Of a stretch of 41,045 nt of DNA, positions 1-41,045 are shown piece by piece. The position numbers and the translations under genes are program-made. The DNA lies in NCBI RefSeq assembly GCF_002154725.1, contig NZ_MTAW01000137.1, positions 1-41,045 of the forward strand, read 5' to 3'. The DNA is from Nostoc sp. 106C (GTDB taxonomy: Bacteria; Cyanobacteriota; Cyanobacteriia; Cyanobacteriales; Nostocaceae). Numbering within the stretch: position 1 is the stretch's first letter; each line of letters begins with the position of its first letter. A model generated the notes under the pieces. The model did not search any database, was not told where the DNA came from, and worked only from the letters and a program-made list of their open reading frames with translations.

Positions 1-556
1 TATTGCAAATACCACGATGGGTAATCATTACACCTTTGGGCTGTCCTGTAGAACCGGAGGTATAAATTATATAAGCGAGGTTGTCTGGAGTGACTTCGCT
101 GTTGAGGTTTTCTGGCCTCTGCTGGGCAATTGCATCCCAATCTGCATCTAAGCTAATAATTCGTGCTTTGTGGGCAAGCAGAGATTCAACCAAACGTTCC
201 TGAGTTAGTAACACAGGCACTTGGGAGTCTTCTAGCATGAACGCTAAGCGCTCTTTCGGGTAGCTGGGGTCGAGGGGAAGGTAAGCACCGCCTGCTTTTA
301 GGACACCTAATATCCCGACTATCATATCTATGGAACGCTCTACACAAATACCTACTAGTACCTCTGGACCTACGCCTAGAGTCTTTAAGTAATGCGCGAG
401 TTGATTAGCACGGACATTTAACTCTTGGTAAGTGAGGATTCTTTGAAAATGCTGACTTTCTAGGTCCTCAAACACTATTGCTATAGAATCAGGCGACTGC
501 TCCACATGAACTTCAAATAGCTGGTGGACAGATGCATCTTGAAAGTAACTGAGCAT
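1..556 (-). CDS. Non-ribosomal peptide synthetase, N-terminal adenylation domain (partial)
   Basis: The frame starts at an ATG at 556 and runs off the left edge of the window, so only about 185 residues are seen. Adenylation (AMP-binding) core motifs appear in order: LTYQELN (A1, about residues 41-47), LKAGGAYLPLDP (A2, about 86-97) and YTSGSTGQPKG (A3, the P-loop-like ATP site, 165-175). A-domains select and adenylate an amino acid on NRPS assembly lines. No condensation domain precedes the A-domain, so this looks like a loading (first) module; a stand-alone A-domain protein cannot be excluded. A purine-rich AGGGAAGG lies about 10 nt before the ATG as a Shine-Dalgarno. The substrate cannot be read because the specificity pocket lies beyond the edge. 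Confidence 0.93.
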   Translation of the reverse strand, partial: MLSYFQDASVHQLFEVHVEQSPDSIAIVFEDLESQHFQRILTYQELNVRANQLAHYLKTLGVGPEVLVGICVERSIDMIVGILGVLKAGGAYLPLDPSYPKERLAFMLEDSQVPVLLTQERLVESLLAHKARIISLDADWDAIAQQRPENLNSEVTPDNLAYIIYTSGSTGQPKGVMITHRGICN

Positions 557-1769
557 TGGATTGCGCCTTCCCTGAAAATTGAATAAGCGATGAATGATGC
601 ACTCTGAAATTTATCAAGTTGCTTGCCTTGACTGAAGCATTTGCTCGTTCTGGTTAAGTTTTACTTAAAGCCCGCATTCCAACCTCTGAACTATCGCACC
701 AGGGATTTTCCACTACCGATTTTTTTGGTATAAAAATTTTCATAGAAATACCAAAACCGATTGTGATAGCAGACTTTAAATAAGAATACGATTTAACTAT
801 TGCTTGCCTCTTGTTTAATCTGTCGCACAGTCCATTTAGTATAAAAACCTAAATAATTCACACTAAGAAGACAACATAATATATGCGACAATGTGAAAAA
901 TTTTGAATTGTGAATAATTATCTGAACTTGTATATAGTATTCCCACCAAATTTATAAATCTAACAGGTAGATTATCTATTAATGCGAGTTTTTGGTGTTT
1001 TCAAAATACGCAAAATTGCTGCTATAGCCTTATAAAAGTAAGGTGCAGGTATCTAATTAATGTTTTAAATAATTTGTTTATATACGAGCTTTAATTTTTG
1101 TAACCTATAGATTCTAATGACAAAAAATAAGTAGAAAGCCTGTTGTCATTCTCATTAATAATTTAGAATAATTATGTATCATTACGGACATACAACAAAG
1201 GTTATTAAGTTTTCCTGCAAACGTGGTAATTTTCAATTATAATCTACTTTAATATTAATTAATGCGATCAGTTAGCAGAAGAACCATAAATTATCTAGAG
1301 TTTATTACTCCCGAAGCAATTGCGATCGCAGTCCTCAATCAATCCTTTTTTGAAGGAGCCTACGTGTTTCGGCTCGCAAACAGTTAATAGGTGTCTGCAT
1401 CTGGCTTGGAGACAAATTTACCCTCAGCTATTTCGCTAACAAAAACAGGACTTATGCATAAGAATTCTTTATGGAGGTAGAGGTTTGAAGATGTTAGGGT
1501 TTTGAACACCTACACCTCTTACCCAAACCATTGATTTTTCGTTGAATAGTGTAAGCCCTAAAAAATTGTTTTTTTCAGTGGATGTAGTGGATGTAGGTTG
1601 GGTTGAGGAACGAAACCCAACACTTCAAAGTCTCGTAATTGTTGGGTTTCACTCAGTTCAAACGCCACTTCACTCAAGTCGGGAAACCCACCCACGTGAG
1701 TGGCTCCCCAACCTACGCATCTGTCTCATTTTTTCCTGGAATTGGTATAAGCCCTAAAAAATTGTTTTT
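557..1769. other. Long AT-rich intergenic region upstream of the NRPS
   Basis: About 1.2 kb without a convincing gene. It is very AT-rich from 700 to 1300, which fits a long leader or promoter region for the leftward NRPS gene. One HIP1-like octamer lies near 1322. From about 1440 the sequence becomes repetitive: a palindromic TATGCATA, then a small palindromic element at 1593-1716 bracketed by a duplicated segment (separate entries). The short open frames here simply read through the repeats. I do not recognise an RNA gene. Confidence 0.6.
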
Positions 1770-1774
1770 TCAGT
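1552..1774. repeat. 28/27-nt direct repeat bracketing a small palindromic element
   Basis: The segment beginning TAAGCCCTAAAAAATTG occurs at 1552-1579 and again at 1748-1774, differing only by one T in the T-run. The second copy overlaps the stop codon (1770-1772) of the large kinase gene. The copies bracket the palindromic element at 1593-1716. They are longer than usual target duplications and do not abut the element, so a local duplication is as likely as transposition. Confidence 0.75.
1593..1716. mobile_element. Small palindromic MITE-like element (GTAGGTTGGG ends)
   Basis: The ends GTAGGTTGGG (1593-1602) and CCCAACCTAC (1707-1716) are perfect inverted repeats. A second inverted pair, AAACCCAAC and GTTGGGTTT, lies inside (1614-1622 and 1641-1649). 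The element is 124 bp, has no coding capacity and could fold almost end to end. The 25-nt left end is repeated exactly at 40991-41015. Such non-autonomous palindromic repeats are common between cyanobacterial genes. The mobilising transposase is unknown. Confidence 0.6.
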
Positions 1775-4700
1775 TCTGCTGCTGGATGGGAATCTCAATG
1801 ATGAATTCAGCTCCTTGTCCTGGTGCAGAGTTGCACTTCAGTTGACCTCGGTGCTTTTCAACAATAGTTTGATAGCAAATCGACAATCCTAGACCCGTAC
1901 CAGAACCAATTGGTTTAGTTGTAAAAAAAGGATCGAACACTCGAGAACGTACTTCTTCTTTCATACCAGGGCCATTGTCTGTGATGTGTATCGCAACGCG
2001 GTCAAGATCTAACCGTTGGGTACGAATATGAATAGCTGGCGAATTGATGATTGAGTTGGAAGCTTTTCCATTGTTTTGCTCTAAAGAGCATAGAACATTA
2101 CTATCTCCATACTGTTGTTCGATGGCATCGATAGCGTTTGTCAGAATATTGATAAATACTTGATTCAGCTGCCCAGGATAGCACTCAACTTCTGGGAGTT
2201 GAATGTAGTCTTTATAAATTTCAATTCTCGGTCGTCCTGCTTTTTCTTTCAAGCGATGCTGCAAAATTAGCAATGTACTGTCAATGCCTTCATGAATATC
2301 TACATCTTTAATTTCCGCTTCATCCAGGCGGGAGAAGTTACGTAGTGACAGCACAATCTCACGGATGCGATTGGCCCCCATTTTCATTGATTCTAGAGTT
2401 TTTGGTAGATCTTCTTTCAAGAATTCTAGGTCAATGGCTTCTTGTCTATCAATAATTTCCGATACAGGATCGGGATAGTTTTGTTCGTAGTCTTCCACTA
2501 GCTGTAGCAAATCTTGAAGATATCTACTTGTATGAACAAGGTTGCCATTAATAAAGTTAATTGGGTTGTTAATTTCGTGAGCTACTCCAGCTACAAGTTG
2601 TCCCAAACTTGACATTTTTTCTGTTTGAATTAGTTGAGTTTGGGTTTGCTGTAATTGTTGCAAAGCTTGTTGTAAATGCTGATTTTTTTCCTGAATTTCC
2701 AGCGTTCTTGACTTGACTTTTTGTTCAAGATTTCTGCTGTAATCTTCTAAGCTTTCTTTTGCTTCTTTGAGTTTTCCGTTAGCTGATTCTAGATTGGCAT
2801 ATAGTAGAGCATTTTTCAGAGAGATTGCCATTTGAGAAGAAAGCAGTCCTAAAACTTCGAGTCTTTGGGAAGTAAAGGCATCGGTGGTGAGATTGTTTTC
2901 TAAGTAAAGAATGCCAATTAATTGACATTGATTAACTAGAGGAATACATAAAATCGACTTTGGCTTATATTTAGCAATATAAGGGTCTTTAGTAAATTTT
3001 CCTTCTTGAACGGCATGATTTAAGACAATATTTTCCTTCGTTCGGATCACATAATTAATTAAAGAGAGTGGTAAGTAAGCAGCTGTAGTTGCTACAGGAA
3101 TAGACGAGCATAGAGTGAATTCATCTTGCTCGACGGAACCCTTAGCCTCAATTAATAACTGTCCTTCTTTTTCTAAAAGCAAGTAACTCGTTTGAGCGCC
3201 TGCATTTTCCATGACAATTTTTAGTAACTTTTCTAGCAAGCGACTCAGGACGATTTCCCCAGTTAGGGCTTGTGATGCTTTGATAAAGGTAGTGAAATCT
3301 AGGATACTAGAAGCAATTCCACTAGTCGAGTTTGTCGTCTGAGTTAAATCTCTATCTGAAGTTTCTCGTTTATGAATTTGAGAGAAAACTTCTGGATAGC
3401 TTGATTCTAAATCTTTAACTTTTGCTGTTGCTCCCCAGCGGATATAGGTATAGTAAGCCTCAATTAAATAAGTTTGAGCTACTTTCTCGCGACCAAGTGA
3501 AAAGTAAAACTCTGCTGCTAGTTCGTTGGCTAAGGCTTCATCTTGAATGTATCCGTGCTCCTTAGCTTTGGCGATCGCGCGATCGTAAAGCTCCATTGCT
3601 GCAACGATTTGTCCTAAGACTCGCGCTTTTTCGGCTTCTACAAGTTCGTACTTGTGCTGGAAGTTGCAAGGAGCGCGCAAGGCCCATTGCTGCATCTTTT
3701 GCTGATGTTCTTCCACTAGAGCTAAGTACTGTTGTTTTTCGCTAGTTTTCGCTTGAGAATACAAACCGAGAAGAGCCAAGGAATAGAAGAAGGTATAGTT
3801 ACCAAAAATTATCACCCACCCACCAACAGGCGTAATGTAGCCTGCTGCCATTTTCGCGCTGGCAACTGCTTGAGCAAAGTCTTTAAATAGATACAGTAAA
3901 ATTAATTTAGCATTGTAGGTAGTAAACAATAAAATAGGATTGTTTGCTGCTAAAAATGCAGGTAAGCTTTGCGATTCATCAAAACTTTCACCAGTTAGTT
4001 GGTATTTATCCTGGACTTTTCCTAATAAGTTTAAGGTAAGTTGTCGCACAATTTTAATGTAGTCAATACAATATTCTTGCTTTAGCTTGAGCAAGAAATT
4101 GAAGTATTGTGTTTGCTGCTGCTGAACCTTATCCAGCTGCTCTCCTACCCAAAATAAATTGGTGCAGTAGTTCATTGCACAATAGCTAGAAAATTCAATA
4201 TCGCCTGTTTCTAGTCCGCTGTGTGCTCCCTCGATAAATGGTTTGAGAGTTGTTTTAACATGCTCTTTCCAAGGGCGGATAAAGAGATTGACGAGGTTAT
4301 ATACTTTGCATTTGAGTTCTCTAGCATTAAATTTATCTAACAGTTCTAATGCCAATTGACCGGAAAGATATCCCGTCTCCGTCTCCCCCTTGACCGTACA
4401 CAAAAGCATCCCATACAAAGCATAGGCAAAAGCCGCTAGCCCTGAATAACCTTGTTCAATACAGAAATTAATCTGAGTCAATATAATAAGTGGCAAGATC
4501 TCAGGTCTAGCAAAGGTAGAACTGGCCGAAACAGTTATTAGGAGCCGCAAGATTGCCAGTTTGTGAGGATCGCTCATGATGAGAAGATTATCTAAATTCT
4601 CAATTTGAGGCAACTCAAAAACCCAATCCACATCATTCGGGACAGATGTTAAAGAAACTCCCAGCATTTCGAGTGCAGAAAGTCCCGTATCCATTGCTGC

Positions 4701-7298
4701 ACTCATCTGGCTTTGAGCAAAATAAAATTGGATTTGCAATTCATACACCTTTACTTTATCGAGTAGGTTAGTCGCATTTTGCAATGTGACTTCAGTTAAG
4801 GCGGCTGACTGCTGAAAGTTGGTGTTTAAGTACTCTGCTTCTGCTGCTTCTACATAGAGGTTGAGCGTGAGATCGTAGTGAGTTTGCCAACTATCAGGTG
4901 CTAGCAGTCCCAATCCAATTCTTAAGTATCTCACCGCTGGTTCATAAGCAGTTGCGGCCTTAGCTTTGCGGCCTGCAATTAAATTTAGGCGAGCTAGATC
5001 GTCTTTTTGGATGCGTTCGCTAATCAGTTCTACTCCAATATTGAGTTGGTTAACAATGTCAAATATATTTTCTTCAATTTTTTCGGACGGAGTATTTTTT
5101 AGCAGCAATTGACCAACTTTGAGATGAGTTTCTTTTTTCTGCTCCTCAGGAATCAGGGAATAGGCAGCTTGCTGTACTCGGTCGTGTAAAAATTTATAGG
5201 AAATGATTAGTGCTTCACGGTCTGCGGTTAGTTGTTCAAAGTTATCAAAGATTTGTGACTCGTCATCGGTAGCTAAAGGAATTTTATAAGCATTGCTGAG
5301 GGGTAAAATTAAACCTGATTGCAGCGCACTCCAAAGTTCTGTAGCTGTTTTTGGCTGAGATCTCTCGTGGACAATTGCCAGAACATCTAAATTGAAAGAG
5401 TTACCAATACAAGCCGCTAATTTTAGAACTTCCTGCGTTGCGGGCGGCAATTTTTGAATATTTCTAGCAACAAGTTCGACAACATTATAATCGGTGATGC
5501 CAATGGTTTGAATTTTAGCAATGTCCCACTGCCAAGTGTCAGATTTAAAGTTAAAGGTTAATAGCTTGTCTTGGTGCAAGGTTTGGAGTAACTGAGTTAA
5601 GAAGAAGGGATTACCTTGGGTTTTATTGAACAGTAGTTCGGCAAAAGGTTGCGATTTTTCGCTTTCTTTGAGGGTATCGGCTACTATTTGGCAAACGTGG
5701 TCAACGTCTAAAGCTTGTAGAGCGATCGCATTAACCGTTGCACCCGTTTTTTTAATTTCCTCCAAAGTTACCATTAAGGGATGGGTAGGGCTGACTTCGT
5801 TATCTCGATAAGCTCCAATTAGCAACAGATGTTTGCTATCTGGGTCTGTCATCATCAGCTGAATTAATTTTAGAGACGCTGAATCTGACCACTGTAAATC
5901 ATCCAAAAACAAAACCAGCGGGTGTATGGGTTGGGCGAAGACTTGAATAAACTTTTGAAAGGCCCGATTGAAGCGGTTTTGAGATTCGGTTGGCCCTAAT
6001 TGCGGAATATCGGGTTGTTGACCAATTATGAGTTCAACTTCGGGGATAACTTCAACGATCGCCTGAGCGTTAGCACCTAAAGCCTCTAAAAGTTTTTGGT
6101 TCCAAACAGCTATACTTTCTTGACTTTCTGTGAGCAGCTGACGAATTAAATCTTGAAACGCGTTAACAACGGCACTATAAGGAATATTTCGTTTAAATTG
6201 ATCGAACTTGCCAGCAATAAAATAACCGCGGGCTTTGACAATCGGTTTATGAACTTCATTGACTAAAGCCGACTTACCAATTCCTGAGTAACCTGCCACA
6301 AGCATCATTTCCGTTGCGCCGGAACTGGCTGGTTCCTCCGTGACAGTGGCGACGCGAACGAAAGCCTCGATGAGTGTGGCAACTTCAGCTTCCCGTCCGT
6401 AAAGTTTTTGTGGAATTTGTAGTTGACCAGAACGGTCTTGTTCGCCCAAAAGGAAGTTTTCAATCTGGCCTGTAACTTGCAGCTGTACAAGACAATTTTC
6501 TAAATCAGCTTGCAAACCGAGAGCGCTTTGGTATCTATCTTCTGCCGTCTTTGCCAATAACTTCAGAATAATATTAGAAATAGTTACAGGAATTTTAGGG
6601 TTAAGTTCGCTAGGGGGTAAGGGTTGTTTAGCAATGTGACAATGAACCAACTCCATTGGGTCAGTTGTTGCAAAAGGTAGCTTACCTGTGAGGATTTCAT
6701 AAAAAGTAACGCCCAAGGAGTAGAAATCTGTACGATAGTCTATGGAACGATTCATGCGCCCGGTTTGTTCCGGAGACATATAAGCAAGCGTCCCTTGGAT
6801 AAATTTGGCATTGCTGAAGCTAGGATTCTCTTTTGATAAGCGCGAAGCAATACTAAAGTCAGTAATTTTGACTTGCAAAGATTCTGGATTGATAATAATA
6901 TTTTGGCTTTTAATATCTTTATGGATAATCTGATTTTGGTGTAACTCAAACAAAGTATTTGCTAATTGAATGGCAATTTTGAGAAAGGAAATAATATCGA
7001 TAGGATTGCGATCGATAAATTGCTTGATAGATTGACCGCCAAAATCTTCCAAGACTAGAATCAGACTGTTGCGATAGTTCTCTAGTCCGTAAGTTTGCAC
7101 GATTCCGGCTATTTTTAGCCGCTTTGAGATATCGTATTCGTGACGGAGTTGGCTAATTTCCTCTAAGGTAGGACAGTCAGCACGGAGCGTTTTGAGAATA
7201 ACTGGTTTCTGATCTTTTTCTCTTAGTGTCCGGTAAATAACGGTTCTCGAATCCTCATAAACTGTTTCTCTAACTTTGTATTCCAAAAGAGTAGTCAT
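1770..7298 (-). CDS. Multi-domain Ser/Thr kinase - ATPase - GAF - histidine kinase (HstK type)
   Basis: An 1842-residue cytoplasmic signalling protein. Residues 1-270 form a Ser/Thr kinase domain with HKDIKSQN (catalytic Asp128), DFS in place of DFG (147-149) and a SPEQTGRMNRS activation-segment motif. The usual glycine loop is poorly conserved. Residues 300-700 are an AAA/STAND-like ATPase with Walker A GYSGIGKS (about 336-343) and LVLFLDDLQW as Walker B. A long helical, TPR-like region follows, then a GAF domain (about 1330-1490), a coiled coil, and a histidine kinase core with H-box HEINNPINF (His1574), N-box NAIDAIEQ, DNGPGM and GTGLGLS. There is no receiver domain and no membrane segment. 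This is the domain order of the HstK family of filamentous cyanobacteria. Its signal and partner are unknown. Confidence 0.95.
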   Translation of the reverse strand: MTTLLEYKVRETVYEDSRTVIYRTLREKDQKPVILKTLRADCPTLEEISQLRHEYDISKRLKIAGIVQTYGLENYRNSLILVLEDFGGQSIKQFIDRNPIDIISFLKIAIQLANTLFELHQNQIIHKDIKSQNIIINPESLQVKITDFSIASRLSKENPSFSNAKFIQGTLAYMSPEQTGRMNRSIDYRTDFYSLGVTFYEILTGKLPFATTDPMELVHCHIAKQPLPPSELNPKIPVTISNIILKLLAKTAEDRYQSALGLQADLENCLVQLQVTGQIENFLLGEQDRSGQLQIPQKLYGREAEVATLIEAFVRVATVTEEPASSGATEMMLVAGYSGIGKSALVNEVHKPIVKARGYFIAGKFDQFKRNIPYSAVVNAFQDLIRQLLTESQESIAVWNQKLLEALGANAQAIVEVIPEVELIIGQQPDIPQLGPTESQNRFNRAFQKFIQVFAQPIHPLVLFLDDLQWSDSASLKLIQLMMTDPDSKHLLLIGAYRDNEVSPTHPLMVTLEEIKKTGATVNAIALQALDVDHVCQIVADTLKESEKSQPFAELLFNKTQGNPFFLTQLLQTLHQDKLLTFNFKSDTWQWDIAKIQTIGITDYNVVELVARNIQKLPPATQEVLKLAACIGNSFNLDVLAIVHERSQPKTATELWSALQSGLILPLSNAYKIPLATDDESQIFDNFEQLTADREALIISYKFLHDRVQQAAYSLIPEEQKKETHLKVGQLLLKNTPSEKIEENIFDIVNQLNIGVELISERIQKDDLARLNLIAGRKAKAATAYEPAVRYLRIGLGLLAPDSWQTHYDLTLNLYVEAAEAEYLNTNFQQSAALTEVTLQNATNLLDKVKVYELQIQFYFAQSQMSAAMDTGLSALEMLGVSLTSVPNDVDWVFELPQIENLDNLLIMSDPHKLAILRLLITVSASSTFARPEILPLIILTQINFCIEQGYSGLAAFAYALYGMLLCTVKGETETGYLSGQLALELLDKFNARELKCKVYNLVNLFIRPWKEHVKTTLKPFIEGAHSGLETGDIEFSSYCAMNYCTNLFWVGEQLDKVQQQQTQYFNFLLKLKQEYCIDYIKIVRQLTLNLLGKVQDKYQLTGESFDESQSLPAFLAANNPILLFTTYNAKLILLYLFKDFAQAVASAKMAAGYITPVGGWVIIFGNYTFFYSLALLGLYSQAKTSEKQQYLALVEEHQQKMQQWALRAPCNFQHKYELVEAEKARVLGQIVAAMELYDRAIAKAKEHGYIQDEALANELAAEFYFSLGREKVAQTYLIEAYYTYIRWGATAKVKDLESSYPEVFSQIHKRETSDRDLTQTTNSTSGIASSILDFTTFIKASQALTGEIVLSRLLEKLLKIVMENAGAQTSYLLLEKEGQLLIEAKGSVEQDEFTLCSSIPVATTAAYLPLSLINYVIRTKENIVLNHAVQEGKFTKDPYIAKYKPKSILCIPLVNQCQLIGILYLENNLTTDAFTSQRLEVLGLLSSQMAISLKNALLYANLESANGKLKEAKESLEDYSRNLEQKVKSRTLEIQEKNQHLQQALQQLQQTQTQLIQTEKMSSLGQLVAGVAHEINNPINFINGNLVHTSRYLQDLLQLVEDYEQNYPDPVSEIIDRQEAIDLEFLKEDLPKTLESMKMGANRIREIVLSLRNFSRLDEAEIKDVDIHEGIDSTLLILQHRLKEKAGRPRIEIYKDYIQLPEVECYPGQLNQVFINILTNAIDAIEQQYGDSNVLCSLEQNNGKASNSIINSPAIHIRTQRLDLDRVAIHITDNGPGMKEEVRSRVFDPFFTTKPIGSGTGLGLSICYQTIVEKHRGQLKCNSAPGQGAEFIIEIPIQQQN

Positions 7299-7976
7299 AA
7301 TTTTTCTTGCTTAACTCTCGTAACGGACACATTAAAAGGGAATAACCGACATTTTTAACTGTAATAACTCAGCCCAGTTGGGGATTACTTCGCCTAGCGG
7401 TAGTCTCCAGCGATGCGATCGCAATTCTCATAACCTCTTATTAACTTAATATTCCCAAGACAATAGCTCAATATAGAGGATTAATGAAAACTATAAATAC
7501 TTATGCTAGCCGCTTCTGTCAGTTAACAAATTATGACCCTCATTAATATAGGAATCAGGTTTAATTTTTGAAAAAAGCTAAGGGAAAATACAGAGTGAAA
7601 TAAAAAATTAATTAAAATGAGGATGATTTAGCATTTACAAACCGCGAGATTAACCGATTTCTTTAGCAGGTGTACGCAAGCAACTGATGAAATAATTTAA
7701 GTGTTACTGTAGCTGAAATTACTGGCTCTACCGTACTTGTTATGCTAAATTAACAGTTTGCAAGCGGGAACAAGCAACAGGGAACAAGAAAGAACAGAGA
7801 TGGAGGTAGACCTAAAACTCGTCCATTTTGAAACCTGGAGTAGTGCGGGCCGGAAAGCCCGCTATGAAGAGCAGGGAGCAAGATGCTCCCACTACTTTTA
7901 AAACTATGGTTCTTAAAATAGATGTGGTTTAGCTTCGCAAAAATCAAATACGAGTCCTATCTTTATAAATATTATT
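7299..7976. other. Divergent intergenic region
   Basis: This 678-bp gap separates the leftward large kinase from the rightward GH-like protein, so it should hold both promoters. A HIP1 site lies near 7414. Apart from the paired hairpins at 7839-7896 no RNA gene is recognisable. The open frame on the minus strand at 7750-7947 only reads through the repeat. Confidence 0.5.
7839..7896. repeat. Nested double-hairpin intergenic repeat
   Basis: AGTAGTG and CACTACT flank two adjacent stem-loops: GCGGGC/GCCCGC at 7845-7862 and a perfect GGGAGCA/TGCTCCC at 7874-7890. The whole 58-bp unit forms a three-way palindrome. It resembles the dispersed REP-like repeats of Nostoc-type genomes. It has no T-run, so it is not an obvious terminator. 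Confidence 0.65.
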
Positions 7977-9146
7977 ATGTCGCGCTCAAACAAAAAGCCA
8001 AATGGATGTGGATGCTCAAATATTCCAATCTCTATAATTATAGTTATCTTAGGAGGTACTTATTGGTGGTTCAGTCAGAAAGGAAATTTGGAAATTAGCA
8101 ACCTTTTACATAAGAATCAGCTAACAAATCTTCCTTTTTTAAATCCTGCTCCCACTCCCTCTATATCAAGCAATTCAAATCGCGATCCAAATCATAAAAA
8201 GCAAGCTTCACTTAAAACAGTAACACCTCAAAAAGCTTTATTACCTCAAAGTGCTTGGGAGAAAAAAGTAATTAGAGGAATTTATTTAAGTCGCTATCAA
8301 GTGACTAATAATACTGATGAAAAAACGATTCGTGAGCGAGTGCGTTACTATCATTCTCAAGGAATCAATACAATTATTCATGGTGTTTGGGGTAATGGTT
8401 GTACTATGTACAATAGCGACGTGATGCAGCAAACGCTAGGGTATAGAAGTTGCCCAAACCAGTTTCAAGAGCGATGGTTAGATTGGTTGATTGATGAGGC
8501 GCATAAACAGGGAATGCAAGTTCACGCTTATTTTGAAAAAGGAATTAAGATAGATAAAAATAGTCCGATTTATGATTTAGCAATTTCTCGGAAATGGATT
8601 GTTCCTGGGGTCGACAAAACATACGTAGGCATTGATCATTATGTCCTTGATGTCCAGATTCCTGAGGTTGCTAATTTATTTAAAAATATCTTAGTAGAGT
8701 TCGTCCAAAAATATCCGAAGATTAATGCAGTTCAATGGGATGATTATCTAGGTTATTATGCGGAATTACCTGGTAAAATTGACCGCACTGCTAACTTAAC
8801 TAATTTTTTACAGCAAATGATCGCTGCGATGAAACAAGCTAACTCGAACGTTAGTTTTGATATTTGTCATCATAATCCTTATTGGGCTAAACGATATTTC
8901 GCAGCTGATTGGCAGAATTGGCATGTGGATCGAGTGTTTATTCAAGCTTATAATGAAGCTAACTTCAAAGAAGAAGCAAATTATGCTCAAAATTATGCTG
9001 GAATTGCCATTAGCGATCGACAATTACATCGCTTAAAAGAATTAGTCGATAATCAGGCAATCAAGAGTATTTTAGTTTTCCCTCTCTCTGGAAAACCAGA
9101 AGAAACAGCTTCTAGTTTAAAAAGTTTGACACAAAGCAACAACTAA
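7977..9146 (+). CDS. Glycosyl-hydrolase-like family 10 (GHL10) protein, membrane anchored
   Basis: A 389-residue protein. Residues 1-14 are basic and polar, followed by one hydrophobic segment (about 17-33) and a low-complexity Ser/Pro/Asn linker, so it is probably anchored with its catalytic part outside the cytoplasm. From about residue 98 (IRGIYLSRYQV) the sequence looks like the TIM-barrel GHL10 family, with TIIHGVWGN, GMQVHAYFEKG, YVLDVQIPEV and INAVQWDDYLGYY. The WDD in a barrel strand is a plausible acidic active site. These proteins are thought to act on envelope or extracellular polysaccharides; the substrate here is unknown. No ribosome-binding site is obvious before the ATG. Confidence 0.8.
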   Translation: MSRSNKKPNGCGCSNIPISIIIVILGGTYWWFSQKGNLEISNLLHKNQLTNLPFLNPAPTPSISSNSNRDPNHKKQASLKTVTPQKALLPQSAWEKKVIRGIYLSRYQVTNNTDEKTIRERVRYYHSQGINTIIHGVWGNGCTMYNSDVMQQTLGYRSCPNQFQERWLDWLIDEAHKQGMQVHAYFEKGIKIDKNSPIYDLAISRKWIVPGVDKTYVGIDHYVLDVQIPEVANLFKNILVEFVQKYPKINAVQWDDYLGYYAELPGKIDRTANLTNFLQQMIAAMKQANSNVSFDICHHNPYWAKRYFAADWQNWHVDRVFIQAYNEANFKEEANYAQNYAGIAISDRQLHRLKELVDNQAIKSILVFPLSGKPEETASSLKSLTQSNN

Positions 9147-9437
9147 TCTAATTTATAATTCGTAATTACGTAAGCCAGGCAGAATTTAGGTTTCTATAAT
9201 CTCCTCTTTTTAGAGCCTATTTATAAAGTAAATATTACGTAGGAGAGGCAAAAAGCGGTGTAGATGTTCCTCTCCACTGCTCTGAGTTCTCGCTTTATTT
9301 ATTGCCGTTGTGTTACGGCTATGCAAGGATTTGAAAGTTTGAGAAAGTCAGGATTAGCCACAAAAACTCGAATCTGGTGGCATTGCCTACCCTAAAGATA
9401 CTTTTAAATTTGCATTTCTTGCAGGTATTGATAACCT

Positions 9438-10940
9438 CTATTTTTTAAAATATCTCAGGTTATAACGGTCTTGATATTTAGCAATATACTCGACATTTTG
9501 CCGTTCTAATGTTGACAGTAATTTATTAGGAAATTTCTTTGGTGAATATTGAGGTTGATACCAAGATTGATTATTAAAGTAATCTTGTAAGCCTTGAGTA
9601 TCAAACTGACGACCATGAATGGCAAATACCCAATTTCGCATAATATCTAGTTCAAAACCGTCTTTACCTTGCAAATCTGTATCTGTCACAAGTCTTTGAG
9701 AAAGCCAAGAATAATCGTTTGCTGTGGCGTTATTAATTGGGGTTGTGTATGTATTTATAGACGATGAAAATGTAGGAGTTGCGATCGCTTGAGGTTTTGA
9801 AGTAGGTTGTTGTATGAGAGATGGTGAAATAGTTGGTGACTCGGTAATTTGAGATGTAACAGTTGACGATGTTGGTGTTGGTGTTGGTGTTGGTGTTGGT
9901 GTTGTTTGTGCTATCGGTTGTGAAGGTTTTGGCAACACCTGACTAATAATTACAGATGCACCAATTAACCCGCCTGCTATTAAACCGCCAATGACAAAAC
10001 CGTTGCGACTACTACCTTCATTACGCGACTGGGTAGTTACAGGAATAGTTGGCAGTGGTGGTACAGAGACTACAGGCAGTTGATAAATGACTGGTTGCGT
10101 CGGCGGAATCGGATTTGCTATGCTCTGCAAAGCATCCAGCATTGCTCTAGCTGTGGGATAGCGATCGCGGGGATGATAGGCGATCGCACTATCAATTATT
10201 TCTGCCATCCTTGGGCTAATATGGCTAGCATATTGTCGCCAGATAATTTCCGCCGTGTGGGGGTCTGTTTCTATTTGCTGAGGCTGTCTCCCAGTCAGCA
10301 AATAAATTGCCGTCATGCCTAAGCTATATAAATCACTCGAATAAACTGGTCTACCTGCGGCTTGTTCGCTAGGCATAAATCCCGGTGTACCAATCACAAT
10401 CGAGCTGGTAGGATTACCTTGAGAATTTACTACCGTTCCCATTGATTCGCGCACCGCACCAAAATCAATTAGTATAGGTTTGCCGTCACGATGACGCAAA
10501 ATAATGTTATCTGGTTTAATGTCGCGGTGAACTATATACTTGCCGTGAACATATTCTAAGACAGGTAACAAATTTACCAATAATTCTTGCACAGCAATTT
10601 CACTAAATAATCCTTGCTGTTGCACTTTTGCTGTTAAAGTATCGCCTTCAACCCATTCTTGAACTAGATAAAATTGCCCTGCTGCTTCAAAGTAAGCATA
10701 CAAAGTCGGAATTTGGTCAGTTCCGCCGCCGAGTGTTTCTAAAATCGCCGCTTCCCGTTGAAACCGTTCTTTTACCAATTGGTAAATCTGGGGATTATTT
10801 TGAATCGGTCTTAGCTGTTTCACCACACAACGGCGCTTTGAGGGCATATAAGTATCCTCTGCCAGAAAGGTTTCACCAAACCCACCAGCACCTAATGTGC
10901 GGATAACTTGATAGCGATCGTTCAACAGGTTGATTGTCAT
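9438..10940 (-). CDS. Membrane-anchored Ser/Thr protein kinase with C-terminal YARHG domain
   Basis: A eukaryotic-type kinase of about 500 residues. It shows the glycine loop GAGGFGE (17-23), VVKQL with Lys41, HRDIKPDN (Asp140) and DFG (159-161), followed by GTPGFMPSEQ, so it should be catalytically active. A transmembrane segment at about 310-333 separates it from a Pro-Thr linker and a C-terminal domain with MRNWVFAIHGRQF, which matches the YARHG domain thought to lie outside the membrane. I chose the ATG at 10940, which gives MTINLLNDRYQV as in related kinases; an in-frame TTG at 10955 would add five residues. Neither start has a clear Shine-Dalgarno. The Pro-Thr linker is coded by a hexanucleotide tandem repeat. 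Confidence 0.92.
   Translation of the reverse strand: MTINLLNDRYQVIRTLGAGGFGETFLAEDTYMPSKRRCVVKQLRPIQNNPQIYQLVKERFQREAAILETLGGGTDQIPTLYAYFEAAGQFYLVQEWVEGDTLTAKVQQQGLFSEIAVQELLVNLLPVLEYVHGKYIVHRDIKPDNIILRHRDGKPILIDFGAVRESMGTVVNSQGNPTSSIVIGTPGFMPSEQAAGRPVYSSDLYSLGMTAIYLLTGRQPQQIETDPHTAEIIWRQYASHISPRMAEIIDSAIAYHPRDRYPTARAMLDALQSIANPIPPTQPVIYQLPVVSVPPLPTIPVTTQSRNEGSSRNGFVIGGLIAGGLIGASVIISQVLPKPSQPIAQTTPTPTPTPTPTSSTVTSQITESPTISPSLIQQPTSKPQAIATPTFSSSINTYTTPINNATANDYSWLSQRLVTDTDLQGKDGFELDIMRNWVFAIHGRQFDTQGLQDYFNNQSWYQPQYSPKKFPNKLLSTLERQNVEYIAKYQDRYNLRYFKK
9871..9905. repeat. Hexanucleotide microsatellite in the kinase linker
   Basis: About five tandem copies of GTTGGT (plus strand) encode the Pro-Thr repeats between the membrane segment and the YARHG domain. 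Gain or loss of units keeps the frame and would only change linker length. Confidence 0.8.
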
Positions 10941-11165
10941 ATAAATTACAAGCAATACTTGACTTGCGGCTGACTCTAGAAGATACGCTGACTCTTCTTA
11001 TGGGGACTTTTCCAATTTATATTAGTTTCTCGCACTCTGAAAACTGTATGTTCGTACAGGCGTAATAATAGTCGCTTTTATTACTCGTAGGGTGGACATC
11101 GCCCACCGTAAGCCCATTTACCGTTGAGAATGCCAAAGGCGATATTGCGATCCTAAACGAGGCCC

Positions 11166-11198
11166 AGATGCCCGACTTTTACAAAAAGTCGGGCATCT
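11166..11198. repeat. Perfect 15-bp inverted repeat (stem-loop)
   Basis: AGATGCCCGACTTTT and AAAAGTCGGGCATCT pair perfectly around a 3-nt ACA loop. On the plus strand the stem is followed by TTATTTG, on the minus strand by GGGCC. It could be a weak bidirectional terminator or a dispersed palindromic repeat. Confidence 0.6.
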
Positions 11199-11340
11199 TA
11201 TTTGACGCGATCGCACTTTTGACTGTTGTCAGTATGAGTTATACAGCTTCTCAATTAATTGCACTACAATCGGGACTTCTCTCGGCTTGCGGGGAGGGGT
11301 TAGGAGCGGGATAATTTTACCCTTGAACCTTAACTCTTCT

Positions 11341-11380
11341 AAAAAAATACACCCCACAGCCTAGCTGTAGAGTGTATTTT
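11341..11380 (-). terminator. Rho-independent terminator of dxs
   Basis: On the minus strand, AAAATACACTCTACAGC pairs with GCTGTGGGGTGTATTTT (two G-U pairs, 3-nt loop), and the transcript then ends in a run of seven T. It lies 44 bp beyond the dxs stop codon, in the right orientation. Confidence 0.8.
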
Positions 11381-11423
11381 CGATTAATTATCCTTTGCAG
11401 ATGTAAGTTTCCTGAACAATTAA

Positions 11424-13331
11424 CTAGCCAACAACTGATAGCTGCTTTTGAAAGAAAGCTTCCAAAACTCTTTCTGCTATTTGACGACTAGTTAAACCTA
11501 ATTCCGCCTTAGATTCATCTGGTGTACCATGATCGACTAAGATATCTGGCACACCAATACGCTTAACTGGGACTACAACATCGGCATCAAGTAAAGCTTC
11601 GGCTACCGCAGAACCAAAGCCACCCATGACGCAGCCTTCTTCTAGGGTGACAACGCGCCCAATTTTCTTAGCTAAAGGCAAAATCAACTCTGTATCTAGG
11701 GGTTTAGCGAATCGGGCATTGATGACGGTGGCTTCAATACCGTGTTCGCTGAGAATTTCCGCAGCTTGCATACTTGGGTAAACCATTGTGCCATAGCCAA
11801 CGATTAACACATCATCGCCAGTGCGGAGAATTTCGCCTTTGCCGATTTCTAAAGGTTCCCAGCCTTCTTCCATCAGTGGTACACCATGACCGTTACCACG
11901 AGGGAAGCGCATCGCGATCGCTCCTTTGGTATAGTTAACACCAGTAACGATCATGCGTTGTAGTTCGGCTTCGTCTTTAGGAGCCATCAACACCATGTTA
12001 GGAATGCAACGCAAATAAGCGATGTCATACATACCTTGATGGGTAGGGCCGTCAGCACCCACAATTCCCGCCCGGTCTAGGCAGAAGAACACTGGCAGGT
12101 TTTGAATGCAGACATCGTGAATTATCTGGTCGTAAGCACGTTGTAGGAAGGTAGAGTAGATAGCAGCCACGGGACGCATACCTTCACTAGCCAATCCAGC
12201 TGCTAGGGTAACAGCGTGCTGTTCGGCAATACCTACATCAATATATTGATTGGGTAGTTTTGCTTGGAGTTTATCTAAACCTGTTCCTGTTGCCATCGCC
12301 GCAGTAATCCCAACAATTTTGGGGTTTTGTTCAGCGAGTTTGACTAAAGTGTGGGCAAAGACTTTAGCATAGGCTGGGGGTTTGGGTTTGTTAGAAGGAA
12401 TAGCTTTGCCAGTTGTGAGATTGAAGGGATTTTGGGCGTGGTAGCCTACTTGGTCTTGTTCGGCAATTTCATAACCTTTGCCTTTGACTGTTGCCACATG
12501 CACCAAAACTGGCCCTGGTATTTGATGTGCTTGTTGAAAAGTAGCAATTAATTCTTCTAAATTATGCCCATCTACTGGCCCTATATAGGTAAAGCCCAGT
12601 TCTTCAAAAACTGCACCAACTTTGGGAACCGCTAGACGCTTCATCCCTTCTTTGATGCGCGCAAGTTCGGGCGACAAGGATTCACCGACAAAAGGAATGT
12701 GCTTGAATTGTTCCTCCAAATTATCTTTGAAAAACTGCACCGGTGGACTGAGGCGCATTTTGTTGAGATAGCGAGGAATTGCACCCACATTTGGAGAGAT
12801 GGACATCTCGTTGTCGTTGAGAACAACCAGCAGGTTAGTTTTGGGTAAGTGTCCCGCATGGTTGATGGCTTCTAAAGCCATACCCCCAGTTAATGCCCCA
12901 TCACCAATGACGGCGACGGCTTTAAATTTTTCTCCCTTCAAATCGCGGGCTAAAGCTATACCCAAAGCTGCGGAAATACTGGTGGAAGCGTGTCCGGCAC
13001 CAAAGTGATCGAACTTGCTTTCACACCGCTTGAGATATCCAGCAATTCCATCTTTTTGCCTAAGGGTGTGGAAGTTGCTATAGCGACCTGTAATTAGTTT
13101 ATGGGGATAAGCTTGGTGTCCTACATCCCAAATAACTTTATCCCGATCTAAGTCCAGTGTCTGGTAAAGCCCTAAAGTTAACTCTACAACACCCAAACCT
13201 GGCCCCAGGTGTCCCCCACTTGCTGCTACCGTTTGTAGGTGCTTATCTCGGATTTGACGGGCAATTTGTTGCAGTTGCCGAATCGATAAACCGTGCAATT
13301 GGTTGGGATGGGTGATTTCGCTCAGATGCAT
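11424..13331 (-). CDS. dxs: 1-deoxy-D-xylulose-5-phosphate synthase
   Basis: A full-length DXS of 635 residues. It is the thiamine-diphosphate enzyme that joins pyruvate and glyceraldehyde-3-phosphate in the first step of the MEP isoprenoid pathway, which in cyanobacteria feeds carotenoids, phytol and quinones. The N-terminal domain has the TPP/Mg motif GDGALTGG (143-150) with ND at 172-173. The central transketolase domain has [27 protein letters not shown] and [18 protein letters not shown], and the C-terminal domain has [11 protein letters not shown]. The ATG at 13331 is preceded by GAGAGGAAAA about 13 nt upstream. It is monocistronic as far as seen, with its own terminator. Confidence 0.98.
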
Positions 13332-13846
13332 ATTATAGGGTTTTCCTCTCTAATCTCTACTTCTGAATATTCTCTGATTTTCCCACGGTAATGTTGCTTA
13401 CAGAACCATACTTGCAATAAGTTGCATTCTTAAAGTTTAATTGGGCATGTTTTACTACTATTTCCTTAAGGAAAATTAGGGTTGGCTTGTCTCTATTTAA
13501 TTTAACAAAATGTAATAAATTTTGCTTTGAAGAATTGGTAAAATCGCCAAATTTTATGAGTGACCTTACCGTAAAATTACTCGCTTTTACCGCTTTACAA
13601 AAGTATCAATTTAAGTGAAAATAAATCACCAGATAGACAGATCTTTTCCTATCAATTATTTTTTATCTATAGGAATCGGGTTTGATTGTTTCAAAAATCA
13701 CCTACTTTTTAAGTTTAATTGTAGGGTAAGCACTGCCCACCCCACTGAGAATCGCTAAAAATTAGATTAATTTTCTTCCTTTTAATTCATGGAAGTTAAA
13801 AGAAATTTTTATATTTAATATTCTTTAGTAAAACGGGTAAATAAAG
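13332..13846. other. Divergent intergenic region between dxs and a PEP-CTERM gene
   Basis: This 515-bp AT-rich gap should contain the promoters of leftward dxs and the rightward PEP-CTERM gene. Near 13722 is a GTAGGGTAAGCACTGCCCACC sequence, a relative of the repeat at about 11087. No RNA gene is recognised. Confidence 0.45.
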
Positions 13847-14413
13847 ATGCGAGACTTGGTTAAAACTCTAACTGTGGCAACAGGGGTAGCTTTAAATATC
13901 TCACTGACAGCAGCTTTTCCTGCTCAAGCTGTGACATTGAATTTTAGCTGGAATGGTGATGGAGGTTATTCAGCTACAGGTTCTTTTAGTTATGACGAGA
14001 ATACAGCCCCAGCAAGTTTTTCCGAAAGTGGTTTTGGGGCAACAAAATTTTTGCGATCGCTTAGTATTAATTTTTTCAATCCTCTAAATAATCTTGTTGC
14101 CGCTTATGATAACGTTGTCAATGGCAACTCAACTGCTCAATATTTCAAGTTCAACTTCAACACAGTTACACAAAAAATCTTTGGCTTAATAGATTTAGGT
14201 GGAGAAGTTGCAGGTGACACTTATTTGTCAGGAACAGTTAATACTAATCTCTCACTATATCAAGTGCCTCAATCTGGTCCTGATTTCATCATAGATAAGA
14301 ATTCAGGAGATATTGCTGTGACAACGGTACCTGAGGCAAGTCCTATTTTAGGAGTTTTAGCCTTGAGTGCGGTAGGAATCACTTACCGCATCAAGCGGCA
14401 GCTCAAGCATTAA
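13847..14413 (+). CDS. PEP-CTERM sorting-signal exported protein
   Basis: A 188-residue protein with a signal peptide (hydrophobic core about residues 9-24, likely cleavage after PAQA) and a C-terminal VPEAS followed by a hydrophobic stretch and a basic tail (RIKRQLKH). This is the tripartite PEP-CTERM signal, recognised by exosortase in bacteria that make extracellular polysaccharide. The middle is Gly/Ser/Asn/Phe-rich, probably all beta, with no recognisable catalytic motif. It is likely a surface or matrix protein. No exosortase gene is present in this window. It converges on the SLH gene, with a 64-bp gap. Confidence 0.82.
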   Translation: MRDLVKTLTVATGVALNISLTAAFPAQAVTLNFSWNGDGGYSATGSFSYDENTAPASFSESGFGATKFLRSLSINFFNPLNNLVAAYDNVVNGNSTAQYFKFNFNTVTQKIFGLIDLGGEVAGDTYLSGTVNTNLSLYQVPQSGPDFIIDKNSGDIAVTTVPEASPILGVLALSAVGITYRIKRQLKH

Positions 14414-14477
14414 TATCTTTGCACATTTGGCACTATTTTTGTTCTGTTACAGAATAAATGCACCTACACCATTACTT

Positions 14478-15158
14478 CTATGGTGATTGTGGGCTATCTG
14501 GAACCTTGGGAACTTCTGGTGTATCGGGTTGTTTCTGTTGTCGTTGCAAATATTTACTCAATATATCAGCCATATCGCCACGAGTCATAGGACGTAATGG
14601 GAAAATATTGCCTTGAGCATCTGTAGTGACAAATCCTTCGGAAATTACTGTGGCGATCGCTTGTTTAGCCCAAGATGGAATAGATGCTGCATCTGGATGG
14701 GAAGCCAGAATTTCCTTGACAGTTTCATCGGGAAACTGAAATACACCATAAGCTTGAGCAAAAATTGCTAAGGCTTCTGCTTTTGTTACCTTTTGATTAG
14801 GGAAAAACAAATTACCTCGATAGCCTTTCATAATATCAGTTTTTAAGGCTATTTGAATATCATTAAATGCCCAATGAGAAGAGGGTACATCTGGAGTTGC
14901 TACATTCTCTTTACTAACAGCCTGCCGTTTATCCAGTCGAAATACTTTTACCATAATCGCAGCTAATTCGGCACGATTAATTAATCTTTCTGGATAAAAA
15001 TTGCCATCCGGAGAGTTTGTCATCCATTTAGCATTAACTACTTGTTGAATTGCTTCTGATTGCTCGCTAGAAGCGGCTTGTGCTACTTGTAATAGATGAA
15101 TTGCAGGTAAGTTTTGTAGCAAAACTACTAAGGATAAAGTACCGATAAGCTGACGCAT
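14478..15158 (-). CDS. S-layer homology (SLH) domain exported protein
   Basis: About 226 residues. The signal peptide MRQLIGTLSLVVLL... ends in VAQA. Three SLH-type repeats follow: FYPERLINRAELAAIMVKVF, FFPNQKVTKAEALAIFAQAY and IFPLRPMTRGDMADILSKYL. The tail is Pro-rich (PEVPKVPDSPQSP). SLH domains bind cell-wall-linked polymers, so this is probably a periplasmic or envelope protein. I prefer the ATG at 15158; a TTG at 15170 would add MVII. There is no clear Shine-Dalgarno. Confidence 0.85.
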   Translation of the reverse strand: MRQLIGTLSLVVLLQNLPAIHLLQVAQAASSEQSEAIQQVVNAKWMTNSPDGNFYPERLINRAELAAIMVKVFRLDKRQAVSKENVATPDVPSSHWAFNDIQIALKTDIMKGYRGNLFFPNQKVTKAEALAIFAQAYGVFQFPDETVKEILASHPDAASIPSWAKQAIATVISEGFVTTDAQGNIFPLRPMTRGDMADILSKYLQRQQKQPDTPEVPKVPDSPQSP

Positions 15159-15286
15159 AATTATAACCAATTACAGCCGCAAATGTGATGAAAAATAACG
15201 TCACCAATGTTAAATCTATTTTTGTTAACACTGATTGTTCCATGACGAATTCACATCTAACAATGTTGCGTAGGTAAATATTATAT

Positions 15287-15320
15287 CGTCATTTGTCATT
15301 TGTCATTTGTCGTTTGTCAA
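15287..15320. repeat. Short tandem heptamer repeat (GTCATTT)
   Basis: Tandem copies of GTCATTT with slight variation, typical of the STRRs found between genes of heterocystous cyanobacteria. It lies upstream of rpiA, and a function is not evident. Confidence 0.8.
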
Positions 15321-15460
15321 CAGTCAAGGGTCATTCCTTCTCCTGCTTCCCTTGTCCCCTTCACCTCGTTATCCCACGTTATCGCGGCAAGTAAAGCGCA
15401 AAATGTATGTAACTTTGGGTTATGTTCATTTTAGATAAGTTTTATGGAGCATTTTTGGGA

Positions 15461-16171
15461 ATGACCGTAGCAGCAGACCCCGTGAAGTTGATGAAGCAAG
15501 AAGTTGGCAAAGCCGCCGCCGCATTAGTCAAATCAGGTTCGATTGTCGGTTTGGGTACGGGTTCAACCACGGCGTACACAATTCAGTTTCTCGGAGAACG
15601 CCTCCAGTCTGGTGAACTCAAAGATATCGTTGGTGTTCCTACTTCCTTTCAGTCCGAAGTACTAGCAAAGCAATACGGCGTTCCTCTCACCACCTTGGAC
15701 GCTATTGACCACATTGATATTGCGATTGATGGGGCTGATGAAGTCGATCCCCAGAAAAATTTGATTAAAGGCGGTGGTGCAGCCCATACCCGCGAAAAAG
15801 TAGTAGATTACTTGGCAAATCAGTTCATCATCGTGGTGGATAGCGGGAAGTTAGTAGATCGTTTGGGTTCTACTTTTGCTGTGCCGGTGGAAGTTATCCC
15901 AATGGCCATTACTCCTGTCACTGATGCCATCAAAAAACTTGGTGGCAAACCTGAACTCCGTATGGGTGTGAAAAAAGCTGGGCCAGTAATCACCGACCAA
16001 GGTAACTTCGTTTTAGATGTGAGATTTGACTCTATTGACGACCCAGTAAACCTAGAAAAAACCCTGAATAACATTCCTGGTGTTCTGGAAAATGGTATTT
16101 TCGTCAACTGTGTAGATTTAGTCTTAGTTGGCGAAGTTAAAGATGGTCAACCAGTGGTAAGGCAATTTTAG
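15461..16171 (+). CDS. rpiA: Ribose-5-phosphate isomerase A
   Basis: Interconverts ribose-5-phosphate and ribulose-5-phosphate in the Calvin cycle and the pentose phosphate pathway. About 236 residues from the preferred ATG at 15461 ([14 protein letters not shown]), matching the usual family length. An in-frame ATG at 15422 would add 13 residues of unusual composition. Signature motifs are the phosphate loop GTGSTT (32-37), DGADEVDP with the catalytic Asp pair, and [11 protein letters not shown] with the catalytic Glu and Lys. No operon partner; it converges on the methyltransferase gene. Confidence 0.96.
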
Positions 16172-16252
16172 ATCAACGGCTAGGGATTGGGGGATGAGGG
16201 GAGAGATAACTTCCCACACTCCTCTTCCTCCCACACTTTCCAATCCCCAATC

Positions 16253-17287
16253 CTACACCTTAACAGCTTCAATAATACTCAATGGCGAGGAGGTGGGAAT
16301 TATTCGGGTTAGTTGAAAACCAGCAGCTTGTAGCAGCGCCCGATATTCCTCTTCTGTGCGTTCTCGACCACCAGCCATCACTAGCATATTCAAATCCAGC
16401 AGCTTACCGAATGATGGTTCGTTACCAGGGGTAATCACTATTTCAAATAAAAGTAGTTTACTATGCTGTGGCATAGCTTGATGACAATTCTTCAGGATAG
16501 TCGTAGCTTTTTCTTCATCCCAGTCATGGATGATGTGCTTAAGAAGATAAGCATCGCCGCCCACTGGTACTGACTCAAAAAAGCTCCCCGAAAGAACTGT
16601 AACGCGATCTGCAATATCTTCGGTTTGCAGGCGCAGTTTTGTATCTTCGATGACTTGGGGCAAATCGAAGACAATTCCCTTCAGCTTTGGATTAGCTTTG
16701 AGAATTTGACTAATTAAACTGCCCTGTCCACCTCCGATATCTACAATGTTCTGAAACTCTGAGAAATCATAGCTAGAGAGAATTGCTGCTACCACAACAG
16801 CAGTCAAATTCGTCATTGCTCGATCAAAAGCGTTGCTTTCTTCAGGATGTTGGGCGTAATATTCCCAAACATTCATTCCGGCGGCGTTATCAAAAGCAAT
16901 TCCACCTGTTTTGAGGCTATGTAGCAGATTATTCCAACCTATAGAGTGATCTGTTCCTAATTCAGAAATTGCAAAAAAGCGCAATGAACCAGGAACATCT
17001 GTCTGCAATGTTGCAGCCAAAGGTGTCAAGGAAAAATTATGATTGTCGTCTTCGGCAAATATCCCAACGCTGGCAAGGGCACGTAGTAATCTGTAAAGTG
17101 ATGGCGGATGAGTTTCGGTAATTGCAGCTAATTCTTCAGCAGTTTTGGGACTGTCTAGAAGGTAGTCGGCGATACCAAGTTTAGCAACTGCATAGATAGC
17201 CTTTGATATCCAAAAACCAGAAAGCATTTGCAGCATGGCGATAGGTGCGGGCACTTCACTATTGGGAGCGTCAGTAGATTGAGTCAT
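16253..17287 (-). CDS. SAM-dependent O-methyltransferase (COMT / CrtF-like, PF00891)
   Basis: A 344-residue class I methyltransferase. The N-terminal winged-helix dimerisation domain (about 15-100; TAEELAAITETHPPSLYRLL) precedes a Rossmann domain with SAM motif IVDIGGGQGS (181-190), FDLPQVIED and the catalytic-base region LLKHIIHDWDEEK (His254, as in plant-type O-methyltransferases). It is full length. The acceptor is probably a small hydroxylated aromatic or carotenoid-like molecule and cannot be named. The ATG at 17287 has AAGGAT about 8 nt upstream. No other biosynthetic gene lies alongside, so a link to the NRPS 16 kb away is not supported. Confidence 0.9.
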   Translation of the reverse strand: MTQSTDAPNSEVPAPIAMLQMLSGFWISKAIYAVAKLGIADYLLDSPKTAEELAAITETHPPSLYRLLRALASVGIFAEDDNHNFSLTPLAATLQTDVPGSLRFFAISELGTDHSIGWNNLLHSLKTGGIAFDNAAGMNVWEYYAQHPEESNAFDRAMTNLTAVVVAAILSSYDFSEFQNIVDIGGGQGSLISQILKANPKLKGIVFDLPQVIEDTKLRLQTEDIADRVTVLSGSFFESVPVGGDAYLLKHIIHDWDEEKATTILKNCHQAMPQHSKLLLFEIVITPGNEPSFGKLLDLNMLVMAGGRERTEEEYRALLQAAGFQLTRIIPTSSPLSIIEAVKV

Positions 17288-17433
17288 ATACAGATCCTTA
17301 CTTATAGTTTCTTGAGGCTTGAAATTAAAACGCGGCGGGAGGCAGGCTTGATTTTTGTCTATTCGTAAAGAAGTTATGCGAAAGTATTTTCAGCGTTATG
17401 GATATTTAGTTGAACAAAATTGACTAATTTTGT

Positions 17434-19059
17434 TTACAATTTTTCAAGAGCTAGTTGCATATCAGCATTTTGCCACGCTGCTGTAAACTTAGTCTGAACT
17501 TGTTGAGCCTCAGCAGTTTTATTTAATGCTTGCAAACTTGCTTGCAAGCCTAATAAAGAACGCCCATGCAGGGGATATTTTTGCAAATCTGCACGAAATA
17601 CTTTTTCTGCTGCTGCATAATCACCCTTCGCTAACAGCACACCACCTAATGCTTCCCGTGCGGGAATGTACCAATCTGGTGGTTCCATATAGTTCAGGGC
17701 GTCTTCCTGAGCTACTGCTGTTTTTAGTAATTTAATCGCAGATTCATAGTCCTGCTTGGCTTTAGCAATTTTAGCGTCTAACAAATTGCTGGCAATATCT
17801 AAAATCCTACTAGCAGGACTCATGCCGATAGTTGCAGTAGCAGGAATGGTATTTTGAGCTTTTAGCAGTGCAGCGCGATCGCTTGTTGCATCTTCAATTT
17901 TACCTTTGGCGGCGTTAGCCATACCATGAGCAAAATACCACAGCGCTTTAGTAGTAACTAATTTGTCATCGGGAGCCGGAGATTTAAGTATATTATCCCA
18001 GTCACTAAAGCGCACCTGAACCAGGATTTTAGTGCCGAGGTAGCCTTCAATCATTGGTGATTCCGAGACAAAAGGAGTTGCATTGGTAACTAATTTATCT
18101 GCTGCTTGGATAGCATCCTGATACCTACCTGCCATAGCTGCGGCTACAGCCAAGAAATGCACATTGTGACTATAGTACATCAGGGGATAAAAACCCTGTA
18201 CGTGACTTTTTTGGATATAAGCTTCATCTTGAGCGATCGCTAGCGCATTTGACCGCATCGCCCCAGCATAATCTCCCACACGGAAATAGATATGGGAAGG
18301 CATATGTACCAAGTGTCCGGCTGCTGGAACTAAAGTTTCTAGCCGCTTGGCACTTTGGAGGGCGCGTTCTGGACTCAGCGAGGCTTCCACCGCATGGATA
18401 TAGTAGTGATTGGCTCCTGGATGGTTCGGCTCACGTTGAAGTACCGATTCTAAAACACCTACAATCTCTTCAGTATCTTCCAGGGGTTTGCCATCTTTAG
18501 ACCAGAGTTGCCAAGGGTGCAGATCCATCAAACTTTCGGCGTATAGTGTCTTTGCATCTAAGTCTTGGGGATAATGCTTGACTAAATCTGCCATTGCGTT
18601 TTTGTAATCCATCGCCAGCTTGTACAAATATGCGTGGGAATCGTTAGAGTAGCGCTTTGCTAGGGCGTTAATGTATTCCTGTTCCTGTTTTGATGCATGG
18701 CTAGACAATGCCACAGCTTGCTGGATTGCTTCATAAGCTGCTAGTTCGCGATCGCTGTCTACATCCAGGTTAATATTAGGCCCAAGAGCCAGAGCCATAC
18801 CCCAATATGCCATCGCTAATTGCGGATCGAGTTCCGCCGCATATTTAAAAGAACGCGCCGCCTCATCGTGATTAAAAGCGTAAATCAAATTTAATCCTTG
18901 ATCGAAAAACATTTGCGCTTGAGGATTCTTGGTAGAAACTTGATGGTGATGCGTTCCCAGTCCAGAAATTAAAGTATATGGCTGTTGTGCTTGAGCTATA
19001 GCCTCGCTAGGAAAAACTAAGCTCAATATAAGTACCCACAGTAAAAATAAGTATTTCAT
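17434..19059 (-). CDS. Exported TPR-repeat protein
   Basis: A 541-residue protein with a clear signal peptide (about residues 1-22, ending AIA-QA). Helical tetratricopeptide-like repeats follow, e.g. YAFNHDEAARSFKYAAELDP near the N-terminus and GDYAAAEKVFRADLQKYPLH near the C-terminus. Conserved His-rich stretches (THHHQVST, GANHYYIHAVEAS, HMPSHIYFRVGDY) recur in a bacterial family of unknown function and might bind metal. It is probably periplasmic. It lies 18 bp downstream of a small membrane-protein gene, likely co-transcribed. No enzymatic role can be assigned. Confidence 0.85.
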   Translation of the reverse strand: MKYLFLLWVLILSLVFPSEAIAQAQQPYTLISGLGTHHHQVSTKNPQAQMFFDQGLNLIYAFNHDEAARSFKYAAELDPQLAMAYWGMALALGPNINLDVDSDRELAAYEAIQQAVALSSHASKQEQEYINALAKRYSNDSHAYLYKLAMDYKNAMADLVKHYPQDLDAKTLYAESLMDLHPWQLWSKDGKPLEDTEEIVGVLESVLQREPNHPGANHYYIHAVEASLSPERALQSAKRLETLVPAAGHLVHMPSHIYFRVGDYAGAMRSNALAIAQDEAYIQKSHVQGFYPLMYYSHNVHFLAVAAAMAGRYQDAIQAADKLVTNATPFVSESPMIEGYLGTKILVQVRFSDWDNILKSPAPDDKLVTTKALWYFAHGMANAAKGKIEDATSDRAALLKAQNTIPATATIGMSPASRILDIASNLLDAKIAKAKQDYESAIKLLKTAVAQEDALNYMEPPDWYIPAREALGGVLLAKGDYAAAEKVFRADLQKYPLHGRSLLGLQASLQALNKTAEAQQVQTKFTAAWQNADMQLALEKL

Positions 19060-19077
19060 TGTCTAAATTCCCATTTA

Positions 19078-19308
19078 TCAAGCTTTTTTCTTATTAATTT
19101 CCAGATGCCACAATTTTTCTAAGGTGGCTACTTTTCTTTTTAGAGCAGTAGCGCGATATTTTTTATAAGTATTAAATGCTACAAATAAAACAACATGAAT
19201 AATAATGATATCAAACCAAATAAAAGTATTAATATATACAGAATCTTTACTAGTTTGTTCTACATGAATAGAGTCATTTATTAAGTAATTGTGATAACTG
19301 TCTGGCAT
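19078..19308 (-). CDS. Small single-pass membrane protein upstream of the TPR gene
   Basis: A 76-residue protein with one transmembrane segment (about 27-48, FIWFDIIIIHVVLFVAF) and a very basic C-terminal part ending INKKKA. The ATG at 19308 has a good Shine-Dalgarno, AGAGGT, 5-6 nt upstream. It is separated by 18 bp from the exported TPR protein, so the two are probably one operon. I do not recognise the family. The ribosome-binding site and spacing are the main support for it being real. Confidence 0.6.
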   Translation of the reverse strand: MPDSYHNYLINDSIHVEQTSKDSVYINTFIWFDIIIIHVVLFVAFNTYKKYRATALKRKVATLEKLWHLEINKKKA

Positions 19309-19934
19309 GAGTACCTCTAGAGATTTAAATATATGTTCTATTCAAAGACTTCATAGGGAATCTTATAGTTTTCTGATTGCAGCAGCTAGATTTTCAGTTG
19401 ATTTTACGGAAATCTTTTTTAGTGGACTTAATATCACATCTTTTCAAGGGTTTCACCTGACAGCAGTTTCCAGGTTATTGAACCACATATCCAAAGTAGA
19501 GGCACGGCACCAGTAAGATTATTGTATGTACAGGAAGATTGTGGATGCCCATACGTGTCAACTTAACGTGAAACCCTTGTTAAAACGTGATTTTGTATTC
19601 ACTCACCTACCATTACGATCCTCGTCACCCCACCCCAGTTTTGTCTAAAGCCAAAACTTCCCCTCCCCGCAGGCGGAGAGAAGTTGCGTGCGGGGGTTCC
19701 CCCCCGTTGAGCAAACTTCGGGGGAGGGGATTAAGGGGTGGGGTAAAACGTATGTGGGATAAGCGTTTGAGCTTAAGTTGACACCAATGGTGGATGCCGT
19801 GCCCCTACTACTACCGCATGGTCTATATACTTGAAAAACGCTCTAAGTGGATACCAATGATGGTTATCTGCCCTAGCGTGTGGTTTATTTATCCGAAAAT
19901 TGCTGTAAATTGGCAACTAATCTAAAATCTATTA
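19309..19934. other. Intergenic region carrying a MITE
   Basis: This 626-bp gap lies between the divergent small membrane-protein gene and the aldo/keto reductase. Most of it is the palindromic element at 19555-19784. On either side, GTGGATGCC recurs at about 19541 and 19791, and similar GTGGATACC-type words follow. No gene is seen. Confidence 0.5.
19555..19784. mobile_element. MITE with 12-bp terminal inverted repeats
   Basis: GTGTCAACTTAA (19555-19566) and TTAAGTTGACAC (19773-19784) are perfect 12-bp inverted ends of a 230-bp non-coding unit. The interior is also palindromic: CACCCCACCCC near 19626 pairs with GGGGTGGGG near 19735, and CCCCTCCCCG near 19662 pairs with CGGGGGAGGGG near 19720. 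No transposase is encoded. The flanks share GTGGATGCC but not as an abutting duplication. Confidence 0.7.
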
Positions 19935-21116
19935 ATGCTATACAGAAGATTTGGACGCACAGAATTACAGATGCCGGTGTTTTCCTGCGGCGGGATGAGA
20001 TACCAGTTCAAATGGCAGGATGTTTCTCCAGGGGAGATTGCCAAAGATAACCAGGAAAATCTCGAAGCAACTATTCAACGGGCAATTGAGTTGGGCATCA
20101 ATCATATTGAGACTGCCCGTGGTTATGGAACATCGGAAATGCAATTGGGGCGAATATTACCCAAAATTCCGCGCGAAAAGTTGATTGTGCAGACTAAAGT
20201 TGGCCCTGTTGCAGATGCCAAAGAATTTCGCAAGACATTTGAGCGATCGCTCAAATATCTCCAACTAGATTACGTTGATTTATTGGGATTGCATGGTATT
20301 AATCATGACGAATCTTTGGAATACAGTATCCGTCCGGGTGGCTGTTTAGAAGCGGCACAGCAGTTACAAGCTGAGGGCAAAGTCAGATTTATCGGTTTCT
20401 CCACCCACGGATCTGCTGATTTAATTGTGCAAGCAATTAATACTAACCAATTTGATTATGTGAACCTGCATTGGTACTACATTAATCAATGGAATTGGGC
20501 AGCGATTGAAGCTGCAACAAGCCACGATATGGGAGTGTTTATCATTAGCCCATCTGATAAAGGCGGGATGCTGTATAAACCACCGCAAAAATTAGTCAAT
20601 CTGTGTGCGCCTTTGAATCCGATGGTGTTTAACGATTTATTTTGCCTCAGTCAGCCACAGGTACATACCCTGAGTTTGGGAGCAGCAAAACCCCAAGATT
20701 TTAACGAACACCTGAAAACCTTAGACTTGCTCGATAACGCAGCAGAAATTTTACCGCCAATTTTGGCACGCTTGGAATCAGAAGCGATCGCCACTTTGGG
20801 AGAAGACTGGGTGAAAACCTGGCAAGTTAATTTACCCAGCTATGAACAAACACCTGGCGAAGTGAATATGCGAGTGATTTTGTGGTTGTGGAATTTAGCG
20901 ATCGCCTACGACATGATAGACTACGCCAAAATGCGCTACAACCTTCTAGGCAATGCTAGTCACTGGTTTCCTGGTAATAAAGCCGACCGAATCAATGAAC
21001 TAGACTTACGCTCATGTCTTGCTCATAGTCCCCAAGCAAACAAAATCCCCCAAATTCTGACAAAAGCACATCAGCTGTTGGGGGATGAAGCGGTTAAACG
21101 TTTATCTCAGAGTTAG
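19935..21116 (+). CDS. Aldo/keto reductase family oxidoreductase
   Basis: A 393-residue protein with an N-terminal (alpha/beta)8 aldo/keto reductase domain: [30 protein letters not shown] (the Tyr of the catalytic tetrad in RGYG), VQTKVGP (Lys), DLLGLHGI (His) and RFIGFSTHG. The usual DTA is ETA here. The extra C-terminal part (about 290-393) is helical and lacks the CxxC ferredoxin motifs of some COG1453-like members. It is presumably NAD(P)H-dependent, with unknown substrate. The ATG lies just after CTAAAATCTATTA with no strong Shine-Dalgarno. Confidence 0.88.
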
Positions 21117-21672
21117 ATGGGGGAGGAGAGCAAGGGAGCAGGGCAGGGCTGTTTCATTACCTAAAATGGTTAAAATTGCAAGGGTCAAAGAGATTAAAAT
21201 TTAGAGCAAGCAGACAATTTTGGGCAAAATTTTTATGCCTTAATACCTAAATTAACCTGAGTTCGGGATAAGAAATCCTCAAACCCCTTGATTTTTCGTT
21301 GTCTGGTCTGAAACTTTGTTTTCATATATTTTCAATAAGGCATGTTGTTGATATTAATCTCATTTGTGAACCTTATTGACGAAACGATTCCACTTTAATC
21401 ACTTCTTTTACCACTTAGAATTTTGCTCAATCTATACACAATAAGCTTTTTAGCTTCTGGCTTAACCCGAACTCAGGTTAAATTATGTTGTTTTTCTTTG
21501 CGCCTACCCTACCCTTCGGGAACGACTTCGTCGAACGGGAAGCCACTTCGTGTCTATGCGCCTTTGCGTGAGAATCTCCTCTTGACAAATCTCATACAGC
21601 AACGAATGAAACAGCCCTGGGGAGCAGGGGGAGTCTTTATTGCCTTCTTGCCCTATGCCCCATGCCCCATAA
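21117..21672. other. Intergenic region carrying a second MITE
   Basis: 556 bp between convergent genes. It contains the inverted-repeat element at 21252-21481. After it comes a GC-richer stretch (21500-21570) with CTTCGGGAACGACTTCGTCG and GCGCCTTTGCGTGAG, words common in dispersed repeats of filamentous cyanobacteria. No convincing gene. Confidence 0.5.
21252..21481. mobile_element. MITE with 16-bp terminal inverted repeats
   Basis: TTAACCTGAGTTCGGG (21252-21267) and CCCGAACTCAGGTTAA (21466-21481) are perfect inverted ends of a 230-bp AT-rich non-coding element. The interior carries no transposase. The ends differ from those of the element at 19555, so a different transposase is implied, although the length is the same. 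Confidence 0.7.
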
Positions 21673-23001
21673 CTAAAATTCCGTTGCATCTGTTGATTTA
21701 TCAGTCTTAGGTGGAATTACCAGTACTTTATCAACCCGGTTACCATCCATATCCATCACTTCAATCCGCATTCCCTGCCATTCAAAATGATCTGCTGCTG
21801 CTGGGATGCGGCCTAAATGAGTGATGACAAACCCGCCCAAGGTTTGATAGCTACCTCGTTCCTCGGATTGCCACTCTTCCATATCAAAAATTTCTAAAAA
21901 CTCTTCTACAGGTAACATGCCATCTAAAAGCCAGGAACCATCTTCCCGTTGTACGGCTTGTGGTTGGTCTTGTCCGGGACCAGCCGGAACATCACCAACA
22001 ATTTCACTCATAATATCGTTGAGAGTTACTAATCCTTGAATCACACCGTATTCATCAACTACCAACGCCATGTGGGTAATAGTTTGCTTAAATAACTCCA
22101 AAACTTTTAAGCCACGGGTACTTTCTGGGACAAATACAGGTTGTCGCAATCCTACTGTCAAATCTAGAGATTCACCTTTAAAACTTCTGGCTAATAAGTC
22201 TGTTACGGGAATTACACCCAGCACATTATCTAGTCCTTCTTGACAAACTGGATACCGGGAATAGGCACTTTCAACCATTTTCTGGCGGTTTTCTTCTACG
22301 GTGTCGTCCAAGTCCAGCCAAACAATATCTGGACGAGGTGTCATAAAGGAACTGACCGGGCGATCGCCTAAGCGAAATACTCGCTCTACCATATCCTGTT
22401 CGGCTTCCTCAAAGGTTCCCGCTTCCGTACCTTGCTCAATTAAAATTTTAATTTCTTCTTCAGTAACTTGTGGCTCGGCAGAGGGGGTAATTCCTAACAC
22501 CCGCAACACCATTTCTGTAGAAGCACTTAAAAGATAAACGGCTGGAGAAGCGATCGCAGCTAAGGCTCGCATCGGTATCGCAACAAACGCGGCAATGCCT
22601 TCCGGGTTGTTTAATGCCAAGCGTTTCGGTACTAATTCACCAACAATTAGCGATAAATAGGTAATAATCAACACTACTATTCCAAAAGAGAACGGTTGAC
22701 TATAAGGTGCTAAAAATGGGATTAACTTCACATAAACTGCTAATTTCGCGGCAATAGTCGCTCCGCCAAAAGCACCAGTCAAAATACCAATCAGGGTAAT
22801 GCCAATCTGAATCGTAGAAAAAAACTGATTGGGAGACTCCGCAAGTTTCAATGCTACCCGTGCTTTAACGTCTCCTTGATTAGCCATCTGTTGTAATCTG
22901 ACTTTCCGTGCCGAGACAATCGCCATCTCGGACATAGAAAACACACCATTGGCAATAATTAGTACCAAAATGATTAAAATTTCAAAAGTCATGGAGGACA
23001 T
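21673..23001 (-). CDS. CNNM/CorC-type membrane protein (DUF21, CBS pair, CorC_HlyC domain)
   Basis: About 442 residues. The N-terminal DUF21 membrane domain (about 5-190) has four hydrophobic segments, with NGVFSMSEMAIVSARKVRL after the first and VGELVPKRLAL. Two CBS domains follow (about 210-345; FMTPRPDIVWLD, DNVLGVIPVTDLL, GVIQGLVTLNDI), then a C-terminal CorC_HlyC domain (about 360-435). The family was named hemolysin-like but is now linked to Mg2+/Co2+ efflux; transport here is inferred. I prefer the ATG at 23001; a TTG at 23022 or an ATG at 22992 are alternatives. Confidence 0.92.
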   Translation of the reverse strand: MSSMTFEILIILVLIIANGVFSMSEMAIVSARKVRLQQMANQGDVKARVALKLAESPNQFFSTIQIGITLIGILTGAFGGATIAAKLAVYVKLIPFLAPYSQPFSFGIVVLIITYLSLIVGELVPKRLALNNPEGIAAFVAIPMRALAAIASPAVYLLSASTEMVLRVLGITPSAEPQVTEEEIKILIEQGTEAGTFEEAEQDMVERVFRLGDRPVSSFMTPRPDIVWLDLDDTVEENRQKMVESAYSRYPVCQEGLDNVLGVIPVTDLLARSFKGESLDLTVGLRQPVFVPESTRGLKVLELFKQTITHMALVVDEYGVIQGLVTLNDIMSEIVGDVPAGPGQDQPQAVQREDGSWLLDGMLPVEEFLEIFDMEEWQSEERGSYQTLGGFVITHLGRIPAAADHFEWQGMRIEVMDMDGNRVDKVLVIPPKTDKSTDATEF

Positions 23002-23107
23002 GTTTAGAATTGCCGCTATCAAGAGCGAACTTAGCTTAACTCTTAGTATCTAGTATTAAAGGTGCATCCATAAACGCTTTAATTGTACATAAAGTCATTG
23101 TGATAGT

Positions 23108-23143
23108 TCATTGGCCATTAGTCATTGGTTATTGGTAATTTGT
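23108..23143. repeat. Short tandem repeat (CATTGGT/TTATTGG type)
   Basis: Imperfect heptamer tandem sequence CATTGGCCATTAGTCATTGG and its continuation, of the STRR type, between the divergent CorC-like gene and mfd. Confidence 0.6.
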
Positions 23144-23284
23144 GATTCTCCGCGTTCCCCTGTCCTGTTGTCCTTCTCATCCCATTCCCAAATATCTTCC
23201 CCCAAAGAATCAGAGGGCTGTTAACAGTATTTAAAATGGTTGACATAAGCTGCCTCACATCGACTTCCATTTATAGTAAAAGTT

Positions 23285-26200
23285 ATGGCATTTTCTTCTA
23301 TTGTGCGTGCTTTGGCGCGATCGCCACTAACCACTGAGCTAGTTTCCAAACTCAACCGCCACCAGGATTTGCGGTTAAATGGTATTCCCCGCCTCCCTAA
23401 GGGTTTAGTCGCTTCCGCACTGGCACAAAATTCCGACAAGAATTTATTTGTGGTGTGTGCCACTTTGGAGGAAGCCGGACGCGCTTATGCACAGTTAGAA
23501 GCGATGGGATGGAAGAACGTATATTTTTACCCGACTTCTGAGGCATCACCCTACGAACCATTTGATCCCGAAACTGAGATGACTTGGGGACAGATGCAAG
23601 TGTTGGCTGATTTGGTTAAAAGCCAAGAGTCAAAAGTCAATGGGAACCAGCCAAAAATTGCGATTGTGGCGACTACAGGGGCGCTACAACCGCATTTACC
23701 ACCACCAGATGCTTTTATCCCTTTTTCTGTAACTTTAAAAAAGGGTATGGAATTTGACTTAAATACCTTCAGTACCAAACTTGCTACTTTAGGCTATGAA
23801 CGAGTACCGTTGGTAGAAACAGAAGGGCAATGGAGTCGGCGTGGTGATATTGTTGATATCTTTCCTGTAGCGTCTGAATTACCAGTAAGGTTGGAATGGT
23901 TTGGCGATGAAATCGAGCAAATCAGGGAATTCGACCCCGCAACTCAACGTTCTGCGCTTGACAAAATTGACCAAATTATTCTCACGCCTACTAGCTTTGG
24001 GCCAATTATTCTAGAAGCACTTCAAAATAGTGCTGAGTACCAAGTGCTGAGTTCTGAGTCAGAATTTAACTCAGAACTCAGCACTCAGGACTCAGCACTA
24101 CTCGAAGGTAGTCGTCGCTTTTTAGGGTTAGCCTTTGAACAACCAGCATCACTTTTGGACTATTTAAGCGAAAATACCTTAGTCGCTATCGATGAGCCAG
24201 AACAATGTCATGCTCATAGCGATCGCTGGGTAGAAAATGCCGAGGAGCAATGGTCGCTGGGAACTGGAGAAATTGGACTAGGTTCTTTACAATTGCCAAA
24301 AATCCATCGGTCTTTTGAGGATTGTTTGGCAACAGCATCAAAATTTAAACAAGTCTATTTATCGGAACTGGCAGAAGAAAACAGTGGGATTAATCTGGCG
24401 AGTAGACCTGTTCCCGTTACACCACATCAATTTGCTAAACTTGCTGACACATTGCGCCAAGAACGCGATCGCAATTTTTCTACTTGGCTAATTTCGGCTC
24501 AACCTTCGCGTTCGGTTTCTCTGTTGCAAGAACACGACTGTCCGGCGCAGTTTATCCCTAATCCCCGCGATTACCTAGCAATTGAAAAGCTACAAATTAA
24601 CCATATACCTGTAGCACTCAAGTATTCTGGATTAGCGGAACTCGAAGGTTTTATTTTGCCGACGTTCCGCTTGGTAGTAGTTACAGACCGGGAATTTTAT
24701 GGACAGCATTCCCTAGCTACACCTAGTTATATCCGCAAGCGTCGCCAAGCTGCATCTAAGCAAGTTGACCCCAACAAACTACGACCGGGAGATTATGTAG
24801 TTCACCGTAGTCACGGGATTGGTAAATTTGTCAAGTTAGAAAGCCTGACGATCAACGATGAAACCCGTGATTATATTGTGGTGCAGTATGCTGACGGCTT
24901 ACTGAGAGTTGCCGCCGATCAAGTAGGTTCTTTATCTCGGTTCCGCACCACCGCCGATAAAGCACCCGAACTGCACAAAATGACGGGTAAAGCTTGGGAG
25001 AATACCAAGAACAAAGTCCGCAAAGCCATCAAGAAATTGGCAGTAGACTTGCTGAAATTGTATGCAGCGCGATCGCAACAACAAGGCTTTAGCTACCCAG
25101 CAGATATGCCTTGGCAAGAGGAAATGGAAGATTCTTTCCCTTACCAACCGACAACCGATCAGCTCAAAGCCGTACAAGATGTCAAACGCGACATGGAAAG
25201 CGATCGCCCAATGGATCGCTTAGTTTGTGGCGATGTCGGTTTTGGAAAAACGGAAGTAGCAATTCGCGCTATTTTCAAAGCTGTCACCGCAGGTAAACAA
25301 GTCGCCTTACTTGCACCTACCACCATCCTCACCCAGCAACATTACCACACCCTCAAAGAACGCTTTGCACCTTACCCGGTAAATGTCGGCTTACTCAACC
25401 GCTTCCGCACGGCTGAAGAACGCCGAGATATACAAAAACGGTTAGCAACTGGAGAATTAGATGTAGTCGTTGGCACACACCAACTTTTAGGCAAAGGTGT
25501 AGCCTTCCGGGATTTAGGACTGTTGGTGGTGGATGAAGAACAACGCTTTGGCGTTAACCAAAAAGAAAAAATTAAAAGCTTGAAAACTCAGGTAGATGTG
25601 CTGACGCTCTCTGCTACTCCCATTCCCCGCACCTTATATATGTCTTTGTCCGGAATTCGGGAAATGAGCTTAATTACCACACCACCCCCATCCCGGCGAC
25701 CAATTAAAACACATCTCGCCCAGATGAACCAAGAAACCATCCGTACAGCTATTCGTCAAGAAATAGACAGAGGCGGCCAGGTATTTTACGTAGTACCCAG
25801 AGTCGAAGGAATTGAAGAGACAACCACAAAATTGCGAGAAACTATTCCCTCGGCTAGGTTTGCTGTCGCCCACGGTCAAATGGATGAAGGGCAGTTAGAA
25901 TCAACCATGCTCACCTTTAACAATGGTGAAGCAGATATTTTGGTTTGTACGACAATTATTGAATCTGGTTTAGATATCCCCAGAGTCAACACCATCTTAA
26001 TTGAAGATGCCCACCGCTTTGGTTTGTCACAGCTGTATCAATTACGCGGTCGTGTAGGACGCGCAGGGATTCAAGCTCACGCCTGGTTATTTTATCCCCA
26101 ACAACGGGCATTATCTGATGCTGCACGGCAGAGATTGCGGGCAATTCAGGAATTTACCCAACTAGGTTCTGGATATCAGCTAGCAATGCGAGATATGGAA

Positions 26201-26794
26201 ATTCGAGGTGTAGGTAACTTGCTAGGTGCAGAACAATCCGGTCAAATGGATGCGATCGGTTTTGATTTGTATATGGAAATGCTCGAAGAATCGATTCGCG
26301 AAATCCGCGGCCAGGAAATTCCCCAGGTTGACGATACCCAAATTGACCTCAACCTCACAGCATTTATTCCCGCCGATTACATTCCCGATATAGATCAAAA
26401 GATGAGCGCTTACCGTGCAGTAGCGGCGGCTAAATCGAAAGAAGAATTAACGCAGATTGGAGCCGAATGGAGCGATCGCTATGGTGCAATTCCAGTACCA
26501 GCTAGTCAGTTATTGCGCGTTATGGAACTCAAACAGCTAGCGAAAAAGTTAGGTTTTAGCCGCATTAAACCAGAAAACAAGCAGCACGTCATTTTAGAAA
26601 CGCCAATGGAAGAACCAGCTTGGAATTTACTCGCAGCGAACTTACCAGAACATCTCAAAACGCGTTTTGTTTACTCTCCTGGTAAGGTAACTGTACGCGG
26701 TTTAGCAGTGATGAAGGCAGATCTACAGTTGCAAAGTTTGCTTGATGCGATGAGTAGAATGCAGGGGGCAATTCCGGAAGCCGCTATTGTTTGA
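23285..26794 (+). CDS. mfd: Transcription-repair coupling factor Mfd
   Basis: 1169 residues, full length. Mfd removes RNA polymerase stalled at DNA lesions and recruits UvrA. Domains in order: a UvrB-like module (about 1-400; [31 protein letters not shown]), the CarD-like RNAP-interaction domain (from about 498; [17 protein letters not shown]), a RecG-like helicase with Walker [11 protein letters not shown] (about 649-658), DEEQRFG (about 750), [10 protein letters not shown] and [10 protein letters not shown], and a C-terminal TRCF domain ([15 protein letters not shown]). Around residues 248-273 an in-frame palindromic short repeat adds a Ser/Glu/Gln-rich loop (separate entry). The start ATG gives the conserved [10 protein letters not shown]. 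Confidence 0.98.
24028..24100. repeat. STRR-like palindromic repeat inside mfd
   Basis: Within the coding frame, GTGCTGAGTTCTGAGT (24044-24059) and ACTCAGAACTCAGCAC (24069-24084) are a perfect 16-bp inverted repeat. Further copies of the CTGAGT/CTCAGCAC word lie on both sides. Such ACTCAGCAC-type short repeats are normally intergenic in Nostoc-type genomes. Here the frame is kept, coding for a variable loop at about residues 248-273. Confidence 0.8.
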
Positions 26795-26840
26795 GCAGTT
26801 GGAAGCATTTCAATATTAGTGAACAAAGGACAAGTGCGTG

Positions 26841-27044
26841 ATGCTATATAAAGTTCCATTACTGCTGACACCCCAACCTGAAGGCGGATTTACTGTCACA
26901 TCACCCTTGCTACCAGAATTAGTTACTGAGGGAGATACAGTTGAGGAGGCTTTAACAAATGTTAAGGATGCTTTGACTGCTGTAATCGAGGCTTATGAGG
27001 ATTTGGGACGAGCTTTACCAATCAATATGCAATTCGCCAGCTAG
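26841..27044 (+). CDS. HicB-like antitoxin (no HicA neighbour)
   Basis: A 67-residue protein with the partial RNase-H fold signature of the HicB / UPF0150 family: PQPEGGFTVTSPLLPELVTEGDTVEEALTNVKDAL. HicB normally neutralises the HicA mRNA interferase. No HicA follows; the next sequence is an out-of-phase decayed frame. AAAGGA lies about 10 nt before the ATG at 26841; a GTG directly before it would add one residue. It lies 46 bp after mfd. It is probably an orphan antitoxin or the remnant of a module. Confidence 0.8.
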   Translation: MLYKVPLLLTPQPEGGFTVTSPLLPELVTEGDTVEEALTNVKDALTAVIEAYEDLGRALPINMQFAS

Positions 27045-27208
27045 GTGCTGATGCTGATTTGAATCAGGTTCTCGTCACAGGAGTTCTGCGACGAGAACCT
27101 ACTATTGACTTTCAAACCGCCTTTGCTGCTGAGTTAGGAGGTTTGAAGGATGCTGAAGTATTGGCGATCGTACAGACAATAGCCGTTAATTCAGTAGTGA
27201 TAGCCTAA
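26999..27208 (+). pseudogene. Unrecognised start-less reading frame after hicB
   Basis: A frame that overlaps the 3' end of the HicB gene and has no start codon reads NQYAIRQLGADADLNQVLVT and then FQTAFAAELGGLKDAEVLAI, ending in TAA at 27206-27208. Its composition is protein-like, so it may be the 3' end of a decayed gene. I do not recognise the family. Confidence 0.35.
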
Positions 27209-27272
27209 TGAGCAAGTAGATGGAGATCGGTGTTAGCTTTAAAAACAAAGTGTTCCGTGAGCGTATTACATC

Positions 27273-27515
27273 ATGTCGTCGGCAGCTATTACCACAGTGA
27301 TCAAGATGATGGAGTCCTTACCTGTTGATGTGCAGGAAAGGATTGCGGAGCATCTGCGAGAGTACATTGATGACTTGCAAGATGAAATCCAGTGGAATGA
27401 ATCTTTCCAGAGAACACAACAAAACCTTATTGCTGCTGCTAGACGCGCAAAACAAGAAATAGCAGAGGGAAAAGCGACTGCAATAGATTTTTGCTTGCAA
27501 AAAACACCAAAATGA
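27273..27515 (+). CDS. Antitoxin-like small helical protein
   Basis: An 80-residue, highly charged, helical protein (MESLPVDVQERIAEHLREYI, then RRAKQEIAEGKATAIDF). It resembles small cyanobacterial proteins that usually sit just upstream of a RelE/ParE-type toxin. No toxin frame follows here. The ATG at 27273 lacks a strong Shine-Dalgarno. Antitoxin function is an inference from resemblance only. Confidence 0.6.
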   Translation: MSSAAITTVIKMMESLPVDVQERIAEHLREYIDDLQDEIQWNESFQRTQQNLIAAARRAKQEIAEGKATAIDFCLQKTPK

Positions 27516-27548
27516 GAAAGTCAAACGTCATTTTGAGAAAGTCAAATG
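27513..27548. repeat. Two direct repeats with 21-bp period
   Basis: TGAGAAAGTCAAACG (27513-27527) and TGAGAAAGTCAAATG (27534-27548) are spaced exactly 21 bp, two helical turns. The first overlaps the stop codon of the antitoxin-like gene. It could be a binding site or a simple duplication. Confidence 0.5.
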
Positions 27549-27655
27549 CTATTTTGCTTATTAAAATTGAGTTATTTATTTTTTCGATGAAGTGAGCAGT
27601 TATGGCAAGCGCGAGGACAGGCGATCTTTAGACTAAAATCTTCTTGGTAATAATC

Positions 27656-27698
27656 AAATTTAGGATTTTATGAGTGATCGCATAAAACGCCTAATTTA
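27656..27698. repeat. Imperfect palindrome upstream of the CoiA-like gene
   Basis: AAATTTAGG-A-TTTTATG pairs with CATAAAA-CG-CCTAATTT around the 8-nt loop AGTGATCG. It lies about 110 bp before the CoiA-like gene. It might be an operator or a small dispersed repeat. Confidence 0.45.
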
Positions 27699-27805
27699 AG
27701 TGATTGCACTTAATGCCGAACTAAGGGTACTGTATACAACAATTATGACTAATAATTTATAGTTATACTTGTGCTAGCAGCTTCTCAGTATGCCATAGTT
27801 TTTAC

Positions 27806-28579
27806 ATGATAACTTCTATCAGGCAAAGCGACGGGCTAAAGGTTTTGGCTAGAGACTCACAAAAGAACGATGGCCCGTTTTTCTGTCCCAAATGCCACTA
27901 TGAAGTCATTCTTCGCAAAGGTCGAGTAAAAGTACATCATTTTGCTCACAAGCCACCTGTATTTTGCCAGTATGGGCAGGGAGAATCTGAATATCATCGA
28001 GCTTGCAAGCAAAGTATTTTTGATTGCCTAAGTCAAGCAGAAGATGTTGCCAATTGTGAGTTGGAGAAAGATTTAGGAAAGGTAGTTCCAGATATTTATT
28101 TTGTAAGAGGAACAGTCAAAGTTGCTATTGAAGTCCAGATTAGTAGCTTGACCATGAGCAAAATAATTGAACGGACTGAAGAATATAACCGATTGGGAGT
28201 TTATGTTCTTTGGCTGCCAGTTTTTGATGATGTTCTAGAAGATGAAATGTATGCGCCAAAGCAATGGGAAAAATGGCTACATACTACCTATTACGGTCGG
28301 GTTTATTATTGGCTGCAAGATCTAAATATAGCAGCTATTCACTTTGATGAATACCAAATTTGGGTAGAGGAATCTAATTGGTATAGTTCAGATGGCAATG
28401 AGATGTCCGCTGGGGGTTACTTCAAAAGATCAAAAAGGTATCGCACCCCTAATCATGGGATGACTCTAAATATTCTGAAAGACTTTCAAGCTACAATCAG
28501 AAGAGCTTGGGCTGGTGGAGACATTACCGTTCCCAATTGCAAAATCCTGAATGACAAGTACCCTGCTTGGTGGAAGTAA
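27806..28579 (+). CDS. CoiA-like nuclease-family protein
   Basis: A 257-residue protein. The N-terminal part has a zinc-ribbon-like FCPKCHYEVILRKG, then HHFAHKP, the hallmark of competence protein CoiA, and EYHRACKQSIFDCL. The middle has VPDIYF and VAIEVQIS, fitting a PD-(D/E)xK nuclease core with Asp and the E-x-Q pair. The CoiA family is linked to DNA uptake in Gram-positives, but many members sit in accessory DNA outside competence regions. The function here is unknown and could be DNA processing or defence. It lies in an accessory patch with TA-like genes. Confidence 0.75.
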   Translation: MITSIRQSDGLKVLARDSQKNDGPFFCPKCHYEVILRKGRVKVHHFAHKPPVFCQYGQGESEYHRACKQSIFDCLSQAEDVANCELEKDLGKVVPDIYFVRGTVKVAIEVQISSLTMSKIIERTEEYNRLGVYVLWLPVFDDVLEDEMYAPKQWEKWLHTTYYGRVYYWLQDLNIAAIHFDEYQIWVEESNWYSSDGNEMSAGGYFKRSKRYRTPNHGMTLNILKDFQATIRRAWAGGDITVPNCKILNDKYPAWWK

Positions 28580-28701
28580 TTAGACCCATATGTTGAACTA
28601 TAGTCCTAATTTTGAGTGATCGCTCTTTCTCTAACAACTCAACAGGCAATAGGTAAAATATAAAATTGAGTTATTCTGGCAGTTATATAGACAATTCCCC
28701 A

Positions 28702-29265
28702 ATGCTAGAAGCAGCATCCAAAACTCTGACACTGGAAGAGTTTCTGCAACTACCAGAAACCAAACCCGCCAGTGAATATATTGATGGTCAAATTATCCAG
28801 AAACCGATGCCACAAGGCAAACATAGTACGCTACAAGGAGAACTTGTACCTGCGATCAATTTTGTAGTTAAGCCTAAGCGTCTGGCTCGTGCTTTTCCGG
28901 AGTTGCGTTGTACCTTCGGCGGTCGTTCAATTGTACCTGATAGCGCTGTTTTCGTCTGGAGCAGGATTCCCCGCGATGAGAATGGGGAAGTTGCTAATAC
29001 CTTTGCGATCGCTCCCGATTGGACAATTGAAATTTTGTCTCCTGATCAAAGTCAGACGAAGGTAACAAAAAATATTCTCCATTGTCTCAAGCATGGAACT
29101 CAAATGGGTTGGCTGATTGATCCAGATGAACAAACAGTGTTTGTTTATCGCCCTAAGCAAGAAACTGAGGTGTTTGATCGGCCAGATGCACTTTTACCTA
29201 CACCATCGTTTGCAAGTGAGCTACAGCTTACAATTAAGGATTTGTTTGCTTGGTTGTTAGAGTGA
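28702..29265 (+). CDS. Uma2 family (DUF820) putative endonuclease
   Basis: About 187 residues from the preferred ATG at 28702 (MLEAASKTLTLEEFLQLPET). A TTG at 28666 would add 12. The Uma2 / PD-(D/E)xK features are ASEYIDGQIIQK, RSIVPDSAVFVWSRI, DWTIEILSPDQSQTKV and GTQMGWLIDPDEQTVFVYRP. VPDSAVF and EILSPDQS carry the predicted metal-binding acids. The family is greatly expanded in filamentous cyanobacteria, and its biological role is unsettled. It sits in an accessory patch. Confidence 0.88.
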   Translation: MLEAASKTLTLEEFLQLPETKPASEYIDGQIIQKPMPQGKHSTLQGELVPAINFVVKPKRLARAFPELRCTFGGRSIVPDSAVFVWSRIPRDENGEVANTFAIAPDWTIEILSPDQSQTKVTKNILHCLKHGTQMGWLIDPDEQTVFVYRPKQETEVFDRPDALLPTPSFASELQLTIKDLFAWLLE

Positions 29266-29340
29266 TATTGAATCTACTTCAGGTGCGATCGCCCCATAAC
29301 CTTAAGTCCTCTAAAATTAAATTAGTGGTGTTTTGAGGAT

Positions 29341-29523
29341 GTGGTAATTTTACCAACAGGTGAACAGGTAAAATCTTGCATTAAAGGTTGTCAATATCTG
29401 ACGAACTTCTATCGTCCCATAGAGCTTGTACGTTTTGATGAGCGTATAGGTATTGTGTACATCTTTGCAGGTGAAGATTTGCAAGTTGTAATTTACCGTG
29501 ATGGCAAGTGGAGGTTTAGATGA
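29341..29523 (+). CDS. Small DUF6888-like protein, first of an overlapping pair
   Basis: A 60-residue protein from a GTG at 29341, with GAGG 4-6 nt upstream. Its pattern (CQYLTNFYRPIELVRFDER, then FAGEDLQVVIYRDGKWRF) matches what I remember of the cyanobacterial DUF6888 family. The stop overlaps the ATG of the next gene (ATGA), so the two are translationally coupled, as in toxin-antitoxin-like pairs. No function is known. Confidence 0.65.
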   Translation: MVILPTGEQVKSCIKGCQYLTNFYRPIELVRFDERIGIVYIFAGEDLQVVIYRDGKWRFR

Positions 29524-29741
29524 AACCAGACTTTGACACTATGAGCATCGCTGAACTGCGAGCTTATTTACTTTTACATCGAAATGATGATGAAGCATTT
29601 TACAAACTTGCCGATCGTCTCGAAGCGAGTTCTGAAGATACTGATTTATACCCGATTCCAGACACACCTGAGAACATCGCCATCATGGAAACAGCAATCC
29701 AAGAACAGGTTAAGAAGTTGGAACAGAAGCGACAAGGTTGA
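29520..29741 (+). CDS. Small DUF6887-like protein, second of an overlapping pair
   Basis: A 73-residue acidic protein: MSIAELRAYLLLHRNDDEAF, DRLEASSEDTDLYPIPDTPE, then IAIMETAIQEQVKKLEQK. It overlaps the previous gene by 4 bp. It resembles the DUF6887 family, which is usually found next to DUF6888 in cyanobacteria. Toxin-antitoxin behaviour is possible but unproven. Confidence 0.65.
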   Translation: MKPDFDTMSIAELRAYLLLHRNDDEAFYKLADRLEASSEDTDLYPIPDTPENIAIMETAIQEQVKKLEQKRQG

Positions 29742-29922
29742 GCGATCGCGGCGTTCTCACAATTCCTTTGCAGTGCCATCGCTTTTGTTGTGCTCCCAGA
29801 AATAAGTTTGCGATCGCTCTCATCTTCACAGCCAGAGTAGCAGGTGCATTCTTTGTACAAACTGAGATTAGAAAAATAAATCAGGGAAAACTAAAAGTAA
29901 ATATTTTATTTTCTCTACACTT

Positions 29923-32900
29923 ATGACAATAAACGATTATGAAACGTCAAACCCCTTAGGTTGGCAAGAGTGTCACAAACAGCTACAGCTTGCCGTTCAG
30001 TACCAGAAAATCTTGGCGAGAATTACAGCTAAGATTCGAGCATCTGTAAAGCTAGAATCCTTGTGTTCAACTTCTTGTCAAGATATTTGTCGGCAATTGA
30101 AGATTGAGCGAGTGGCAATTTACCGTTTTAATGCCGACTGGAGTGGTAGTTTCATCAATCGTTTTGGCTTCGCAGAATCTCCCTGGAATGCACTGACGGC
30201 CTTTGGGGAGGACTTAGTGTGGAAAGATTCGCATTTCCAAGAAACTCAGGGAGGACGGTATCGTAAAAATGAGACGTTTGCCGTAACTGACATTTACGAT
30301 GCTGGACATGCTCGTTGTCATATTGAGGTTTTAGAACAATTTCAGATTCGCTCATATGCGATCGCCCCGATTTTCATTGGTGCAAAACTGTGGGGTTTGC
30401 TTGCAGCCTATCAACATTCTGCGCCTCGGCAATGGTATGCTGACGAAATCGAATTTTTAGGACAAGCTGCTAGCACTCTAGGTGTGGCAATGCAGCAAGC
30501 AGAAATCCTAGAAGAAACCAAACAGCGCACAGCAGAGCTGCAAGATGCAATTGCGCGGCAACGTGCCTTGACAGAAGTTGTGGGGAATATTCGCTCGTCT
30601 CTGAACACCGAATTTATTCTCAACACTGCCTGTCAAGAACTTTGCAAACTCCTAAAGCTAGAGCGGGCGGCGGTTTATCGCTTCAATGAAGACTGGAGCG
30701 GTGAATTTGTCAGCCAGTTTGGCATGGTTGAGGCACAGTGGGATAGAATCAATCCGTTTGGCAGAAATCTGGTTTGGGAAGATACCCATCTGCAAGAAAC
30801 CAAAGGTGGGCGCTACCGCAATAACGAAAGTTTTGCCGTTAACGACATTTACCAAGCCGGTCACTCACGTTGTCACATTGACGTTCTAGAGCAATTCAAG
30901 ATTCGGGCTTATGCTTTAGCGCCTATCTTCATCGGACCTAAACTGTGGGGGTTGATAGCAGCCTATCAACACTCCGAACCGCGCCAATGGGCAAATTACG
31001 AAGTTGAGTTCCTTGGACAGGTGGGGGCACAATTGGGAGTCGCAATTCAACAAGCCGAGAACTTGGCCCAATCAAAACAACAGGCCATTGCCCTCCAAGA
31101 TGCGATCGCTCGGCAACGGGCACTGACGGAAGTGGTCGGGAAAATTCGCTCCTCCTTAGATATTAATTTGATTCTAGAAACAACTTGCCAAGAAGTTTGT
31201 AAACTGCTGCGAGTTGAGCGAGTTGGCGTTTACCGCTTTAATCCAGATTGGAGTGGCGAATTTGTCAGTCATTTTGGCATGGTGGAAGCACAGTGGGATA
31301 GCATCAATCCGTTTGGCAAAAATTTAGTTTGGGAAGATACCCACCTGCAAGAAACCAAAGGCGGACGCTATCGCAACAACGAAAATTTTGCGATTAGCGA
31401 CATCTACCTAGCCGGGCACTCACGCTGTCACTTAGATATTTTGGAGCAATTCAAGATTCGCGCCTATGTTTTGACCCCAATTTTTGTCGGGCGGACGTTG
31501 TGGGGATTGTTGGCTGCTTATCAACATTCCGCACCGCGCCAGTGGGAGAGTGTGGAAGTAGAATTTTTGGCACAGGTTGCCAGCCAACTTGGAGTAGCGC
31601 TGCAAAGCTCGCAAATGATGACCCAAGTCCAGACTCGGGCCGATGAACTGCACCAATCGGCAGAACAACGTCGAATTTTATTTGATTTGGTTGTCAAAAT
31701 TCGCGAATCTTTGGATTTAGACACGATCTTTAAAACTACAGTCAATGAAGTGCGGCGATCGCTCAAAGGCGATCGAGTCGGCATCTTCCGTTTTGATCCT
31801 GATGTCGGTTTTTGCAGTGGAGAATTTATCGCTGAAGATGTACTACCCCAGTTTGACTCTGCTCTCTCGATGAAGGTACAAGACTATTGCTTTGGCGACC
31901 ATTTTGCGCCGCAATATCGCCAAGGGCAAGTACAAGTGATTTCTGACATCAACAGCATTGGCTCTAAAGTACCTCATCTGGATGTGATTGAGCGATTTCA
32001 AGTCAAAGCGCAAGTTGTTGTACCGCTGATGGAAGGAGACGAACTGTGGGGATTATTGTGCATTCACCAATGCACCCATGCCCGTAATTGGGAAGAAACT
32101 GAATTAGAATTTGTCACCCAAGTGGCGACGCAATTTAGTGTCGCGCTACGTCAAGCCAACTTATTTCAACAATCCAGTTTGCTTGGTCAAACCCGTGAAG
32201 AAGCAAATCAACTGGCACAGGCACTTAATGAACTACGCACTGCCCAAATGCAAATTATCCACGCGGAAAAAATGGCTAGTTTGGGGCAATTAGTGGCGGG
32301 GGTTGCCCATGAAATTAATAACCCAATTAATTTTATCTACGGTAACTTGCAACACGCTCACCAATACACAAAAGATTTACTGCGCTGTCTGGAGCTTTAT
32401 CGACATTATCATCCCGATACTGTACCGGAGATCCACGAGTTTTTAAAGAAAACCGAAATAGACTTTTTATTTGACGACTTACCTAAATTATTCCAGTCTA
32501 TGCAGATTGGTAGTGAGCGCATTTGCGAAATTGTCACCTCTTTACGTAACTTCTCGCGCCTAGATGAAGCCGAGTTGAAAGAAGCAAATATTCACGAAGG
32601 TATTGATAGTACGTTGATGATTTTGCAACATCGCTTGAAGCCCTCATCTGATATCCCTACCATTAATGTCAGTAAAGACTATGATTCCTTACCTCTCATA
32701 GAATGCTATCCCGGTCAGTTGAATCAGGTATTTATGAATTTACTGTCCAATGCCATTGATGCATTAGAAGAGCGCAACGCCTGCACATCTGCCGAAGTGA
32801 TTGCCACAAAACCTAGCGAAATCCGAATTTCTACCTCTTTACTCAATAAAGACTGGATTGCTATTCGGATTGCTGACAATGGACTTGGTATGGATGAAAA

Positions 32901-33108
32901 AGTACTATCTCGACTGTTCGATCCATTTTTTACCACTAAGGTTGTTGGTAAAGGCACAGGGCTAGGACTTTCGATCAGCTATCAAATTGTGAGCGATAAA
33001 CATAAAGGTAAGATCTACTGCCAATCTGAACTTGGCAAAGGCACAGAATTTGTGGTTGAACTGCCGATTCATCAAGCAACAACTAGAAAATCAGCAACTC
33101 GAGTCTAG
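29923..33108 (+). CDS. Histidine kinase with three tandem cyanobacteriochrome GAF domains
   Basis: A 1061-residue soluble sensor kinase. Three consecutive GAF domains of about 185 residues each carry the canonical bilin-attachment Cys-His in an AGHxRCH motif (Cys132, Cys317, Cys502), the DIY-x-AGH context and a W-x-D motif (Trp100/Asp102, Trp285/Asp287, Trp470/Asp472) typical of red/green-type cyanobacteriochromes. A fourth GAF (about 560-750) has PHLD at that site and no Cys, so it should not bind bilin. A short coiled coil leads to the kinase core, with H-box HEINNPINF (His796), N-box NAIDALEE, DNGLGM and GTGLGLS. There is no membrane segment or receiver. It is predicted to be a light-regulated kinase with an unknown partner. 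Confidence 0.93.
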   Translation: MTINDYETSNPLGWQECHKQLQLAVQYQKILARITAKIRASVKLESLCSTSCQDICRQLKIERVAIYRFNADWSGSFINRFGFAESPWNALTAFGEDLVWKDSHFQETQGGRYRKNETFAVTDIYDAGHARCHIEVLEQFQIRSYAIAPIFIGAKLWGLLAAYQHSAPRQWYADEIEFLGQAASTLGVAMQQAEILEETKQRTAELQDAIARQRALTEVVGNIRSSLNTEFILNTACQELCKLLKLERAAVYRFNEDWSGEFVSQFGMVEAQWDRINPFGRNLVWEDTHLQETKGGRYRNNESFAVNDIYQAGHSRCHIDVLEQFKIRAYALAPIFIGPKLWGLIAAYQHSEPRQWANYEVEFLGQVGAQLGVAIQQAENLAQSKQQAIALQDAIARQRALTEVVGKIRSSLDINLILETTCQEVCKLLRVERVGVYRFNPDWSGEFVSHFGMVEAQWDSINPFGKNLVWEDTHLQETKGGRYRNNENFAISDIYLAGHSRCHLDILEQFKIRAYVLTPIFVGRTLWGLLAAYQHSAPRQWESVEVEFLAQVASQLGVALQSSQMMTQVQTRADELHQSAEQRRILFDLVVKIRESLDLDTIFKTTVNEVRRSLKGDRVGIFRFDPDVGFCSGEFIAEDVLPQFDSALSMKVQDYCFGDHFAPQYRQGQVQVISDINSIGSKVPHLDVIERFQVKAQVVVPLMEGDELWGLLCIHQCTHARNWEETELEFVTQVATQFSVALRQANLFQQSSLLGQTREEANQLAQALNELRTAQMQIIHAEKMASLGQLVAGVAHEINNPINFIYGNLQHAHQYTKDLLRCLELYRHYHPDTVPEIHEFLKKTEIDFLFDDLPKLFQSMQIGSERICEIVTSLRNFSRLDEAELKEANIHEGIDSTLMILQHRLKPSSDIPTINVSKDYDSLPLIECYPGQLNQVFMNLLSNAIDALEERNACTSAEVIATKPSEIRISTSLLNKDWIAIRIADNGLGMDEKVLSRLFDPFFTTKVVGKGTGLGLSISYQIVSDKHKGKIYCQSELGKGTEFVVELPIHQATTRKSATRV

Positions 33109-33255
33109 ACAGCCGCTCCGCTAGAAGTAGTTGACCTAAAAGACAAGATATGGGTGTTGTTAAAATCGTGATCGCGTTGTTTTTGTGAATCTTGAACTAC
33201 ACCACCCTTTCTTCAACCACACAACAAGCGATCGCCTCAAATATAGATATCCTTT

Positions 33256-34431
33256 CTAAGGATACGTGTAGCCATTAATCTGAACTCCACCATACGCCCC
33301 TGGTGTAGGGCGAGGAAGAGAGTTTCGAGACTGGGGCAGTTGAGTAGGTTGCTGCACACCATAGTTGCCATACACTGTTGGGGTTGAAGGGTTGACAACA
33401 CCTTGAATTTGAGTTGGCGTAGAGTATGGTGAAATGTTGGTAGTTGCGGCAGAAGTAACAGGTGATGTCACTGATGTTGCTTGTACCCCATTGGGCAATA
33501 CCTGACTGTTATTGAAGTTAGTATAAGGATTTTGGGTGAGGTTTGTTGTTGTTGGTTGAGTATAACCTGGCCCTGTATTTAAGCTAGGGTTAGCAGGCAG
33601 AGTCTGACTGGGTAAGCCGTTGCTCGGTGGAGTCGATGTTGCTGCGGTGGATGAAGTAGGGCTGAAAGTCGGGTTATTAAAGCCAGAGAGATTTTGGCTT
33701 GTTGATGTTACTTTGCTGTAAGAGTTAGTCCCCATAATATTTGTGGGGCTGGAAGTTAGGCTATTTAAACTAGAGAGATTCTGGTTTTGCGACTGATTTA
33801 TAGCACCTTGCAAAGGGCTGTTAACAACAGAATTTTGACTTTTATTGTTTTGATTAGCTAATTCCATCTCTTGGTTAAACGATGTTGCACCTTCTGTTTC
33901 TTCTGAGGATGTAGTTAAAGATTTAGCGCCTAACAATGGGCTGTTACTATAACCCGATCGCAATAAATTGTCTGCTTGTACAACAAAGGGATTGTTCTGC
34001 TTTGGCGCGGCTATGCCATTAACTATTCCTAAACTAGGATTTGATTTGGCAACATTGGTAGCAGCAGGTTGTTGGTTAATTACATCATCAAATAAGCTTT
34101 GGCTGTTCTTGGCTTTTGAGTTTTCTTCAGGGAGACTTAAAGTTGCTGCTAAATTTGCTTGCTCAAAATCTTTAATCAAGACTGGTAAGTTATCAATATC
34201 TGCAACCGCCGCTCGATCTTCGGTTGAAAGAGAGGATTCAGCAACCTTTGGTGCAGCAACTTCTTGATTTTGCTTCTGAGTAAACATATCTGGATTTGAC
34301 AGATATTCCCACATTCCCAGCCCAAGCACAGATAAAAAAATTGCTGTCACCCAAAAGCTAGGTTGTCCTAAATTCCGTAACCTGGCTTTAAGATAGCGTA
34401 AGTATGCAGGGGGATAATCACGATTTGACAT
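33256..34431 (-). CDS. Pro/Ser/Asn/Thr-rich single-pass membrane protein of unknown function
   Basis: A 391-residue protein. A short basic cytoplasmic N-terminus (YLRYLKARLRNLGQ) is followed by one membrane segment (about 26-42) and then about 340 residues of low-complexity Asn/Ser/Thr/Pro/Gln, probably disordered and outside the cytoplasm. Repeated words such as NLSSLNSLTSSPTN and NLSGFNNPTFSPTS show an internal repeat. I do not recognise a domain. It is divergent from the CBS-CP12 gene, with a 379-bp gap. Confidence 0.65.
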   Translation of the reverse strand: MSNRDYPPAYLRYLKARLRNLGQPSFWVTAIFLSVLGLGMWEYLSNPDMFTQKQNQEVAAPKVAESSLSTEDRAAVADIDNLPVLIKDFEQANLAATLSLPEENSKAKNSQSLFDDVINQQPAATNVAKSNPSLGIVNGIAAPKQNNPFVVQADNLLRSGYSNSPLLGAKSLTTSSEETEGATSFNQEMELANQNNKSQNSVVNSPLQGAINQSQNQNLSSLNSLTSSPTNIMGTNSYSKVTSTSQNLSGFNNPTFSPTSSTAATSTPPSNGLPSQTLPANPSLNTGPGYTQPTTTNLTQNPYTNFNNSQVLPNGVQATSVTSPVTSAATTNISPYSTPTQIQGVVNPSTPTVYGNYGVQQPTQLPQSRNSLPRPTPGAYGGVQINGYTYP

Positions 34432-34810
34432 AGTTTTAGGTATGGGGATTTACTGTGAAGTGGTAATAATTTGCGTAGTTTTAGAGTACTGACGCTACTA
34501 AAAACTTTCGTAGTTAGAAAAAATTTCAAATAAGCTTTAAGGTTGATTTCATACTAACTGCTCATTCTTCATGAGTCATTAGTTAGGGACAATTATTAGT
34601 TAAAAATTTATTTTTTGCTGATTTGGGTTCTTGAGTAAGGCTTTCCCTGTCTAATGAGATAGCAGTTTTTAAGCGACGGTTACTTTGGATATGATCGGGA
34701 ATTGAAAGCTGGTCTAAGTTTATTGTTGTAGCTACTTTCTAGTTACTAAACTGTGCGCTGCAAGCTGCGCTCTCGCACCGCATAGTACTATTTACCAGGA
34801 GACTACAGCA
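34432..34810. other. Divergent promoter region
   Basis: 379 AT-rich bp between divergent genes. No hairpin with a T-run or RNA gene is recognisable. The last 20 bp hold a good Shine-Dalgarno, AGGAG, about 10 nt before the CBS-CP12 start. Confidence 0.45.
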
Positions 34811-35431
34811 ATGATGAAAGCTGAAGATATCATGACTAAGAACGTAGTTACCATTCGTGGTTCAGCAACAGTTGCTGAAGCGGTGGGGCTGATGAAGGAA
34901 AAAGGATTGCGTGCTCTGGTTGTGGATCGTCGCTATGATAATGATGCTTATGGCATAGTCACAGAAACAGATATTGTTTATAAAGTAACAGCCTACGGTA
35001 AAGACCCGAAGCAAGTGCGGGTTTACGAAATTATGAGCAAGCCCTGCATCGTCGTCAATCCTGAATTGAGCGTGGAATATGTGGCGCGGTTATTTGCTAA
35101 TACTGGTATCCGAAGAGCGCCAGTAATTCAAGGTAGACTGTTGGGCATCATCTCAATTACCGATATTCTGACAAAAAGCGACTTTGTCGAAACGCCAAAA
35201 GCACCGCTGCTAGAAGAGAGAATTCAAAAAGCGATCGCAGAGGCTCGTGCTCTTTGTACTGAACAAGGTGCCTATTCTAAAGCCTGTGCTGCGGCTTGGG
35301 ATGAGGTTGAAGAACTTCAAGCAGAAGCGGCTCATCAAAAAGCTGAAGGTATGGAATCAGCCAAGCTCTCTTTTGAGGAATACTGTAGAGATAATCCCGA
35401 TGCGCCGGAATGTCGGAAGTACAATTCTTGA
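34811..35431 (+). CDS. CBS-pair protein fused to a CP12 domain
   Basis: 206 residues. Two CBS domains (about 1-125; MKAEDIMTKNVVTI, YGIVTETDIVYKV, EIMSKPCIVV, LLGIISITDIL) bind adenosine ligands in many proteins. The C-terminal CP12 domain has ALCTEQGAYSKACAAAWDEV, then SFEEYCRDNPDAPECRKY, with cysteine pairs Cys149/159 and Cys192/201. CP12 is the redox-switched linker of GAPDH and phosphoribulokinase in the Calvin cycle. CBS-CP12 fusions occur in cyanobacteria and may couple energy charge to redox control. AGGAG sits about 10 nt before the ATG. Confidence 0.93.
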   Translation: MMKAEDIMTKNVVTIRGSATVAEAVGLMKEKGLRALVVDRRYDNDAYGIVTETDIVYKVTAYGKDPKQVRVYEIMSKPCIVVNPELSVEYVARLFANTGIRRAPVIQGRLLGIISITDILTKSDFVETPKAPLLEERIQKAIAEARALCTEQGAYSKACAAAWDEVEELQAEAAHQKAEGMESAKLSFEEYCRDNPDAPECRKYNS

Positions 35432-35508
35432 GGGTTACTGAGGTGTGAGGAAAGGGGGACAAGGGGAAAATCATTGCCTCTTGACCCTTGACAAATGTCC
35501 CATGCTTC

Positions 35509-36684
35509 CTACCTTTGGGCAACTCGCATCAATAAAAATAGACCTGTTCCCAACCCGATGAAGTTAGGTAGCCAAGCTCCCATAAAAGGAGATAGCACAT
35601 TTGCTTGTGCTAAGGCTCCAGTCATAAAGCTGAGTAAGTAATACGAGAAAATTACGATCACGCTCACACCAAAACTTGTACCGCGCCCAGTGCGTTGGGG
35701 TATGCTGCCCATAGCTGCGCCTACCAAGCCAAAAACTACACAGACAAAAGGCAAGGCGATTTTTTGCTGAATCCGGACTTCGAGTTTACGAATTTTTTGG
35801 CGATCACCACCGAGACGTTCTACAGCTAGTTGTTCTAATGCTTCGGAAATATTCATCTCCCCATAGTCCCGGCTTTTTTCTGCCAAACTTAATGCTGTGC
35901 GGGGAAGCCGTAGCTGTTGGTGTTCAAATCGTAAAATGTTGCGGTAAGAGCGATCGGCAGATACTAAATAGATAGTCCCGTTATAGAAATCCCAGACGTT
36001 TTGCGATGGGTTCCATTGGCCTGATTCTGCTACCACTATTTGATTCAGCCCTGCTTCGGAACGATCTATAATTGTTAACCCTGTCATCCGCTTACCGTCG
36101 AATTGATCGGCGTAAAATAAGCGTGTCAATATTCTATTCGTAGTCCCATCTGGGTCTTTAGTATCACGATATTCAGGATAAAAAATATTCTGCTGTTTTA
36201 AAATTGGCTTGTCAGACTTTAAGGCGTTGTTTAGGGTAACATTTGCTTGATAACTTGCTGCTGGTGCTATATGCTCATTAAACACAAATGTCAGACCTGT
36301 AACCACCAAGCTTAACATCACAGCAGTTAGCACCATTCGATAGACACTCACACCACAGCCACGCAGGGCAATCAGTTCACTCTCGCTCGAAAGCCGACTG
36401 TAGGTCATTAAGGTAGCCAACAGGGTGGACATGGGGAAGGCTAAGACGATGAAAGTTGGCAGCTTTAATAAAAAAACCTGAATGGCGATGTCTATGGGTA
36501 GCCCAGATTCTACGATTTTTCTTACTAAGTCAAATACGGCATCAATTGTCACCCCAATTGATGAAAAAGCTCCCACCCCAAATAAAAACGGTGGTAGCAA
36601 TTCGCTGGTCAGGTAGCGATCCATGATCGTAAAAGGCATCAGCGAATTGATAGTGTAATAAGATGTGAGCTTCTTTGTAATCAT
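35509..36684 (-). CDS. LptF/LptG family permease (YjgP/YjgQ)
   Basis: About 391 residues. It has six predicted membrane segments, three N-terminal (including FLFGVGAFSSIGVTIDAVF) and three C-terminal, flanking a periplasmic beta-jellyroll-like region with SYQANVTLNNALKSDKPIL. These are the transmembrane parts of the LptB2FG extractor that moves lipopolysaccharide from the inner membrane. Many cyanobacteria have a single gene for this, presumed to act as a homodimer. I chose the ATG at 36684. A TTG at 36690 or internal ATGs at 36639 and 36624 (MDRYLTSELLPPF) are alternatives; the last fits family alignments best from memory. It is downstream of lptA-lptB in the same direction. Confidence 0.9.
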   Translation of the reverse strand: MITKKLTSYYTINSLMPFTIMDRYLTSELLPPFLFGVGAFSSIGVTIDAVFDLVRKIVESGLPIDIAIQVFLLKLPTFIVLAFPMSTLLATLMTYSRLSSESELIALRGCGVSVYRMVLTAVMLSLVVTGLTFVFNEHIAPAASYQANVTLNNALKSDKPILKQQNIFYPEYRDTKDPDGTTNRILTRLFYADQFDGKRMTGLTIIDRSEAGLNQIVVAESGQWNPSQNVWDFYNGTIYLVSADRSYRNILRFEHQQLRLPRTALSLAEKSRDYGEMNISEALEQLAVERLGGDRQKIRKLEVRIQQKIALPFVCVVFGLVGAAMGSIPQRTGRGTSFGVSVIVIFSYYLLSFMTGALAQANVLSPFMGAWLPNFIGLGTGLFLLMRVAQR

Positions 36685-36858
36685 ACGCAAACTTAAAAAG
36701 TAAATATCTAGAACCCAGACACAGCCAAGGATTTATATTGAATTTAATATCGAAAACAAATTCCCAGTAGCTGACAAATTAGATGAAAACTCTGGATTGA
36801 CACGTAAGAAGAAAGGCTCAACAATCTCCTGGGAAAATATTAATTAATCACTAGTTTT

Positions 36859-37587
36859 TTAGACTTGGAAATTATCGCCCAAATAATATTGCCGCACGAG
36901 CGGATTATTATAAAGTTCATTGGCATTACCAAAAGCGAGAATTTGTCCCTCGCGCATAATGTAGGCGCGATCGGTAATGGCCAGAGTTTCACGGACATTG
37001 TGATCTGTTATTAAGATACCCATGCCGCGATCGCGAAGTCGCGCTACAATTTGCTGAATCTCGGAAACCGCTATTGGATCGACTCCAGCAAATGGTTCAT
37101 CCAAAAGTAAAAATTTTGGGCCTTCTCTGCCAGCCGCTAAAGCTCTGGCTAATTCCGTCCGGCGTCGTTCACCCCCTGAAAGTTGAATTCCTTTACTGTT
37201 AGCCACTTTTTCTAAACGAAACTCCCGCAGTAAATTTTGGATACGCCCTGACCATTCCCACTGTGGTACATGAGTTTGTTCTAGTACTAAGAGTATGTTA
37301 TCGCGTACCGAAAGCTGGCGAAAAACACTTGCTTCTTGCGCTAGGTAGCCAATGCCCAATCTTGCTCTCTTATGCATTGGCATTGCCGTAATATCACGAC
37401 CATCTAGCCAGACTTTTCCCTGATTCGGTTTTTCTAAACCTGTGGCAATATAAAAGGTTGTTGTTTTACCTGCTCCATTAGGGCCTAGTAAACCAACAAC
37501 TTCTCCTTGAGCAACAGAAAGGCTGACACGATTGACAATCTGCCGCTTGCCGTAAGATTTGTGGATATTCTCTAAGATAATTTTCAC
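36859..37587 (-). CDS. lptB: LPS export ABC transporter ATP-binding protein LptB
   Basis: A 242-residue ABC ATPase. It has Walker A GPNGAGKTTT (35-44), a Q-loop in YLAQEASVFRQ, signature LSGGERRR (136-143), Walker B FLLLDEP (159-165) and an H-loop in LITDHNV. The length and the sequence YLAQEASVFRQLSVRDN are typical of LptB rather than of other ABC ATPases. It powers LPS extraction with the LptF/G-type permease. It starts 30 bp after the lptA-like gene and lies 174 bp before the permease gene. Confidence 0.96.
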   Translation of the reverse strand: MKIILENIHKSYGKRQIVNRVSLSVAQGEVVGLLGPNGAGKTTTFYIATGLEKPNQGKVWLDGRDITAMPMHKRARLGIGYLAQEASVFRQLSVRDNILLVLEQTHVPQWEWSGRIQNLLREFRLEKVANSKGIQLSGGERRRTELARALAAGREGPKFLLLDEPFAGVDPIAVSEIQQIVARLRDRGMGILITDHNVRETLAITDRAYIMREGQILAFGNANELYNNPLVRQYYLGDNFQV

Positions 37588-37617
37588 GCTAGAGATGCCC
37601 TTTCCCTGTAACTGCTG

Positions 37618-38115
37618 CTAATTAGAACGTTTGAGTGGTGCTGTTTTCGGAGCAGGTCTTGCAGATTGTCCACCAAGTTCTGAGTCTTGTACCATGTAAA
37701 TAGACTCTACTTGACGGTTAGATTCGGGTAAGGCAACAAATCGTCCTTCGTCAATGAGATAAGTTACTTTCTCGGCTCGAATACTATTGCCACCCTGTTG
37801 CAAAATATAGACATTACCACTGAAATCAATCCGGCGTTCTTTGCTAAAGTATTGTGCTTGAGTAGCTGTTGCTTGAATCTGGCGCGCAGGATACAACATT
37901 TGGACATTGCCGCGAGCAGTTACCACTTGGCTTTTGGCATTATATTCTTGGACATCCGAGCGGATAGTCAGAGGGCGATTTCCCGCGGCTGTTTGTGCGG
38001 TCACAGTTTGCACTTGGGGAGGAAAAACCACTGCACCCAAGAGTGTAGCTGGTAACACCAAGGCTAAGGCATAGCGACGTATTTGCGATTTCGGCAATTG
38101 AAAGGGGGGCATCAT
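37618..38115 (-). CDS. lptA: LptA/OstA-like periplasmic protein
   Basis: A 165-residue protein with a signal peptide (RRYALALVLPATLLGAVVF, cleavage near VTAQTAA), followed by an OstA-like beta-jellyroll: LTIRSDVQEYNAKSQVVTAR, GNVQML and RIDFSGNVYILQQGGNSIRA. LptA proteins form the periplasmic bridge carrying LPS to LptD. The C-terminus is short and Pro/Lys-rich (SARPAPKTAPLKRSN). It is first in the lptA-lptB-permease cluster. Two consecutive ATGs lie at the start. Confidence 0.87.
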   Translation of the reverse strand: MMPPFQLPKSQIRRYALALVLPATLLGAVVFPPQVQTVTAQTAAGNRPLTIRSDVQEYNAKSQVVTARGNVQMLYPARQIQATATQAQYFSKERRIDFSGNVYILQQGGNSIRAEKVTYLIDEGRFVALPESNRQVESIYMVQDSELGGQSARPAPKTAPLKRSN

Positions 38116-38318
38116 AGCAATTTACAATTTAGAATTTCAGCTTGTATTTTAATTATCTCAACTACTTTATCCAAAGGCGAAAGTTCCCATCTGGACTAAT
38201 CTCGGATAACTGCTGACGCTATTGACGCTTACCCCAAGCTTAAGGTTTCGCTAGCATTTTTTGGTCATAGTCATATTAGAATTTTGAAGTATCCCGTAGC
38301 TAATTGACGCTCGGTAGT

Positions 38319-39263
38319 CTAAGAGTTGTATTCTGGCTTAATATCCCGCAGCATCAATTCATCAAGTGCTTGTTGAGGTGTGAGTTCACCTTGAAGTAAG
38401 CGGTCAACTTGCTCGGTAATGGGAACTGGTATATTTTGCTGTCTGGCTCGTTGCACTAAGACTTGGCAAGTGTTGACACCTTCAGCAGTTCCTTGTAAGT
38501 TGTCCAGAATCTCTTGCAGTGTCTTGCCATTAGCTAGCTGATAACCAACTTGATAATTACGACTTAAAGGACTGTTGCAAGTTGCGAGCAAATCCCCTAA
38601 ACCTGATAAACCGTAAAATGTCTCTGTTTTCGCACCCCAGAAGTTACCGATGCGAACCATTTCTGTGAGTCCACGGGTAACTAAGCCAGCTTTGGCATTG
38701 GTTCCCAGCTGTAAACCATCACAAACACCAGCTGCGATCGCAATTACATTTTTGAGTGTTCCGCCTAATTCTACTCCTACGGGATCGGTATTGGTATATA
38801 CCCGAAAGCGATTAGAAGAAAACACTAGCTGCACCGCTTCAGCAGCAGTAGCAATGGTGCTAGCTACTACTGTTGCAGCTGGTAATTCCATTTCAATTTC
38901 TTTCGATAAATTCGGGCCAGAGAGGACAACTACCGCATGGTTAGGGAAAGCTGTTTGCCAAATTTGCGACGGCGTACAGGTAGTTTCTGGCTCTAAACCC
39001 TTGGTCGCCGTCACAAAAATTGTGTCTGGGGATAGCGGGAAAGACTTGACTTGCATCACCACATCTCTGACACCTTTCATCGAGATCGCAGACAGGATGA
39101 TTTGGGCATCTTGTAATACTGCTTCCAAACCTACTGATCCCCAACGCGACCAGACACGCACCTGATGACCATTAGCCGCCGCCAAATTTGCCAGTGCTGT
39201 ACCCCAAGCACCTGCGCCCAAAATTGCTACGGATTGTGGATTAGTCATTTGGTCATTGGTCAT
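38319..39263 (-). CDS. gpsA: Glycerol-3-phosphate dehydrogenase [NAD(P)+]
   Basis: Makes sn-glycerol-3-phosphate from DHAP for membrane lipid synthesis. 314 residues. It has the NAD(P) loop GAGAWGTALA (16-25), ATKGLEPET, SGPNLSKEIE, GGTLKNVIAIAAGVCDG with the catalytic Lys, and GLSGLGDLLATC. It is shorter after VWSRWG than the E. coli enzyme. The ATG at 39263 lies in an ATGACCAATGACC-like repeat, and an ATG at 39248 (MTNPQSVAILGAGAWG) may be the true start. It is 36 bp downstream of lipA, probably one transcript. Confidence 0.95.
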   Translation of the reverse strand: MTNDQMTNPQSVAILGAGAWGTALANLAAANGHQVRVWSRWGSVGLEAVLQDAQIILSAISMKGVRDVVMQVKSFPLSPDTIFVTATKGLEPETTCTPSQIWQTAFPNHAVVVLSGPNLSKEIEMELPAATVVASTIATAAEAVQLVFSSNRFRVYTNTDPVGVELGGTLKNVIAIAAGVCDGLQLGTNAKAGLVTRGLTEMVRIGNFWGAKTETFYGLSGLGDLLATCNSPLSRNYQVGYQLANGKTLQEILDNLQGTAEGVNTCQVLVQRARQQNIPVPITEQVDRLLQGELTPQQALDELMLRDIKPEYNS

Positions 39264-39299
39264 TTCCCCGTGTCTCCGCGTCCCCTTGTTCTCCTTTCC

Positions 39300-40178
39300 T
39301 CATCCTCGACTCCGGGGATAACGTTCCATTAGATTCCGCACTTGTTCTGCATGATATGAGCTTCTTGTTAGAGGAGAAGAAACTACTTGCAGAAATCCTA
39401 GTTCTTCGCCGAAGGCTTGCCAAGCGGAAAATTGTTCTGGGGTGATGAAATTATCTACCTTCAAGTGTTTTTGGCTGGGTTGGAGGTATTGCCCAATTGT
39501 CAAGATATCGCAATCTACGGCTCGCAAGTCCTGCATGACTTGACGAACTTCGGCATCAGTTTCACCGAGTCCAACCATTATTCCGGATTTAGTGTAAATC
39601 CAAGGAGCAATTTGGCGCGATCGCATAAGTAATTCCATTGTGCGATCGTAGTTACCTTGGGGACGCACACGACGATATAGTCGCTTAATCGTTTCTGTAT
39701 TGTGGTTTAGCACTTCTGGTGCAGCTTGGATAATTATCTCTAGAGCATTCCAATTGCCGCACAAGTCAGGAATTAATACTTCAATTGTAGTTTTGGGCGA
39801 GACAGCGCGAACTGCTGCAATACACTGCACAAACTGAGATGCACCACCATCTGGTAAATCATCTCGGTTTACAGAGGTAATCACTACATGATTGAGTTTC
39901 ATGCGGCGAACAGCCTCTGCCAATCGTTCTGATTCTGTTGGGTCTAAAGGCTTAGGCTTTTTTTCAAAATCTATATCACAGTAGGGACAGGCACGGGTAC
40001 AAGCTGGCCCCATAATCAAAAACGTGGCAGTACCAGCTTGGAAACACTCACCAATATTCGGACAGGACGCTTCCTCACAAACCGTATTGAGCGCTAAATC
40101 CCGCAAAATTTCTTTAACGTTACCGACGCGCTCCCACTGAGGCGCTTTCACCCGCAACCAGTCTGGTTTAACAGTCAC
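39300..40178 (-). CDS. lipA: Lipoyl synthase
   Basis: A radical-SAM enzyme that inserts two sulfurs into protein-bound octanoyl chains. 292 residues. The auxiliary cluster cysteines are Cys34, Cys39 and Cys45 ([13 protein letters not shown]) and the radical-SAM cluster is Cys60, Cys64 and Cys67 (CTRACPYC). The conserved C-terminal RSSYHAE supplies the serine ligand. The start is a GTG at 40178 ([10 protein letters not shown]). It is transcribed away from the tRNA-Pro gene and followed by gpsA. Confidence 0.97.
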
Positions 40179-40325
40179 AATCCGCTTTTGTTAATGAAGT
40201 TATACAAATCTAATCCTAGCAAGCAACGCCCTGATAAAAGTAATCTATATATCTATAGATATGAAATATAGTTTTGTACTTTATCATTTGGTGTGATATT
40301 TTGGATATATAGTGCCGTTTTTCGG

Positions 40326-40399
40326 CGGGATGTAGCGCAGCTTGGTAGCGCACTTCGTTCGGGACGAAGGGGCCGCTGGTTCGAATCCAGTCATCCCGA
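40326..40399 (+). tRNA. tRNA-Pro (anticodon CGG)
   Basis: A 74-nt cloverleaf. The acceptor stem is CGGGATG/CATCCCG, the D-loop contains TTGGTAG, the anticodon stem is CTTCG/CGAAG with loop TTCGGGA (anticodon CGG, reading CCG), and the T-arm contains GGTTCGAATCC. The discriminator is A; CCA is not encoded. The gene is intact although a transposon end begins 2 bp after it. A possible -10 (TATAGT) lies at 40308-40313. Confidence 0.97.
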
Positions 40400-40400
40400 T
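40345..40400 (+). other. CAST homing target: PAM, tRNA protospacer and insertion site
   Basis: GTA at 40345-40347 (in the conserved D-loop GGTA) directly precedes GCGCACTTCGTTCGGGA at 40348-40364, which is identical to the homing spacer at 40534-40550 (minus strand). GTN is the published Cas12k PAM. The transposon end TGTACA begins at 40401, 53 bp after the PAM, within the window known for type V-K systems (about 49-66 bp). The expected 5-bp target duplication would be CCGAT (40396-40400). Confidence 0.85.
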
Positions 40401-40406
40401 TGTACA

Positions 40407-40479
40407 TGTCGATTAACTAATTCATTGTCGTCGTTAACAGATTATTGTCGTCATTAACGATTTAAATGTCGTCGAGATT
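40407..40479. repeat. Putative TnsB-binding repeats of the CAST end
   Basis: Four TGTC-containing repeats start at 40407, 40426, 40446 and 40467, a spacing of 19-21 bp: TGTCGATTAAC, TTGTCGTCGTTAACAG, TTGTCGTCATTAACG and ATGTCGTCGAGATT. The TGTCGTCGTTAACA-like word with a flanking ATTA resembles TnsB-binding sites in known type V-K ends. Confidence 0.85.
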
Positions 40480-40533
40480 TTAGGTGAGGTTGACTCCACT
40501 ACATCTCTAATATACTCACAAATGTTGGGATAT

Positions 40534-40626
40534 TCCCGAACGAAGTGCGCCTTTCAACCCTCTCAAAAAAATTTGAATGCTTCAAATATTCCTCTTAATC
40601 GACCTAGCTGGAATGGTTGTTGAAAC
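40534..40626 (-). ncRNA. Delocalised homing crRNA with split repeat and tRNA-Pro spacer
   Basis: Read on the minus strand. The first 24 nt of the repeat (40626-40603, starting GTTTCAACAACCATTCC, 22 of 24 matching) are separated by 40 nt from its last 12 nt GAGGGTTGAAAG (40562-40551, 11 of 12). The spacer GCGCACTTCGTTCGGGA (40550-40534) follows and is identical to tRNA-Pro 40348-40364. Only the last roughly 13 nt of the repeat are needed to pair with tracrRNA in engineered Cas12k guides, so the truncated 3' part should suffice. Expression is not shown. Confidence 0.85.
40565..40587 (-). terminator. Terminator-like AT hairpin inside the split repeat
   Basis: On the minus strand, ATTTGAA-GCA-TTCAAAT is followed by six T. 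The stem is only A/T-rich (7 bp with one G-C pair), so it would be weak. It could end the main array transcript before the homing guide, or it may be a remnant of an insertion into the repeat. Confidence 0.4.
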
Positions 40627-40855
40627 CTTGGGATGTAGAAGGAATAGGTCAACCCAGTAATGAACTTTCAACCCACCCCTAGCCGGAATGGTGGTTGAAA
40701 CTTTAGTCAGATAGCATATATCTATATCCTTTATGTGTACTTTCAACCCACCCCTAGCCGGAATGGTAGTTGAAACCCAAATCAACCAATGGTTGCTGAG
40801 TATTAAAGCCAAATATCGGTTTCAACCCACCCCTAGCCGGAATGGTAGTTGAAAC
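40603..40855 (-). CRISPR. Short Cas12k-type CRISPR array
   Basis: Three full 37-bp repeats at 40665-40701, 40740-40776 and 40819-40855, plus a fourth partial repeat ending at 40603. On the minus strand the repeat starts GTTTCAACYACCATTCCGGC and ends TAGGGGTGGGTTGAAAG, closely matching known Cas12k repeats. Spacers are 42, 38 and 38 nt (40777-40818, 40702-40739, 40627-40664). The degenerate repeat lies at the left, so the leader is on the right and transcription runs leftward. The rightmost repeat ends in C instead of G. I see no match of the three array spacers within the window. No cas gene is visible. Confidence 0.93.
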
Positions 40856-40856
40856 A

Positions 40857-40884
40857 AAAAATGCCCTCTGCGCAAACAGGGGGC
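40857..40884 (-). terminator. Hairpin next to the leader-side repeat
   Basis: GCCCTCTG (40863-40870) and CAGGGGGC (40877-40884) form an 8-bp stem around CGCAAA. On the minus strand the stem has one C-A mismatch and is followed by ATTTTTTG, as in a rho-independent terminator. It would end a leftward transcript, perhaps tracrRNA or cas12k, right at the array edge. On the plus strand the stem is complete (one G-U) but has no T-run. Confidence 0.4.
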
Positions 40885-40990
40885 GAACTTCTTTGAACGG
40901 ACGTGATTGAACAGGATTATCGCTCTTTAATCACTCTCGCGAGATAAAAATCTACAACCCTTATTATGCCGGACTTTTATAAATTTAGGC

Positions 40991-41015
40991 GTAGGTTGGG
41001 TTGAGGAACGAAACC
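40991..41015 (+). repeat. 25-nt copy of the GTAGGTTGGG repeat
   Basis: GTAGGTTGGGTTGAGGAACG plus the next five bases match 1593-1617 exactly. Here it lies inside the CAST end and the inverted partner is not visible before the window ends. It is probably the left end of another copy of the same small palindromic element. Confidence 0.7.
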
Positions 41016-41045
41016 GAATGGCACTAAGATAAGCGAATGTAAAAT

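Follow-up and report, generated by a model that had tools for sequence, protein, structure and literature searches.

What follows the intact tRNA-Pro gene near the end of a contig of the cyanobacterium Nostoc sp. 106C, and does it still belong to a working mobile element? The window, by which we mean the whole stretch of DNA analyzed, is contig C7 at its full length of 41,045 nucleotides, and it comes from an 8.66-Mb genome in 240 contigs with a completeness of 100%. A sequence-only reading had proposed that a type V-K CRISPR-associated transposon (CAST), perhaps complete, starts beside the tRNA gene and extends to the right. The feature in the window is almost certainly the left end of such a CAST. 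It is in all likelihood a decayed left end of an element that homed to tRNA-Pro, a judgment that covers the left end and its decay.

Left end beside the tRNA-Pro gene

The attachment gene, tRNA-Pro with the anticodon CGG (40326–40399, plus strand), is intact and was identified by both ARAGORN and Rfam (RF00005, 64.7 bits). Its left-hand flank holds a 292-aa ORF (39300–40178, minus strand), which from its sequence we take to encode a lipoyl synthase-like (lipA-like) protein and which was the neighbour used to fetch 80 named loci from relatives. A single base (T, 40400) separates the tRNA gene from TGTACA (40401–40406), the terminus of the left end, and homology with the relative G006 stops at 40401. 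An end of this kind, TGTACA, is also present in ShCAST (Tn7747). Four TGTCG sites of the TnsB type follow on the plus strand (40407–40474), starting at 40407, 40426, 40446, and 40467, with spacings of 19, 20, and 21 bp; similar ends occur at the loci L061 and L065. Triplets of TGTCG at such spacing gave two overlapping matches in the window, both at the left end, and none in 100 dinucleotide shuffles. A left end with repeated TnsB-type sites is therefore present downstream of a tRNA gene. The motif CCGAT (40396–40400, plus strand) is a candidate, from the sequence alone, for a 5-bp target duplication.

On its other side, the contig stops 190 bp beyond the CRISPR array, inside a dispersed repeat (40916–41018), which has, among the 40 matches listed, at least 17 more copies that are 85 bp or longer (95–98%). 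This repeat, taken over 40916–41045, probably caused the contig break; together with the first 55 bases of contig C210 it is possibly palindromic. The 55 bases that close the window (40991–41045) reappear as their reverse complement in bases 1–55 of C210, which would fit either a palindromic repeat that links C7 to C210 or a shared repeat. Searches of the genome gave no cas12k or TniQ matches on C210.

Anchor guide and CRISPR array

The general layout of V-K CASTs is described in PMC9938897. There, the truncated repeat (R*) measures about 12 nt and the anchor spacer usually 17 nt, with a GTN PAM, a distance of 46–82 nt from PAM to left end (one exception of 147), an array reversed toward the left end, and a left end downstream of a tRNA gene that points at it. 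According to a review (PMC11406308), the guides of V-K CASTs are truncated in this way, and tRNA genes make up the majority of their att sites.

An anchor guide of this kind, absent from the earlier reading, is found in the window. The 17-nt anchor (homing) spacer (40534–40550, minus strand) is identical to positions 40348–40364 of tRNA-Pro, so that a protospacer with a 17/17 match lies inside the tRNA gene (plus strand). Directly upstream of the spacer is the 12-nt truncated repeat R*, GAGGGTTGAAAG (40551–40562, minus strand). The protospacer is flanked by GTA (40345–40347, plus strand), which fits the GTN PAM given for Cas12k in PMC9938897, and the distance from this PAM to the element is 53 nt, inside the range published there for V-K CASTs. 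The inverted match is perfect over 17 nt, and shuffles gave a mean of 0.02 matches at three or fewer mismatches; the correspondence between anchor and tRNA is not chance.

The array itself consists of three full 37-nt repeats of the V-K type (40665–40701, 40740–40776, and 40819–40855, minus strand; Rfam CRISPR-DR15), which score RF01329 at 46.2–49.2 bits (E 2.1e-9 to 1.5e-8), and a degenerate fourth repeat (approximately 40590–40626, minus strand) with a conserved 5' part. Between them lie spacer 1 (42 nt, 40777–40818), spacer 2 (38 nt, 40702–40739), and spacer 3 (38 nt, 40627–40664), all on the minus strand. Rfam places the three full repeats on the plus strand; our minus-strand reading of the array follows from the truncated repeat with its anchor and from the layout published in PMC9938897. 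With the orientation read from the anchor in this way, the 37-nt repeats are in reverse orientation. A 23-nt repeat pattern, allowing up to three mismatches, occurs four times in the genome, always within the window, and the repeats of the array were found nowhere else in the genome at this threshold.

The three ordinary spacers were searched as one 118-nt query, and some weak matches cross the joins. No convincing target was found for any of them: plasmids gave no match, and matches to Staphylococcus phages (99 records, E 0.09, 27 nt) were taken as chance. In 148 genomes, the array itself and four short matches (E 0.002–0.0095) were all that was obtained.

What had been read directly from this region is confirmed. 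The tRNA-Pro(CGG) gene followed by TGTACA, the four TGTC repeats at 19–21 bp, and the Cas12k-type repeats after them are all present, and the anchor spacer and GTN PAM strengthen the interpretation that a type V-K CAST has its left end here, after an intact tRNA-Pro.

Remains of cas12k and the tns genes

One cas12k gene was found in the genome (NCBIfam NF038191), and it is broken. It lies on contig C127 in three pieces (model positions 170–296, 287–373, and 394–629), which occupy two frames and contain two in-frame stops when translated. A 342-aa ORF without a Pfam match, presumably an IS4-type transposase, interrupts the gene between two of the pieces. The first 169 positions of the model have no counterpart in the gene, which borders directly on an ORF for a type I specificity subunit. 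Downstream of the cas12k stop, a tracrRNA-like stretch aligns to the tracrRNA region of the relative G011, which has an intact cas12k at the same tRNA-Pro; the alignment has 209 identities, 36 mismatches, and 14 gaps, and ends short of the 3' part of the G011 stretch. Energies of tracrRNA–repeat duplexes did not separate cognate from non-cognate pairs, and Rfam searches at E ≤0.5 in C127, C50:18001–26195, C199, and the first 12 kb of C210 returned nothing.

Two TniQ genes were found in the genome, of which one, on contig C50, is of the V-K type. Compared with the PDB, the TnsC and TniQ of C50 hit chains of ShCAST (E 4.4e-59 and 1.7e-64) and are clear homologues of them; the difference from ShCAST is that no intact effector was found here. 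The tnsB beside this tniQ is interrupted by an in-frame TGA. No TGTACA was found in the interval from the C50 tnsB to the adjacent ORF, and no right end was seen beside tnsB. One TnsB-like site remains there before that ORF, which we take to be HNH-like; judged by eye, the corresponding place in G058 continues with further sites.

By sequence, the set in G005 (L207, L208) is the closest relative found of the C50 genes: TnsC is 98%, the C-terminal half of TnsB 94%, TniQ 81%, and an HTH ORF 80% identical, and an HNH-like fragment lies to the same side of the genes. The N-terminal half of tnsB was unmatched in this set, and no tRNA, cas12k, or RM match was found in 37 kb. The tns genes of G011, which lie on the same contig as its CAST, were considered as the closest and rejected in favour of the G005 genes, which are more similar and have no tRNA nearby; their identities to C50 are 92% for TnsC, 79% for TniQ, and 82% and 85% for the two halves of TnsB. 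Contig C120 of G006 matches C50 at 96% in the HTH ORF, 70% in a TPR-like ORF, and 69% in tniQ, with TnsC at 36% and TnsB at 41–50%. Two TnsC matches on cyanobacterial plasmids (H1 and H2; 40% and 35% identity) lie in stretches without a gene annotated as cas12k. A second Tn7-like core (G000:C199, L013, 255–5036) encodes a 922-aa TnsB-like protein, a 368-aa TnsC-like ATPase, and a 310-aa TniQ; from these lengths and the low similarity, we take it as not of the V-K type.

Candidates for the machinery predicted to lie beyond the left end were found on other contigs. A cas12k with a tracrRNA-like stretch is present, as a broken copy on the separate contig C127, and no intact one was found in the genome; a V-K-type set of tniQ, tnsC, and tnsB exists on C50, with tnsB interrupted. 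The suggestion that the CAST is perhaps complete is not supported, given that C7 ends at 41045, that the sole cas12k found is broken, and that the C50 tnsB has its in-frame TGA.

Comparison with known tRNA-site CASTs

The tRNA-site V-K CASTs described in PMC9938897 share with this locus the left end by a tRNA gene, the R* with a 17-nt anchor, the GTN PAM, and the reversed 37-nt repeats. The element here differs from them in that cas12k and tnsB were found broken, no right end was found, the parts are non-contiguous in the assembly, and the target is tRNA-Pro. The CAST of G011 (L065, L119) occupies the same tRNA-Pro with an identical 17-nt anchor and the same repeat type; it differs in keeping a 658-aa cas12k ORF, and its 20-kb stretch gave no match to the RM and TPR genes of C127. 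A cas12k 100% identical to that of G011 occurs at L173 of Scytonema hyalinum WJT4-NPBG1, which is probably the same record as G011.

Linkage of the parts

Whether the scattered genes once belonged to the element at tRNA-Pro can be approached through their neighbours. In five of the nine relatives' stretches compared (G006, G001, G039, G080, and G041), the RM genes of C127 are found downstream of tRNA-Pro, accompanied in G006 and G041 by the TPR-CHAT-like ORF. The other four stretches (L061, L064, L065, and L066) gave no RM genes, and three of these have left-end sites at tRNA-Pro. At this locus the RM genes may be cargo or old neighbours. Both C50 and C127 end within a TPR-like ORF; the 108 bp that their ends share at 78% do not amount to an overlap. 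When the two contigs are joined in thought, the order of a CAST results, with all CAST genes on one strand. The HTH and TPR-like ORFs beside tniQ on contig C120 of G006 likewise speak for a single element, though the TnsC and TnsB there are distant.

In the place where the array would be expected, C127 has a block that we presume to be ilvC-like, as does contig C71 of G006. This join is probably real because the junction between the CAST part and the block is largely unique sequence in the genome. No contig was found that joins C7 to C127 or C50. On this evidence, it is fairly probable that C127 is part of the tRNA-Pro element. For C50 the chances are about even, lowered by the position of its closest set, in G005, away from any tRNA; C50 may instead be an older, separate remnant.

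The strongest alternative is that the end in the window is a lone leftover and that C127, C50, or both are pieces of other decayed V-K CASTs elsewhere, to which we give somewhat less than an even chance. It would account for the connection of cas12k and tracrRNA to the ilvC-like block on C127, for the pairing of the last 55 bases of C7 with a contig lacking cas12k and TniQ matches, for the near-copy of the C50 gene set in G005, which has neither a tRNA nor a cas12k match around it, and for the set beside the same HTH ORF in G006, which has only 36% identity in TnsC and 41–50% in TnsB. However, the searches of the genome yielded a single cas12k, a single V-K-type tniQ, and a single array; in the five relatives the RM genes of C127 are part of the tRNA-Pro locus; and C50 and C127 both end in a TPR-like ORF, with gene order and strand compatible with a CAST.

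Anchored tRNA-Pro loci in relatives

The 80 named loci fetched through the lipA-like neighbour represent the best 80 of 513 relatives. The tRNA-Pro gene, with up to two mismatches, was found in 71 of the 80 stretches and was absent from 9. An anchor with up to two mismatches lies within 700 bp of the gene in 13 of these 71 stretches among the best 80 of 513 relatives (no mismatch in seven, one in two, and two in four), and letters of the repeat tail follow every one of the 13, altered in some (L128, L154, L171, and L201). Shuffled downstream DNA gave no anchor match in 3550 trials. Using tblastn, cas12k was detected in at least five of the 13 anchored stretches, once as a partial gene, a lower bound since several stretches are short. 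TGTACA occurs within 30 nt of tRNA-Pro in 20 of the 71 stretches, a count in which kinds of element may be mixed.

Preservation of the anchor varies. Among the loci L060–L068 it is intact in L061, L063, and L065; no 14-nt stretch of it was left in L060, L062, L064, L066, L067, or L068, and damaged forms are visible by eye in L062 and L066. At L064 (G058), the region from tRNA-Pro to about 780 bp downstream is a husk, in which left-end sites are fused to a 5' tnsB fragment and followed by right-end-like sites, with the middle lost. At L060 (G006, 3775–3790), homology with the window ends exactly at the start of the left end, yet next comes an hsdM-like ORF that seems truncated at its 5' end, as would be expected of a deletion that started from the terminus of the transposon. 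G006 was considered as an empty site but proved not to be a clean one, since the ORF by the tRNA looks, by eye, like a 5'-truncated hsdM when compared with G001 and G080.

Other attachment sites and a wider spread of cas12k were also noted. In two relatives of the same genus, tRNA-Arg(CCG) genes (L112 of G002, 3785–3857; L113 of G005, 3778–3850) have a cas12k about 1–1.3 kb away and are likely a different att site. The cas12k model matched 75 of 148 genomes, including that of this strain, at E ≤0.001, with 58 over the cut-off and often as fragments. Some weak matches will be false, because a control gave matches in 2 of 14 known genomes, none of them over the cut-off.

Proposed origin and remaining alternatives

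Guided insertion by Cas12k, TniQ, TnsC, and TnsB is established for the V-K family, and by analogy we infer the same for the element at tRNA-Pro. In its ancestor, the truncated repeat and the 17-nt anchor spacer would have been transcribed along with the array. The anchor guide, together with the tracrRNA, would have directed Cas12k to the GTA-flanked site within the tRNA-Pro gene, and TniQ, TnsC, and TnsB would have placed the element just beyond the 3' end of the tRNA, which was left intact. Subsequent decay in this strain would have left the left end, the anchor, and the three-spacer array at tRNA-Pro. The broken cas12k and tracrRNA-like stretch on C127 probably belonged to this element and were displaced from it, and the V-K-type tniQ, tnsC, and stop-carrying tnsB on C50 possibly belonged to it as well. 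Since the genome yielded no intact cas12k and the C50 tnsB is interrupted, the element has probably lost its mobility and should be unable to transpose by itself.

That a complete and active CAST exists beyond the contig end and escaped assembly is very improbable. The contig is indeed cut shortly past the array in a dispersed repeat, and the anchor, PAM, and left-end sites are undamaged; yet the 100%-complete genome shows a single broken cas12k and an interrupted tnsB, and a second copy would have to be wholly missing.

We regard as equally doubtful the idea that the end carries a CRISPR array but is non-autonomous, with V-K machinery arriving on other elements to move or guide it in trans. 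This explanation draws on the 17/17 anchor and the array, kept despite the broken machinery, and on L061 (G083), which has an anchor at tRNA-Pro, no cas12k match in its 20-kb stretch, and an intact cas12k elsewhere in its genome. Against it, no partner right end was found at the tRNA-Pro element, no intact cas12k was found in the genome, and recent decay explains the intact anchor equally. It is just as improbable that continued use explains why the guide-and-array end survived its machinery; it would then be a non-autonomous CAST end, or mark an att site, with V-K machinery that is gained and lost along with other elements serving it in trans. Chance resemblance, i.e., an ordinary CRISPR array beside a tRNA gene, has a negligible probability in view of the shuffled controls of the anchor and its recurrence in the same place in the 13 related stretches.

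Implications

A full-text search found no literature on remnants of Cas12k transposons in cyanobacteria; earlier reports of tRNA-Pro as an att site are possible. The decayed left end in Nostoc sp. 106C does not change the known mechanism of V-K CASTs, and adds a decaying member to the family. The tRNA-Pro(CGG) gene beside the lipA-like gene is an att site that has been used repeatedly in Nostocales and other cyanobacterial relatives. The anchored loci span intact, damaged, and husk-like stages, and could be used to order the loss of CAST parts and the survival of the homing guide.
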